A DNA stretch of 64,000 bases from Thermogymnomonas acidicola JCM 13583 (GTDB lineage: Archaea; Thermoplasmatota; Thermoplasmata; Thermoplasmatales; Thermoplasmataceae): the NCBI RefSeq assembly GCF_001316105.1, contig NZ_BBCP01000002.1, positions 1-64,000 on the forward strand. Direction: 5' to 3'. The notes beneath the pieces were generated by a model that saw only the letters and a list, made by a program, of their open reading frames with translations, made no database searches and had not been told where the DNA came from. A program made the translations under genes and the position numbers. This document shows positions 1 to 64,000 of this stretch, one piece after another (within the stretch, counting starts at the first letter, position 1; every line of letters starts with the position of its first letter).

Positions 1-45
1 CCCGATTTCTTCCTGGTCCGGCCCTTCTAACGCAGTTCCCGTCCA

Positions 46-463
46 TTGCGAGCTCGCTTAAACTGCCATTACCATCTTTCGGAGGGCGGTCAGAAACCAT
101 GGTCAGACAGCAATGGCACTGCAGGTTATCAGGACGAGGAAGGATGGACGGTGACGGAAATGAAGGACGGAAGCTGCATTCTGCATGCGGCCAGCGGGCA
201 GGCCGGCACCAACATGGGAATTTATGTTTTCGATCCTAACCTCTCCAGTTCTGACGATGACATAATCAGGAGTATCAGAGAGTCCATCAAAGGCATTGTC
301 GGTTACAACTATTCGGTGGTAATCATCCCATCAGATATTTACGACCAGATCATTCCTGAGGTTGCAGGGAGAGGGGGGGGTTGAGGCCAAGTTTACAGCA
401 TCCAAGGAGATGCTTGCACTCTTGAATGCCATATCGTTTGCATCATCCGATGGCCGAACCTAG
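46..463 (+). CDS. Hypothetical protein, frame broken at a G run
   Basis: I do not recognise this protein. Reading starts at a TTG at 46 (it may begin outside the window) and runs to an 8-G run at 373-380. There the frame ends in Gly-Gly-Gly-stop, but the next frame continues without a stop as VEAKFTASKEMLALLNAI... to TAG at 461-463, so the two pieces are probably one gene. The protein would be about 139 residues, acidic and soluble, with no membrane segment or obvious motif. It precedes the nuclease-like gene at 491 by 27 bp and could be co-transcribed with it. The function is unknown. Confidence 0.4.
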
Positions 464-490
464 ACGTTTGGGGATTACTGTCCTTTAGCA

Positions 491-997
491 GTGTCCATAA
501 AGCCGTTTGAGGAAATGCTCCACGAATCCTGGGAGTGGTTTAATGAAAGGTTCCCGCAACTGGATGTGCCCGATCCGGAAGAGGTGGGTATGGAGCACAG
601 GCGGCTCAAGGCGACTGCCGTAAGGTATTTCTTAGAATCTGTGAAGCTCAAGCCGAACGAAATATACGTGGAGGTATCCTTCAGTAGAATGAAACCCGAT
701 GTATATGATGCACACAATAACATAGTATACGATGCCAAGACTTCACGCGGTAGGACACCCAGCGAAGAAATCTACGATCTTACGAAGTATTACGGACTAT
801 ACCCAAAGGAGATAAGGCTGTCATGAGGCCCCCTGCCGTTGATACTGGACATCGAGAGCGTTGTAAACAGACTGAAGGCACTGCCCAGAATGGGAGTATA
901 TGTGCCCATGCTGGATGACGGGTTTAGGCTTGTAGGACTGGACGAACTCTTCAGGATCATGGATGAGAAATACAATGGGTTCTTATCTTACAAATAA
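491..997 (+). CDS. Small PD-(D/E)XK nuclease-like protein with an in-frame TGA
   Basis: This ORF of about 168 codons is interrupted once by TGA at 824-826. The same frame then continues cleanly to TAA at 995-997, so it is one gene carrying a stop, possibly a TGG changed to TGA. Residues about 75-90 read PDVYDAHNNIVYDAK. This has the spacing of a PD...(D/E)xK catalytic motif of restriction-endonuclease-like folds and follows a beta-strand-like stretch (EIYVEVSFSR). The rest is alpha/beta with no membrane segment. The nuclease assignment is inference from one motif. The substrate is unknown, and no methylase or CRISPR partner lies nearby. Confidence 0.45.
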
Positions 998-1082
998 ACA
1001 TGTCTATCATTGCTGGAGCCTTACCACTGGGTTGGTAACATTCAGTATAACGTCGTTAAGATTGATTATGCTTAGAGATTGA

Positions 1083-1316
1083 ACCGCGAAGGCCACAATT
1101 AGAGACTCCGTTGAAAGATTAACGCAGGAGAACGCCCCGAAAAGTACCGTTCTATTGTCGCTTAGCCAACCGAGGACTGCAACAGGGACGGCCCGCATCA
1201 AAGGCCTTTCTGCCCGAGAAGTGCAGCGAGTAGAGAAGTACTTGATTTGGCAGGGCAACGCCAGTGAGTTGACAAAGATAGGAAAGGGAAGGCTGTACCT
1301 GTACCCTGACCATTAG
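1083..1316 (+). other. Possible small coding remnant
   Basis: An open frame of 77 codons without an ATG, directly after a TGA, reads through a charged, protein-like sequence that includes ARIKGLSAREVQRVEKYLIW and ends at TAG 1314-1316. It could be the 3' end of a decayed DNA-binding or recombinase gene, but I cannot assign a family. The reverse strand gives only low-complexity shadow frames. Confidence 0.2.
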
Positions 1317-1369
1317 GCCTATCCACCTTATTGCTGAGACGGGCACAGGACGGACACGTACCTGGCCAT

Positions 1370-1960
1370 GTTAGAAACGAAAGCCGGGCAGTTACGCAGA
1401 AGGATCGATGAATACCTCACAAGAGATCTCGACGTGGATTTGCGTCCTTGTTGTCGACCTGATTACCTGGAGGTACGAAACGTCCGATCCCATGCGTTCC
1501 CACAAGGAACGGTTGGAACACCTCTTCGTGCTATTCGAGAGGTGCAGGCGATAAGTTTCGCCCCGAGAATTGAGGATCAATCCAAGACACATACAGAACC
1601 CTTGGGGGGGATAAAAACGGAGCACTGGAACTAGACATGCCTTTCCAGCCTGACGAAATAGAGTTGAAACTTGCCCCCTCTATTCATCATGGAGGCACCG
1701 GGCCGGTGTTCTGACGATCAGGAGGGGGGGACTACCAGTTCGATCAAGGATATCGATAGCACCGGGATCAGGAGTGCACTGAAAATCCACGTGACCTCAT
1801 TGTCTGCAGCACCTTTCCTGACCTAAGGAAGCGCGGGAAAACCATCATGGATTTCCTATCCAGACTTACCGAAAGGAGGTTAGGCCAGGGAAGCGTTGCG
1901 GGATCCAAGGCTACCACAAATCATGATGCATGGTATTATATAAAAGCAAACAAATATTAA
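1370..1960 (+). pseudogene. Decayed coding region, family unknown
   Basis: No long frame exists, but protein-like segments follow one another in shifting frames on the plus strand: KERLEHLFVLFERC, then ELDMPFQPDEIELKLAPS, and finally about 50 open codons ending ...NHDAWYYIKANKY at TAA 1958-1960. G runs of 7 near 1606 and 1723 account for some of the shifts, and stop codons elsewhere suggest true decay. The parent gene is not recognised. The end is followed at once by AT-rich DNA and the tRNA gene. Confidence 0.25.
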
Positions 1961-1996
1961 AAGCAGAATCATAAAAGCAAGGAATTTTCAAACGTA

Positions 1997-2088
1997 TGCC
2001 GGGATTGGGGATTGAACCCAAGGCCTCCGGATTTCTCAGAGCGTGTCTTATGAGTCCGGCGCTCTACCAACTGAGCTACCCCCCCGGC
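1997..2088 (-). tRNA. tRNA-Met (CAU) with a 16-nt intron and a GGG excess in the acceptor stem
   Basis: The minus strand folds as a complete tRNA: acceptor GCCGGGG pairing with the 3' arm ending CCCGGC plus discriminator A, D-arm GCTC...GAGC, anticodon stem CCGGA/TCCGG around loop CTCATAA (anticodon CAT), and T-arm TTGGG-TTCAATC-CCCAA. An insert of about 16 nt (AGACACGCTCTGAGAA) sits after position 37, the usual archaeal intron site. CCA is not encoded. The acceptor 5' strand has seven Gs where pairing allows four before T8-A9, so three bases are surplus (see findings). A CAU anticodon could also be tRNA-Ile2, but the overall form favours elongator Met. Confidence 0.88.
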
Positions 2089-2132
2089 AGGCGTGAGGAG
2101 TAAAGCTGAGCGTGAATTAAACCTTTCGCAGT

Positions 2133-3058
2133 TCAGAGGAGGTCCCAGACACCGCTCTCGTACTGCATGTACCTTAGGAGGGTTACCCTGCCCTCCACAG
2201 CGCTGCCAGCAACCACCTTCAGGTAGTCATGGGCCTCGCTCTCCGGCAGGAAGACGTTGACCTCGAGTTCGCTGCCAACTGGCCTGATGAAGTGCACGAT
2301 CCTCATTATGTGCATCTCGTTCGATTGCCTCCTCATTTCCGCCAGGAGCCTGTGCCTGAAGTAGGCGTGGTAAAGGCCGGTGCTGCCGTCGATCTCCTCA
2401 AGGCCCTTACCGCCTGAAATGGGCCTGCTGGAATAGAGTATAACCTGGAACCCATCGGCATCGCGACGCTGCTCTTGGTCTCAGCAAGCAGTTCCACCTC
2501 GCCCAGGTTGCCCGTGAGCACCGGTAGCTCATCACCACCAGGGACCCTGTAGCTCACCAGCGTGACCCTGTACTCCTGGTTTATCCTGTCCATTATCCTC
2601 GTTATCCCTGGGCTTGGCCCCCCCAGCCAGTCAAGTACCACCTTGTCCTCGCCGGCGAACTTCACAAGCTCCTCGGAGACCAGGTTGATGTGGCTGTGGT
2701 GGAACCTGGCGTATATGTTCACATACCCGTTCATGCTGTCGGAACGGTTCATTGCAAAAGACGGCACCTCAAGCAGCTTCTGCACCACAGACATCTGCTC
2801 CACGTTGTTTATCCTCTCATCTACCACGTAGGCGTCCCTGGTCTCCCTGCAGTCCATGCGCCTCAGGGCCATTGAGAGCCTGCTGTCCAGGTCCTGTTTC
2901 CTCACGTATGTGGACATCCAGAGCTGCCCCGACCTGCTGTATATGAAAACGGGCAGCTTCATCCTCAGCTCTGCCGCCATGCGCATCAGTTCGGTGTCCT
3001 GCTTCACCCGGACAACGACCCGCACGTCGAGCGCCCTGTCGATGTCCCTGACTAGCAT
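2133..3058 (-). CDS. Conserved-looking hypothetical protein, one frameshift
   Basis: The gene reads from ATG at 3058 for about 200 codons, then loses frame near 2451, where GGG appears in place of an expected GGGG. The other frame continues as QVILYSSRPISGGKGLEEID... to a stop at 2133, giving roughly 308 residues. It is a soluble alpha/beta protein without membrane segments. The middle part (VVLDWLGGPSPGITRIMDRI) looks like a helix-rich ligand or nucleotide-binding region, but no family motif is certain. It stands alone between the tRNA and the convergently read hydratase gene. I do not assign a function. Confidence 0.5.
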
Positions 3059-3119
3059 CTTCTTTCCATGTGCAAGGGATTATAACTTCTTTGCCCCCCC
3101 TCTTGCCCTGCGGTTTCCT

Positions 3120-3858
3120 TCACCTCTCTAGGAAGGCGCGGAAGGCCGCCTTCGCCTCTCCGCTGACGCTGAGCCTAGCCAGCTCCATGACGTTCCTGTG
3201 CACTGCATCCTGCAGTCCCATGAACCTTGACCTCGCGCTCCTCCTGCCGGGGCAGGTGACCCGGAAACCGCGGACACGAAGGAGAGGCACTCTGCCAGCG
3301 GGTCGGAGGAGACCGAATCTATGATGCCCAGCCCCCCCTGCGCTTCCTCCACACCAAACTCCCTGCCGGTGAGTATGTACTTCCTGAGCCTCCTGTCCTG
3401 CCCGGCGAATATGCAGCCGATGGGTGAGATCAGGCCTATCTTAACCTCCGGGAGTGCGAACCTCGCACCCGGCACTGAGGAGTTGAAGTCGGAGAGCAGG
3501 AGCATCTCGCAGCCCCCTCCGTATGCAAGGCCGTTCACTGCACAAGCCACAGCGAGGGGGGTGTGGAGGCGATCCTCCTGAAGAACGTGGATATCAGGGA
3601 GAAGAAGGCTACCGATTTCTCCTCGCTGTCCAGCCCGTACATGGAGGATATGTCGTCCCCCCCGGCGGAGAATGCCCTGCCAGTGCCTGTGAACACCATG
3701 CCGGCCAGTCCCCCCCTTTCCTCGGCCCTTGAAACGGCATCAGCCATTGAGGCCCACATCTCACCGTTTAGTGCATTCAGCTTCTCTGGCCTGTTCATCC
3801 TCACCACCATCGCCGGGCCCTCTTCCTTGATCTCTATCAGAGGCAGTACAATCACCAT
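3120..3858 (-). CDS. Enoyl-CoA hydratase/isomerase family protein
   Basis: A crotonase-fold enzyme acting on acyl-CoA thioesters. Visible motifs in order are NRPEKLNALN near the N-terminus, the oxyanion-hole segment GRAFSAGGDDI, NGLAYGGGCEMLLLSDF, and the LPEVKIGLIS strand, followed by a helical tail ending KAAFRAFLER. The frame is broken at a 6-base run at 3556-3561 (family spacing predicts TPLAVACAVNG across it) and again around 3230-3262. Joined, it is about 245 residues, the normal family length. The start ATG at 3858 fits the family; an upstream GTG is possible. Fatty-acid or amino-acid beta-oxidation or a side pathway is likely, but no partner genes lie here. Confidence 0.85.
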
Positions 3859-3908
3859 GGTGGGATGGTGCACACTTAAATATCAGTTCCCACTGTAACC
3901 CTGTGTTC

Positions 3909-4394
3909 ATGTTCTATCCATCCCCCCCAGGGCCAGGACCGGAAGGTGCGAACTGGATTCCCGGGCCACTGGAATACCCAGACATTGACTACGATGCCAT
4001 ATTCTCGCAGGTCAGGAGGCTCGTGAAGTCTGTAATAGGGAAAGAACGCTCAGGCCTGGGCCTGGCCATAGGCGAGTTCGATCCCAGGATCGCCGCCTTC
4101 TGGGAGGTCGGTGGGAACTACCTTGTCCTCAACGGTGCCCTGCTGAGGAAGCTCGGTGAAACCGTGAAGGATCGTGGGGAGCTCAGGGACTACGTGCTCG
4201 TTGTCCTGATGCATGAATACGTTCACTCTCTCGGTTTCACCGACGAGCTGGCAACGAGGAAGATAACGGAACAGATAATAAGGGAAACCATGGGAGACAG
4301 GAGCAGGGCCGCAAGGATCAGTTCACAGGACCTGTGGTCCGTCTACCCACAGCTCATGGAGCCACACCCGTACATGGAGCGCCTCTGGTCATAG
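3909..4394 (+). CDS. Predicted zinc metallopeptidase-like protein (HExxH)
   Basis: A 161-residue soluble protein. VLMHEYVHSLGFTDE, about two thirds along, matches the HExxH zinc-binding signature, with hydrophobic residues ahead as in minimal metallopeptidases. A third ligand is not obvious; the glutamate of DELATRK about eight residues downstream is a candidate. There is no signal peptide or membrane segment, so it would act in the cytoplasm. The N-terminus is proline-rich (YPSPPGPGP), partly because of a 7-C run. It lies divergent to the hydratase gene, 50 bp apart. A peptidase role is inferred from the motif only; the substrate is unknown. Confidence 0.6.
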   Translation: MFYPSPPGPGPEGANWIPGPLEYPDIDYDAIFSQVRRLVKSVIGKERSGLGLAIGEFDPRIAAFWEVGGNYLVLNGALLRKLGETVKDRGELRDYVLVVLMHEYVHSLGFTDELATRKITEQIIRETMGDRSRAARISSQDLWSVYPQLMEPHPYMERLWS

Positions 4395-4431
4395 TGCCAA
4401 GGTTCAGCACCGAGGACCTGGGCTACATAGC

Positions 4432-5721
4432 CTAACGGCTCCTGGCAATCTCCTCCGTGGCGTGCAGGAAGGCCTTAACTTCGTCCGGCGAGTTGTAGTG
4501 CAGGAACGTTGCCCTCAGGAACGACTGCTTCCCGTAGAAGTCCTGCGCCATGTTCCAGTGGCTACCGCCTATCACCGTCATGGCATGCTTCTTCCAGTAG
4601 GTGACCTGCGCCTCGCTGTCCGGTATGCCTGTGAAACTGAATGAGAACGTCGTACCCCCCTCTCCCTGTACCTCGCCACGTCAGCTATCCCGTAGAGTTC
4701 GACACCCTTTATGGACACCAGGCCTTCCTGGTCCTCCAGGCCACCGAGCAACCACTTTGTCATGGTATCCTGGTACCCCTCTATCCTGGCCATCCCTTCC
4801 CTTACAGCGTTCCTGTCCACACTGTTCCTGCCGGAGAGCCCGGCTATGTACCTGACGACCTCCGACATGGCCGCGAAGTAAGCCTGGTCCCTGGTGCCAG
4901 TCTCGAAAAACGAGTGGTCCCCCCCTTGAGGCCTCCCTGTCAACGTGGAATGGGTCGATGAGGGACACTGCATCCTCGCTCATGTAGGCGAATGCGCCCC
5001 CCCTGGGCCCGAACATCTTGTATGAGGAGAAGACGAAGAAGTCGCAGCCTATGGCCTGGACATCGCAAAGCGCCTGCGGCATGTAGTGGACCCCCCCGTC
5101 GACCAGGAGTATGGCGTCGTTCTCGTGCGCAATCCTCGATGCCGCCTGCAGGTCGCTCTTGTTGCCCAGCAGGTTGCTCTCCGCAGTTACCGCAACTATC
5201 CTGGTCCTGTGGTCGGCCATGGAGGCCAGCGAGTCCATGTCGATCGTGCCGTCCTCCCTGTGCAGGGGGGGGACGGCCCTCACCTCTGACACGAAGCCGT
5301 CCCTTTTTAGCTGAATGTAGGGTGCGTAGTTGGCGAGGTGCTCCGACATGGTCGTGACTATGTTCGCATCCCTCCCCCCCTTGTGGTTGCGCAGTGCATA
5401 GGCGAACCGGAATATCATGGAAGATGCAGACTCACCGCTGAAGACATGCCTGCCAGACGGGGGGGCGTTGAACAGCATCGCTATGTGCTCCCTGCCCTCT
5501 GCTATCGTGTTCTCGTTCGCCACGCTCTCATCGTAGCCTCCGTCCGTGTTCGCGCTGAACCTGAGCCTGGCCTCCATCTCCGCCCTTGCCGCCGTGTCCA
5601 GGACAAGGCTGCCCGCGCCGTTGTCCAGGAAGGCCCTCTTCCTCCCGGTGAAGTCCCTCTCGGCGTAAGGGAACCTGCTCCTCACTTCCGCCACCGGGAA
5701 ATCTGTGTCCTGCCTCTGCAT
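4432..5721 (-). CDS. Class V aminotransferase / cysteine desulfurase-like PLP enzyme
   Basis: A fold-type I PLP enzyme of about 425 residues. The N-terminus FLDNGAGSLV matches the family's substrate loop, TTMSEHLANYAPYI and AVTAESNLLGNKSD match the cofactor region, LLVDGGVHYMPQAL holds the PLP-ring Asp, and FSSYKMFGPRGG carries the Schiff-base lysine. Frames break at a 7-C run (4919-4925) and a 6-C run (4655-4660). The C-terminus resumes as GTTFSFSFTGIPDSEAQVTY and ends at TAG 4432-4434. The start at 5721 (ATG of MQRQDTDFPV) is preferred over upstream in-frame codons. No clear desulfurase cysteine loop was seen, so aminotransferase or lyase is as likely as desulfurase. Confidence 0.8.
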
Positions 5722-5981
5722 GGCATGACATGGCAGATGCTGTATTAATGGGCTCCGGTGCCACATGCCCACCGGGCTCTCGTTCTGGACGCCAGGGGGG
5801 GGCCCGCCACCCAGGTGCAAAGCGACCACGTGCAGCTAGGGGGGGATGGGCATCGAAAAAACACCTGCACCAGGGCAGCCCCTGGCCCACCTGAAACCTG
5901 GCAACGCTGCGGGAATACCGATTAAATGCATTCAAAAAGGGGGCACAGGCCCACAAACAACTCTACCGATTCGCAGTTTCA

Positions 5982-7191
5982 TTAAAGAATACCTGGGGAG
6001 GCACCCGGATACCCTGCCCCCCCCCCTCCAGGCTTGTCAGGCCAGGCACTGGACTCCGATGCCACCAGCGCGGCAATCTGCTGGCTGCTCAGCCTGGTGC
6101 CGCCATAGAGCATTATGAAGAGGTACTGGCCCACGTGTCCCACTACCACCGTGCTGTTATGCCCTCCCTGCTGCATCACATAGAAGTACTGCGCCTGCCC
6201 GGATGTCAGGTTGGTGGCGTTCCCCCGTGCTGTTCGCGGAAGCCTGGATCGATGAATAGGCCCTGTCGGCAAGGCTCGTGTTGTTCAGTGCAACATATCC
6301 CAGGAGGAGCAGTGAGGTGCTTGTCGTGTACCCGGACACGCCGAACCCGTGTATGAGGCTGAAGTTCCTGTAGTCCTGGTATGTGGCGTTATACGAGGAG
6401 TTCTGGAGTGCATTCCTGATGTCCTTCAGACCAGGGCCCTGCAGCGCAATGCTGAAAGAGACGTTGAAGTCGCTGGCCCAGCTCTGTCCCGTATCAGACA
6501 TGAGGTCACTGTCCGTGAGGGCACCCGGAGGCGTCAGGGCACTCAGGTTGTACGACCTGAATATGGAGACCTGGTAGGAGGCGATCTGCAGGAAGCTGCC
6601 CGATGACCTGAACTGTGTTGAGTTGTAGAACTCGAACATGAAGAACTGGCCGTATATTGCATACAGTGCCTCCACGTAGCCGGTCGAAGTCCTGTTCCAG
6701 CCGAACACGTAGAAGTAAGAGTCGTTCACCCCCCCATATGACACGTTGGCCTTCCCGAGCCTGCTCAGGTTGCCGAACACGGTGGTGTTGAAGGACAGGA
6801 TCGAGGATGAGTTCCTGAAATGCAGGAAACCTGAGATGAGGTTGCTCATATTCGTGTTCACGAACACTGCAGCCTGCATCTCCGTTATGTTACCGGGCAC
6901 GCTGCTCATGCCTATCAGGGGCGGCGATGAACCGTTGGAAACGTATTCATACATCCTCTGGAACTGACTCACGTTATTCGCTCCCACAGTCAGGTTCATA
7001 ACCTCATACCATGAGCCGCCTATCGACCTGTTCACCTCGCTCCCCCCCGGCACAACCAGCATACCCGGGGCTGTCTCGGGCTTCGCAGGTGATGTGGATG
7101 GCAGCTTGCCATGGTAGACGTAAACGTAAACCCCGACAGCGGCGACAACAACAACCACGGCCACCACGATGGCCACAGCCGATGACTTCAT
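5982..7191 (-). CDS. Membrane-anchored, heavily N-glycosylatable surface protein
   Basis: The start MKSSAVAIVVAVVVVVAAVG forms one N-terminal membrane segment, followed by a Ser/Thr/Pro linker and an extracellular domain with well over ten N-x-S/T sequons (NLT, NNVS, NGSS, NITE, NMSN, NTT and others). It is therefore a probable S-layer-associated or lipid-anchored exoprotein. The frame shifts at a 5-C run (6222-6226) and continues as ATNLTSGQAQYFYVMQQ. A 10-C run at 6017-6026 makes the last codons uncertain. An AT-rich TATA-like stretch lies within 60 bp upstream of the ATG. No family is recognised. Confidence 0.65.
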
Positions 7192-8089
7192 GCTAACTGC
7201 TAACGCTCTTTGATAATAAATTTTCGTATTCGCATATTAATAAATTAATAATATACTTTCCCATAAAATATTAACTTTGTTCATCAGTGCGCACTCCTGA
7301 CCTGCACCGTCCAACGGGTGCTGCCCTCTTCCTGCCCAGGGAACTGATGCGACAAAAGGCAGGGCGGTCCAGGGATAAAGGGGATGGGTCAAAGAAGGTG
7401 CCACGGAGAGATGCCGGGCCACGTTCAGGCGGACGGCACGCGGGCACCGACCTCAGGCGTTTCCACCGTGGTTGCACTTGCGCAGCGCTGTGACCTATTG
7501 GCCAGGCCCGGCCAGTCAACTGTAAGACGCCAGTGCTCGGGACAGCTGCAACATCATGGTCCTGCACCCATAGGGTCACCTGGAAACAGCGAGCGTTAAG
7601 ACTGTACCCGCCCGTGCCGGACACGATCGCTGGAGATCCCGGGATTCCGATCCTTCCCTACGCGTATCCCGTACTGAGCGCAGCCCCCCCTTTTTTTCTG
7701 GCCCGGAGAGCAATTCCTGGCCCCCCCATTTGGTTTGCGGGTTTTCCCCTGTTTTGCTCCCTTCCCCCCCTGCACCAGGGAATTTGGAACTATAGTTGTA
7801 CTGTTATCTTTGATGGTTAAAATCAATTAATATTTCTCATAGAATTATTATAACTATATTTACAACTCGATTAAAATAACTATAATATTGAATTTTTTAA
7901 GTATTCTTATCGTATTATCAGCTTAATTCAATTAATTGAAATAATTTATCATAAATTTATAGATTATTGTCAATTCAAAGTTTCTATAAATTTCTGTACG
8001 TTCGTATATACTATATGTTTGAATGGGAGCGGCCACTCTCCTGGCAGGGCGCCTGAAGGGCCACCGTCCGCCTGTTACACCTAATCTGC
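7192..8089 (+). other. Long intergenic region with an AT-rich core
   Basis: About 900 bp without a convincing gene. The part from 7280 to 7790 is GC-rich, with shadow frames only. 7800-8030 is strikingly AT-rich (poly-A/T blocks, AATTAATTGAA-type dyads) between GC-rich neighbours. It could hold promoters for flanking genes or be an old insertion or origin-like unwinding element. No repeat array or Cdc6-type box is evident. Confidence 0.35.
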
Positions 8090-9333
8090 CTACATATCGG
8101 CAACGTGCACTATTTTCGCGTCCTGGGTGCTGAAGTCGCAGCCCTCCTTCGTGTAAATCACAAACACCTCGTTCCTGTCACCGTTGTGCCAGTGAAGGTT
8201 TGCCGCCTGGCGCACCAGCCGTGAGGGCGCCCTTCTTCACCCGCCCCCCCTCCCACTGTGCGTGTATGAAATGAGCAGTCAGCGTTTCCTCATCCAGGAC
8301 GACACCGAAACTGCTCTCCCTGTCCCAGTACTGCCCTGCCTGCGAATACCTCCCGTGCAGCAGGCTGATGCGGTAGTGTTCCAGGGCAATGTCCGCAAAG
8401 GCCGATGAAACATGCTTCGTGAATCCCTCACTGATGCGGGCGAACACCTCCTCCCTGTCCATGGACTCCGCATCCCTCAGGAACCTGGACCAGAACAGCA
8501 TGTACAGGTCGTTGAATGAGTACCTGGCGGACATGTGCCTGTTCTCCAGGGTCACGGGATACTCCTTCCTCAGGATGCCATGCCCTCAGTTAGGAAGGAT
8601 AGGTACCTGGAGAGCTCCCTTGCGGGGGGGATGCCTGTGAACTCAGATATGGCTGAGTGTGTCCGGAAACCGGATGCGACCGCCCGCATGATGTCCAGGT
8701 ACCTGGTGTATTCCCTCGTGTGCCTGGCCATAAGATCGGTGGGGAAGTGCAGTGCGTAACCGTCCTGCTCAATGAGGGAGAGGACATTCGAGAGGGCATC
8801 CCTCTGCCGCACCCAGTTAAGGGCAACCGGCATGCCGCCGAAGGCCGCGAAGTTCTCTACCCTCTCGGCCGGAGATAGGTGTGGGAAGCTCCTCGAGAAG
8901 TCCGCGAAACTCATGCCAGTGACCCTTACCCTCTCAGACCCGGGGATCGAGTGCCTCTCCATCGCCTGTGCGTCGTTCCACACGAGGACCAGGAGGGCAC
9001 CAGAGTCGTCCGGCACCCCCCCGACCATGCCTGGAACACCGGCTCAAGCGTCAGGCCTGAACCCCCCCAGGGCAGCTCGCAGTTGTCCACCACAAGGGCA
9101 CCGGGGGCTGCCTTCCCCCCCATCCGGCTAACTATGGATACGCATTCACCTATCCTCTCCCTCATCTCGCCGTACGACCCATAGAGGCTCACAAACGCTG
9201 TCCCGTCCCTAGAGAGGTACCTGGCCAGCGTGCTCTTGCCCAGCCCTTCATGGCCGCATATATTCACAACATGTTTCTTCTGAAAATGTCTTTTCAGAAA
9301 GAGGTATTTCTCATAGTGACTGTAGTAATTCAT
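8090..9333 (-). CDS. Archaeal P-loop ATPase, DUF234-like
   Basis: Begins MNYYSHYEKYLFLKRHF and has a Walker A motif GHEGLGKSTLARYL at about residue 27, with a Walker B-like strand GALVVDNCEL near 85. The middle continues as FAAFGGMPVALNWV and EFTGIPPARELSRYLSFL (winged-helix-like). The C-terminal part holds a nuclease-like strand pattern (HWHNGDRNEVFVIYTKEGCDF) and ends at TAG 8090-8092. Frames break near 9016-9022 (7-C run), 8556-8585 and 8222-8250; joined length is about 410 residues, normal for this family. These ATPases are multiplied in archaea, often have a degenerate C-terminal nuclease and have no established role. It ends far from other genes. Confidence 0.7.
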
Positions 9334-9478
9334 ACACTGTCAGCGGCGCAACTCATATAAAGGTCTCCACTTGCAGTTACAGAAACAGGGAGAGGTATGC
9401 ACCTTGAGGCGTCCCTGGCCCCCCCGGGTGCGCCGAGGGCCCCCCCGGCAGAGTCCGGGCACCTGCCGCCCACTGCGC

Positions 9479-10842
9479 TCAATCAGCAGGCTCCAGCCTG
9501 GCAGCCCCCCCCTCCTCTGGCCCCCCCGGCAGCCGAGACCCCCCCACAAGGTCCCTGCTGTAGCCATATATTTCCCTGAAGACCAGGACAGATGAGAGGA
9601 GGCCGGCTGCGGGTGCCAGGGAAACGGCGAGCGTGGCTAACCCAAGGCCAACAGAGTGCACGAAGCCCTGGAAGAGGCTCACCGTCACGAAGGTGGGGAG
9701 CAGCGATATGAAGTTGCTGAAGCCCGTGGCCTTTCCCCCCCTGTAGCCCGTGTCCGCCACCATGGACTGCGATGTGAGTGTGGGCTGGCTGTTCCAGTGG
9801 TTGCCCCCCCAGACGAAGAGGAGCGCGAACAGGGGGGGCACCAGGAGGTACTGCCTGAGGACGAGCGACAGGCCCGCACCCACAAGTGACACTATGGTCG
9901 AGGCGTACCCGACCGTGCTGACCTTCCTGAGGCCGAGGCGCGGGAGCAACAGCGGGCCCGCTATGCCTGCGGGGGGGACGCCGAAGGAGTATATGGCTAT
10001 GGTCACCTCCCTGGAACCTATGGGGGGGCCCGTTATGCCAAGCCCGGAGACGATCACCGGTATGAAGAAGGCGAATGTCCCCACCTCAAGCGTGCTTGCG
10101 GCCCCGGATATCCAGGAAAACACCGACGCCCTCCTCCTGGTCTGGTCGGAGAAGATCGACCTGAACATGGCCCTGAAGGTAACCCTCTCCTCCATCCTCT
10201 CCCGCCACTGGCCCGTCTCCGGCACCCTGAGCACCATGATGGCACCGGCCAGGGCGGGGAGCGCCGACAGGGCCATTGGCACCCTCCAGTCCATGGCAGA
10301 GGCGGGCCATGTAAGCATCATGAGGAGTGCAATGGTGTTGACCGAGAGGATGGCGAATGATGCCATGAGGGTGTTCATTGTGCCAGTGACCTCCCTCCTC
10401 CCGGGCCTTATCGTCTCCATGAGGAACGCGTACCCGCTTGCGAGATCCGCGCCCACAGGGAACCCGGTAATGGCCCTCAGGGCGAGAAGCGAGGCGAAGT
10501 TCCGGACGAAGAGTGTCGATATGCCCGTGGCCGCGAACAGCACCATGTTGAGGAGGAAGACCCTCTTCCTGCCGAGGGCATCGGTCAGGTAACCGCCCGC
10601 AAGCGATCCGACGGCAGCGCCCCCCCTATGACGGCAGAGGTTACAAGGCCCATGGCCAGGGAGCCCAGGTGGAAACCCCCCCTCTCTATGAACGCGGAGA
10701 GCATCGGGACCGAGAAGTAGTTCCACTCGTCCACGAATATAGCCAGGAGCGAGACAGCACTGATGTATCTGGGTGACACCGACGTTCCTGCCAACGGCAC
10801 ACCTCCTCCTGCGATTACGATGCCATAGTTATGCCTGGGCAT
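9479..10842 (-). CDS. MFS transporter, sugar/metabolite porter type
   Basis: Twelve-helix major facilitator. The loop 2-3 signature reads GYLTDALGRKRVF, and the helix 4 region is GFPVGADLASGYAF, as in sugar and aromatic-acid porters. A 7-C run at 10620-10626 splits the N-terminal 80 residues from the rest. Many Gly-Gly and Pro-Pro pairs coincide with G/C runs and are probably inflated. The ATG at 10842 is possible, but a GGAGGT 6 nt before a TTG near 10797 would start the protein at LAGTSVSPRYISAV, closer to the first helix. The substrate is unknown. It stands alone, so neighbours give no hint. Confidence 0.8.
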
Positions 10843-11298
10843 GTGTGCAACACTTGCACAGATTTTCTCTGGCCTGTAATGGCCCAATGTGAGATGGCCA
10901 CAAGAGAGAGCGTCTCCTGTGCCCTCCTCCCAACGGTTTTATTCCTCACGTTCCGATCCCTTATACGTATATGGATACAAACAAGGTTGACTGCACGGGG
11001 GCCCACGTGCGAACTTAAAGGGTGGTAAAAGGGCAAGTCAGGGAAGTATAGGCCTGGAATTGCGTCAGCGCCGATCCTCCGGCTGCCTACCATAATAAAT
11101 ATTGTCTGGATGTCCTAAACCCTTCAATTCTGTTTTTATTAATGCGCCATATATATCCTTCCTTCCCTTGTGGTACCAGGTGAATGCGCATGGCACTGCC
11201 AGGCAGGACCGACCATCCGCCTACCCCGTCCTGTTGCCATTGTGGCTGAATTCGTGACAGCATGTTTTTATAATAATGTGCTAATAGAGACATGGTAA
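10843..11298 (+). other. Intergenic region, nothing recognised
   Basis: About 455 bp between the MFS gene and the next plus-strand gene. I see no protein-like frame or RNA. AT-rich stretches near 11095 and 11260-11290 may hold the promoter of the downstream membrane protein. Confidence 0.3.
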
Positions 11299-11914
11299 TT
11301 GGAGTTGTCAGATTTCGGTTCACAGAAAGTGGTACAGAGGGTCAGGGACTGGGCTCACAGTAACTACGGTGTTCCTGAGAATGGAGTGAACATCTATTAC
11401 CTCAAGAGGCTTGGGAACGGCACCTGGAGGGCGAGGTGTTCGTTCATCTACAACAACGAGGAGAAGAAGTTTACCCTTACCATAGGCAGCGACGGCGAGA
11501 TCACGTCATATTCTGACCTGTCAAGGTCAGGGCCCTCAGAGATGGGGGCCGCGCCCACCATGGTGCTGATAGCAGAAGTCTTCGCTATACTGGCGCTCAT
11601 AGGCTTCACTTTGGGCGCCATAGTGCTCCTCGTATCCTATGCAACTTCTGTTTCTGTGGCAGGCGCCGGATTGTCCTTTATCAGTCCTGCAATCTTCATA
11701 TTCCCGGGCCTGCTCATCATCCTGGCCGTTATCAGCGGTTATATAGTTAGCAGGACACTGAAGATCAGGAGTTACATTGAGCAGGGGGGACGCTGTAGCT
11801 GCCCTCCAAATAGACAGTGTTGGCCTGGGCGTGCTGGCACTGCTCTTCAGCGGCGTCATCTCTGGCATCCTGCTCCTCCTGGCCAGGGAAGACCTCCGGA
11901 GGGCCTCACAGTAA
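11299..11914 (+). CDS. Small membrane protein with N-terminal soluble domain
   Basis: About 205 residues. Residues 1-75 form a soluble alpha/beta domain (QKVVQRVRDWAHSNYGV ... KKFTLTIGSDGEITSY). Hydrophobic helices follow at about 88-115 and 125-155, and, after a frameshift at a 6-G run (11784-11789), a last helix reading VGLGVLALLFSGVISGILL. The gene ends REDLRRASQ at TAA 11912-11914. The start is a TTG at 11299 or 11305; an ATG at 11292 is out of frame. No family is recognised. It precedes the ATPase operator by about 80 bp. Confidence 0.55.
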
Positions 11915-11994
11915 AGCAGTTGAGGAAGGCGATTGCACCCTGAACCTAGAGTTTTCCGGTTCGGAAGGCCCTTATGTTCATTCGTTTATCATAC

Positions 11995-12021
11995 TATACG
12001 AATAATTGATATATTCGTATA
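11995..12021. promoter_or_regulatory. 10-bp perfect inverted repeat upstream of an ATPase gene
   Basis: TATACGAATA, seven bases, then TATTCGTATA: two perfect 10-bp arms in an AT-rich stretch ending about 31 bp before the ATG at 12053. The arms overlap the position expected for the archaeal TATA box, so a bound dimer would repress. It could instead be a transcript hairpin. The regulator is unknown. Confidence 0.5.
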
Positions 12022-12052
12022 TTATAGTAAGCTAATGTGGGAGAGATATCCC

Positions 12053-13525
12053 ATGAACGACAGGGCACTGTACAGGTTCAACGAATGGTGGGCAACCGGT
12101 TCAGTGAGGAAAAACCTGACCGGGACGTTCAGGCGTGAGGACTACGCGAAGTGGAGGGAACTGCTGGGCCACAGGAGCATCCTCCTTTTCTACGGCCTCA
12201 GGAGGGTTGGCAAGACCACAATGATGCACCAGCTCATAGATGACCTCCTCAGGTCAGGTGTGGAACCCGAGAGGATACTGTACTTTTCATTCGACGAATC
12301 CCCCCCTGGCGATTTGGACGCAGTGATTTCATCGTACGCCAGGTCGGTCCTCAAGAGACCTTTGGCCGAGGCCCGAGGCGTATACATCTTCTTCGACGAG
12401 GTGCAGAAGGCCAGGGACTGGGAAAACAAGGTCAAGATCTACTACGACCTATACCCGGGCATCAAGTTCGTCCTCTCAGGCTCATCATCGCTGAACCTGG
12501 CCAGGAGGTCTTCTGAAACTCTTGCAGGCAGGATCATGAGGGTCAGGGTTGAGCCCCCCCTCTCGTTCAGGGAGTTCTGCAGGCTCAGGGGGGGCCATGA
12601 CATTTCCTACGATAGGCTTAGGTATGCCGGCGACGCCCTGGAACCACTGCTGTCAGAATACATGGAAAAGGGCGGCTTCCCTGAACTTGTGGGGGGGGAG
12701 AGCGATGGGTTCAAGATAAGGGAATACGTGAGGAGCATAGTCATCGACAGGATAGTGGCCAGGGACATACCGGAGGAGTTCGGTATCAGGGACCTGGACC
12801 TGCTGAGGAGGCTCACCGAGGTCCTCATGCTCAACCCGGGCATGATCGTGAACCTTGACAAGCTGGCCTCGTCCCTGGGGGGGAGGAACCGCATTACCGT
12901 GTCGAACTTCCTCTCATACATGGAGTATTCATTCCTGATAAGGACGGTCGGGAACTACCGGCCGGGCGTGGAGGCTGCATCCAGGAAGCTGAGGAAGGCC
13001 TACCCGTACCTGCCCGCATTCCACACCGCCATGCTCGGGGGGGCCAGCGGAGCCCAGGACCAAGGGAGGATCCTGGAGAACACCATGGCCTCGGTACTTG
13101 AGCCTGAATTCTACTACAGGAGCGGTGATACCGAGATAGACTTCGTCTTGAGAGAAGGGGGGGGAAAGGCAATACCTGTGGAGGTGAAGAGCGGAACCTA
13201 CCGAAAACAGGACTTCGCAAGGGCATTACAGAGGATTGGATCTGACAGGGGCATAATCGTGAACCGGGAGCGGTGGGCTGTCACCGGCACAGACCACATG
13301 AGGATACTGGAGTGCCCCCCCGCATATGTGATGGCGATGGATCCACAACGTGTCTTGGGCGACCTGGCTCCATTCCATGAGGTGGGCCTGTGCTCCAGTT
13401 TCAGGGGGGGTGGCTGCCCATGGTACCTGGCTCACGAATGCCGTATAATAATAGTTATACTGCGTTATGGAGCCTGTTCACAAACCTGGAGTTCTACGAG
13501 AAAAACTTCTAATTATTACTGCTAG
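12053..13525 (+). CDS. AAA_14/DUF4143 ATPase
   Basis: Single open frame. Walker A GLRRVGKTTMMHQL near residue 48, Walker B VYIFFDEVQKARDWENK near 105, sensor SGSSSLNL, then LSFREFC (family hallmark), GGFPELV, and the C-terminal DUF4143 nuclease-like core EIDFVL...IPVEVKSG. This E/D...D...ExK layout resembles a PD-(D/E)XK fold. Archaeal and bacterial members are common and largely uncharacterised, often linked to DNA transactions or defence. At least eight G/C runs of 7-8 are all in frame here. The natural end may be near 13400; the last 40 codons after a 7-G run look non-protein-like. Confidence 0.85.
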   Translation: MNDRALYRFNEWWATGSVRKNLTGTFRREDYAKWRELLGHRSILLFYGLRRVGKTTMMHQLIDDLLRSGVEPERILYFSFDESPPGDLDAVISSYARSVLKRPLAEARGVYIFFDEVQKARDWENKVKIYYDLYPGIKFVLSGSSSLNLARRSSETLAGRIMRVRVEPPLSFREFCRLRGGHDISYDRLRYAGDALEPLLSEYMEKGGFPELVGGESDGFKIREYVRSIVIDRIVARDIPEEFGIRDLDLLRRLTEVLMLNPGMIVNLDKLASSLGGRNRITVSNFLSYMEYSFLIRTVGNYRPGVEAASRKLRKAYPYLPAFHTAMLGGASGAQDQGRILENTMASVLEPEFYYRSGDTEIDFVLREGGGKAIPVEVKSGTYRKQDFARALQRIGSDRGIIVNRERWAVTGTDHMRILECPPAYVMAMDPQRVLGDLAPFHEVGLCSSFRGGGCPWYLAHECRIIIVILRYGACSQTWSSTRKTSNYYC

Positions 13526-13736
13526 ATGTGTGTTGCAAAATTCCTCTGTACAATAAAGTAAGGTAGAGTGATTTATCGTTGTCACTGCAAGACAATCACA
13601 CCTATAAGCAATAGAAGCACAGAGAGGTATCGGATCGGTCCAGATAGAGGGTTGGACATGTACAAGAGGGCCCAGTGGGCAGGATCGAGAAAATGAAGGG
13701 ATCCATCATTTTTGATGGGCTGGAAGGCCCTCCTTG

Positions 13737-14207
13737 GAAAGCAACGGGGGGGGAAAGAGGAAGCATCCCGATAGGACACCAGATACATTCATAACATTCC
13801 TTGCCAGGCTAAGGGCAGTATACGATGTACCTTACAGACCATTTGAAAGCTTTGCAAGAATATTTGCAAAAGCCACAGGTACAGCAACAGTATCCTGTAC
13901 AAGCATATTCCGAAGAATAAGGAAGATCGTGCTTGAACTCCCTATTCCCGTGGAAGGCCCCTGGACTGTGCAATAGATACAACAGGATTCGAGAGCATTA
14001 TCAGGGTGACTATATGGGAACAATGTGGATCAAGGAGAGAAGGTGATGATCAAAGCTCCAATCTGTCCCTAATGGGTGTCCCTGTGCTATCATTTGCAAT
14101 CGTAGACGGACGTGTTCCATGATGCCAAAATTGGAACAAAAATTCTGAAAGAAATTAGTGACAGGACAAAGAAAATATTTGGAGGCAAGAGAAATGATTC
14201 CAAGTAA
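13737..14207 (+). pseudogene. Remnant of an IS4/IS5-type DDE transposase
   Basis: Broken frames on the plus strand carry DTFITFLARLRAVYDVPYR, then, after a stop at the same place in the fold, IDTTGFESI (first catalytic Asp region of DDE transposases), and finally HDAKIGTKILKEISDRTKK. Several substitution-type stops separate the parts, so it is dead. No clear terminal repeats were found. The 210 bp before it hold nothing recognised. It marks the left edge of the AT-rich region. Confidence 0.5.
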
Positions 14208-14216
14208 ACTCACAGT

Positions 14217-14528
14217 ATGTTAGGAGTGTACATACAGTCATATATTTATATTGGTGTTGCCATTCTATGCACTGTCAAAGGTTCACTGATCGTTTTTACC
14301 GTTGAAAGGTCCGGAAAAGGTGTCAGCCCTGCATCATATTCTGCGTTGTACAGGAAGCTATATGGCTACAACAACTCATCCCACTACGGAAAGTACCACT
14401 CCAGGATCCCAGGATTCCTTGACCGGATTGGATACATCAAATACGCAAATGGTGTGATCCTTGTACCGAGTGAGAAGAGCAGCCTTGTTATCGAGTACCT
14501 CAAGGAGAACGGTGCAAAGGTTTTCTAG
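14217..14528 (+). CDS. Hypothetical protein, about 100 residues
   Basis: An open frame whose last 80 codons look protein-like (GVSPASYSALYRKLYGYNNS ... IKYANGVILVPSEKSSLVI). The beginning is doubtful; translation may start near 14280. It has an alpha/beta composition with no membrane segment. It follows the transposase relic directly and could belong to the same old element. No family is recognised. Confidence 0.35.
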   Translation: MLGVYIQSYIYIGVAILCTVKGSLIVFTVERSGKGVSPASYSALYRKLYGYNNSSHYGKYHSRIPGFLDRIGYIKYANGVILVPSEKSSLVIEYLKENGAKVF

Positions 14529-14687
14529 TGGGAGGTGGAGCTGTCAGAGAGGGAGGAAAAAGATCTGCGGGATGGGAAACATTAGCAGAACCGGCTAAAC
14601 TCTATTTATATATTTATTCAACACAGCACTGATACTGTGATTTTATGCTTAACTTTAAGAAATCTAGAGTTATGCACCATTGTGAGA

Positions 14688-15855
14688 ATGGCCTATATAG
14701 GGGATTTCATAAACCATGGAAAATCATTAAAAACCAGTGGGACATCAATTATAATCCTTCTCTCTCTTCTAGAAGATGTGGATTCCATCGATGTGTTTTG
14801 TCCGCAAGTGAATGAAGATATTGAAGAATTTGAAATCCCACCCAAGGTTAAGTTACAAGAATTTTATACATATGATGATTCAATATCGATTCTTCGTCTT
14901 TTGAAGATAAAATGGAAGAATTATGACACTGTCATTTTCAATATGCTACCAACCGGCTTTGGTAATGGGACTCTTGCAAATGCCATTGCTCTATTTGTAC
15001 CAATATTATTGGTGAAGTTTTTCAGAAGAAAAAATATTAAGATTATATACCACAATTCAGTGTTCACCAATGATGTCAGGAAATTAGGTTACAACTCTAC
15101 ATTCGACAAGATACGGTCATTTTTTCTCAGAATAGTTGAAAGGATCTTGTTCAAAAATGTCGCTACATTTGTACTACTTAATTTATATAAGAAGCGAATA
15201 GATGATGCAATAGGATATAATAAAGTACATTTTTTGAATTGGAAATATCTCGAAACAGTTCCTACGCTCTATCTAAATGAGATAATAAATTTTCATGATA
15301 TAAAAACTCAAGATAGTAATATCCCAACAATACTTATGCATGGTTCATGGGGGGGGCCCAAAAGAACATTGAATTAGGTTTAATGGTTCTAAAGAAACTT
15401 AAAGATGAAGGTGAGGAATTTAAGTTAGTAATTTCCGGTGGTATAAATCATCATTTCCCAGACTACGAGATAAAATTTAAGGAAATCCTGCGTTCATATT
15501 CCGGGCTAATTGATGAATACCTTGGTCCTATTACAGAAAGGGAGATCACGAAAATTTTTTGGAAGCCTCTCTATTAATTCTACCGTATAATGCACCAGGG
15601 GGGCTTTCTGGAGTGCTGGAACAGGCCATATTCTTTGAAGTGCCAACTATTGCTATCGATTTTCCTGAGTTTAGGGAGCAAGCGGCAGGAGTGGGCTTTG
15701 TGAGACTAGCAAATTCTGTGAGTGATATAGAAGACTATGTCCGCGAATTTCTAATGAATTGGGATGCGTATAATGCAAGACAAAGGAGGATAAATATTAG
15801 CAAAAAGATAACACAGGCAACTGATAACATTAGAGTGCTTTTACGCAATGATTAA
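14688..15855 (+). CDS. Glycosyltransferase, GT4-like (GT-B fold)
   Basis: About 385 residues from ATG 14688 (MAYIGDFINHGKSLKTSGTS). The N-terminal Rossmann domain is followed by the linker ILMHGSWGGAQKNIELGLM and the C-terminal donor domain: EEFKLVISGG, then LLILPYNAPGGLSGVLEQAI, matching the E-x7-E-like region of GT4 enzymes. Frames break at an 8-G run (15349-15356) and an A/T run (about 15551-15560). GC content is much lower than in the first 13 kb, suggesting recent acquisition. It would transfer a nucleotide-activated sugar to a growing glycan at the cytoplasmic membrane face. It is the first gene of a plus-strand glycan block. Confidence 0.75.
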
Positions 15856-15937
15856 CGAAATGACGCATACCCGTTGAATCATGCAATCAATCATAAGACG
15901 AAAAATTTTGATATGATTAGAATATATCACCCTGAGA

Positions 15938-16642
15938 ATGCTGTCACGCCAAGAGAAAAAGCAATTTAATAGGTATATGTCTCAATTTGAGAATTTCAGA
16001 AGAGTTGAACTTAAGAATGGTGTGGACCCGGAACCATTCAGGATGCCGTTGTTCAGTAAAAATTTTGCCAAGAGGGTTGGGGGGGTGTTAAGTAAATACA
16101 GGCATATAACGCAATACCTTAAAGTAAATTCAAAGAGAGGAAAAGCGCTGGATTTCGGCACAGGGTTTGGAGCATTTCTTCCAGTTTTATCCGAATTGAA
16201 CGATGAGGTCATAGCGGTAGACGCATTTGACGATCAATTAAGGGCAGCCAAAGATCTCTGTCTCTATATGGGTCTGAAAAATGTGACAGTGTTGAAAGTA
16301 GCAAGAATTAATGGCCTTTCTGGGTTCGAAGATTCCACTTTCGATACTATACTTGCCACTGATGTGCTTGAGCATAATCTCAATTATAAAGATATAGTAG
16401 TTAAGTTAAAGCGTGTATTGAAAACCGGAGGCCCGTTAATTGTGTCACTTCCCCCCCGGGAACATTTGCTTTACAGAATCTTTGCAAGGAGAGAAGTTGA
16501 ACATGACAGGGAGAGAGGACACGTATATCACTCAAGCAAGGGAGCTGACGAGGTGGAACTGTTTTTGCTTAAACACTTTGATCTAGAATTGAAGGAGAGC
16601 GCGCACACATTCATACATTATACCTTATTAAGAGGTGGGTGA
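15938..16642 (+). CDS. Class I SAM-dependent methyltransferase
   Basis: 234 residues, intact. Motif I ALDFGTGFGAFLPVL at about residue 68, the acidic strand-2 end VIAVDAFDDQ, then FDTILATDVLEH (motif post-II) and LKTGGPLIVSLPPREHLLY (motif III), typical of UbiE/Methyltransf_11 types that methylate small molecules or sugars. It sits 82 bp after a glycosyltransferase and overlaps the next start by 4 bases (GTGA), so it is probably translated as part of the glycan operon. Sugar methylation is the natural inference. Confidence 0.8.
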   Translation: MLSRQEKKQFNRYMSQFENFRRVELKNGVDPEPFRMPLFSKNFAKRVGGVLSKYRHITQYLKVNSKRGKALDFGTGFGAFLPVLSELNDEVIAVDAFDDQLRAAKDLCLYMGLKNVTVLKVARINGLSGFEDSTFDTILATDVLEHNLNYKDIVVKLKRVLKTGGPLIVSLPPREHLLYRIFARREVEHDRERGHVYHSSKGADEVELFLLKHFDLELKESAHTFIHYTLLRGG

Positions 16643-16965
16643 TCACGAGGATACTTTCTTATTCTGATCATTTGGTCGTTGGTGACATTGCAAAAGCCGT
16701 CGCTATACGAGACGCCTCACGTCTTGATGGGCACGAATTTGTCAAAAATAACATGATGTTAGAAATAGTCCATTCTATTTACGATTATATCTGCGATACT
16801 ACTCTCTTTAAAGCAATATCAAACCTATTCTATCAATATACCTCTATTCTATTCTATCAATATACCTCTATTCTCACTGAAATGATAGCCGATAGGTATA
16901 TTGTGAGCATTCCATATGGTTTCTTTGGCTTTAAATTCGTTGTTGATGCGATTGTAAAATGTTGA
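16639..16965 (+). CDS. Hypothetical protein with an internal tandem repeat
   Basis: 108 residues from a GTG that overlaps the methyltransferase stop. The centre contains FYQYTSIL twice in a row, encoded by two 24-bp copies (16828-16875). The C-terminus is hydrophobic (IPYGFFGFKFVVDAIV). Composition is AT-rich like its neighbours. No family is recognised; it may be the N-terminal remnant of a larger glycan enzyme. Confidence 0.4.
   Translation: MITRILSYSDHLVVGDIAKAVAIRDASRLDGHEFVKNNMMLEIVHSIYDYICDTTLFKAISNLFYQYTSILFYQYTSILTEMIADRYIVSIPYGFFGFKFVVDAIVKC
16828..16875 (+). repeat. Two tandem 24-bp copies inside a coding region
   Basis: Unit TTCTATCAATATACCTCTAT plus four bases, repeated twice head to tail; the copies differ only at the last base. 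The length keeps the frame, duplicating eight residues. Likely recent slippage or unequal exchange. Confidence 0.8.
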
Positions 16966-17052
16966 TTACTTTGAAATTTATCACTATGTGGGAGATGACC
17001 GAGCAATTAAGACACCAGGCAGGGTAGAGAAATGCTGCGCCAGTGGTGAAAG

Positions 17053-18149
17053 ATGAGTATTGGAAAAGTTGTCTTAGTAAGCGATCAGCCAATTACTACC
17101 GGGATAGTAGGTATGCTTGGGCTTTAGCAAAAGCGCTCTCAAAGAAACAAATTGATGTGAGTCTTATATATAACGGATATTTTGATCCTGGCTACAAAGG
17201 CGAATATTTTGACGTTATAGAATCTTCAATTTTTAAAAAAACAACTAATTATCTTGCCATTCCTCTGGCTAGAAAAATGAACTCGGTGGCCCTTAAATTC
17301 TACGCTAAAGAGTATGAAGATTCGATAGTGCATTTTTGCGGTTCAGATTATTCCGGCCTGAAATTGTTTAATAATACGGTAGCAACGATTCACGATGTAA
17401 GGTTTGATCTTTTATTCGACTTTAAAAGCGGTGGATTTATTCGCAACTTGCTCGATTCTATATATAGAGATTTTATAAACCTAAAGATGTTAAGGGATGT
17501 CCGGAGCGCAGCGAAAATTATTTCTATCAGCAACGTAGTTAAATCTCAATTAGAAAGACATAGGATAAGATCCCAAGTGATACATCATTGGATAGATTCC
17601 TCAGTCTTTAAAAAAAGAGATAAAGCACTATCAAGGAGGAAATTGGGGCTACCAGAAAATTCGAAGTTGATCTTAAATGTCAGTAATGGAACAAAAAATA
17701 AGGCGTTAAGCTTTCTTCAGGAAACCGTTAACTTATTACCTGAAGGATATATGTTAATAAAGATAGGAACTCCATTGAAGGGTAGGAATATCTTGAACGT
17801 TGGCAAAGTTCCAGATGAACTTTATCCGCTTTACTTTAATGCAAGTGATCTGTACCTGAATGTCTCGACTTTCGAGGGCTTTGGCATACCACAAATAGAG
17901 GCATTGGGATCTGGTTTGCCAGTATTAGCCAGAGATATTTCAATAAACAGGGAGGTTTTGGCTGAAGCAGGTATGTACTTTGATGCTTATATAGAACCCC
18001 CCCATGATCTTGCGCAAGTTGTCGTGCATTCCATTGAGGAATATGAAAGAGATGGATTGGGAGATAAGATGGAGAAAGTCGCCAGAAGGCTAAACGAGGA
18101 CACCGCAATCAGCGAGTATTTGAAAGTGTACAGCTCTATAGGGCATTAA
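17053..18149 (+). CDS. Glycosyltransferase family 4 protein
   Basis: About 366 residues. The start is ATG 17053 (MSIGKVVLVSD) with one missing base near 17088; beyond it the frame reads ANYYRDSRYAWALAKALSKK, a common GT4 N-terminus. The acceptor domain has IHDVRFDLLFDF. The donor domain reads LNVSTFEGFGIPQIEALGSG, the classic GT4 E-G-F-G-x-P-x-x-E-A signature, followed by LPVLARDISINREVL. A 7-C run at the Pro-Pro of IEPPHDL probably adds a residue. Role: sugar transfer from a nucleotide sugar in surface-glycan assembly, between a methyltransferase and a membrane protein of the same block. Confidence 0.87.
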
Positions 18150-18165
18150 CGGAGGCAGATGAATA

Positions 18166-20278
18166 ATGAATTTTAAATTAAAGCTGGTCTTCAAAAAGCA
18201 TGCTAATCTTGCAAGAGATGATCTGGGCGGAGATGGATTGAGGTACATAGCGTTCGTCATATTATTTATCGCTAATATATTATACATAGCATATTTTTCT
18301 TCACTTTCCCTTATGAGAATGTGGTCATTAAACGCCAGTGTATACGACCTTGGGGGGGTTGCAATGGAGCAGGGCTGGCTTGTCTTTCACACCCACTGGA
18401 CTCTACATCTTTTTATTTCAGATTTTGGATTATATTCTGGAAGATTCCTTCTTTCTCCCCCCCTTTTTATTTTAGCGAATTTCAGTCTGATTCTCGTTGT
18501 GCAGACTGTTGCCATAGCAATACCGTCTTTTTTTGTTTACGGGATCGCTTTAAAGTTTATCGGAAAAAGGCTACCATCCCTTTTGATTTCACTATCGTAC
18601 CTGATCTATTTCCCACTGGCCGGTATGAATCTGTTTGATTTCCACTACATGGCCTTCTTCCCATTGTTTTTCCTGGCAGCGGTGTACTATTATTTTGACA
18701 ATAAGTATACGGCATCGTTGATCCTCTTTCTTGTTGCGGGCCTCGTCAAGTTCCCATTCATTGCATTTTCCGCTGGTTTCCTGATATTGGAAGGCATATC
18801 GCATCTACGGGCAAAGGAATTTAACCTACTCCCAGAGAACAAAAGGAAAACCATGTTCATAATCAGCGGCGTTTTGCTTTTCATGCTTGTTTTCGCCATA
18901 TCTTATTATTCAGTGTCCTTGTTTGGGGGGGTATCTTCCTATCTTCATTCTGGACCGTTTCAATTCAGCAATGTAAGGGACGATATAGACAATAAGATCT
19001 TCACCCTTCTGCTGATATTCATGCCGTTCCTGGCGCTCCCATTGTGGTCTAAGTATTCCTTGCTCCTCATTCCCATTATGGCTTTTGCTCTTTTTTTCAC
19101 CAACGGTGCATTTATGTTCCGGGCCTTTTTCACGATCAGTATTCCGCCATATTGGTGCCATTTGTGTATCTGGCGTTAATCGACGGTCTTGTAAACCTTA
19201 GCAGCGGATCAGATTCCATTAAACATATGCGGCAAGAAACGACTAGCGAAAATATCCGATCTGACAAAGATCTCAAGAAAATTGATGGAAGGTTTTTCCT
19301 GAAGGTTTCTGTTGCCCTTATCATTTCCATGATTCTCTTTGCCCTCGTGTTTCAGCCTTACGGGCCGCTAAACGCATCATCTCAGGATGATTACCACCTG
19401 TCTGCTATAAAATCGTACAATTATACCGTTTATGAGAACATGCTCAAGGTTGCATCCCTCATACCAAAAAACGTGAGTGCCTCCGAGATACTCGTGGAGA
19501 ATAACATACCCTTCATCTTCCCTAGGTAGATAGCTACGGTCTTAACGTCTCTAATCCTCTAACTGCACCCTTAGAGGTGGACTACAATTATAACTTCTTT
19601 TATAATTTTACGGAACTTGGCCCCCCCGACGGAGAGTACATCCCAATCGTTCCCGAATATATAATTATGTATCCCTATGGAGGCATGTATAATCAGGGAT
19701 ACTGGGGGGGATATGCCGGCACAGATGGGCCATACCCTCATAACATATCAAATGCAGCTCTCATCGATCATCTTGTTTCAACGCACCATTACGGTATGGT
19801 GGCAGAGGCTAGTGGCATTTTTCTGCTAGAGCTGAATTATTCAGGCCCTCTTAGATTCTATGTCCCATTCAATTATTACTATCCGCCCAATTACTTTAAC
19901 ACCTATCCAGATTCAAGCCTTACGATGGCAGGGATTACTGGAACAGATATTAGAAACGGGGGACTATTCTGGGGCCAAACAGTATTACTTCCAGGCACCT
20001 ACAATATTACCTTTTCCTTTACAGGAACCTCGCAGAGTTCGAATAACTCTTTGATCCTAAATGTTGCTCATGATAATGGATTGATCGACTTAGCCTCTAG
20101 AACTATATATCCCCCCCATAACCTCACCAGTCTCGATAACTTTAATGTAACTTTCACTGTGAGTACAGAAAGAATACTTGCATACACCATATATTCCGTA
20201 TGGGTACCAAACTGGGAAGGAACTATAACCTTTACCGGTATACACGTCACACAGATCAAACCTCCAGGTCAAAATTAG
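18166..20278 (+). CDS. DUF2079-family polytopic membrane protein
   Basis: Joined from three pieces, about 700 residues. The N-terminal half has eight or more membrane helices with the family-typical YDLGGVAMEQGWLVFHTHW and GMNLFDFHYMAFFPLFF, then AFFHDQYSAILVPFVYLAL across a missing T at 19126-19130. A second slip lies near 19524-19530. The C-terminal half is an extracellular domain rich in Asn-x-Ser/Thr. DUF2079 proteins resemble GT-C glycosyltransferases and are common in archaeal surface-glycan loci, so lipid-linked sugar transfer on the outer face is plausible but unproven. It starts 16 bp after the GT4 gene, probably in the same operon. Confidence 0.78.
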
Positions 20279-20415
20279 CGCTACGTTGTTTCTCTATGCT
20301 GGTTTAAAGCTTATCGTTCATAACCTCAAAGCGTGACAGGTTGAATCAGGCATTCGAACAATGGAGATCGGATATTCAAAGCATAGAATAAACGCCCGGT
20401 TTCATCAAGATTATT

Positions 20416-21421
20416 TCAGAGGGGGGGGAATTTTCTATGCAGCCTGTACATGGAAAGTAGGTAAGAGAATGAAAGATAAGCTCTTTTTGAGATTAAAAGA
20501 ACAATTCCCAAAAAAATATGCAATGATATGTGGGGGGGGATAATTTCCGGAAATGTGTACCCATTTGAAATAAGGGATGGCCTATTTGATCCTCTAGGCT
20601 GATCCACGTTTTTTCTGGGCAAAAGCAGAGTATAGGAAAATATAATATGACTTCCTCAGCACCTCAATATCCCTTATCTCCCTGTGCTGGAATATCTCCA
20701 GGAACAACGAATGCAACTTGACATTTTCCATAAGCTTATCCTCTCCCTTTATTCTGTATCTTTTGAAGTCGCCAGAGAGCGAGGTTATTCCTTCATTATG
20801 AACTCTATAAAATGTTAGTTTGTCGGTAATCCACCCAACATCATATCCACTGGCAAAAACACTATATAAGGCAAGGCTGTCATCCGATGTATTGAAAAAT
20901 GAAAAATAGTCTAGATACCTTATCCCTGCACTTTTTCTAATGCTTATTGAACTGAGATTTCTGTCACAATTATTCCTTAGCGCATCCTTTAAACCGTTTG
21001 CAATAATTAAACGTGCATTTCTCCTGGGTAAATCATTGATTATATATGAATAGGCTTTTGGTATCTTCGCCTATTGTTAAGCTTCCGTTGTGGATCAAGC
21101 CGAGATTTTGGTTTTTCTTGAAGAGAGGCACTATGGTTTCAGCCCTGTCTTTAGCAATGATATCATCAACCAGAAAAAGAACAATGTTGGAGGATGCCTC
21201 CTTTACTCCGATCTCAACTAGTTCGCTCTTGTTCTTTGCCGTTTCAGCAAATATAATTTTGATCTTTCTGTCTTTATCAGTTAAGTTTAAGTGCTCTGCG
21301 GGCATCTTTGTCACTAAAATAATCTCTAAATTTTTAAAGTCTGATTCAGTGCGGATGATATCGCATCTTCCAGAAATGGCCTTTTAAAGAACGCGGTCAA
21401 GACAATCGTAGCCTTGGGAAT
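20416..21421 (-). CDS. Glycosyltransferase family 2 protein, paralogue of the 42.4-43.4 kb gene
   Basis: The N-terminus ATIVLTAFFKRPFLEDAISS and the acidic loop NIVLFLVDDIIAKDRAETIV give a GT-A fold with a D-D-x metal site. The middle NLSSISIRKSAGIRYLDYF and the C-terminal hydrophobic helix HIFLGIVLLISKRAYLSF follow. Frames slip at A/T runs near 21328, 21046 and 20600. Alignment by eye to the 42356-43368 protein is collinear to the end. There is no ATG; an ATT at 21421 aligns with the ATG of the paralogue. It directly follows a glycosyltransferase remnant, repeating the gene order of the paralogous pair. Confidence 0.7.
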
Positions 21422-21423
21422 AG

Positions 21424-21570
21424 TTAAAATCGCCTCCTCTTGCTTAAGATATAAAGCTGATCATAATACTTGCTTTCGAAATAGGCACGATTGCAGATGT
21501 CTTTAAGAACTCTAAATTCTCCTGTTCCAAACGAAGACGCAACGAAGTAGCCAAGCTTAAATTTTATCCA
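21424..21570 (-). pseudogene. C-terminal remnant of a glycosyltransferase cut by the IS
   Basis: Only the last 48 codons remain: GTGEFRVLKDICNRAYFESK ... LSKRRRF, stop at 21424-21426. They match the C-terminus of the 43372-44386 gene (TGEFRWLRDLSNKLYFQEK). The upstream part is replaced by the IS end at 21571, and the missing N-terminal part is not on the other side of the element. Confidence 0.7.
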
Positions 21571-22568
21571 TAGGGCGTCTCATGTTTTAGCAACTGACGA
21601 TTTTCATTATCTCCCTTGGCTTTTCTCCTGCTTTCATGTTTGATACAACCACGAGATTGTATGCAATTGCCTTAAGGCCAATTGCAATATCATATGATCT
21701 GTTCCTTGTGTACCAGATATTCTCTGCCCTCATGATCTCTTCAAGTATTGAGAATGTCCTCTCTATTTCCCATCTCAGGGAATACAGCGAAGCGTATTCC
21801 CTGAGATCAATTCCGATCTTCCTGTTCATGGACAGTCTTTCAGGGATAATGCCCCTTCTTCTGTTTGTGTAAATCACAGGAAGAGAATGTGTGTTCTCGA
21901 ACACATAATCGTATATGTCAGATGTATCATATGCTGAGTCTGCAAGAATATATGAGAAATTCCTGACAGAATCCACCAAGTCATGTGATACGCGTGAATT
22001 ATGCATGTTACCTCTGGTAACAATCCAGTCCATGACAAGGAGGGAATCCACATCCAGTGACATATGGCACTTCCTGCCATATGTCCATCCCTTTGTTGTC
22101 TTGGACCATCCGCTCTCAGGATCCTTATAATTTCCCCCCGGTGTTTCATTCTCATTGCAGTGGAATGCTTGGATGTGTGGATCATGAAGGAATCCACCGC
22201 TGCAATTTCCTTCATAGAATACAGGAATACTATCTCACGGTTTATTGCATGCAGATCAAATTTCCTTGCTCTTCTTGACAGGGTCTGAAATGATGGTATC
22301 TCGCTGATGCGAATCATCCTGAGATATTCCTCATGATTGGTGAGGAATATCCTGGCTGATGGATAGGAAATTCCGGAAATCTGCAGCAGCACAAGAATCT
22401 TCAGGATCTGCCGATCTGTATATTTTCTTCTCCTCTGATCTGGCGAAACAATATTGTTTATGATATCCATTATCAATGGGATATGCTGCGTGGGCATATC
22501 CCAATATTCTCATTCTGTTAATAATGTTCGACATCTGTCTGACTACTCATGAAATGTGAGACGCCCTA
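21571..22568 (-). mobile_element. Insertion sequence, IS4/IS5-like, about 1 kb
   Basis: Bounded by inverted repeats TAGGGCGTCTCA...TTT.A at 21571 and its complement ending at 22568; the first 12 bases are perfect, and similarity extends a few bases further. The interior is filled by one transposase gene. Flanking bases show no clear target duplication, and the two flanks belong to unrelated genes, so a deletion or recombination followed insertion. Confidence 0.85.
21587..22497 (-). CDS. DDE transposase of the IS
   Basis: About 303 residues in two frames joined near a 6-C run at 22134-22139. The N-terminal helical part DQRRRKYTDRQILKILVLLQ is followed by the first catalytic Asp region AAVDSFMIHTSKH, then WTYGRKCHMSLDVDSLLVMD, the second Asp in ILADSAYDTSDIYDYVF, and the Y-x2-R-x3-E region YSLRWEIERTFSILEEI. 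This is the IS4/IS5 DDE layout. The C-terminus MKIVSC ends just inside the left repeat. Relics of the same end occur at 32056 and 38431. Confidence 0.85.
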
Positions 22569-22900
22569 ACATGTATAACATTATTCTTAACCTTTGAAAG
22601 TGCATCATCGTTTCTCGCATATATGGCCTTGAAGCTACATTCCTTGGGTATCTCATCAACCATTTTATAGGTCTCATCGTAGTGCTGACCATGGTCGATG
22701 AAAAGCGCTGGAATCATATCCATCTTCAGCTCCTCGCACGTGGTCTTTACCAGATGCAGAACAACAGTGCTTTCCTTTCCTGCTGATCAGACAACAAATG
22801 GTCTTTTGAACCTCTGAAGCGCATTTCTGATTACGATCCTGTCTATATCCCTCTTGGCGTCAAGGGATAGGTGGCGCTCTGCCCTGACGGTAGTATCCAT
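22569..22900 (-). pseudogene. PAPS-reductase family (PP-loop) gene, truncated by the IS
   Basis: Starts ATG 22900: MDTTVRAERHLSLDAKRDID, then RFKRPFVV-stop-SAGKESTVVLHLVK. The S-x-G-K-E-S-T segment is the PP-loop of phosphoadenosine-phosphosulfate reductase-like ATP pyrophosphatases. The codon before it is TGA (22797-22799), where the family has Trp. Reading continues (IPALFIDHGQHYDETYKMVD) until the IS end, losing the C-terminal half. Sulfate or thio-metabolism was its original role. Confidence 0.75.
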
Positions 22901-23214
22901 GATTGGCAGTAAACAGCATCTATATTAGTTTCTTCATTTAATCCCCTCCTCCCACTAGGTACGGGCAGGAAAATTCATGGGATCTGAATTCTAGCCTATG
23001 GCATCTGGTGGATACTGACTGAACGGCGAAGGCTGAATCCTCCACATGTCCAGTTAACTGCGAAATCACTGCGCCAATCGTATTGTACGTTAAGGAGCAA
23101 AGAAGTCAGGCAATTATGGATATTATTGCAATTGTTATAATAGTTGCATCATCTTTTAATTGTAAAAGTCATATATTATAATAATATTTTAATATGTTTT
23201 ATTGATCCTAGGCA
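22901..23214 (+). other. Intergenic region with a TATA-like element
   Basis: About 310 bp without a gene. It becomes strongly AT-rich after 23120. The ATATTTTAATAT stretch centred near 23190 lies about 25 bp before the AbrB-like start and is the likely promoter, giving a leaderless transcript. Confidence 0.4.
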
Positions 23215-23376
23215 ATGGCTCATGGAGGAAAATTGATAGATACGAGCAAGGCTACTCTGACCAACCGCACATTGAGGATCTCATTAACAAAGAGGATAGC
23301 GAAGCTTCTTGATGCGTCCCAAGGTGACATAATCGGGTTTTATCAGGCGGATGGTAAATTTACATCGCTGTCGTGA
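23215..23376 (+). CDS. AbrB/SpoVT-like DNA-binding protein (53 aa)
   Basis: MAHGGKLIDTSKATLTNRTL-RISLTKRIAKLLDASQGD-IIGFYQADGKF fits the swapped-hairpin AbrB fold: a basic strand, then the 'I-P/T-K-x-I-A-K-x-L' helix, then 'GD-x-I-x-F' and a final strand. At 53 residues it is the size of small archaeal regulators or antitoxins. No toxin gene is adjacent. It precedes the transporter and ThDP-enzyme block and may regulate it. Confidence 0.7.
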   Translation: MAHGGKLIDTSKATLTNRTLRISLTKRIAKLLDASQGDIIGFYQADGKFTSLS

Positions 23377-23600
23377 AATGACAGAATAAATAATTTTCAG
23401 GTATCATGCTGAAATGTAGGTCAACATTATATTGATAGTATCTGCGATCATAATTGCCTCGTCAGATCGGTTTGAACATTGTAAATGGAAGAAGATATTT
23501 CAGTAAAGATCCCTCGGGAAATGTCCATCAAGCAAAGCCGATTGCCATTATATTTTCCTCCATTTTCTATCTGCAATTTCTTCTAATGTATTTGAAATGG

Positions 23601-23610
23601 GATATAAATA
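23601..23610 (+). promoter_or_regulatory. TATA box of the MFS/ThDP block
   Basis: GATATAAATA is centred 26 bp before the ATG at 23632, the classic spacing for an archaeal leaderless transcript. Confidence 0.55.
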
Positions 23611-23631
23611 AAGCTTGCTCCATGTTAGAAT

Positions 23632-24972
23632 ATGGCTGAAAAATTGACAGAGGTTAAGAATGCAAATAGGCCGGTAGGGCACATACGGTGGACGATAGTC
23701 CTCATGGTCTTTGGCTTCATAACGTTCGACTATATAGACCGTGGGCTTGTCACCTCAGCGCTTCCGGTGCTGACAACGGAATTCCATCTCAGCCCACTGC
23801 TTCAAGCAGCAATCGGAGACGGATTCACCTACGGATATCTTATAATGAATCCAGTAGTAGGATACATACTGGATCGCTATGGGGGGGCGAGGCTTTCAGT
23901 GACGAGATTTGGGCTTGGATGGGGGGGCGCAGTGCAGACCATAACCGCCGGAGCTTTCTCGGCAGCCTATCTGGTCATAGCGAGGGTGTTCCTGGGAATA
24001 ATGGAAGCCGTAGGTTTCCCTGGGGGGGTCACAAAAATTACCGCGGAATGGATGCCTAGACAGGAAAAGGCAAGAAGTGGAACCATAGGGGGGGACAGCG
24101 GTGTCAACGTTGGAATAATACTCGGCTCCCTTCTCCTCCTTGGGGTCGACCTAATCATCCCATCCAGCATTGCATGGAGGTATGCGCTACTTATAAGCGG
24201 TATCCTGACCATCCTGCTTTCCTCTGCGCTGATCTTCATACTGTACGATACGCCTGAAAAGCATCCTAAAATCAGCAAGGAAGAACTTGACTATATAAGA
24301 TCGAACCAGGAGAAAGCTGTTGAGCAGGTAAAGGCACCAGTGTCCAGCTGGTTCAGGACCAGCGATTACTGGGGGGGTTCCATGATGGGGGGGCTCGGTG
24401 CACAGGCTGGTATATTCTTCGGTCTCCTTACATGGCTTCCACTCTACCTCTATGAGCCAGGCATTTTACACTCACATTCACGCTGGCCTACACGGCACTG
24501 ATATGGGGGCTTCGGATTCATAGGAGAGATAACCGGCGGTTTCGTCATAGACTACATAAACAGGACTCGCGGCCCAAACACCGGAATGAAGGTTGGCTTC
24601 ACAGTGAGCTCGCTCGGCGTGACGTTCGGTCTCTTGGCAACAGCATTGGCAAGATCGCCTATCCTCGCAGTTGAGATCCTTGCGGCGACCTTCTTCTTCC
24701 TGAGGTGGTCTGGCATACAGTGGGCTGTAAGCTCATTCCTCGTACCCAAGGAGTATGCAGGACAGTGGGGGGGTGGCCACATAGGATTCTGGGAGACGCT
24801 GTGGGGGGGCATAATTGTACCTCTGGCCTTCGGGGGGGAGTTGCTGTCTGTTACGCACAAGTATACGCCCGGGATATACATGTTTGTGCTCATTGGCATC
24901 GTCTACTTCGTCGGCACAGTAATATTTACCAGGTACCGCCCACTGATGTTGAAAACGGCTGTTCCCTCTTAG
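23632..24972 (+). CDS. MFS transporter, anion:cation symporter type
   Basis: About 440 residues and 12 helices. FDYIDRGLVTSALPVL and TKITAEWMPRQEKARSGT match the ACS family (hexuronate, glucarate, phthalate, tartrate type), which imports organic acid anions with protons. Frames slip at 24464-24467 (a missing T) and at a 5-G run at 24505-24509, where family spacing gives LIWGFGFIGEITGG. Eight 7-G runs are in frame, each adding one Gly relative to family spacing (for example RYGGAR for RYGAR). It heads the block with a ThDP enzyme and aldehyde dehydrogenase, suggesting uptake of their substrate. Confidence 0.88.
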
Positions 24973-25057
24973 GGACAGCATTTAACCTTTTTTGATACCT
25001 TTTTGGTTTAATGCATTAGATAACAAGTATATTAACAAATTTCGGTTTCTTTTTCAT

Positions 25058-26855
25058 ATGGCATCAGAGAAAATTGCTAAATCTGGAGCGGATATAATAG
25101 CCGAGTATCTCGAGAGAAATGGCGTTGAGTATGTCTTTACTCTGACAGGCCATACAATATTGAGTCTGTATGAAGCGATAAGAAAGACGAAGATAAAACT
25201 CATCGCCGTCAGGCACGAACAGATAGCAGCGCATGCCGCTGATGGTTATTTCCGGGCATCCCATAAGCCAGGCATCGTGATAACACATATCGGTCCGGGA
25301 CTCCTCAACGCCACCACTGGTGTTGCCACGGCGGCACTCGATTCATCACCACTCATAGTAATATCTGGAGACGCCCCCGTCCGTTTATGAGGGAGCTGGA
25401 CCACACCAGGAAATAAACCAGGTCACCGATCTGTCCCAGTATCTTGTATACGTTCCCTTTGTAAAGCGGGCTTGGAGAGTAAACCACGTGGAAAACATAG
25501 AGAGAATAATGGATCGTGCCTTCTCAATAGCTCTGGGTGGCAGGCCCGGAGTCTCGCTCGTTGATGTACCGATGGATATATTCGCATTAAAAACTGACAA
25601 GCATAGCCTATACACCACCAGGCACAGCCTGAACGAAGCCAGGTTTGCACCGGATCATGAGACCATAGAGAGAGCCGTTGATTTTATACTAAAGCATAAA
25701 AAGATACTCATACTGGCAGGCGGTGGTGTCAGGCTATCGGAGGCAGGCAGGGAGATTGCTGATCTGTCAGAGGCTCTGAACGCTCCAGTGGTTTCGACCA
25801 TGGGAGGTAAGGGAACCTTTCCGGAGCACAATGAACGTGCGCTGGGCTTTCTCGGTGGCTGGGGGGGGAACCCCCCCTATGCCAACAGGGCATCGCTTGA
25901 GTCTGATCTCATAATAGCCGTCGGCACGAGGTTTGGAGAGGTAAATTCCAGCTCATGGATAGAGGGCTACACCTTTGATTTCAGCAAGACCCATTTGCTG
26001 CGCATAGATATTGACGAGAAGGAAAGATCAAAAGATTATCCGGAGGATATGTTCCTTCAGGGCGATGCCAAGACCACCCTGTCAGAGATCATCGCCGAAC
26101 TGAAGAAGAGATCTGCCGCTCGGCCTGCTGCAAATTCAAGCTGGTACTCTGAGTTGAGAAAGGGCCTTGATGACTATTACAGGGACTTCATGAACTGTGA
26201 AATGGGCAGCGACAAGATAAAACCAAATTACGTAATACGTGTTCTCCAGGAGCTGATGGATGAAGACCGTTCCATATCGCTGATCACAGACGTCGGCTGG
26301 AGCAAGAACGGCATAGCGCAATATTTCAGGATAGACGATCCCCCCCTGAACTTCATCACCCCCCCAGGAGGCCTGGCGACCATGGGCTTTGCCCCAGGGG
26401 CGGCTGTCGGCTTCAAGATTGGAGCTCCAGACAGGAAAGTCATCGCAGTTGTTGGTGATGGTGGCTTCAGCTCAGCCATATCAGCGCTCTTCACTGCCGT
26501 TCAATACAGCATCCCTGTTGTTTTTCTGGTCATGAACAACTGGAGTTTCGGCACCATTCAGGGACTGCAGAGGTCATACTTTGACAGGAAATTCATAGGC
26601 ACTGCCTTCACGGGTTCCGGAACTGATCTATACAATCCAGATTTCGTGAAGATAGCAGAGGCGTCCGGAGCCCTGGGATTTGATGTGAAGAACGGATCAG
26701 AACTCAAGGCTACTGTCAGAAAGGCCCTCAACGGAGGCAGACCTGCTGTCATAAACGTTCCAACCGATCTTGAACCCGATGTGCCGATAACAGGCCATTG
26801 GTCAATAACCGATATCTATGCGGGCAACGTGAAATACATGTTCGATAGAAGGTGA
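25058..26855 (+). CDS. ThDP-dependent enzyme, acetolactate synthase/benzoylformate decarboxylase-like
   Basis: About 598 residues. The Pyr domain starts SGADIIAEYLERNGVEYVF, with the catalytic Glu in VRHEQIAAHAADGYFRA. The central domain is ILAGGGVRLSEAGREIADL. The PP domain has GDGGFSSAISALFTAVQY...NNWSFGTIQ, the G-D-G-x(24-27)-N ThDP/Mg motif. A 5-C run at 25374-25378 breaks the frame; with four Cs it reads DAPSVYEGAGPHQEINQV. The segment GGWGGNPPYAN is two residues longer than the family's GMHGTPYAN at a G8 and a C7 run. It would decarboxylate or condense a 2-oxo acid; the true substrate is unknown. The aldehyde dehydrogenase start follows by 4 bp. Confidence 0.85.
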
Positions 26856-26859
26856 AGGA

Positions 26860-28306
26860 ATGATAAACGCAGATCCTTACATAAACGGCGAATTTGTCAG
26901 ATTCCCAAGCAGGAAGAAAACCATAAATCCTGCAACAATGCAGGGGGGGGTAACCGAATACAGCGAGGTGGATGAAGGAGGAGTGGAGAAGGCCCTTGCC
27001 TCAGCTGAGCATGCGTTCAGATCATGGAGCAGGACAAACGTGACCGAGAGGGCGGTATTTTTGAAGAAGGCGGCTGATTACATAGATGCACACAGACAGG
27101 ATATAGCAGAGCTTATAACGGATGAAGAGGGAAAAACAATTGGTGAAGCCCTCAACGAGGTTAACAATGCCTACAAGGTCCTCTATTATTACTTCGGAGA
27201 GGGCAGACGCGTCACCTCTTACGTGGTTCAGAGCGAACAGAACGAGGTCTTCGCAGGAACGATACGCATGCCACTCGGTGTTGTATACGTTGTGAGTCCG
27301 TTCAATTCGCCATTCTCTATCCCATTCTGGAACATAGCTCCGGCTCTGCTGCATGGCAATACAGTGATATTCAAGCCCTCAAGCATAACCACGGGCGTCG
27401 GTTATATGGTATCAGTGGCGTTCCATGCGGCAGGCATACCGCCGGGAGTTTTCAATACCCTCTTCGGAAATTCGGACATGATATCGCAGAAGATACTCTC
27501 CAGGGAATCTGTCCAGGCCTTCGCATTTACTGGCGGAACTGAGGTCGGCAATAAGCTCTCAGAGATCAATGGCAGGTACAAGAGGAGGCAGATACTGGAA
27601 CTTGGAGGAAAGGATCCGGCGATCGTGTGCGCTGATGCCAACCTGGACCTTGCCGTGTCAAGTCTGCTGTTCGCCTCATTCAGCAATGCCGGACAGAGAT
27701 GCACGGCCGGATCGAGGATAATAGTCGAAGAAAAGGTTTACGATGAATTCAAGAAGAGGTTCGTGGAGGGTGTAAAAAAAATAAAGGTGGGGGGGGTATG
27801 GAAAGAACAGGGACGTGAAGATGGGCCCAGTGGCAGGCCACAGGCAGTATTCCAAGGTTAAATCGTACATCGAAGACGCAGTAAATCGTGGTGTGACCCT
27901 TGCTACACAGAGGAGGGAATACGCAGAGAACCCTGAGGGCTATTTCATCTATCCCACCGTCTTCTCAGAGGTTGACAAGGACGATGTTCTGTTTCAGGAA
28001 GAGATATTTGGCCCTGTTGCAGTCCTGACGCCTGCAAGGGATGTGGATGAGGCAATAGAGCTGGCAAACCACACGAAGTATGGCCTAGTATCTGCAATAT
28101 ACACAACCGATGTCAGAAAGGCGTTCAGGGCGATAGACGAAATACATGCTGGCGTTACTTTTGTAAACCAGGGCCCAACTGGCATAGAATATTCCCTTCC
28201 CTACCTCGGACATAAGGAATCTGGATTTGGGGGAGGAACTTGGCCTCACATCTATAATGAATTACACCAAGACGAAGAGCATATACATAGACTATTCCTA
28301 CAGTGA
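26860..28306 (+). CDS. NAD(P)-dependent aldehyde dehydrogenase
   Basis: About 482 residues. The N-terminus is PYINGEFVRF; the cofactor region is VVYVVSPFNSPFSIPFWNIA and VIFKPSS, then FTGGTEVG, the general-base Glu in LELGGKDPAIV and the catalytic Cys in NAGQRCTAGSR. An 8-G run at 27789-27796 breaks the frame; with four Gs it reads KVGYGKNRDVKMGPVAG. The C-terminus is EEIFGPVAVL and YLGHKESGFGG. It oxidises an aldehyde to an acid, plausibly the aldehyde released by the ThDP enzyme. It lies 4 bp downstream and is surely co-transcribed. Non-phosphorylating glyceraldehyde or semialdehyde dehydrogenase are alternatives. Confidence 0.9.
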
Positions 28307-28335
28307 AAGGCCATTTTTCTGGGATCTAAAATAGA

Positions 28336-29345
28336 TTAAATTTTTAAAACTAATTTTATGTCTGCGGAGTTCAGTATCCGTGATCTGAGTTCACCGACGA
28401 TCCTTTGTGCATCGGCAACAGCGACGGTCTTGGCCAGGGCATCAACGTTATTGTAAAGGATCTCCCTGGCCATCACAAAATCATTCGGTATGTATATTAT
28501 CGACCGTGCAATGTCATCTCCCTCCTGACCAGATAGGCCTGATGCATGGCATACTCCTGCGATTCAAGGCCGTTTATGACGAATTCAGATCCAGAGGCTA
28601 CCATTTCCGAAAGATGCTCGATCTCTGAAATTGTCTCTGCTGACCCCCCCACCGTATCAAGCACGCAGACAGGATCAGTGGAATATCCAATGGCCTCTTC
28701 CAGGCTACCGTAAACGCTATCCACATGTTCCCTGAGCTCGGATACCTTTCTTTCGATCTTCTCAACGATGCGGACGTCATTGAACCCGAGATATCTGGCA
28801 GTTATGTACGATGATATTCCAACGCTTCCTCCCCCCCCGATTATTATAAGACGGCGATCTCTGCTGGTAAACTTCCTGATGGCATGCACGGCAACGGCGA
28901 TCGGCTCGATAAGTGGCGCGATCTCCGGATCTATTCTGTTGTCCACACGTATGGTGAACTTCGGATCAACATCGAAAAACTCCTGCATAGCTCCCTGGGC
29001 GTTGACGCCTATGCTGACCTTGTTCTTGCACGTGTTGTAATGGCCATGGCGGCAGTCTTCACACTCTCCACAGTAATAATTGGGCAAAACAACTATCCTG
29101 TCTCCCTCACCCAGGTGATCTCCGGCAAGATCCAGCCCATGGCCTTCCAGTATTTTCCCGGTTATCTCATGTCCCATTACCAGTCCATTGTAGACCTTAC
29201 GCTTACCGGAAAGTATTGATTTATCCGACCCACATACACCTATGTAGTCTGGCTTTATCCTGATGTTTGGCGCCTGAAGAGGCTGGATGTCGCCTGACAC
29301 CTTCTCAAAGCTGCCCTCAGCCTGATGGTAGATGATCCGCCACAT
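28336..29345 (-). CDS. Zinc-dependent medium-chain dehydrogenase (MDR)
   Basis: About 335 residues from ATG 29345 (MWRIIYHQAEGS). The catalytic-zinc region is IGVCGSDKSILSG and VMGHEITGK. The structural-zinc lobe has four Cys in YYCGECEDCRHGHYNTC. The dinucleotide fold reads LIIIGGGGSVGISSYITAR, where an 8-C run likely adds one Gly. The frame slips near 28498 and the C-terminus continues IIYIPNDFVMAREILYNN to TAA 28336-28338. It resembles threonine/sorbitol/glucose dehydrogenases. It is convergent with the aldehyde dehydrogenase, and 16 bp separate it from the cupin gene upstream, so the two form one minus-strand unit. The polyol or sugar-acid substrate is unknown. Confidence 0.85.
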
Positions 29346-29361
29346 ATGATTCACAGATGCC

Positions 29362-29733
29362 TTAATCCTTTGGGAGCTCGCCCGGCGGAGTATAGGCCCA
29401 GAACAGAATGAGGGTCTCACTTCCCGTGTTCACGTGCCTGTGCATTACTCCCTTTGGAATAAACATGTAGTCGAACTTCTTGAACTTGGCCTGTTCATTG
29501 CCGCTGTAGACGATTCCTTCTCCCTGAATTACGAAGTCTATCTCCTCGGACTGCGGGTGGTTATGCATAGACGATGACTCGCCTGGCTCAAAATAGGTTA
29601 TGCCAGAGACGAAATACTGCGAATTGACCAGATCCTTATCTATAGCCCTGAAGACTTTCCTTATGTATCCTTCCTTATCTCCAAGCCATATCTTCTTGCC
29701 ATCCTTGATAGGGTCTATCACTTTTATTTCCAT
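29362..29733 (-). CDS. Single-domain cupin
   Basis: 123 residues, intact. Cupin motif 1 GESSSMHNHPQSEEIDFVIQ supplies H-x-H and Glu; motif 2 FIPKGVMHRHVNTGSETL supplies the fourth His. The complete metal site suggests an isomerase, lyase, dioxygenase or a sugar-binding role. It is encoded just upstream of the Zn dehydrogenase on the same strand, pointing to the same pathway. The exact reaction cannot be told from sequence. Confidence 0.85.
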   Translation of the reverse strand: MEIKVIDPIKDGKKIWLGDKEGYIRKVFRAIDKDLVNSQYFVSGITYFEPGESSSMHNHPQSEEIDFVIQGEGIVYSGNEQAKFKKFDYMFIPKGVMHRHVNTGSETLILFWAYTPPGELPKD

Positions 29734-29903
29734 TCTTTCACCATATGATTAAACCGTTGTTTCTATATTACCGTTGATTATAACCTGTTAGAACTTCTAT
29801 GCAAGCGGAACCCACATTTCAGGGCATGCAATGATTGACAATGACTATCTATTTGGCGTTCGATCAGCCACCTCAACGGAAGGTCTATCCTGTTTGATGC
29901 AAA

Positions 29904-29914
29904 CTTAAAATATA
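29904..29914 (+). promoter_or_regulatory. TATA box of the dehydroquinase gene
   Basis: CTTAAAATATA is centred about 25 bp before the ATG at 29934, fitting a leaderless archaeal transcript. Confidence 0.6.
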
Positions 29915-29933
29915 TCCCATTGCCTTAACAATC

Positions 29934-30411
29934 ATGAAGAAGATTCTGGTTTTACATGGGGGTAAACCTGAACATGTTCGGTAAAAGGGATCCGAATGTA
30001 TACGGAACGATAACGCTTGACGAGATAAACGATAAGATCAGAGAACTCGCTAAGGATCTTGGAGTGGACGTGGATATATTTCAGACCAATGATGAGGGAA
30101 AGATGTGCGAGCGTATCCACCGGGCTTCAATGGAGGATATTGACGCGGTTGTTATAAATGCCGGAGCATGGACGCACTATAGCTACGCCATAAGGGATGC
30201 GCTGGCCATACTGAAGGTACCAATCATAGAGGTGCATATGTCTAATATACACGCGAGGGAAGAATTCAGGCACACATCCGTCATAGCACCCATAGCGAAA
30301 GGGCAGATAACCGGGTTCGGCGTTGGAAGCTATCTCCTGGGACTGAGGCTGCCGTTGAATATTGCCAGTGATCATCGGAATATGACATCTCCGGTTCTGA
30401 GCTTCACATAG
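29934..30411 (+). CDS. aroQ: 3-dehydroquinate dehydratase, type II
   Basis: Converts 3-dehydroquinate to 3-dehydroshikimate in the shikimate pathway or in quinate breakdown. Starts MKKILVLHG; the catalytic tyrosine loop is NLNMFGKRDPNVYG. Then FQTNDEGKMCERIHRA, the substrate site VVINAGAWTHYSYAIRDAL, and EVHMSNIHAREEFRHTSVI with the catalytic His. A 5-G run at 29958-29962 shifts the frame in the first codons; four Gs give LHGVNLNMFG. Length about 158, slightly longer than usual at the C-terminus. No other shikimate gene lies near, so a catabolic role beside the transporter is possible. It is convergent with the HTH-10 regulator, 2 bp apart. Confidence 0.92.
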
Positions 30412-30413
30412 GG

Positions 30414-31067
30414 TCACTTGCTGAATAGGGACCTCATAACCTTCCTTTCGGCATTACGAATGTGATACAGCACCGTTGGTTTTGACAATCCAGTATCCCT
30501 CGATATATCTTCTAGGCTGAACTGCCGGGGCCAAGTGTAGAAACCTGAGGTGAATGCTGCCCTTATGATCTTCTTCTCAAGCGGCGTTAGATCCGTCACG
30601 AGTACATTGCTGAACAGAGATTTTATATTGTCAATGATGGAATCGCCATCCCTTATCCGGAGGTAATCCATAGTGACCACATCATTATGGGACTTCACCG
30701 CATCTATTATGTAATCAAGGCTCTCCTTTGTGAAGAGCAGCACATTAAACGTTTCTATCCCACCATCGGCGTAGGTTGGAAAGATAGGAATGCCACCATT
30801 GGCCGTTATGGATGGTATTATGCCATGAGAATGCTTCACGCCTGTTATGAATGTGTATAGTTTGCCCTTCACTATTGAAAAATTCTCAAAATCCTTGCTG
30901 AAGGCCTTTTTCATGTCCACAACATCATTTGCCACGGTAAAGGCGACTATGTAATTGAAATTTGATGAACTGTTCACCGCATTGATCGAGATTATTTTTT
31001 CTCCAGCCTGTGAAGCAGCTCTGGAGAGCCCGCAATCACTTTTTATGGAGAAATTCATAAAGTACAT
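30414..31067 (-). CDS. HTH-10 (bacterio-opsin activator-like) transcriptional regulator
   Basis: About 217 residues, intact. The N-terminal two thirds are an alpha/beta sensor-like domain with repeated beta strands (FNYIVAFTVANDVVDMKKAF). The C-terminus LTPLEKKIIRAAFTSGFYTW, then DISRDTGLSKPTVLYHIRNA, is the archaeal HTH-10 domain. The start is ATG 31067 or 31058, with an ATATAAAT box about 25 bp upstream. It lies next to the catabolic block and probably controls it in response to a metabolite. Confidence 0.85.
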   Translation of the reverse strand: MYFMNFSIKSDCGLSRAASQAGEKIISINAVNSSSNFNYIVAFTVANDVVDMKKAFSKDFENFSIVKGKLYTFITGVKHSHGIIPSITANGGIPIFPTYADGGIETFNVLLFTKESLDYIIDAVKSHNDVVTMDYLRIRDGDSIIDNIKSLFSNVLVTDLTPLEKKIIRAAFTSGFYTWPRQFSLEDISRDTGLSKPTVLYHIRNAERKVMRSLFSK

Positions 31068-31189
31068 ATACACTAATCACGCACACGTTATTTATATGTT
31101 ATGTTTTAGTTCCCATTAAGATCCCAGCCCACCATGTCTGCTGAGATCATATATATAAAATATCGATCATTAAGAAACACTCTTTGACC

Positions 31190-31860
31190 AGCTGCTTAGG
31201 ATAACGTGGCAAGAAAAGGAACATAGCGAGTAATATTGTTCCAAATATCAGACTTGTTCCGAATATTTCAAGATGCTTTTTATGCCAAATATAGAATACC
31301 AAGTGATCGGTCCATAATTGAATGTATGTATGACTGACATTACGTTACCGATGATAGAGAACTGGAAGAAGCGGTCCCTTAATAAAGATACACGGCAGTA
31401 TTCCTGGATGCAATGTTCTTCTTCCTCGGGAGGGATACGGTACAGAAGGAATGCAAGATATTCGCCATGGGTATAAGCGAATACGGACACTATGAGATAT
31501 ACAGCTTACAGGAAGGCTCCCATCAATCTGCATGAAAGCGGAGTGGAAGAACCTCTGCTGGTCGTAGAGGATGGTTTGCCTGGAATAGAAGGGGGGGAGA
31601 TAAAACAGTTCTATCCAAGGGCGGACTTTCAGCTATGAACCTTCGAATCCAAGATACGGGTATCCGACAGGAGCGAAGCTAACAGTGATCTTAGGGAAAT
31701 ATTCCTTTCCGGATCCAAGCACGAGGCGATCAGGGTGCCCCGATGAGTTCAGGAATAAGTGGTCACCGAAGTACCCGAAACCGGTATGCAGCATGGAGAA
31801 GAATTTAAGGATCGTTATTGAAACACTATGAATACCCAAAATTTATCCGAAGGTTGGTAC
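31190..31860 (+). pseudogene. Dead IS256/Mutator-type transposase
   Basis: Plus-strand frames with many substitution stops carry RYTAVFLDAMFFFLGRDTVQ-KECKIFAMGISEYGHYEI (catalytic Asp region of IS256-like enzymes), then GVEEPLLVVEDGLPGIE and FYPRADFQL, and WSPKYPKPVCSMEKNLR. The order and spacing fit the family. The end of the element may extend to about 32075. Confidence 0.6.
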
Positions 31861-32055
31861 ATTCCACTAATATATTATAAATAGGGTGTTCTCACATTTC
31901 CCAGATGACTCGACGCGTGCCTAAGATCATCAGGCAGAGTTAAGCGAGTTTCCAATACTGTAGATTTCCAAGAAAGGTTTGTGTACAAACTTGTGGTGAT
32001 ATCAAGCATCGGATCGATAGGGGGGGAGAGATGTGATGAAGCTAAATCGCTGAGC

Positions 32056-32076
32056 GCTATAACATGAGACCCCCTA
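32056..32076 (+). repeat. Relic of the IS terminal repeat
   Basis: GCTATAACATGAGACCCCCT plus A matches, with two differences in 21, the complement of the left end of the IS at 21571. The bases before it also resemble the 3' end of that transposase gene. No transposase remains at this copy. Confidence 0.6.
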
Positions 32077-32087
32077 TAATATAAAGA

Positions 32088-32654
32088 ATGAACGAGGAAA
32101 TACGGAGAAGGATCAAAATAATCACTTCAATAACATCTTCGTATGAGAGAGAAGGAATTTTAGTTTTCCTAGGAGATGCAACCGAGACTGACCTAATGGC
32201 ACTAAAAAATACTCTGCATGTCCTATCAGATGGGCATTTTAGAAGAATAGATTATTTCGGAAATAGGGAATTGGGTAAAAGATTTGAAGAAGCGTATAAT
32301 ATAGAAATGAATTTTATAGGTAAGGTGGATAGGGAAGAACTCATAAGGCAGTATGCTTCCCACGCCTTAACGATCGCACCCATATTTAATTGTAACTTTG
32401 AAATTTTGAAATGGTACCTATTCAGAGTCTGCTTTCTGGAACGCCTGTCATCAGCTTCACCACAGCCCTTTATGGAAGTAACCGGTAAATGCGAGATGGT
32501 TGCCAACATAAACAATCCCGGTGAGATGAGGAGAAAATCTAGGATATGGCATGAAATCGATAACAGACAGAGGAAGAAAATTAAAGAGACTATCTTAGAA
32601 AAGATGGACTCTGAAAGGGTTGCGAGGGATCTTATGACCTTCCTGGTGACGTAA
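32088..32654 (+). pseudogene. N-terminally truncated glycosyltransferase
   Basis: Collinear with the C-terminal half of the 40647-41776 gene: IDYFGNRELGKRFEEAYNIE, NFIGKVDREELIRQYASHAL, then NNPGEMRRKS. The donor-domain signature reads QSLLSGTPVISFT after shifts between 32399 and 32470. There is no N-terminal domain; the sequence before 32088 belongs to the IS relic. Two stretches of about 38-40 bases are identical or nearly so to the full-length paralogue. Confidence 0.65.
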
Positions 32655-32959
32655 GCAGTGGTTGAGCTAAATACCCGAGTGGCCCCCCCGCTTTGTCTAT
32701 GGCGAGTGCCTTCCAGTATCGATTCTGAACCCAAAACGCGAGGCACACTTCCAGACACTGTGCTGAAGGTGTGCCGTTTAATCTAGAAGCTACAGGGAAA
32801 ACAAAATCACCTGCGACATATGGACAGTGCTCTTTTCTTTGGTGTCGATACGAGAACGGACGCACTATCGAGTTCTGTTAACCTTTAGGACACAAACTGA
32901 CCATATCTCGAACGACGAGATCATTTCGATTTCGATATGCATTGCCAAATGTAAGTTAA

Positions 32960-33486
32960 TGCATAAATGAGTAAGGCAGTGAGCATTCTGATGGCCCTAA
33001 CGAGGGTTAGGGAGCCAGGCAGCTGCGCTCGATCCTTCCGGAATTGCCAGATATTTAAAAGGAAAATTTATCCTTGGACACTCTGGTTTCTGTTTAACAT
33101 TTATCCTCAACTTCCCATTCACCTTCCTACTCGTGCCCAGCACTACTGTGCTCTTCATTATGAGATCCTTGGACCTGCATTAATAACAACATAATCTGCT
33201 GCAACGAATACGTAGCTCAGATCGATCCTAATCCTCCTTTCGGCGTGGGGAACACAGAGGAAGACAGACAGCCTTGCAGTCGAAGGAGGTTTGAAGGATG
33301 ACGAAGCCTATCCTATCGCGAGCACTATCAAGCCCCCATTCCTGAACTCTGGATCTAAGATCGGCACCCTGCCCGATAAGAGAGCATTAATCTTATCCCC
33401 GAAGATATTGATGCCCACCACACTGTTACCCTAGTTCGCCAGGCATATAGGTGTGACAAGACCTACTTAACCGAGGGCGACCACGC
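32960..33486 (-). pseudogene. Decayed UDP-glucose/GDP-mannose dehydrogenase
   Basis: The minus strand reads TGVVALG-stop-VGLVTPICLAN, an N-terminal GYVGLVT dinucleotide site with TAA in place of Tyr, then GNSVVGINIFGDKINALLSG and VPILDPEFRNGG. Further down come YVFVAADYVVINAGP and DLIMKSTVVLGTS-like segments. TAA and TAG stops arise by substitution, so the gene is truly dead. It once made a uronic acid donor. Confidence 0.6.
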
Positions 33487-33492
33487 CTGTTC

Positions 33493-34425
33493 TCAATCTG
33501 CATTCTGCCTCATCCAATAGATCGCCATCATGAGCCCCCTCGTCAAGACCGATATTAGACTCCCATCCAAGCAGTCCCCCTTACCGTTGTTATGTCAACT
33601 ACCAACCTGTCAGGATCGTCCTTTCTCCTATGCTTTTATACGAACTGGGCCCCGAACAACAAAGATACCTTATCCCTATGTGAGTTTCAAGATCTTAACC
33701 TCCTTTAGCGACCCAGCATTGGGTATCTCGCTATACAGGCTGTCCCTGATTATCACTGACCAAGTAACCTGTAGCAAGTCTTGGACATATAAGAACGCCA
33801 TTGTCTCCATTCCGCCACCTTGTAACGTTATGTCCTCGTGACTCTGGGCCGAGTATATGAACCTCTGCACCACACGTCCGTAAACGCCATCAGTCCTTGT
33901 CCAGAGGCAGTAGAAACTGAACTGCCGCTGTATCCTCGTGTCCAGGCCATAGCTCCTGTGGTACGCCATTGTAAGCGCTCCGGAAGAACACTTACGTTGG
34001 TCTTAGTATCTCCTGGCACCCCAAGTATCTCAAACAGCCGTAGCAGCTCTCGGGTGTCGGTACCACCTGAGCACCGCCGTAAGTTTTCAAAGAGAAGGCG
34101 TACGAGAACTTGGAATCATGCGCTCTTGCCGGTACAGGCAGGTGATATGCGCCCAGTGAGTTGGATGTAAACGTTTCTACGGGCTTGATGTGTGGTCATC
34201 TGGCGACAGGCTAGGCGCCAGGTGGGCTATGCAGTCGTACCTATCATCTATGTCTGTTTCCTCAACTTTGCCCCCCCTAATGATCCTGACCCTTTGCGGG
34301 ACATTGTCCCTTCAGTACGTTGAGAAATTATCGATGACCTTTACGTAGAACCCTTCCTCAAATGCCTTTTCCGCTAGGTGTGAGCCGATGGAGCCGTTCC
34401 CGCCAGATTTAAGGATCCTCTCCAT
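33493..34425 (-). pseudogene. Decayed NAD-dependent sugar-nucleotide epimerase
   Basis: Starts MERILKSGGNGSIGSHLAEK, with VIDNFST and DRYDCIAHLAP matching the extended SDR fold. It then runs through broken frames to GRVVQRFIYSAQSHEDITLQ, METMAFLYVQDLLQVTW, and the tail MAIYWMRQNAD with stop at 33493-33495. Several frames and stops interrupt it. It overlaps the upstream GT4 stop by 17 bp, so it was once in that operon. Confidence 0.65.
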
Positions 34426-35585
34426 CCCGGCGTGATAAACCTGTTACATATTTGATTTTTATGTGACACTGCATATGCGGGCGATAAATGTCATTCAGGC
34501 ACTCCATCCCCCCCCTCAGCATCTGCGACCACTTCCTTGCCGTCTCGTCCAAGGTGAAGCGCTCCGCGAACTCCCTAGAAGCCCTTGAGAACCTGTCCAG
34601 ATTACCTATTATATCTAGTATCCTATCCGGGAATTCACTAATGTTATTGACTAGGTAACCGTTGTAGCCATCCTGTATGACGTCAACAAGCCCGGGTACA
34701 CGGAAGGCCACGGTCGGAGTGCCAGAAGCACAGGCCTCAATCACAGAGTATCCCCCCCAACCCTCAGTCACGGAGAAGTGCAGGTTCACCCATGATTCCC
34801 TCAGTAGCCTAGCTAGCTCTTGATCGCTTACCCTGCCGGTGAACACTATGTTGTATCCCTTATCCCTTACCATCTCCCTCATTTCGTCCAGTAGAGTGCC
34901 ATTCCCTACCACAAACAAGGTTAGATCTGGAACACTACCTAGAAGGGATTCGTAAACAATCTATTGCGTACATTGGCCCCCCCTTGTGGGCCCTGAACCC
35001 CCCCCAAAGTAAATGAGCTGGGGGGGGTGCTTTACTTTCTCGCCCGGGTGGAACAATTCCAGATCCACTCCTGGAGGTATTCTTATTATGTTCTCTCCCC
35101 CCCTAACTCCCAGCCATTTGAGATCACTTTCGGATGTCCTCGATTCAGTAACAAAGTGCTCGTTCCCGTAAATCCAGGGATACAGGCGTTCGATGAAGGA
35201 TATGGTGCGTGCCAAAATTAAATTGACCTGCCCCGGAAGAGATCTGGCATGTAGGTGACGGAAGAATACGATAACTTTCTTTTTTTGTGAACCAAGGCGA
35301 ACACCACGGGATAGCGTGGCCTAGGTCATCGATTATCACATCTGGATCGATCCTCCTGATCATCCTGCCGACGAGCAGGTGGGCCACCACGTTCCCCCTG
35401 ATCCTGTGTATCTTTACTCCTTCGATCTCCTCAAAGGGCATCAGGTTTCCTGGATTGACGGATACTACGTTCACTTCAACTCCCATCTTAACGAGGCGTC
35501 TGCCCACCTCGTAAATGGTCCTCTCCGCCCCCCCTCCGGCCCTCGGGTGCCTGATGTCCCTGTGCGCGAACCACAGAACCTTCAC
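34409..35585 (-). CDS. Glycosyltransferase family 4 protein
   Basis: Starts MKVLWFAHRDIRHPRAGGGA, a standard GT4 N-terminus, with RIDPDVIIDDLGHAIPWCSP. The donor domain has IRIPPGVDLELFHPG, LTLFVVGNGTLLDEM, VSDQELARLLRESWVNLHFS and GWGGYSVIEACASGTPTVAF (E-A signature). Frames slip near 35280 (A/T run) and at 7-9 base C runs around 34978-35005. Length about 390. Gly-Gly at several C runs is probably inflated. It is the last gene of a minus-strand set and belongs to surface-glycan assembly. Confidence 0.85.
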
Positions 35586-35646
35586 ATCGCGGTTAAAGGC
35601 GAAGTCAGTAATTGCTGTTTCCTATCAGTGCATGCTAACAATAGAA

Positions 35647-36664
35647 CTATTCATTTCCCTGTGACGCGGACACTGAAATGGTCTGGATTCTTTCCTTTAC
35701 GTACCTATCGTGAAGTAACTTCAAATCGTCCTGACTGGATACCTGGTCTATATTTCCCATGATTAACCCTATGGTATCGAACCAGATCTTCGCTTCAGCG
35801 ACTCCCAGCCTAGATGTCAACCTCATCAGTTTCTTGATCCTCTCAATGCGTTTATAGTCGAGTTCAAAGCCCATTGCCTTGAGCACCAGGGGGGGACTGA
35901 ACAAGACGTCAATCAATCTGATCCTCATGCTAATTGGGTCATTGCTCCTTGAAAGCGAGTTCTGATCGCCTGTGATCCTAGCGTCAATATTGGATATTAT
36001 TGTAGTTAGACCCTTCCTGAACGCATGAATGGCAGCATATGATTCATAGCACGATCCAGTGGTTTTTCGAACTCTGGCAGGATTAGGTCCGAGACAGCCT
36101 CACGCCTCCATGCCATGTTCATCCCAACAGGAGCCATTGACCTTGGATTGCTAGAACAGCGAGAGGGGAATCCGCAGAGGTACCCAGCAGAGTTGAAGAA
36201 CACCGAATATGTTCGCATACCTGGATCTATTGGTTGGTTGTCCAGAAGATAAGTAAGTCTTAGAAACTGTGGGAACTTTCCTGCCAGACTCCCTGTAACG
36301 GGGAGTTGACCATTTATGAGACCGCCTACCAAACCGATCTCACTTGATCTCTCAAATACCTCCACATAGCGTTCAATATGTTCAGGTGATACTGATACAT
36401 CGTCGTCCAGGTTGATGTTTATCGCCTCACTCACCTTAAAGGCCAGATTCATCGCATTGAGGATTCCTTTGCCCTCCTGCTCAAGCACATTTAGCTTTAA
36501 CTCGTATACATCCCTTAGGTACCGGTATGCTATTCCCTCCCCCCCCGTGGTACTATGAGATTTACTTCAAAGTCACCGAACGTCTGCCCCTGCAGTTCTC
36601 CAAGGAGATGTTCCAGTAAATGGATTCTGGCAGGGATAGTCGGAATTGTTATGCTGACACCCAC
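35647..36664 (-). CDS. Glycosyltransferase family 2 protein
   Basis: Begins at a GTG (36664): GVSITIPTIPARIHLLEHLL. After an 8-C run (36539-36546) it continues as AYRYLRDVYELKLNVLEQEG, then NINLDDDVSVSPEHIERY (DxD metal site), GAL-like acceptor region NMAWRREAVSDL, and a helical tail RIRLIDVLFSPPLVL. A second slip lies near 36040. About 340 residues. It resembles GT2 enzymes that add sugars to lipid-linked intermediates. Read from the same strand as the flanking GT4 genes. Confidence 0.75.
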
Positions 36665-36882
36665 ACCTTGGCATAAGAGAGCAGGCTAATAACCATTGTG
36701 AAAAAGTCTTTAATGAATTCTTCCAGTTTAAGCTCCGACAAAGGTTGCATCCGAATAATTGTTCAGAGTTATCAGATACAGTCTGTGTTGCCTAACATCC
36801 ACTGGTTCCATCTTTTACGATATTCCCTATTGTGAATAAGTTATATGTTGCTGTACTCAAATCAAAGATTACTTTCTGAAGA

Positions 36883-38018
36883 TTAAGCATCACCCATGTT
36901 TATGATCCGTTTCCACCTTTCCATTACCTTCTCCGAGTAGTTCTTCTCTATGTAATCAATGGTTCTCTCCTTCATTTTTTCAACCCTGTCTTCTCCATTC
37001 ACTAGTTCCAAGAGGGTATCTGAAAAGTCACCTATTTCTGAGATAAAGACGGGAAGGCCTTCCTTTTCTAGTCCGAAGACACCGGCAGGTGTCGATAAAA
37101 CAGGAACACCAAGAGAGAGAGCGTGCAGAACCTTAGTTTTTATTCCTTTCCTGTACTTCTCGAGTATAGGGGGCAAGAACCAAATAGCTATGCCTTATGA
37201 GTGTGTTTAGCTGCGGTTCTGTCAAGAATCCCATGTAAACACACAGATCGTCATCCTCATACGCATCGGTTCCCTTGCCAGCAAATACAAATTTACATGT
37301 ATCGTTAAGGTTTCTGAACTTCGGAACAATGTCACGTGTAATGTAATTCAAAGAATCCACATTTGGTCATAATCCATATTACCAAAAAGAGCAATATTTT
37401 CATGGATGTGAACTTCTTCCGTAGAAGGTTCTCAAACTCCCTGTCATCGATCATGTTTGAGTTGAATACAGGTGGAATGACAATGATCTTGTTAATCGGA
37501 ACATTGAACAAGTGCGAGAACTCTCCTGCTTCCTCTTTGTTAGCAATAACCGTAAAGTCTGCATTCCTGGATCTCTTCAAGAAGTGAAATATAACCCTCG
37601 ACTTTATATTCTTCTTGCAACGTGCAATATTTAGCAAGGGGGGGTCGTCAACAAAGTTTATCCACTCATTACCTAGTAGCCTGGCGAAATACCCCAGAAG
37701 CGTCAAGCTCCATCCTCCAGTTATGACAATACGTTTCCTTCTGTGATTTCTAAGCAGCACTGCTAATATCCATATATGAAACAGTAAGAAAGATAACATA
37801 TGTGAAATCTCATAAACCCTATCACACAATTCGCAATACTTAACACTGTCAGTTAGCTCGATAGGAGTATCCTTGGTTGATCCTAGTCCCTGAAGTACCC
37901 CCCCTATATTCCTGAACAAATTATGAAGGTACAGGATATTCATGGAAAAATGTCTTGATCCTCCTCCATCCACAGGCCAGATCCTGTAATAGTTAACAAA
38001 AAAAATCCCTTTGCTCAT
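36883..38018 (-). CDS. Glycosyltransferase family 4 protein
   Basis: MSKGIFFVNYYRIWPVDGGG is the N-terminus; TGGWSLTLLGYFARLLGNEW and NADFTVIANKEEAGEFSHLF follow. The donor domain holds KFVFAGKGTDAYEDDDLCVY, TEPQLNTLIRHSYLVLAPYT, TKVLHALSLGVPVLSTPAGV and a helical C-terminus. Frames slip near 37366 and 37170. About 380 residues. Part of the minus-strand glycan set; low GC. Confidence 0.8.
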
Positions 38019-38616
38019 CTTCCCAACACCCTCCACATTTCAGCATTACAAGAATGTTCATTTCTGGGCTCGTCTTAATTCTTTCGTATATCATCCTGAG
38101 GCTATCCTGGCCCATTTTTCAGCACGAGCAATCACATACTACGATAGAACCTGCCATTCAGGCTACCACTGTACGCACCTCATTTACCCGTAAATGACAA
38201 ACTGCTCCTTTGGATCCGAGTGTGGGCTTCATGGTGCCGAGACGTTATCTTGTTGACTTTCGGGTGACTTATGTTTACAAAATTGTCCTACGAGTGCCAT
38301 AGATCATCAGGTGGAACCAATCGGAACTCTAATCCTGTAAATCTCTACCGGCGAGGATTATGTATAACCTCGTTCCAACGTCAAAAGTTAAACTCGTAAG
38401 GGCGCACATAGAGAGGCTGAATTGCTAATCGCTATAACACGAGACACCCTAGTACACGTAGTACATTTGAAGTTCTGTACCTCAGGCTCTGTAGTTTCCA
38501 CTATATTATATAACTGTACCATTACACTAAATCTAGTTCGCTAAATGTGGGCTACGTTGGGGGGGCGTAACTAAATTTCATTACTGTTTAATATCGAGAC
38601 GTGTTTTGGCCACTTA
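38019..38616 (+). other. Intergenic region with an IS relic
   Basis: About 600 bp between divergent glycan genes. I see no gene. It contains the IS-end relic at 38431-38451 and a 7-G run near 38560. Confidence 0.35.
38431..38451 (+). repeat. Second relic of the IS terminal repeat
   Basis: GCTATAACACGAGACACCCT plus A matches the complement of the IS left end with three differences in 21 and shares the bases just upstream with the relic at 32056. Confidence 0.55.
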
Positions 38617-39491
38617 GTGCTGGCGAAGGTTCAGGTGCTGAGAAAGGCGTTGGCCCTGCTGCCCCCTTATCAGGAGGAATATAGAGGAACCTGAGACAAG
38701 GAAAGTCCTAGCATACATGTCTACACCAACATCAGCTACGATTAAGATAGGGTTCAGGAACGGGCCGAAGGTAAGTGTCACTCGGACTACCCTAATCACT
38801 GTCCTTCACCTTTTCGACCTGAATAAGAAATTAAGGGTCATAGGGGGGGAAAAAGAGATAATCGAGCTCTCTGAGTTCTGTCTGGGGGGGCTGGATCTAA
38901 AGCTGCGTTCCGCCCTGGGCCTTGAATATACGAACTTTTCTGCTGGAGGGAGATTCGGCGTCAAAGAAGCCTTTCTTTACATGCTTGTCAGAAAATACAG
39001 GCCCAACAGACTAATCGAAACAGGTGTGGCTCAGGGGGGGGTAAGTAGCTCGGTCATACTCAAAGCAATAACTGTAAACGGGGGAAGGTCACCTCACGTC
39101 CATTGACCTGCCAACTTACAGCCGAGCAGGCAGGATGAATGCTGATGGCGTGCTTGACAGGGCACATGTAGACCCGTCTCTTGGGCCTGGTTGGGTGGTC
39201 CCCCCCAAAGATCTCAGAACTAACTGGAGCCTGATCCTGGGTGACAGCAAAGAGAAGCTCAAAGAACTGGGCGGCGACATAGACTTCTTCTTCCATGACA
39301 GCGAGCACTCTTACAGTCACATGATGCTCGAGTACGAGTGGGCCCTAGGCCACATGAGGAGTGGCGTGATATGCAGCGATGACATATCCTGGAACAGGGC
39401 CTTCATGGACTTCAGAAAAAACCATGGCCTCAAAGAGATAGAGTGGGCGAAAGACCTCGACTTTGGAGCGGTGAGTGTGGAGAACTATTAG
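38617..39491 (+). CDS. SAM-dependent methyltransferase (TylF/Methyltransf_24-like)
   Basis: The core starts RLIETGVAQGGVSSSVILKA (motif I, one Gly probably extra at a 7-G run), then LTSIDLPTYS, and the acidic site DIDFFFHDSEHSYSHMMLEY, typical of the metal-assisted sugar or antibiotic O-methyltransferases. Frames slip at a 5-C run (38662-38666) and a 5-G run (39080-39084). An upstream piece VLAKVQVLRKALALLPP then IRRNIEEPETRKVLAYM suggests a GTG start at 38617 instead of the ATG at 38717. About 290 residues. It lies 9 bp before a GT2 gene. Confidence 0.75.
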
Positions 39492-39500
39492 GTGCTCTCG

Positions 39501-40289
39501 ATGAATACAATATCCGTGGTCATTAGGTCCATCGAATTTCACAGTGACCTCAATTTGAGACTGATCACGCTAATTGGCAGGAGTGACCGAATAATAAATG
39601 TAGTCCGGGGGGGTTGCAAATATGAAGTCCAAGATCCAAGACTGACGATTCTTGTGGAACCCACGGATCGCTTTGAGGCGTTCTTCTCCGCACTTAAGGT
39701 AGTTGACACCGAATATGTCCTGCTGATCGACGAAGACCAAATCCCTTCAGAAAAGCTGTTTGATGAACTTAGGAACATAAAGGCCGATTTCGCTATAGTG
39801 CCGGAGAGGAGCATCAACCGGAACATTTGCGGCCGAATGATGGACATTAAGAGGAAGAGGGTTGAGGAACTCGCGAAAATGTCTCTGGATCCCCCCCTCC
39901 AGAGGGCAGTGCCGAGGTTTTACAGGACAGATATCCTAAAGGCTGCTCTGAATGGAGTTGATAGCAGGTTCGCGCCACACGAGGACTCTTTTATATTCAG
40001 CAGGGTGCTGGAAACCACGAAAAGTTACACAGTTCTGAAGTCTGTTTTGTACAACTATGACGTCAGCTTGAGGACATACATGTTAAAGTCCTACAAATAC
40101 GGAGCAGCTCTGGGGAGGAATGAAAACCCAACCCTTGGGAAGTTCGCTCTTAAGATGGATCTCAGCATAATGATCGGTAGGCAGATGATCTCGCTTACCC
40201 CCCCAATAGACCTGGTAAGGGCCTTTCCTTACGCTCTTGGCTATCTTGTCGGTAAGTTCAGAAGAAGAGGCATTTCCCGACACTCTTGA
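39501..40289 (+). CDS. Glycosyltransferase family 2-like protein
   Basis: 262 residues, intact from ATG 39501. The N-terminal strand NTISVVIRSIEF is followed by VDTEYVLLIDEDQIPSEKLF, a D-E-D metal-binding loop in the GT-A fold, then RFYRTDILKAALNGV and PHEDSFIFSRVLE (catalytic-base ED region). Probably retains transfer activity, though the nucleotide-binding part is short. Translationally close to the preceding methyltransferase. Confidence 0.7.
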   Translation: MNTISVVIRSIEFHSDLNLRLITLIGRSDRIINVVRGGCKYEVQDPRLTILVEPTDRFEAFFSALKVVDTEYVLLIDEDQIPSEKLFDELRNIKADFAIVPERSINRNICGRMMDIKRKRVEELAKMSLDPPLQRAVPRFYRTDILKAALNGVDSRFAPHEDSFIFSRVLETTKSYTVLKSVLYNYDVSLRTYMLKSYKYGAALGRNENPTLGKFALKMDLSIMIGRQMISLTPPIDLVRAFPYALGYLVGKFRRRGISRHS

Positions 40290-40646
40290 TTGCCACACAG
40301 GGAGAGTGCCCACTATCTGTATATAAAAACGACTAGCATTCATAACATCGATCTTGTGACTGACATAATGTCATTCATTACCATTTTTATTACTGGCTGG
40401 GAATCTCGTGCTTTATATTGGAAACTCCTGGCAAGCCTAGCTTGGTATGGTTTTTCTTCAGCTCCTAAAACATAGCCGTTAATTTCTCATACGGATTTAT
40501 AATGCAGATAATTGGGCCTTCGCCTCTCTTTGCGATTGCTCATAAATTCAGAGTACATAAAAGATAAAGAATCATAAAGCATTAAGTGCCTTAGCGAAAC
40601 AATATAACCCTTAGCTGAAAGAAAAATTTTTGAGGCGACAAACAAA
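40290..40646 (+). other. Intergenic region, nothing recognised
   Basis: About 355 bp, AT-rich, without a protein-like frame. AATATAACCC near 40600 may be a promoter element for the next gene. Confidence 0.3.
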
Positions 40647-41776
40647 TTGGAAAGGGTGAAGGTCTCACTGATATTGCCATCCCAAAAATCACGCTTCTCC
40701 AATCTTTATGAGGTCTACACAGACCTGTCAAGCGGACTCACCAGGATAGGGGTAGAAAGCCAGATAGTGTGGGTCAGAACCGATGATAAGCTGAGAATCC
40801 CCCCCTTCGGTGAACTGATCAGGACTGACGGCAAGGAAAGGTATCCGTTCGGTAGTGCGATAGAGGTCGACGGATCACAGCTGCGTACGACACTCGATGA
40901 ACTCCAAAGGGAAGGCTCATTCATAGTTGGCGTCGATGACTACTGGTTCATGAACTGGCTTGGTGACCAGCACATAAGGAATCTGGCAATTTGGGCACAC
41001 TACTTCTACGGCCATACGTTCCTGTTCAAGCGCTACCGGAATGCAGCGGGTGGCCTTGTACGGATGGCTACCGGGTACCTGCCCAATGAACTGGCCATCA
41101 GAACGGCAAGGTTTTACACAAGACCGATGTTTCTGCACCCAGTCTTCGCCCAGTCCCTCTGGACTTCGATGCTCCTAGAAAGGTTTTTAACGGTTAGTGT
41201 GAAGGGTGTACTGTATATCCCTGTCGAAGCGAAGCTGTACGAGAATGCCCTTAGAAAGGAAAAGAGTGGGATCCTGGCCTTTATTGGGGGGGGCCCTAAG
41301 GACACTGATCTGTCGGCGCTGGACAGTACACTCAAAATCATGGCCCAAAGAAACGAACTTATCGATTTCTTCGGCGATGAGAAATTTGGACTCAAGTTTG
41401 GAGAGATTTATGGATGGAAAATGAATTTCATAGGGAAGGTGGAGAGGACAGAGCTGATAAGAAACTATGCCGAGCACGAGGTTGTGATCTCGCCGATCTT
41501 CAACGGCACTTTCGAAATGGTGCTATTCAGAGTCTGCTTTCTGGAACGCCTGTCATCAGCTTCACCCAGCCGTTTATGGAGGTTGTGGGCCCAAGCGAAA
41601 TGGTGGCCAACATAAACAATCCCGGTGAGATGAGGAGAAAATCTTCCATCTGGAAATGTTTAGACCAGGATACTGTAAAACGAGTCAAAGAAAGAATACT
41701 GGAAAAGATGGAATCTTCCAAGGTAGCGAGGGACCTTGTCACCATGTTGCAGGACCTGTTCATGAGAGAGTTTTAA
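40647..41776 (+). CDS. Glycosyltransferase, GT-B fold
   Basis: About 375 residues. KVSLILPSQKSRFSNLYEVY and LQREGSFIVGVDDYWFMNWL form the acceptor domain. The donor domain is GILAFIGGGPKDTDLSALDS, NFIGKVERTELIRNYAEHEV and, after a slip at 41517-41524, QSLLSGTPVISFTQPFMEVV. The last parts are shared almost base for base with the truncated copy at 32088. A 7-G run gives the triple Gly at 41284-41290. Role: sugar transfer in surface-glycan synthesis. Confidence 0.75.
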
Positions 41777-42355
41777 AGCGATTGACGGAATTATCTGTCT
41801 AGTTCCTACTCAGCCTGTTATACTAGTCGCAGTCACTTATAACTGCATCTTCTAATATATTATTATCTAACGAAGAAAATAATCTTATAATATACGCTTT
41901 TTTAGTCAAGCACACAGAACTTTCGTCCCTAGAGCTTGGCATCATGAATGACCTATGCGCTGTTGATTGTTAGCGCGCTTATCTACATGCAAAATAAATA
42001 AGAGGATTCGCAACCTTAACGATAAGTTAAGAGAGCACGATAAAGAAAACAAAACATACCTAGGGATGACAGGACTCAATGAAAGACGATCTCTTCGTGC
42101 TGTGTCGTCAACAAAAGAATTATATAAATATGTGTTCAGCAGGGTGCGGGCTTCAGAAGAGAAACGCCTAGGATAGATGGGATTAGAGGACTAAACTTTA
42201 ATTCGTACAATATTTTAATAAAGGTAATGTACCTAATGAATGATTGTACATATGGAGTTCTAATTTGTGCCTATTATCTTAGGACACTGGAACTCCCATT
42301 TATCTCAGTCAATGATTGGATGAGCCCATTTAAGATTTTGTATACTGTTTTTTAA
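41777..42355 (+). other. Intergenic region with a doubtful small frame
   Basis: AT-rich, about 580 bp. A 69-codon frame at 41967-42176 (RIRNLNDKLREHDKENKTYL, then TKELYKYVFSRVRASEEKRL) is charged and helical and could be a small protein or the end of a lost gene. It has no recognised family. The remainder shows nothing. Confidence 0.3.
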
Positions 42356-43368
42356 CTAATATCTCTTTGCTCTGTACTGAGCGAGCAGATAGCTAATAGT
42401 AACGAATAGACGCGTTGAGATCATTATCAAAAAAAAGAAGACATAACTTAGGAATCTCGGGGGGTGGTTGCCGGAATAACGGATCCACTTGAAATGCCTG
42501 TACATATTTATAATAAAAGATTCACTGAACCACGGTGTGAAAATGCACTCGTATGCCATTCTAAGAGTAAGGTAATAAGAAAGACGTAGCCTCTGAACCT
42601 CGATGAGTTGTTCACTATTGAACAATCGGAGAAAGCTTCATGTGCGCCCACGTCACTTGCTAACTTCTCACGCAAGTGTCTAAGATAATCCCCAAAGGAG
42701 TGTCCGATGTAACCTGTTACACTGGATGCGTGTCTCCTGTAGTACGTGAGCTTTTCCGGGAGACCTAAAACGTAATTCCCGCTGTCCAGCGCGCAGTACA
42801 GAAAAAAAGTGTCATCCGCGGCTTCAATGGATTTTAGACCTTGTAGATAGTTTGATGCTATGTCTTTTTTAATGGACACTGAGCTTAGGTTCATGTCTAA
42901 ATCATTTCTAGTGGCTACTGCCACTGACCCGGTTAATATCGATATACCTCTGTCTGAATTTCTACTAGAATTCCTTACAATGTTTCTGGCAGATTTCTCG
43001 GGACCACGTTCAAACACATTTACGAAGTCATTATGAATAAATCCAACCTCTGGATGTTCTTGAAATGCTTTCAATATCGTTTCGACTTTGCGCTCTGAAA
43101 AAAAGTCATCGTCGTCAAGGAATATTACGATATCGGTGTTTACTTGATTTATACCAGTGAATAGCAAATCACATTTGTTCCTAGCCTGCTCATCGATCAC
43201 AACCTTAACATGATCCTTGTAGTCATTGAACTCTTCCTGAGAATAGTACTTTGAGACGACTAACAGTATGTCGAATTCCTTCGCTGTCTGCTTAAGAACG
43301 GAATCCAATGCCTCCTGAAGATATCCTCGCCTCTCAAACGCGGTAATGAGGACAGTGGCCCGATCCAT
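42356..43368 (-). CDS. Glycosyltransferase family 2 protein
   Basis: MDRATVLITAFERRGYLQEA, KQTAKEFDILLVVSKYYS, and NTDIVIFLDDDDFFSERKVE with the D-D-D metal site. The middle LSSVSIKKDIASNYLQGLKS and AADDTFFLYCALDSGNYVL is followed by a C-terminal membrane-associated helix FFLIMISTRLFVTISYLLAQ. A run of four As at 42540-42543 (five expected) breaks the frame. About 336 residues. Starts 3 bp after the stop of the next upstream gene; the pair is duplicated at 20416-21570. Confidence 0.82.
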
Positions 43369-43371
43369 GCA

Positions 43372-44386
43372 CTAGACCCCCTGGCTTCTCTTTGTCAATA
43401 TCTCGAAAGCATCACTGTCCTCACCAAATAGCTTCTCCTGAAAGTACAGCTTATTGGATAAATCCCTCAGCCACCTGAATTCTCCAGTCCCCCATAGTGC
43501 TGGCACTATAACTACCGATCTGATAGTTCACAAAGCTAACCCTTCCAGGCGACTTTTGAACCCTGAAAGAAAGATCGATGTCCTCCATGCCGTTTTGATA
43601 GGTCTCGTCAAAAACACAGCCCTGGAAAATGGATGCGTAATAACCGCTGATTATGCCAAAGGAATAAGTAGCCTTTAGATGAAACATTTCCTTGTATAGC
43701 AGCCTTGAGGTTAACCCTCCGTACCAATCCCTCCACGTCAGAACCCTGAGTCCGAATTTTTTTTCGATCTTGTACTTCTGCCGGTATTTTGGAGACAGGC
43801 TCATTATTGCCTTTCTTATGAATGTACTTGTGCCTACGTACTCTGTGAGGGAATGGAGCTCTCCAGGATACTTTGTCATCACAAGATAAACTTCAGTGTT
43901 TTCAATACGGTGAAGCTCCTCCTCCAGTTCTTCGATGGGGGGGCTGATCTTATACATGTCATCATTCGATACCACAATCCATTCTGGGTCATATTCCATG
44001 GCTCGAATTATTCCAACGTTACAATTGTGCGCAAAATTAAAATAAGGATCTGGGAACTCGCCGCTCTCAACAAATATCATGTGGAGCCCCTTAAATATTT
44101 CCTCCCTGCAATTCCTTGCATATCTTCCGTTGAAATCCGCTGTTGGTATCACGACTATAATATTCTTTCTACCTTCAACCTCGTAGAGGTTTGCGACACC
44201 TTTTGGTCTTTCCTTCATCCAACGAATCAACTCGTCTCGGTTATCGAACCCATCGTAAAATTCCAAGATCTTTTCGGGCTCATTACTCATAAAATAGCTG
44301 TTTCTGTAATCAACCAGACTGAAGAAAATGGGGGGGGTCTCAGTATATCTAATCGGAGATCTCTTCCGACTACCTGCGACCAACAT
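43372..44386 (-). CDS. Glycosyltransferase, GT2-like
   Basis: NIIVVIPTADFNGRYARNCR starts the GT-A domain, YDPEWIVVSNDDMYKISPPI holds the D-D metal site, and NGMEDIDLSFRVQKSP is the ED/catalytic-base region. A 5-C run at 43489-43493 breaks the frame; the C-terminus then reads TGEFRWLRDLSNKLYFQEKL and ends at 43372-43374. About 337 residues. The N-terminal 70 residues are an extra helical part. It is coupled to the following GT2 gene by a 3-bp gap. Confidence 0.78.
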
Positions 44387-44622
44387 TCTATTTCCCTTAT
44401 ATCGAGAGATTATAATTTTTTTATGATGATGTGCATTACTCTACTGTTTTAGAAGTAATTCGCATAGATTTCGTATCCAAATCTCATGCGTTTAGGGGGG
44501 GATGCTTCCTTTAGTGTATAGGTTTGCTGGATCTCGGCCATCATGGAATTTCCCTCGCGATAAAACATCATTTTCTTTCTAAGAGGCCTCCCAGATGTAG
44601 ATCGTTTAAAATGGCTCTCTTA

Positions 44623-45331
44623 TTATTTCCACGTTCGCTCATTGAAAGACATATACTTATAAATCCTACTCTGGGCTTTTTTTAGATTTGTGTATAATCG
44701 CTTTGCAATACGATATATTTTATCTCCTAGGCCCAATTGGATTCTCATTCTAACAGGCATTTTGGGAACCGACAATTCCCTCCTTCTACTTATTACTGAA
44801 TACAAGGATATATTACTTAAATCGCGCACCTCGAAATTGATCGGTTTTTTGCCTTCATCATAACTCCCGGACTTGGGGGGGATCGTCCTGGGATAGGACT
44901 AATATGATAAAATCGGAAAATATAATTTTGAAATCTTCAAGAGTATATCTCCAAAAATCGTATGGAAAGCCATGATAAGGAAAACCGGGTGACCTGGTAG
45001 TTATTATCAATATTCCATCAGTCTCAAGACCCTTTTCATTTCAGTAATGACTTTACGCCAATCATCTACATACTCTAGCATTTCTGTGGATAGGACTACG
45101 TCGAAGCTATTTTCACCAAATTTTTCCGAAAGATACCTTGCATCCCAAACTTCGTCCACCCCCCCTTCTCCAGGCATATAATCAAAGCTAGGTAACTCTT
45201 CGGCTTCATTCTTTCTATAATCTTTCTGGCGGTGCATTTATGTTTCTAGAGCCAACTTCAAGGACAGATTTACCTCTAACATCAGTTTCATCAATATTTA
45301 GAACGATCCACTCTAAAACTGTAGTATGCAT
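44623..45331 (-). CDS. SAM-dependent methyltransferase
   Basis: Pieced together from ATG 45331: MHTTVLEWIVLNIDETDVRG, motif I KSVLEVGSRNINGTARKI, YMPGEGGVDEVWDARYLSEK, motif FDVVLSTEMLEYVDDWRKV, then GILIITTRSPGFPYHGFPYD-FWRYTLEDF and a helical tail ending SFNERTWK. Frames slip near 45235 and 45004, and a 7-C run lies at about 45160. About 235 residues. This type often sits in cell-surface polysaccharide loci. An AT-rich promoter lies directly upstream. Confidence 0.7.
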
Positions 45332-45912
45332 TATATCACTAGCATTCTCTCTGTTATAAATTTTATGTATATTTTACCACATCTACAATATATCGTTATC
45401 CGTTGATGAATTATCGCTGAATGAAAACTATAAGTGATATAACCGATCCAATTGGGAACACATAAAATGTAGCGTAGTGTGGAGTAATAATATCCGTTTC
45501 CTTTCCAAACTAAGGTGGCCAAGATAAGAAGAAACTATACGAATGTTAGCTATTCAGACAAACCTCTAAACGATTAGGTATTGTATTTCTATCGTAAAAT
45601 GCAAGTAATATCCTAGAGTTCAAATCTTATTAAAGTATGTTTATCCGCTGAAACACGCTAACTGAATGGTGATTCGACCATCGTGAAGGTTGCCTCCCCC
45701 CCTGTTAAAGATTTCACGCAGCTTGGAACATGAGCCAAACAAATGGAAAAAATATAAATGCGTTACTTCCTGGCTTAGAGAAGCCAGACTCGGTGAGAAT
45801 TGCACCCTATTCCAACTGGGAGTCTTAATCGCCCTGCAATGTTTACCTCTATTTAACAAAGAGCCTTGCTAAATCTCTTGCCTTCTGCGGCCATGCCTTC
45901 TCTCCCCCCCAT
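45332..45912 (+). other. AT-rich intergenic region
   Basis: About 580 bp with only shadow frames. A 7-C run lies near 45695 and another near 45905. Nothing else recognised. Confidence 0.3.
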
Positions 45913-46933
45913 CTATATGACGATCCTGTGCCTGATGCCCATGAACCTGGAGAGGCTCTTCTCCTGGCTAATGAGCAATTTATAGTAATCGACGGTGTGC
46001 ATCTGCGGGAGGTCTTCCAGGCCTGCCTTGCACCTCTCTAGTATCTCGCTGATCCCGTACTCGAGGTCGTACTTCGTACTGAATTTCAGCAGGTCCCTGG
46101 CCAGTCGAATCGGACCCTGTAGGACCTGTTATCCGGATCGCCATAAAGTTCTATTCTGGTATCGCCGCCCAGTTTCCTCCTTATGGCTTCGGCCACATCC
46201 CTTATCTGCAGGTTCAGGCTCTCTTTGCCTATGTTGATGTGTTTCCCACCGATATCGTCCTCGCTCCCTATAGCGGTGATGATGGCCCTTGACACGTCCT
46301 TCACGTGAACGAAAGGCCTGTACTGCGTCCCATCCCTCATCATCCTTATCACACCGTTCTTATAGCCGTAAAAGGTCATAGCGTTTATCACCAGATCCAG
46401 GCGGAACCTCTCTGAGTACCCGAACACTGTGGCGAACCTCAGGGCAGTGCTCCTGAACCTGCTGTCGTTCAGGGCAAGGTTGTCCCTTTCCACAGCCACA
46501 TTCGCCTCAGCATAGGTGGTCAGTGGGTTCACAGGTGTCTGTTCATCACAGAACCCTTCCCTGAAACCGTAGACGGAACAGGACGAAGCCACCACATATC
46601 TCCCTGCGCCGAGCTTCTTTGCCAGTCTCGCGATCCTAACCCTGCCGATGTAGTTTATGTCCCACGTCGACATGGTGTTAAGGTTGCCGGCAGGATCGTT
46701 TGACAGCGCTGCCAGGTCCACTACGGCGTCAAGGCCCCTCAGGAGGTCAGGGTCGCACGTTCTGATGTCATCCCTTATTATCTTAACCGAATCTCCGAAA
46801 GACTCCGAGGGATCCGAGTAGTCCAGGAAGCCCCCCCTGTCCATCACCGTGACCTCATAGCCGTTCCTGACCAGGTCAGGTACCAAGACCCTACCTATGT
46901 AACCTGTTCCCCCCCCGTTACAAGTACCTTCAT
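45913..46933 (-). CDS. NAD-dependent epimerase/dehydratase (extended SDR)
   Basis: Start MKVLVTG at 46933, then an 8-C run (46909-46916) that should be six to give VTGGTGYIGRVLVPDLV. The active site has ASSCSVYGF and TTYAEANVAVERD, where the usual Y-x3-K is replaced by Y-A-E-A-N. Substrate-binding parts are RFATVFGYSERFR and YRPFVHVKDVSRAIITAI. Frame slips near 46095, and the C-terminus continues LARDLLKFSTKYDLEYGISE to TAG 45913-45915. About 338 residues. It should epimerise or dehydrate a nucleotide sugar for the glycan block; the missing active-site Lys makes the activity uncertain. Confidence 0.78.
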
Positions 46934-47132
46934 GGCCTATCCGCGTCCCATCGGTGGTGCATAGATAAAACTTCCCGCCTAAGCCCCCCCTGTGTAGCAC
47001 TAAGAAAGAATTTCCTCAAAACTGGTTGGTTCATACCCGCTTTGGCACATTATGGAGCTGTTTAGTGTTTCTCGTTCCGGAAACCTCGCATAGAGTCCCA
47101 ATAGAAACGGTGCTGCCCTATTTAAAAAATGT

Positions 47133-47198
47133 AAATGTATAAGTAAAGATCATAGGAAGATGAGCAAATGTATAAGTAAAGATCATAGGAAGATGAGC
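47133..47198 (+). repeat. Two tandem 33-bp copies at the PNGase gene end
   Basis: The unit beginning AAATGTATAAGTAAAGATCA is repeated twice without a spacer. The right copy overlaps the last codons and stop of the 47183-49008 gene, so the duplication copies the gene's 3' end into the intergenic space. Confidence 0.8.
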
Positions 47199-49008
47199 CT
47201 CTCATACAGGATCGGCTGTATGTAGTCCGGGCCGTAAAGGTTGTTGCTTCCTGCCACTATCTCATGCTCGTATCCGGACACGATGCCGGACGACACTGAC
47301 CTCACTGAAACCTTCAGGTCTTTCGATGTGAACCCGGATGCGTGTGATACCGCCCCAAGGAGGCCAGCGGTCGGGCTTATTAGTTCGAGCTGCGAGGTGA
47401 CGAAGGAATCGTTGCTCGTCACTGTGTTGTTAATAGTGGTCACAATACCGTTCGAGACGCTGACCTGCTCCCATGACTGCAGCAGGTTAGTGAGACCAAA
47501 GGTCGCGAAACCGTACATCGGATATCCGCCGTTCGTCGTCTTTGTGATCTGTATCTCGAACAGCGTGTCCATCCTCAGGGGGGGGAAGTTGTACTGAACG
47601 ACCGAGATACTGCTTTGGTGTCCGACCGATACTGTGCTGACGAACTGCATCTCCTCGCTCTGCGTGAGGTTTTCCCAAATTGGTGTCAGGCTCTGGTTGT
47701 TTATGAACGAGCCAGATGCGCTGTCTGTCGCTATAGCGATCTTGCCGTCCATGCGGAAAACTGATGTGGAACTGTAAGAGTAGTCCATGGACTGGTTGAA
47801 GTACGCCTGCTGTGAAACGCCAGGAATGCCGACCTGCACCGTGGTCACAGGTGACATGCTGAAGTAGTACGGGCCAGGTGTCGCGGGAGACGCACTGGGC
47901 TGGTGTAAAGGAGTAGCGAGGCAGTAACGACGAAGTACGGGTAGGCGAGGTCAGGCATGCTGAAGTTCCAGACATGAGTGCCCTCAATGAACCCCCCCAG
48001 GTCTCCCGTGACGTCCTCGAAGTAGAACCTGTCATGGAGGGTGAAGGCTCCAGTCACAGGCCTCCATGCGAAGAGGTCTATACCACCCGTATTTATATAT
48101 GGGAACGGCAGCACCGATGCCACGGCCCTGTTCGACACGTTCACCAGGAGCATGTTGAAGGAGGGCTCGTTGGAGTACCAGAACTCCTGGAAGGAGAAGC
48201 CGTAGAGCCATATCTGTATCTCTGCCCTGTACACATCGCTCGGCACCGTCACCTCCGAGGTGACGTAAGGTTTCGATGGTGTCAGGTGGTAGTCGAACGA
48301 AGACATGCTCGGGAGGATCGGTATGATCAAGTTCGGCTCACTTGTTGCCGGGAACTGCGCGTCTGCCGGGTAGAAGTAAAGTGTGATGTTGCTCTCGAAC
48401 CTGCCCTGGACTATCGTGCCCGGAGAGTTCCACTGCCAGTATACCTTGCCTGTGAAGAGCGCCTCGTAGAGCGTCAGGTTCCTGTAGACCGTCCAGTTGC
48501 CGTACTCCGGCGATGTGCCCCAGAGGAGCGTGTTGTTGTCCACGTTGAAGGAATACCCGGAGTCGTATACAACGCCTGAGGCGCTCCCGTTGAACTTCAA
48601 AAGGATGAGGGCCCAGCCCGTGGGGGGGCTCTGTGGGGGGGCAACGAACGAGCCCGAGATTGCCTCCCTGCTCGTTGGTACCGAGGTGTTGTTCCTGTAA
48701 ACTATGAAGTCATGCACAAGTTGCACCACGACAGGTTGCGTGTTTGGTATCACAGGAGGCAGTGAGGCCAGGACTGTGGACGAGTTGTATATCGGGTATC
48801 CGGACGGGTCACTCTCGCCCAGCGCTCCGGACGAAAGATCCAGGAGCCTAGATATGCTGGCAGGTGGCACTGGATGGCCACCTTGAGGTGCGGCCCCGGA
48901 GAACCCACTCAGGTTTCCTGAATGCGGAATCCCCCCCTGCTGTGCCAGACCGAACCCCAGGACAACAAGCGCTACCACAACCGCCACTGCGAGTGTCAGG
49001 GTACGCAC
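47183..49008 (-). CDS. Exported PNGase A-like peptide:N-glycanase
   Basis: Signal peptide/anchor MRTLTLAVAVVVALVVLGFG. The central region NLIIPILPSMSSFDYHLTPS, VPSDVYRAEIQIWLYGFSFQ-EFWYSNEPSFN matches the peptide N-glycosidase A (amidase A) family hallmark of plants, fungi and some archaea, whose members cut the bond between Asn and the first GlcNAc. Frame slips near 47875-47900; the C-terminal beta domain (PVTTVQVGIPGVSQQAYFNQ ...) follows. About 608 residues with many N-x-S/T sequons of its own. It would act outside the cell. Next to the epimerase and glycan genes, it may trim or recycle surface N-glycans. Activity is not proven. Confidence 0.75.
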
Positions 49009-49375
49009 TATCTCCCCCCCCGCATGTCCATGGGTATGTGTACTAAAAAGTGTATGAAAGATTCTTACTGTGCCTGTCCATGAAGTCCCCCCCGTGGCTC
49101 AGGACTGGTTCTACGAGCTCCCAGCCGGATTCACACGTTTAGTAGCCGAAACGAATATATGGGAAATGTGAACCCGGATCCTTCTTCTCGTACCATAGCA
49201 TTCCGGGCAACTTCACCATTTCGGCTCTCCTTCCATATCACACCTTAAAAGTGTGGCCCTTCATTGAATATTGAACTCTGGCGTGACACTCGCTTCTGTG
49301 GGGGGATATGAGGTTCTGCCGGAACACACCTGCGGCTAACATCGTTCGGATGTGGAGACGGGCATGCGGCCCAAT
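49009..49375 (+). other. Intergenic region, nothing recognised
   Basis: About 365 bp between the exported glycanase and the regulator gene. 7-C runs lie near 49015 and 49088. It must contain the promoter of the glycanase gene (minus strand), but no clear TATA box is seen. Confidence 0.3.
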
Positions 49376-49954
49376 TCATGCCTCTTCACTCGGGGGGGTT
49401 GATGTGACCTTCACGAACCCTTCAGAGAACTCACTCTCCACCACTTCGTACCCAAAGGCCTTCAGTAAACCCTTCAGGCCCTCTGCTGTCGACTTTGCGG
49501 ATTCCCTGCTGTACCCGACACCGGACACTATGACAGTTATGCGGTCTCTGTCTTCGCTCACCTCGAAGAGGTCAAGGGGTATCAGGGCCCTGTTTGCGTT
49601 TATGAACTGCGCCAGGTGCCTTATGTCCGGGGCGTACTTCCTGAGTATGTTCCCAACAACCAGGCCACGCTCGTACCACTTTGCCAGCGCCTCCTCCTCG
49701 TTGGCCCTTGTCGAGGCCGTTATCAGGAAGTCGAGGAGCCTGCTCGGGACAGGCACTGCATCGATCTCCTTTATGATCGACATTATCTTGAACGCCCTGA
49801 TGACGTCCTCGGTCCTGAGGCCCATCTGGAGAGACTCGATATAGAGGGAGGCAGATTCCGAGACTATCGAGCTCACCGTTTTTCCAGTCTGCTCGGCCAG
49901 CTCCTCCAGCATCCTTATCACATCGTCCTTCATCGAAACGTTGAGTCTCCCCAT
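49376..49954 (-). CDS. Ribbon-helix-helix transcriptional regulator with a C-terminal domain
   Basis: Starts MGRLNVSMKDDVIRMLEELA-EQTGKTVSSIVSESASLYIE, a standard RHH/CopG/NikR-type DNA-binding fold in the first 45 residues. The remaining 145 residues form an alpha/beta domain (ERGLVVGNILRKYAPDIRHL, DRITVIVSGVGYSRESAKST) that could bind a ligand. Intact; about 192 residues. It is divergent from cydAB with 150 bp between, so it may regulate the oxidase genes. Confidence 0.75.
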   Translation of the reverse strand: MGRLNVSMKDDVIRMLEELAEQTGKTVSSIVSESASLYIESLQMGLRTEDVIRAFKIMSIIKEIDAVPVPSRLLDFLITASTRANEEEALAKWYERGLVVGNILRKYAPDIRHLAQFINANRALIPLDLFEVSEDRDRITVIVSGVGYSRESAKSTAEGLKGLLKAFGYEVVESEFSEGFVKVTSTPPSEEA

Positions 49955-50104
49955 CGGCAACCGGTTGCGATATCTTCCCTGAGGATATATAATGATTTCT
50001 GAAGCACACTCAGGCGCAGTCCAGGGTACGCGTACTCATAGTTATGCATGACTGCGCACAGTTGTGACTGGAAAGGTTAACTATATGCCTGAATTATCTT
50101 CACT

Positions 50105-51468
50105 ATGACATCTGTCATAACCTTTGACAGATTCCTCATGGGCTACACCCTCGGCGCACACATACTGATAGTGACGCTGAGCATAGCCCTCGCAGTCTTC
50201 GTCTCAACATTCGAGTTCCTATCCCTCAGAAAGAAGGACAGAGACTACGACATCCTGGCCAGGAAGCTCGCCAGGGCCCTGGTTATATTCTTCGCCGTCG
50301 GAACAGCGAGCGGCACTGTCCTGGCGGTCGAATTATTCACCCTTTGGCCACCGTTCATGGTGCTGATAGGCAAGGTGGACATCCTGCCATTCTACTATGA
50401 GATATTTGCGTTCTTCCTGGAGACAATAAGCCTCGTCCTCTACGTCTACTACTGGGACGCCTTCACAAACAGGTACAAGCACTGGGCCCTCTCGCTGTTC
50501 GTCGCCATCGGCACTGTGATGTCCGCAGTCTTCATAACCATGGTCAATGCCTTCATGAACACCCCCCCCGCTGGCTTCAACATCAGCGAGTACCTGGCAA
50601 CGGGAAAGATAACCGGAGTGAACCCACTGGCGGCTGTTGCGAACCCGTCATCGTTCATAGAGGTCAGCCATGTCACAACAGCGACATTCGCGTCCGGAGC
50701 CTTCGTCCTCCTCGGCTACTTCGCCTACAGGTACATGAAGAACAACGACGCCTCGGCAGGGAGGTCTACAGGAAGGGCATGGTCGTTACGGCCATAGGTG
50801 CGCTCATCGGAGTAGTCCTCGCAGGCATTGCAGGCGATTCCTCCGCAAGGATGCTCATCTCGCTCCAGCCCCCTCAAGTATGCTGCCATCGAGCTGAACC
50901 TGCACCCAATGGTGAACGCACCGGAGAGGATTGGAGGCATAATGATAAACGGCGTGCCAGAGTTCTACATAAACATACCCAGGCTTCAGTCCATCCTTGC
51001 GTTCCTCTCCTTCAACTCTCACCAGGCGGTGCCCGGCCTGTCACAGTTCCCGAAGTCCGAGTGCCCCCCCCGCTTTTCGTGCACCTGACCTTTGACGTGA
51101 TGGTCGGCGGCGGCACGCTGATAGGCCTCTTCGGACTCTACCTCCTCTACAGGATCGTCAGGAAGAGGCCCATAACCTCCAGGGTCCTCCTCTACGGCAT
51201 GATCGCTTCCGCTGTGCTCATAGAGATAGTGAACGACGCGGGCTGGGTGACGGACGAGGTGGGGAGGCAGCCATGGATCATCTACAACGTCATGACCGTG
51301 TCGAGCGCGGCAAACACCTCACCTTCAGTGATACCCCCCCTGGGCATTGGCATAATCCTCTTCTACCTGATAGTTGTGCCGTTCACCTTCTACTTCGCCA
51401 ACAGGGTCTGGGTCAGGAGGGAGGAGAAGGCCACAAAGCAGGTGGCAGGTGAGGCAAAATGGTCATGA
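50105..51468 (+). CDS. cydA: Cytochrome bd-type quinol oxidase subunit I
   Basis: Polytopic membrane subunit carrying the hemes; oxidises quinol and reduces oxygen. MTSVITFDRFLMGYTLGAHI gives the N-terminal haem ligand His. VELFTLWPPFMVLIGK corresponds to the conserved F-G-x-N-W-P region, SHVTTATFASGAFVLLGYFA to the second His helix and HLTFDVMVGGGTLIGLFGL to the Met ligand helix. Frames slip at 50757-50765, a 5-C run (50869-50873) and an 8-C run (51063-51070). About 450 residues. The stop overlaps the start of cydB by 10 bp, so they are translated together. Confidence 0.87.
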
Positions 51469-52428
51469 TACACCCGGAAGTGGGCATAAACATGGCGATC
51501 TTCGCCATGTTCTTCGCCATCCTATCCACCGAGCTCATGGCTGCATCAGCCTTCATCTTCAGGTACAGCGAGGCGGAGAAGAAGGTCACGAAGTACATAA
51601 TACCCATATGGGAAATCACGGGGGGGACATTCTTTGTGTTCTATGCGGTGAACCTCGAGGCCCTTATCCCAGAGATAATCCCGTTCGTTGCGTACACTTT
51701 CGTTGCCTACATCCTCGTCTTCCTGATCCTCTACGTCCTTAGGAATGCCAGCATAATATCGGCCGAGTTCATATGGAAGAACAGGAGGATCGACAGGAAG
51801 CTCCTCTACAGGGCGTATTCGGTCATAACCTACGTCCTCGGCGTCATAGTCCTAATAATATACACGTCTGTGATCAGCGGCGTTGGCATCGACTTCCCAG
51901 CAAGGACATTCAACCTCGCCTCCTTCGTATCCTTCTTGCCGAATGACGGCTTCATCATAGGCTCCGCTGTCCTGCTCTTCGGCATGGCGTCCATATACTA
52001 CGCCCTGGACGTCAACAGGTTCCTGTCCCTTGCAGTTGTCCTCATCGGTATGGTAATAGCTGGCGTCTCTTACATCCACTTAGGTGATGTGGTGCACCCG
52101 TACTTCCTAACGATCCCTGTGGTGCTCACCATCGCAGCCCCCGATCATGCAGTTCAGCAGGAAGACAGAGAAGTTCGTGCACAACAAAATCGCCTTCCAG
52201 GGCCTGATTGCGGTATCTGTGTTCTTTCTCGCATACTCCGCATACCCGTACCTGCTTGGGAGGACGCTAAACATACTGACAATACTGAACAACAGCGCCA
52301 TGCAGACGCAGGTATTCTACACCACGATAGTCGGAGGCCTGATACTCCTGGCCCTATCGGTGATGTACTTCGACGTATACATGAAGAAGGGAGAGAGGGG
52401 GGGCGACATCGAGAGCACGGAGGCCTAA
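51459..52428 (+). CDS. cydB: Cytochrome bd-type oxidase subunit II
   Basis: About 322 residues, eight or so membrane helices. MIHPEVGINMAIFAMFFAIL and LMAASAFIFRYSEAEKKVTK fit the family N-terminus. Helices continue through VGIDFPARTFNLASFVSFLP to, after a 5-C run at 52138-52142, MMQFSRKTEKFVHNKIAFQG and a last helix LILLALSVMYFDVYMKKGE. It assembles with subunit I at the membrane. Divergence from bacterial CydB is large, so it was recognised mainly by its place directly after cydA. Confidence 0.75.
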
Positions 52429-52645
52429 GGTGCAGTCCCGTGCACCCCCCCTCATAATTCTTAGAGGGTGCATACGAGTGGAAGTGGTGTCTTCGCATCC
52501 TGCCTCACACCTCAAAGGTATCGTTGTCACCGTTAGTATCGTAGGAGGTCTCTCCGGCCATCTAGTCCCGTTTTCAGTGTGTGACCTGGTATGCTAACAG
52601 ACCTGAGTGAAAAGAGATAATTACTGTAACAGAGATTAAAGTCAG

Positions 52646-53707
52646 ATGAAATGTATCTTGCTTCACGGTGGCCAGGGCACGAGGCTGAGGCCCATCACGC
52701 ACACAGGCTCCAAGCAGCTCATTAAGATTGCGGGAAAGCCCGTGTCGAGGTGGATGCTGGAAAAGATCAGGGACCTCGGAATAGAGGAGTTCATAATAGT
52801 GCTGGGTGAGAATGATCCGAGGAGTGTCATTGACTACTACGGGGGGGACGGCTCAGCCCTAGGAGTTCGCATTAAATACCTGTACCAGGGGGGGAAGGCA
52901 CGTGGCATCGCTGATGCAATATACAGGTGCAGGGGGGGTATGGTGGGCGAGAACGAATTCATAGTTGCCCTGGGAGACAACGTCCTGATAGACCCGATAC
53001 CTGCAAGGATGGTTGAGGCAGGGAACTCGGTGCTGCTAGCAAGGGTCAGAGACCCGAGCAGGTTCGGAGTTGCTGTCATTTCCGAGGACAGGATCGTGAA
53101 GATGGTGGAGAAGCCGAAGGAATTCATTTCAGACCTGGCCCTCGTGGGCATATACAAGTTCAGCAGCGAGATCTTCCAAGAGATATCGAAGCTCAGACCA
53201 AGTGCCAGGGGGGGAGAGCTCGAAATCACTGAGGCTATCCAGGGTCTCATACAGGACGGCTTTGACGTTAATTATGAGGTCGTGGGCAACTGGTGGAAGG
53301 ACACCGGCACCCCCTGAGGACCTCCTAGAGGCCAACATGTACCTCCTGGACGCTATGCCCAGCGCTACATCAGCGGCAGCATTGTGGACTCAGAGGTACT
53401 CGGAAGGGTCTACCTCGGACAGGGCTCTAGGATCATAAATTCCAAGGTGATAGGCCCGTGCTTCATCGGCGAAAACACTACCGTGGCTGATTCCACAGTA
53501 GAGCCATTCTGCAGCATAGGCGATGGGGCCTCTATCGAAAGATCCAACCTTTCCTACAGCCTGGTGATGGACGGTGCCAGGATTTCCAGAGTGTCCCTGA
53601 CCAGGTCAATAATTGGGAAGAACGTGAAGCTCGAGAGGGCTGAAGGTAGCGAAAAAGGCGTCAATGCTGTCCTAGGGGGGGAGAACTCCACAGTCATCCT
53701 GAGGTGA
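52646..53707 (+). CDS. rmlA: Glucose-1-phosphate thymidylyltransferase
   Basis: Makes dTDP-glucose from glucose-1-phosphate and dTTP. MKCILLHGGQGTRLRPIT carries the G-G-x-G-T-R-L-R-P nucleotide site, KQLIKIAGKP the sugar site, VALGDNVL the metal Asp and VEKPKEF the conserved E-K-P. The C-terminal part is a left-handed beta-helix (NSKVIGPCFIGENTTVADST), as in archaeal long-form enzymes. Frames slip at a 5-C run (53310-53314) and near 53355. About 353 residues. First gene of the rmlA-rmlD-rmlC operon; rmlB is absent from the window. Confidence 0.9.
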
Positions 53708-53712
53708 TCCGC

Positions 53713-54574
53713 ATGAAGACGCTGATCATAGGCTCTGATGGACAGCTTGGATCGCAGCTGATGGAGTTCATGCCAAACCCCACAGGGGGGGCAAGCAGGA
53801 AGGGCAAGGACTCTATGCGGCTTGACATATCGGACGTACACGAGGTGGAAAACCTGATCCTGTCCGAGAAGCCGGACGTTGTGGTCAACGCGGCCGCGAT
53901 TACGGACGTTGACCTATGCGAGAGGGAGAGGGAAATGGCCCTGAAGGTCAATGGTATTGCGGTGAGGAGCATGGCCAGGGCCTGCTCTGTGATAGGGTCC
54001 TACTTCATCCACATTTCAACCGACTATGTCTTCGACGGTGAAAAGGGTATGTACAAAGAGGACGATGCACCGAACCCCCCCTTGAACTACTACGGCATCT
54101 CAAAGCTGTACGGTGAAGCCTCCGCGCTGGCATACGATGAGACGCTCGTTGTGCGCACTTCCGGTGTCTTTGGGTACAAGCAGAACTTCCCGCTCTTCGT
54201 CCTGAAGACGCTCCAAGGTAACGGCACCGTAAAGTGCATAGACTCCTTCTACTCCCCCCCAATACACGCCAGGCTGCTGGCCAGGGCTATCGCTGAGCTG
54301 CTGGGCCGGAGGCTACGGGATAATCAACGTATCCGGTGCAAGGATATCCAGATACGAGCTTGCCATGAAAATCAAGGAATTCTTCGGCATCGATACGGGC
54401 ACTGTGGTGCAGCAGCAGGGGGGGCAGTCTGGTATCGTGAGCGCGAGGCGCCCTCACGATTCCTCGTTGGACAACTCCAGGGCCAGGGCACTACTGTCCT
54501 TCGACTTCGAGTCTGTTGAGAGCAACCTCAGAACCATGAGGGAGGAACTCGGAAGAGAAACAATGGAGGGATGA
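53713..54574 (+). CDS. rmlD: dTDP-4-dehydrorhamnose reductase
   Basis: Reduces dTDP-4-keto-rhamnose to dTDP-rhamnose with NAD(P)H. LIIGSDGQLGSQLMEF is the nucleotide site, VVVNAAAITDVDLCERE the family motif, HISTDYVFDGEKG the T-D-Y-V-F-D-G signature and NYYGISKLYGE the catalytic Y-x3-K. Frame slips near 54310-54316, and the C-terminus continues YGIINVSGARISRYELAMKI. About 286 residues. Starts 5 bp after rmlA. Confidence 0.9.
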
Positions 54575-54580
54575 GTGGAC

Positions 54581-55126
54581 ATGCCTTTTGAGTTCGAGAA
54601 GACGGATATAGAGGGCGTTGTGGTTGTGAAGCCGAGGGTCTTCAGTGACGAGAGAGGTTATTTCACGGAGACCTACAAGAAGTCGGAGTTCTCGAGGGGC
54701 GGGATAGATGTGAATTTCGTGCAGGACAACGAGTCGTTCTCATCGGCACTCACGCTGAGGGGCCTGCACTTCCAGAGGAAACCGTACGAGCAGGGCAAGC
54801 TGGTCAGGTGCGTGAGGGGGGAGATCTTCGATGTAGCCGTTGACCTCAGGCCCAACTCCCGGACATTCGGGAAGTACGTTTCAGCCATACTCAGTGAGGA
54901 GAACAGGCACATGCTCTGGATACCTGAAGGCTTTGCCCACGGTTTCCTGGCACTCAAAGACTCTATCGTTGTCTACAAGGTAACGAATGAGTACAACAGG
55001 GAGAGCGAGGGCGGCATAAGGTGGGATGACCCAGAACTGTCGATAAAGTGGCCCATGCAACCGAGGTTCCTGTCGGACAAAGACAGGAAGTGGCCGACGC
55101 TGAGGGAATACATGAAGTCCTTATAA
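54581..55126 (+). CDS. rmlC: dTDP-4-dehydrorhamnose 3,5-epimerase
   Basis: 181 residues, intact. PRVFSDERGYFTETYKKSEF opens the cupin-like fold. Catalytic His lies in TLRGLHFQRKPYEQGKLVRC; GEIFDVAVDLRPNSRTFGKY carries the Asp of the catalytic dyad; WIPEGFAHGFLALKD and KVTNEYNRESEGGIRWDDP complete the active site. The ATG at 54581 is 7 bp beyond the rmlD stop; a GTG at 54575 is an alternative. Product feeds rhamnose-type donors to nearby glycosyltransferases. Confidence 0.93.
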   Translation: MPFEFEKTDIEGVVVVKPRVFSDERGYFTETYKKSEFSRGGIDVNFVQDNESFSSALTLRGLHFQRKPYEQGKLVRCVRGEIFDVAVDLRPNSRTFGKYVSAILSEENRHMLWIPEGFAHGFLALKDSIVVYKVTNEYNRESEGGIRWDDPELSIKWPMQPRFLSDKDRKWPTLREYMKSL

Positions 55127-55222
55127 ACACGCAATAGGGAACCGGTGTCTCACGTTGGCAGAAGTCGTTGCACTGGAGCCGAACTAGCAATTGCCTTTAT
55201 CGACCATGAATCCTCGCAGTAG

Positions 55223-56290
55223 TCAGGTGGACTTGATCCTCACGAGCTTCTGCAGATCCCGGTACATCTTCCTGACCGCAAACTGCCTTACGGGCTTAGG
55301 CATCATGGAGGCCAGTGAATACTTTATCCTGAAGAGCCTGAGACGTAAACTCTCCCCCCCAAGCGGATCAATTGGGACCAGGATGGTATAGAACATCTCT
55401 GGCAGTCCCACGTCCACGGGTTCACCGTAGAGCCTGAGCTTGAATTTGGCACCCTGTATCCTGCTCACTATTGCTTCCCGCACCCTCCTGTCCCTGAAAC
55501 TCGGGAGCACCTTTTCATATAACGCCACGGACTCCCTGTTCTTACCGATCTCATTCCTACAGTATGAGTCAAAATCCGCGTAAATCTTGGAATTGGAATC
55601 GCTCATAGCGTGAACCCTGTAGAGAGTGAGTGGCTTATCTATCTCCCGGATCCTTCCACCGGAATCCAGGGCACTCAGGTAAAGGAGTATATCCATTGAA
55701 GTCGCAATGTCGATCTGTCTGAACAGTTCCCAGTTTATGCACTTCTTCCTGACCGAGATAGATGAGTTGTTGAACGCCCTGGTTATTTCTGTGAAGGCAA
55801 CCCTGTTTCCGTTCTCATCCACTGGTACCAGGTTGTTATGGAGGTAGCAGAGTTCCGCATCCAGGAATTCCTGGTGCACCAGCTTCAGCTTCTCGGGCAG
55901 AAACTCATCATCATCCTCGAGGAAACATATCACCTCTCCCCCCCTGGCCCTCTGCACCCCCCCCTCATAGACCTTCCTGTATATACCCCCCCTCTCTGTG
56001 GAATTTATTATGATCACGCCCTTCTTTGAGAATTCCGCATCGAACTGTGGGTCTATGAAGTTCTTTACCAGTATTATCTCGAACCTGTCCCTGTCGAAAT
56101 CCTGGTTCAGGACACTCAGGAGGCACGGTTCGATGAACTTCCTCCTCGTGTATGCTATGACTATCACGCTGATCTCAACACCCTGTTGCCCTGCTTCACC
56201 CATGCCATCCTGGCTGAGCACCACCTTATCATCCTCCCGTCCGGAAACATATCTCCATTTCTTCAGCGGAACAGCACACACACCTTCCAT
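55223..56290 (-). CDS. Glycosyltransferase family 2 protein
   Basis: 355 residues in one frame. The GT-A core is EISVIVIAYTRRKFIEPCLL, RFEIILVKNFID, GEVICFLEDDDEFLPEKLKL (DDD metal site), NNSSISVRKKCINWELFRQI and DILLYLSALDSGGRIREID. The tail is basic (PKPVRQFAVRKMYRDLQKLV). 7-base C runs give Gly-Gly pairs at ERGGIYRKVYEGGVQRARGG, likely each one residue too long. True start may be the Met of MGEAGQQGVEISV. It is convergent with rmlC. Confidence 0.83.
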   Translation of the reverse strand: MEGVCAVPLKKWRYVSGREDDKVVLSQDGMGEAGQQGVEISVIVIAYTRRKFIEPCLLSVLNQDFDRDRFEIILVKNFIDPQFDAEFSKKGVIIINSTERGGIYRKVYEGGVQRARGGEVICFLEDDDEFLPEKLKLVHQEFLDAELCYLHNNLVPVDENGNRVAFTEITRAFNNSSISVRKKCINWELFRQIDIATSMDILLYLSALDSGGRIREIDKPLTLYRVHAMSDSNSKIYADFDSYCRNEIGKNRESVALYEKVLPSFRDRRVREAIVSRIQGAKFKLRLYGEPVDVGLPEMFYTILVPIDPLGGESLRLRLFRIKYSLASMMPKPVRQFAVRKMYRDLQKLVRIKST

Positions 56291-56842
56291 TCACCCACCG
56301 CAGTTCCTGATTTAATGATTTTGCTCAACAACATCTCTGGATTCTAGGGAGATCCTAGAGACCGTTTAAGCAGATCCCAGCGGTTTGGTGCCTAACACCT
56401 ATGTTCTCCACACACCTGTTAGGCTGGCCTTTGTTTGGGCCCTTTCCGGTACTTGGAACGCATGCTCAGATATGTTTCAGGAGCATCAGCGCATTTGCTC
56501 TCACTTGTGACCATTCTCTGTGTGCAATTTCTAGTTGAGAACCGGTATGCCACACACTTAGAGAGTTAACATTCACCTGTCTTCGGCGACCGGTCATTGA
56601 AACATCTTGATCGCTGGTACCAGAGTGAAACATTAAACCCACAGCCTTAGAGTGAGAGGATCGCGGAAAGGAGGCGATATTCCTTCAACTAACAATTCAT
56701 TCACATTAACCGCAATCCGTGTATCTTGGTAGCAAAGGCACATCATATCTCTAGGGAATTGCCCGTGGTTCACCTGCATCCCCCCCGGCCAAGTTCAGTG
56801 CTATGGCAATGTTTTAGAATTGTTCCCCCCCCTATTGAACAT
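56291..56842 (+). other. Intergenic region, nothing recognised
   Basis: About 550 bp without a protein-like frame, with two 7-8 base C runs near 56780 and 56826. Probable promoter for the plus-strand GT4 pair; no clear TATA box. Confidence 0.3.
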
Positions 56843-58112
56843 GTGAAGATCCTGAGGCTGAACTCCGTGGCTGGGCCTCCGGGCGGCGTGGAGGCCTACA
56901 TCGAGGGTGTTGACAGGATACTCTCAAAATACGGGCATGAGACAAGGACTATAACTCTCACAACGGGGGTGAGGCGGGAAAAAAGTGTAAACGAGATTGA
57001 GATAGTCTCCCCCCCACCTTCCCCTCTGACTAGAGCAATCAACGATGTGATCCCTTCCGATGAGGTCTACGAGGCCCTCCTCTCGGAGTACCGTACCTTC
57101 AGGCCCGACCTGATCCACCTGCACCACCTCAGGATCGGGTTCGCTAGCGTCGTGAGGTTCCTAAGGTCTGTGGAGGAGCCGGTCGTGTTCACAGCCCACG
57201 ATGCCCTCGCGGTCTGTCCCCTGTCGACGCTCGTGAAGCCAGGGAACGTGATATGCGAAGGCGGCGCATCGGTGAGGTGCGCCTTCACAGGCTGCAGGAT
57301 ACACAGCCACCTCCCATATGAACTGATCCTCTCCAGGGCCTTCAGGGAACTGTCAGAATCCTCAATCAGGGCCTTCATATGCCCCAGCTACGCGGTGATG
57401 CGGTACTTCTCAAGGTTCAACTTCAGGCCCACCGTACACCTCTTATCGTTCTCACACTTTGATCCGAAGCTCGTTTCCGAGGAGCCCAGGTACGGGGGGG
57501 AGATCCTGTCGCGAAACGGCGTAGGTTACATAGGCAGGCTCGATAAGTACAAGGGCGTGGACGACCTGATCAAGGCGTTCAAAATATTTTCCAAGAGGCA
57601 TGAGGGTTCAAGCTCCTCATCGCCGGTACAGGGCCGTATGAGGGCGACCTCAGGGAACTCGCACAGAGGCTGGGGGGGCTGGACAGCCAGGTCGAGTTCC
57701 TCGGCGAGGTCAGGGGGGGCGAGAGAAAGAAGAATTCTACGATTCCATATTCTGCAACGTCGTGCCTTCCAGACTCTGGGAGAACCTCCCTTTCTCGGCC
57801 CAGGAATCGATGCTGAGGGGGGGCATACCGACCGTGGGCACAAGGATCGGTGGCATACCGGAACTCATCGAGGATGGTGTAACGGGCTTCACCGTACCGG
57901 TGGGTTCCCCTGAAAGCATGGCGGAGAGGCTTGAGGCGATCCTGAGAAATGAGGGCAACAGCGTGACCGGCATGATGGCCATGGGGGGGAGGGAACGCAT
58001 CCTCAGGAACTTCACACCCGAGAGGCACTTATCGGGCCTCATGGACATCTACGGCAGGGTGCTCGGCGGCGATGAGATCCCGGACGGCTACGACCCTAGC
58101 CCGGTAGTGTGA
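56843..58112 (+). CDS. Glycosyltransferase family 4 protein
   Basis: GTG start at 56843: VKILRLNSVAGPPGGVEAYI, RPDLIHLHHLRIGFASVVRF and VFTAHDALAVCPLSTLVKPG, including a Cys-rich insert (CEGGASVRCAFTGCRIHSH). The donor domain is GVGYIGRLDKYKGVDDLIKA, FKLLIAGTGPYEGDLRELAQ, NVVPSRLWENLPFSAQESML and GIPTVGTRIGGIPELIEDGV, the E-x7-E region of GT4. Frames slip near 57600 and at 7-G runs at about 57710-57722. About 420 residues. Neighbour of rml genes, so a deoxysugar transferase is possible. Confidence 0.85.
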
Positions 58113-58455
58113 GATATCATCCGTTCCACGCCCAGGATCACCGTGACCGCCCTGGGTGTCAGGGCATCTTATCTCTCTGTCCCCCCTCCCTTCGCTACTT
58201 TCACCTGTGTTCCTAGCCAGCATCTCCCTCCCCCCCTGTGACACAGCTCCACTGGCCTTCCACAGAAGAGGTTGAGGCCCAGACCCTGGCAGCCCTGGTT
58301 TTTCAGGTCACACTGCGACGGCTACCCAGATCAAGGAAATGAGGCATTCACAAATACGCAGGCGCGGTACGCACCGCCTCCGGCTACCGGCACCACTTGC
58401 ATGAAGACCTGCGCTCAATTCGGCACGAAAAATTTTTCAGTGCAGCAATGCCAAG
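58113..58455 (+). other. Intergenic region, nothing recognised
   Basis: About 340 bp between two same-strand glycosyltransferase genes. A 7-C run lies near 58230. Only shadow frames. Confidence 0.3.
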
Positions 58456-59573
58456 GTGTTGAGGTTTCTCCAGATAGCTCACGGCAGGATTATACCTGAG
58501 TATTCCAGCGCCTACGCCATGCGCTGCCACTCTCTACTGAGGGGGGGACAGGAACGCAGACTGGTCTCCGTCGGCGGCACAGTGTGGAGGCACCAGGTCT
58601 CCGGCTACGCTGAACAGTTTCCATCTCTCCTCCTGATGGGGGGGGTTGCTGTGGCACGTGGTAACAGGTCAATGGAGATACTCATATCCGATGGGAGGTA
58701 TGTCAACAGGAGATACATTGGGAGGGTGAAATCTCTCATCCGGGACTCTGACGTGGTGGTCTTTGAGGGCCCATGGCAGTACCGGCTGTTCAGGGAGGAG
58801 CTGGAGGGGGGGAAGACAGTTGTCTATGATGCGCACAACCTCGAGGCTAACCTGAGGAAGGGGGGGAACGTATACCATGACAGGGTGAGGGAGATCGAGG
58901 GAGAGATCTCGAGGAACGCCGATGTCATACTTGTCTTCAGCAGGGAGGAGGTCGATGAATTCAGGGCCTACTACGGGGGGGTGAACAGCAGCAAGGTGAG
59001 GTACGTGCCACACCTTGAGGACCTCTCCGGCCACCCGTGGGCGGGAAAGGGGTCAAGGGACCTGGTGTTCATAGGTTCTGTGTACCAGCCGAACATCGAG
59101 GCCCTCCGCATCGTTGAGGCACTGGCCAGGGAAATGCCAGACGCCAGGTTCCACGTCATAGGCAGTGTGTGCAGTGAGGTGAGGTACAGGGGGGGGAGCA
59201 ACCTCATAGCCCACGGCATGGTGGACAGCGCCGAGAAGGACAGGATAATGTCCGGCTGTGCCGCCGGCCTCAACCCCCCCATCCTGACGGGGGCGGGTAG
59301 GAACCTGAAGGTCCTCGACTACATTGCCCATGGCCTGCCTGTGATAACAACGCCACTGGCGCGAGGGGGTTCAGGGAATACGGCATTGAGAATTTCTCGA
59401 TAGTAGCGGAGGCTGACCAGTTTGGTGAGGCGGTGAAGGCTATACTTTCAGACCCGGATCTTCAGGAGAGGATGAGCGGGGGGGCTGCGCTCAGGGCATA
59501 TGAGACGTTGAAACAGGTCGAGGGCTCTGCCAGTGTCGTTTCCATACTGAACGAGATATCTACCAGGCATTAG
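58456..59573 (+). CDS. Glycosyltransferase family 4 protein
   Basis: GTG start 58456: LRFLQIAHGRIIPEYSSAYA. VVFEGPWQYRLFREELEGGK and VYDAHNLEANLRKGG follow. Donor domain: RDLVFIGSVYQPNIEALRIV, ARFHVIGSVCSEV, LNPPILTGAGRNLKVLDYIA and PVITTPLARGFREYGIENFS after a 5-G run (59364-59368), where three Gs fit the family. About 372 residues. Many Gly-Gly pairs lie at 6-7 base G runs. Acts in the surface-glycan pathway; last gene of the set. Confidence 0.82.
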
Positions 59574-59918
59574 AACTGCAACCCAGTGACGCAATGCGAG
59601 CATGTGGCATGGTGCTGCTGGCCCGCCGTTGATGGCTTCACGTTGCTTCACACTCTTCACAGGCCACTCGTTTCCCGCAAAATCCTGCGGACACACTGCA
59701 CCACCTGGCCCCCCCATCGGCTGGGTTCTGGCCAGCGGACCATGTTCCACGCTGTGGGTAGAGAAATTCGGAGACTGTTGGCCCACCGTTCCGGGATAGC
59801 CATCGATATGGCGAGCAGTGTTCCTACATTACAGATACCGTCTCGAGCTCCGCAAGCGGTTTGTGTAAAACCGTCCACTGGCCGGTGGGTGCAGAGTCCT
59901 CCTTCAGGCCAGCTGAAG
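59574..59918 (+). other. Intergenic region between convergent genes
   Basis: About 345 bp. No protein-like frame or RNA recognised. Transcription terminators for the two converging genes are expected, but no clear poly-T tract is visible. Confidence 0.3.
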
Positions 59919-60727
59919 TCAGAGACCGTTACCTAGGGAGCAGTTCCAGAAGTGGCCCAGGGAGCCGAAGCATTGGCCCATGGGGAAGGACGCCTCTATG
60001 GCCTTCTGGAGGTACGACTTTGCTATCCTCACAGATTGTTCAAGGGACTTTCCCATGGCGAGGCATGCGCAGATGGCCGATGACAGAGTATCGCCGGTGC
60101 CGTGGGTGTTCCTCGTCTCGATCCTGGTGCCCGTGAACCTCGATACCTTCGATGCAACGAGGATGTCCGGGACTTCTTGCAGGTTCGTGTGCCCTCCCTT
60201 CATCAGGACGCTGCACCCGAACTCATCCCTTATCTTCTCCCAGCCCTCACCATGTCCTCCTCCCCCCCGTTTATCCTGATGCCCGATATCACCTCTGCCT
60301 CCGGCACATTGGGTGTTACGAGGGTGCACTGAGGAAGGAGGTTGCTCTTCAGGGAGTTCACCGCGGATTCCTGCAGTAGCCTGGCCCCCCCTGATTTCGA
60401 GACCATAACAGGATCGACGACTATGTTCCTCACGCCGTATTCCCTGAACTTCCCTGCGACGCTCCATATTATCTCGGAGGAGAAGAGCATGCCTGTCTTC
60501 GCAGCGTCTGTACCTATGTCTGTCAGGACGGCATCCATCTGGTCCTCTATGAACTTCACCGGCACTGGGTGTATAGATACGACCCTGCAGCTGTTCTGCG
60601 CCGTGAGAGCAACGATCACAGACATCCCGAAGGCCCTGAAAGCAGTGAAAGTCTTCAGGTCCGCCTGTATGCCCGCTCCTCCACCGCTGTCCGATCCGGC
60701 GACGGTGAGACACCTGGGTACGCTCAT
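59919..60727 (-). CDS. thiD: Hydroxymethylpyrimidine (phosphate) kinase
   Basis: Phosphorylates HMP and HMP-P in thiamine synthesis. CLTVAGSDSGGGAGIQADLK is the family signature; VDPVMVSKSGGARLLQ the phosphate-site motif; TPNVPEAEVISGI; and, after a 7-C run at 60262-60268, VLMKGGH and RNTHGTGDTLSSAICACLA with the catalytic Asp and anion hole. About 270 residues, the normal length of the stand-alone kinase. No other thiamine gene is near; the ThDP enzyme at 25 kb would use the end product. Confidence 0.9.
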
Positions 60728-61036
60728 TGCACACCCTTATGGAGAGAATACGTTAAATTCCTCCGGTCCGTCAGAATGCAGAGGGTAGCATGTACGGAGG
60801 AAGTGCCAAAAGGTGTGCTCCCCCAGTGCTGATCAACGGGCTCCCGCTGTACCTTGACATCTGGCCCGGCATTCCATCCAGGTGACCGGTGCCCAGCACA
60901 CTGGCGCCTCTTGCTAACACTCCCCCATACTCCCTGTGTCCTTGGACATCTGGTCTGTGCGGTAACAGCAACTCTTTCTTGCGACACCGTGTATTCAGGG
61001 AATTTTCCGTCACGTGAAACAGCACGTCGATCCGGC
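60728..61036 (+). other. Intergenic region, nothing recognised
   Basis: About 310 bp between two minus-strand genes. No protein-like frame. Confidence 0.3.
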
Positions 61037-62101
61037 CTACACCTGTTTATTTCCTGCCATGCTTTCGTCTTCGCCAGCTGCGTCCAGTGAACCCGGTCGG
61101 CTTGAACTCTTAGTGGCAGCAATGAGGCCCTGGATGTAGCCGATTGCGTGCAGCCTGCCAAGTATAGAGTAGCCCGGGACGCTCGCACTATCACCGTAAA
61201 GGGTGGGGGGGTGTGGTCCGTCCTCATTATCCCGGAGAAGCCTGTATCGAAGTAAGCCCTCATGCACTCTGCCATATCCGTCCTGCCCTGGTCTATGAAT
61301 GTCTCCTCGAAATCAGCCGCCGATCCCCCCCTGACGTCCCGGAAGTGCACGAAGAACACCCTTCCACTCGGAACGAGCTCCCTTATGACGGACGGCAGGT
61401 CATCTGTCATGAGGGTGAAGTTGCCCTGGCAGAGTGTGATGCCGTTCCTGGGGCTGCCGTTGATCCTGAGGAGTTTCCTGAAGGCATCTACAGAGTTCAT
61501 TATGCGTGCCACTCCCCTCAGCGAAGGTATGGGCGGGTCGTCCGGGTGCATTGCCAGGTTCACTCCAGCTTCCTCTGCAACTGGCACCACACGGTCGAGG
61601 AACCACTCCAGCGTTTCCCAGAGCCTTTCACTGCCCACCTTTCCAAGAGACGGTGGGGGGGTAGTCCTCCATGTCCTCCAGGTGAAAGGCCGTGGTGAGT
61701 GCACCGCCCCTTGTGGTCACGCTTGTCCTGCTCCTCACCCACCCGGTGCCAGCCATCCAGTTGTAGCACCAGACACTGATCCCGAGTTTACCCATGTTCT
61801 CTATCATCCTGAGGACATTCTCGAGTTCCTCTTCCCTGCCCTCAATGCCGTACCGTATCCTGTCCATGGGCGGGTTATCCTCTATGGCAACGAGTTTGAG
61901 GCCGAACTCGGACAGGTACCTCTTCAGTGAAGCCAGGGACCCGTAGCTCCATGGATCGTCAGACCTGTGCATCCTCCAATCAGAGAACCCCCTTGGCAGG
62001 ACGCCCACCGCCTCGTCCACACCGACCTGCTTGAGCAGTCTCAGGGCCCTGATATCACCTGTGTCTGTCACGATCTCCGCGATCCTGAACCTGTGGCCCA
62101 T
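61037..62101 (-). CDS. Mannonate dehydratase-like enzyme
   Basis: Joined from three pieces. The TIM-barrel region VCYNWMAGTGWVRSRT-like opening is followed by NLAMHPDDPPIPSLRGVARI, the UxuA metal-site signature, then INGSPRNGITLCQGNFTLM, FFVHFRDVRGG, DMAECMRAYFDTGFSGIMR and TDHTPTLYGDSASVPGYSIL, ending at 61037. Slips lie at 7-G runs 61655-61661 and 61205-61211. About 355 residues. UxuA turns D-mannonate into 2-keto-3-deoxygluconate, an intermediate of the Thermoplasmata Entner-Doudoroff route. Start ATG 62101 (MGHRFRIAEIV) with an AT-rich box about 25 bp upstream. Divergent from an MFS gene. A related sugar-acid dehydratase is possible. Confidence 0.8.
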
Positions 62102-62211
62102 AAGATGTGAACCGAATGCTGGAGATTTAAGCATTCTTTATACATATACAGATACTTTGTCCTCACGTATTCAATTAAATATCTTTAACTGGCTGAGAGT
62201 TAGGACAGCTG

Positions 62212-63547
62212 ATGCAGAACAAAGGTGCTGAGGCGGATAAGATCGACAGGTACGATATAGTAGTGCTCATAGCAGTCTTTCTGGGCTGGGCTGTTTCAGC
62301 GACCGACATAACACTGAATGGCTTCCTTCTAGGCCAGATCACAAAGGCCTTCCACATATCCACCGCTCTGTTCGGTTTCATAGGGCTGGCATTCGGAGTC
62401 GGTGATGGCCTTGGTGGCTTCATCTTCGGAAGGATCAATGACACATCGTGGGGGGGCCGCAAACTGACATTCCTGATTACGCTACTTGGCGTTCTGGTGT
62501 TCACAGTTCTCAGTGGCCTTTCAGTGAACTTCCCCCCCATGTTCGTGGCTACAAGGCTCGGGGGGGCAGGCATCTTCAGCGGTGCCGAGATGACCGGGGG
62601 GGGATGGGTGCTCCTGGCCGAGCAGATACCGAGCTACCGCAGGAGCTGGTTCATATCAATCTCCCAAGGAGGTGTTGCGGTCGGGTATTTCTTTGCTGAC
62701 CTGTTTTCCTCAACCTTCGCGGCACCAACGAGCCTAGGGTGGAGGTGGGGGGGCTTCATTGCAAACGGCATCATAGGAACGGGTTTCTATGCCCTGAGGT
62801 TCGCACTGAGGGAGAGCCCCGCATGGTCGCACATCAAGGCATTCAAGCTAGAGGGCAAGGCCGCAGGCGCCACAGTGTCCCAGGGGGTGAGGGAGATATT
62901 CAAGTCGCCATACGGGAAGATAACCGCCCTTTCTTTCGTGGGGGGGCTTGCAGCTGCGTTCTTTGGGACCGCCTTTCATGATTACTACTATGCCGACTGG
63001 TACGAAATAGGAGGCATTGACAGGACTCCACTACCCTCCCTCGTATACTTCCTCGTCTTCGTTGGCTTTGTCCTGGGACACTTTGCGGCCAACATGACAG
63101 AGGGCTGGTACATGGACCACTTCGGTACCAGGAGGGCTGTGCTCTTCACCTCCATTGCAGTGGTCATGATGGTGGTATTCTGGAGGGTGCCGGTGGACAT
63201 ATCGTATGCACTTGACTTTGTCATACTCTTCCTTGTTGGCTACGGGGGGGTGCAGACAATATGGGGGGGGTTCGCCCCCTGCTTACATGCCCCAGGTGTA
63301 TCCCACGAGGATAAGGCATTCTGGGGGGGAGGGTTTCCTCTGGGCACTCACTTACGGGGGGGGTTTCTATTCCCTGGCGGCCTACCTTGGAGGTGTGTGG
63401 ATCGCCCTGAATGAGTGGTACCTTGTCTTCATCGTCTCGGGAGTTGCGTTCGCAATATACGTGGCCTTCATGGCATCCACTGCCATCGAGCTCAAGGGAA
63501 AGGATCTGGACTTCCTTGAGAAGTTCGGAGCGGCCGGGGGTGAATGA
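62212..63547 (+). CDS. MFS transporter
   Basis: About 440 residues, 12 helices. LGWAVSATDITLNGFLLGQI (helix 1), FGRINDTSWGGRKLTF (loop 2-3), GAEMTGGGWVLLAEQIPSYR-RSWFISISQGGVAVGY (helix 4-5), and after slips near 63265-63285, AYMPQVYPTRIRHSGGEGFL. It resembles sialic-acid/aromatic-acid porters. Ten or more 6-7 base G runs lie in frame. Shares a 110-bp divergent promoter region with the mannonate dehydratase-like gene, so it probably imports a sugar acid. The next gene overlaps its stop by 8 bp. Confidence 0.85.
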
Positions 63548-64000
63548 AACGCCCGGGATCGCGCACAGGGAAATAGACAGCAATGTGGGTCTGCTGATGG
63601 GCAGCCTGGGTGATGTTGACCTGAACATACTGGTCATATCGCCCGATGGTGACGGGAAAAGCATGCTGGACTGTGGTACGGCTGACATGGCCCAGCAGAT
63701 CCATGATGTGGCAGGAGTGCCAAAAAGGGTGTACGTTTCACACTCCCACTATGACCACGACGGCGGTGCGGGGGGGTTCTTCTCTTCGTTGGGGGGGTCA
63801 GAAATATTTGCGAGCCAGGCAACAATTGCCCTGCTCCAGACACCTGAAACCGCGCTGGAGAGTTTCTTTCCATGGAGGCACAGGGTTTTTCTGGAGAAGC
63901 AACAGGCTGAAAGATTCGCGGAGGAAATCCTGAGACAGTCCTCCACAGGTGCATACTTCAAACCAGTAAAGAGAGATGACGGGGGGGAGCCAATAGAGGT
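63540..64000 (+). CDS. Metallo-beta-lactamase-fold hydrolase, partial
   Basis: GTG start overlapping the MFS stop: NETPGIAHREIDSNVGLLMG, then ISPDGDGKSMLDCGTADMA and VYVSHSHYDHDGGAGGFFSS, the H-x-H-x-D-H dinuclear metal site. The frame stays open to the window edge. Families with this core include lactonases, glyoxalase II and various esterases; beside a sugar-acid transporter a lactonase is an attractive but unproven idea. Confidence 0.75.
   Translation, partial: MNETPGIAHREIDSNVGLLMGSLGDVDLNILVISPDGDGKSMLDCGTADMAQQIHDVAGVPKRVYVSHSHYDHDGGAGGFFSSLGGSEIFASQATIALLQTPETALESFFPWRHRVFLEKQQAERFAEEILRQSSTGAYFKPVKRDDGGEPIE

Follow-up and report, generated by a model that had tools for sequence, protein, structure and literature searches.

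What does the gene at this locus encode, and on which glycoproteins would its product act? It lies in a stretch of 64,000 nucleotides of Thermogymnomonas acidicola JCM 13583, the whole of which is called the window here; the host is probably an acidophile. The initial annotation proposed an exported glycanase of the PNGase A type, that is, a peptide:N-glycosidase, inside an archaeal surface-glycan locus. The features discussed below are collected in Table 1.

Table 1. Features of the PNGase locus, in window coordinates
Feature	Position	Strand	Description and basis
PNGase A family gene	47183-49008	minus	two ORFs as assembled
N-terminal ORF	47845..49008	minus	387 aa, GTG start; predicted signal peptide and two-jelly-roll PNGaseA domain PF12222; ORF list, Pfam, model
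C-terminal ORF	47183..47857	minus	224 aa, other frame of the same gene; ORF list, orthologue comparison
D149 codon	48562..48564	minus	positional equivalent of PNGase F catalytic Asp60; Asp in 65/65 archaeal homologues covering the site
E168 codon	48505..48507	minus	conserved acid in 63/65 homologues, possible third catalytic residue
Q274 codon	48187..48189	minus	just before the catalytic Glu; Asp in 65/67 homologues
E275 codon	48184..48186	minus	positional equivalent of PNGase F catalytic Glu206; Glu in 67/67 homologues
One-base difference site	47895..47900 (near 47897)	minus	window lacks one base relative to the orthologue, which splits the gene; DNA alignment with G151
Perfect 33-bp direct tandem duplication	47133..47198	minus	overlaps the PNGase stop codon; sequence
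Nucleotide-sugar epimerase	46086-47000	minus (as PNGase)	PF01370

Family, fold and catalytic positions

The N-terminal ORF matches the PNGaseA profile of Pfam (PF12222) at residues 118–340 with E 1.8e-19 and 70.1 bits, the cut-off being 25.3 bits, and the match spans positions 31–276 of the 336 in the profile. The C-terminal ORF has no match in Pfam, and taken alone it yields only chance matches (E >0.08) among solved structures; NCBIfam has no model for the window protein. A single-sequence query matches PNGase Bb (9vla) with E 6.1e-12, and a profile of 28 archaeal homologues matches it across some 410 positions with E 3.6e-42. Judged by these comparisons of sequences, the relationship to the PNGase family is far beyond chance.

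The AlphaFold2 model has the two-barrel PNGase fold (pLDDT 75.8, pTM 0.73), with low confidence for the leader and the loop 307–321. In a Foldseek search of the PDB, each of the best 17 matches is a PNGase or a hydrolase annotated as PNGase-like. PNGase Bb heads the list (E 2.6e-19), followed by PNGases of Bacteroides and Elizabethkingia, PNGase F among them (1.3e-9). The N-terminus, MRTLTLAVAVVVALVVLGFGLAQQ, is by eye a hydrophobic leader whose second residue is basic, and residues 2–17 form the first helix of the model; hence the protein has a predicted secretion signal.

PNGase F and zebrafish Ngly2 each need an Asp and a Glu (PMC12753239). Both have counterparts here, D149 and E275, which align with PNGase Bb; their equivalence to the PNGase F residues was judged from position and motif rather than from a superposition of coordinates. 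Together with E168 these are the putative catalytic residues, all of them kept according to the alignment. The amidase A hallmark noticed earlier, FSFQEFWYSNEP, is present at residues 271–282. Thus profile, predicted fold and conserved residues confirm the protein as an exported member of the PNGase A family, as was proposed from the sequence. The assignment thereby withstands the refutation set for it at the outset, which was the absence of a significant family match or of the catalytic residues.

Among known enzymes, the protein is most naturally compared with almond PNGase A, PNGase H+ of Terriglobus roseus and PNGase Bb, which it resembles in profile, predicted fold, the positions of the Asp and the Glu, the export signal and the low-pH setting; its C-terminal extension is partly aligned with PNGase Bb. 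It differs from them in being archaeal and in having Gln for Asp before the catalytic Glu and Ser for Arg after the catalytic Asp. With the PNGase F family (1pnf, Ngly2) it has in common the two-jelly-roll fold and, by position, the two catalytic acids; however, neither the N nor the C Pfam domain of PNGase F was found in it, PF12222 being its sole match, and the identity in the structural alignment is about 8–12%.

Reading frame and quality of the assembly

The probable orthologue in genome G151, which we take to be Thermoplasma acidophilum DSM 1728 (the species is inferred), is one intact frame of 632 aa on the minus strand (G151:C1:1429673-1431568). Its identity to the window protein is 87–89% across both ORF parts: the C-terminal ORF is 88% identical to residues 401–621 of the orthologue, and conservation after the frame break equals that before it. 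The base missing near 47897 accounts for the two reading frames. Over 587 codons compared with the orthologue, dN is 0.064 and dS is 0.77 (dN/dS 0.083), so purifying selection has acted on the gene.

The split could also be real, making the gene a pseudogene of T. acidicola with a truncated product after a one-base deletion. The broken frame itself is what one would then expect, but the low dN/dS and the high identity of the part beyond the break argue against this reading, as does the state of the assembly, and we consider it highly improbable. The assembly comprises 1.74 Mb with a marker completeness of only 50.5%. The gene for subunit I of cytochrome bd oxidase is also split, into two overlapping ORFs (50105–51468), and the epimerase ORF has its likely normal start in another frame, where there is a run of G. 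Moreover, the density of runs of 7–8 G or C is about 39 per 10 kb across 464 kb of the genome (the whole window and sampled stretches of contigs C1–C8 of its assembly, G000) compared with 0.04 in G151. Within the PNGase gene, most of the long runs are three-base insertions relative to the orthologue. The excess of runs is probably an artefact of assembly or base calling, which adds residues and can break frames. Given the intact orthologue, the purifying selection, the other split genes and the abnormal runs, the split of the PNGase gene is most likely an assembly error.

Two further features of the runs may be mentioned. Runs of four G or C are scarce, as if many GGGG and CCCC had gained three bases, and identical flanks are seen both with and without the expansion. 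At the 3' border of the gene, the tandem duplication listed in Table 1 is a possible scar.

Neighbourhood, distribution and probable gene exchange

The neighbour is a nucleotide-sugar epimerase, as had been noted, and the PNGase gene ends 183 bp from the start of this ORF. Genes for dTDP-rhamnose and glycosyltransferases lie near it in the window; five glycosyltransferases were recognized by Pfam among a part of the window's ORFs, and a fragment of STT3 (oligosaccharyltransferase) is encoded in the genome. If this neighbourhood were functional, the enzyme might trim or recycle N-glycans on glycoproteins of the cell's own surface, and the same-strand epimerase, the other glycan genes and STT3 favour such turnover. 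However, the G151 orthologue is flanked by Nre, radical SAM and GNAT genes and by unmatched ORFs, none of them related to glycans. Of the family's 77 genomes, just two, that of the window and G151, have the gene (the next best protein is 38% identical), though the surface filaments of several Thermoplasmatales have been modelled with N-glycans (PMC12448462). With the recent transfer described below also speaking against it, turnover of the cell's own glycans seems quite unlikely. A function in the glycan-assembly locus, assumed at first, was dropped after the synteny test, as the linkage to glycan genes is not conserved in G151 and the gene looks transferred. Neither does an S-layer, initially suggested as the source of test glycopeptides, fit as the target: the Thermoplasmatales are reported to have no paracrystalline one (PMC12448462).

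The family had been thought to have only scattered archaeal members. In a profile search PF12222 was found in eight of 61 near relatives, in 17 of 390 genomes of the same phylum and, for another archaeal phylum, in 28 of 349 genomes; Sulfolobus acidocaldarius is among the controls having it. The distribution is patchy rather than rare, and acidophilic archaea commonly have the domain. A search of the literature turned up no archaeal PF12222 protein whose activity has been measured.

The tree features two Thermoplasmata clades besides one of Thermoproteota. The Thermoproteota proteins (about 600 aa, Sulfolobus type, mostly one per genome) belong to the same family as the window protein and are of similar size, but they form a separate clade (support 100/99) and keep Arg after the catalytic Asp. 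The window protein and its G151 orthologue are a pair (support 100/100) on a long stem inside one of the Thermoplasmata clades.

The median identity of proteins between the window's genome and G151 is 50%, and the 99th percentile is 87%. Against this distribution a secreted protein with the identity observed here is an outlier, and the best account is that the gene was recently exchanged between the lineages. Its GC content is 53.8% in G151 (genome 46.0%) and 56.4% in the window, and the direction was perhaps into Thermoplasma from a relative with higher GC. A viral origin was considered and dropped, since viral contigs and phage records contain no relative of the window protein; no plasmid match for the gene was found.

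Several other segments of the window are of interest in this respect. A second block close to G151 (23565–26377; 80% identity in DNA, 87–95% in protein), with an MFS transporter and a TPP enzyme, is a candidate for another recent exchange. The segment 21570–22584 matches several dispersed places in G151 with 73–80% DNA identity, and because of this scatter it is probably a transposable element. The region 14000–24000, with methyltransferase and glycosyltransferase genes, has a GC content of 37–43% compared with 53–60% at both ends of the window and is likely a genomic island.

Thermopsin, the proposed role and departures at the active site

In the Thermoplasmatales archaeon clean1779, thermopsin and PNGaseA domains form a single chain of 1346 aa (L165:3442-7479); no report of such a fusion was found in the literature searched. 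The PNGaseA module of this chain is homologous to the window protein, but it is of the other Thermoplasmata subfamily and has an N-terminal acid protease, whereas the window protein is PNGaseA alone. Two ORFs at contig edges, L151:2-2437 and L164:3-2690, have N-terminal parts 70% and 55% identical, respectively, to the region linking thermopsin and PNGase in L165, and are likely truncated cousins of the fusion; L151 belongs to the four-row group of the tree that contains the window protein. In L030, L140 and L034/L149, a separate thermopsin gene and the PNGaseA gene are on the same strand, 355 bp to 3.5 kb apart. The flanks of 31 loci, L140 and L149 included, amount to 262 kb, in which chance would place about 0.5 thermopsin genes. 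The count is small and the adjacency suggestive only; the firm part is the single-chain fusion. The window's own genome encodes thermopsins as well; in the window, none was found adjacent to the PNGase gene.

Sulfolobus solfataricus overproduces thermopsin-like proteases when the medium is rich in peptides (PMC3958906), and the acidobacterial PNGase H+, bacterial homologues of PNGase A, have an optimum at pH 2–2.6 (PMC4231336, PMC7348039). Together with the thermopsins fused to or located beside several relatives, these data favour a role in the degradation and scavenging of extracellular glycoproteins. We lean, if only slightly, towards an exported acid-type PNGase of the PNGase A family that degrades glycoproteins outside the cell and is encoded by a transferable accessory gene; the catalysis, acid optimum, substrate and scavenging are what we infer. 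D149 from one barrel and E275 from the other, probably with E168, would hydrolyse the amide bond that joins Asn to the first sugar. The exported enzyme would strip N-glycans from extracellular glycoproteins, and the peptide could then be digested by acid proteases such as thermopsin for uptake. The gene would thus stand outside the glycan-assembly locus. Counted against this role are Q274 in place of a nearly invariant Asp, the missing base, the lack of an adjacent thermopsin in the window and the small adjacency count. An acid-stable and possibly heat-stable PNGase would be a useful tool in glycomics, and enzymes releasing archaeal N-glycans that have no chitobiose core would fill a gap in the methods.

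The known family gains a member with two changed residues, and the question raised is that of substrate specificity. Gln at position 274 is seen only in the window protein and its G151 orthologue among the 67 homologues; as the two genomes were sequenced separately, it is not a sequencing error. The usual Asp, also present in PNGase Bb, is neither known as essential nor family-defining, and hence Q274 is not disqualifying. Immediately after the catalytic Asp, PNGase Bb and 28 of 29 proteins in the Thermoproteota clade have Arg. Every Thermoplasmata member covering the site has Ser, Thr, Asp or Tyr there, never Arg, and the window protein has Ser after D149.

The N-glycan of T. acidophilum, reportedly described by Vinogradov in 2012, is said to consist of hexoses, heptose and sulfofucose, with no HexNAc. 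If so, the initial suggestion that the host both builds and cleaves its own N-glycans may be wrong. The S-layer N-glycans of S. acidocaldarius, on the other hand, are reported to be chitobiose-linked (PMC2948927). This difference and the Arg/Ser split make a shift of specificity in the Thermoplasmata proteins conceivable; since the split tracks one branch of the tree, it may reflect a single event and is weak evidence.

How far might such a shift go? One reading is that Q274 and the missing Arg mark a protein that cleaves another glycan–Asn bond or only binds glycans. It would agree with the restriction of Gln274 to one pair, with the long stem of that pair (0.95), and with the absence from all Thermoplasmata homologues of the Arg whose counterpart in PNGase F, Arg61, contacts chitobiose (PMC12753239). 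Nevertheless, the protein retains the Asp and the Glu that correspond to essential residues of PNGase F and Ngly2, and Ngly2 has no equivalent Arg and yet is active on GlcNAc-linked glycans (PMC12753239), so we regard this reading as somewhat unlikely. From the clade-wide loss of the chitobiose-contacting Arg and the change of Asp to Gln in the pair, one may also speculate that the Thermoplasmata clade comprises amidases for archaeal N-glycans linked through sugars other than GlcNAc, teamed with thermopsin outside the cell at very low pH; this is unlikely. The thermopsin link and the Arg/Ser split lead to directly testable predictions of substrates.

A separate observation concerns the Marsarchaeota G2 genome G415, which has two PNGaseA copies (L196 and L215), one in the Thermoproteota clade and one with the Thermoplasmata. 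This suggests transfer between phyla, and the copy grouping with the Thermoplasmata has Ser after the catalytic Asp.
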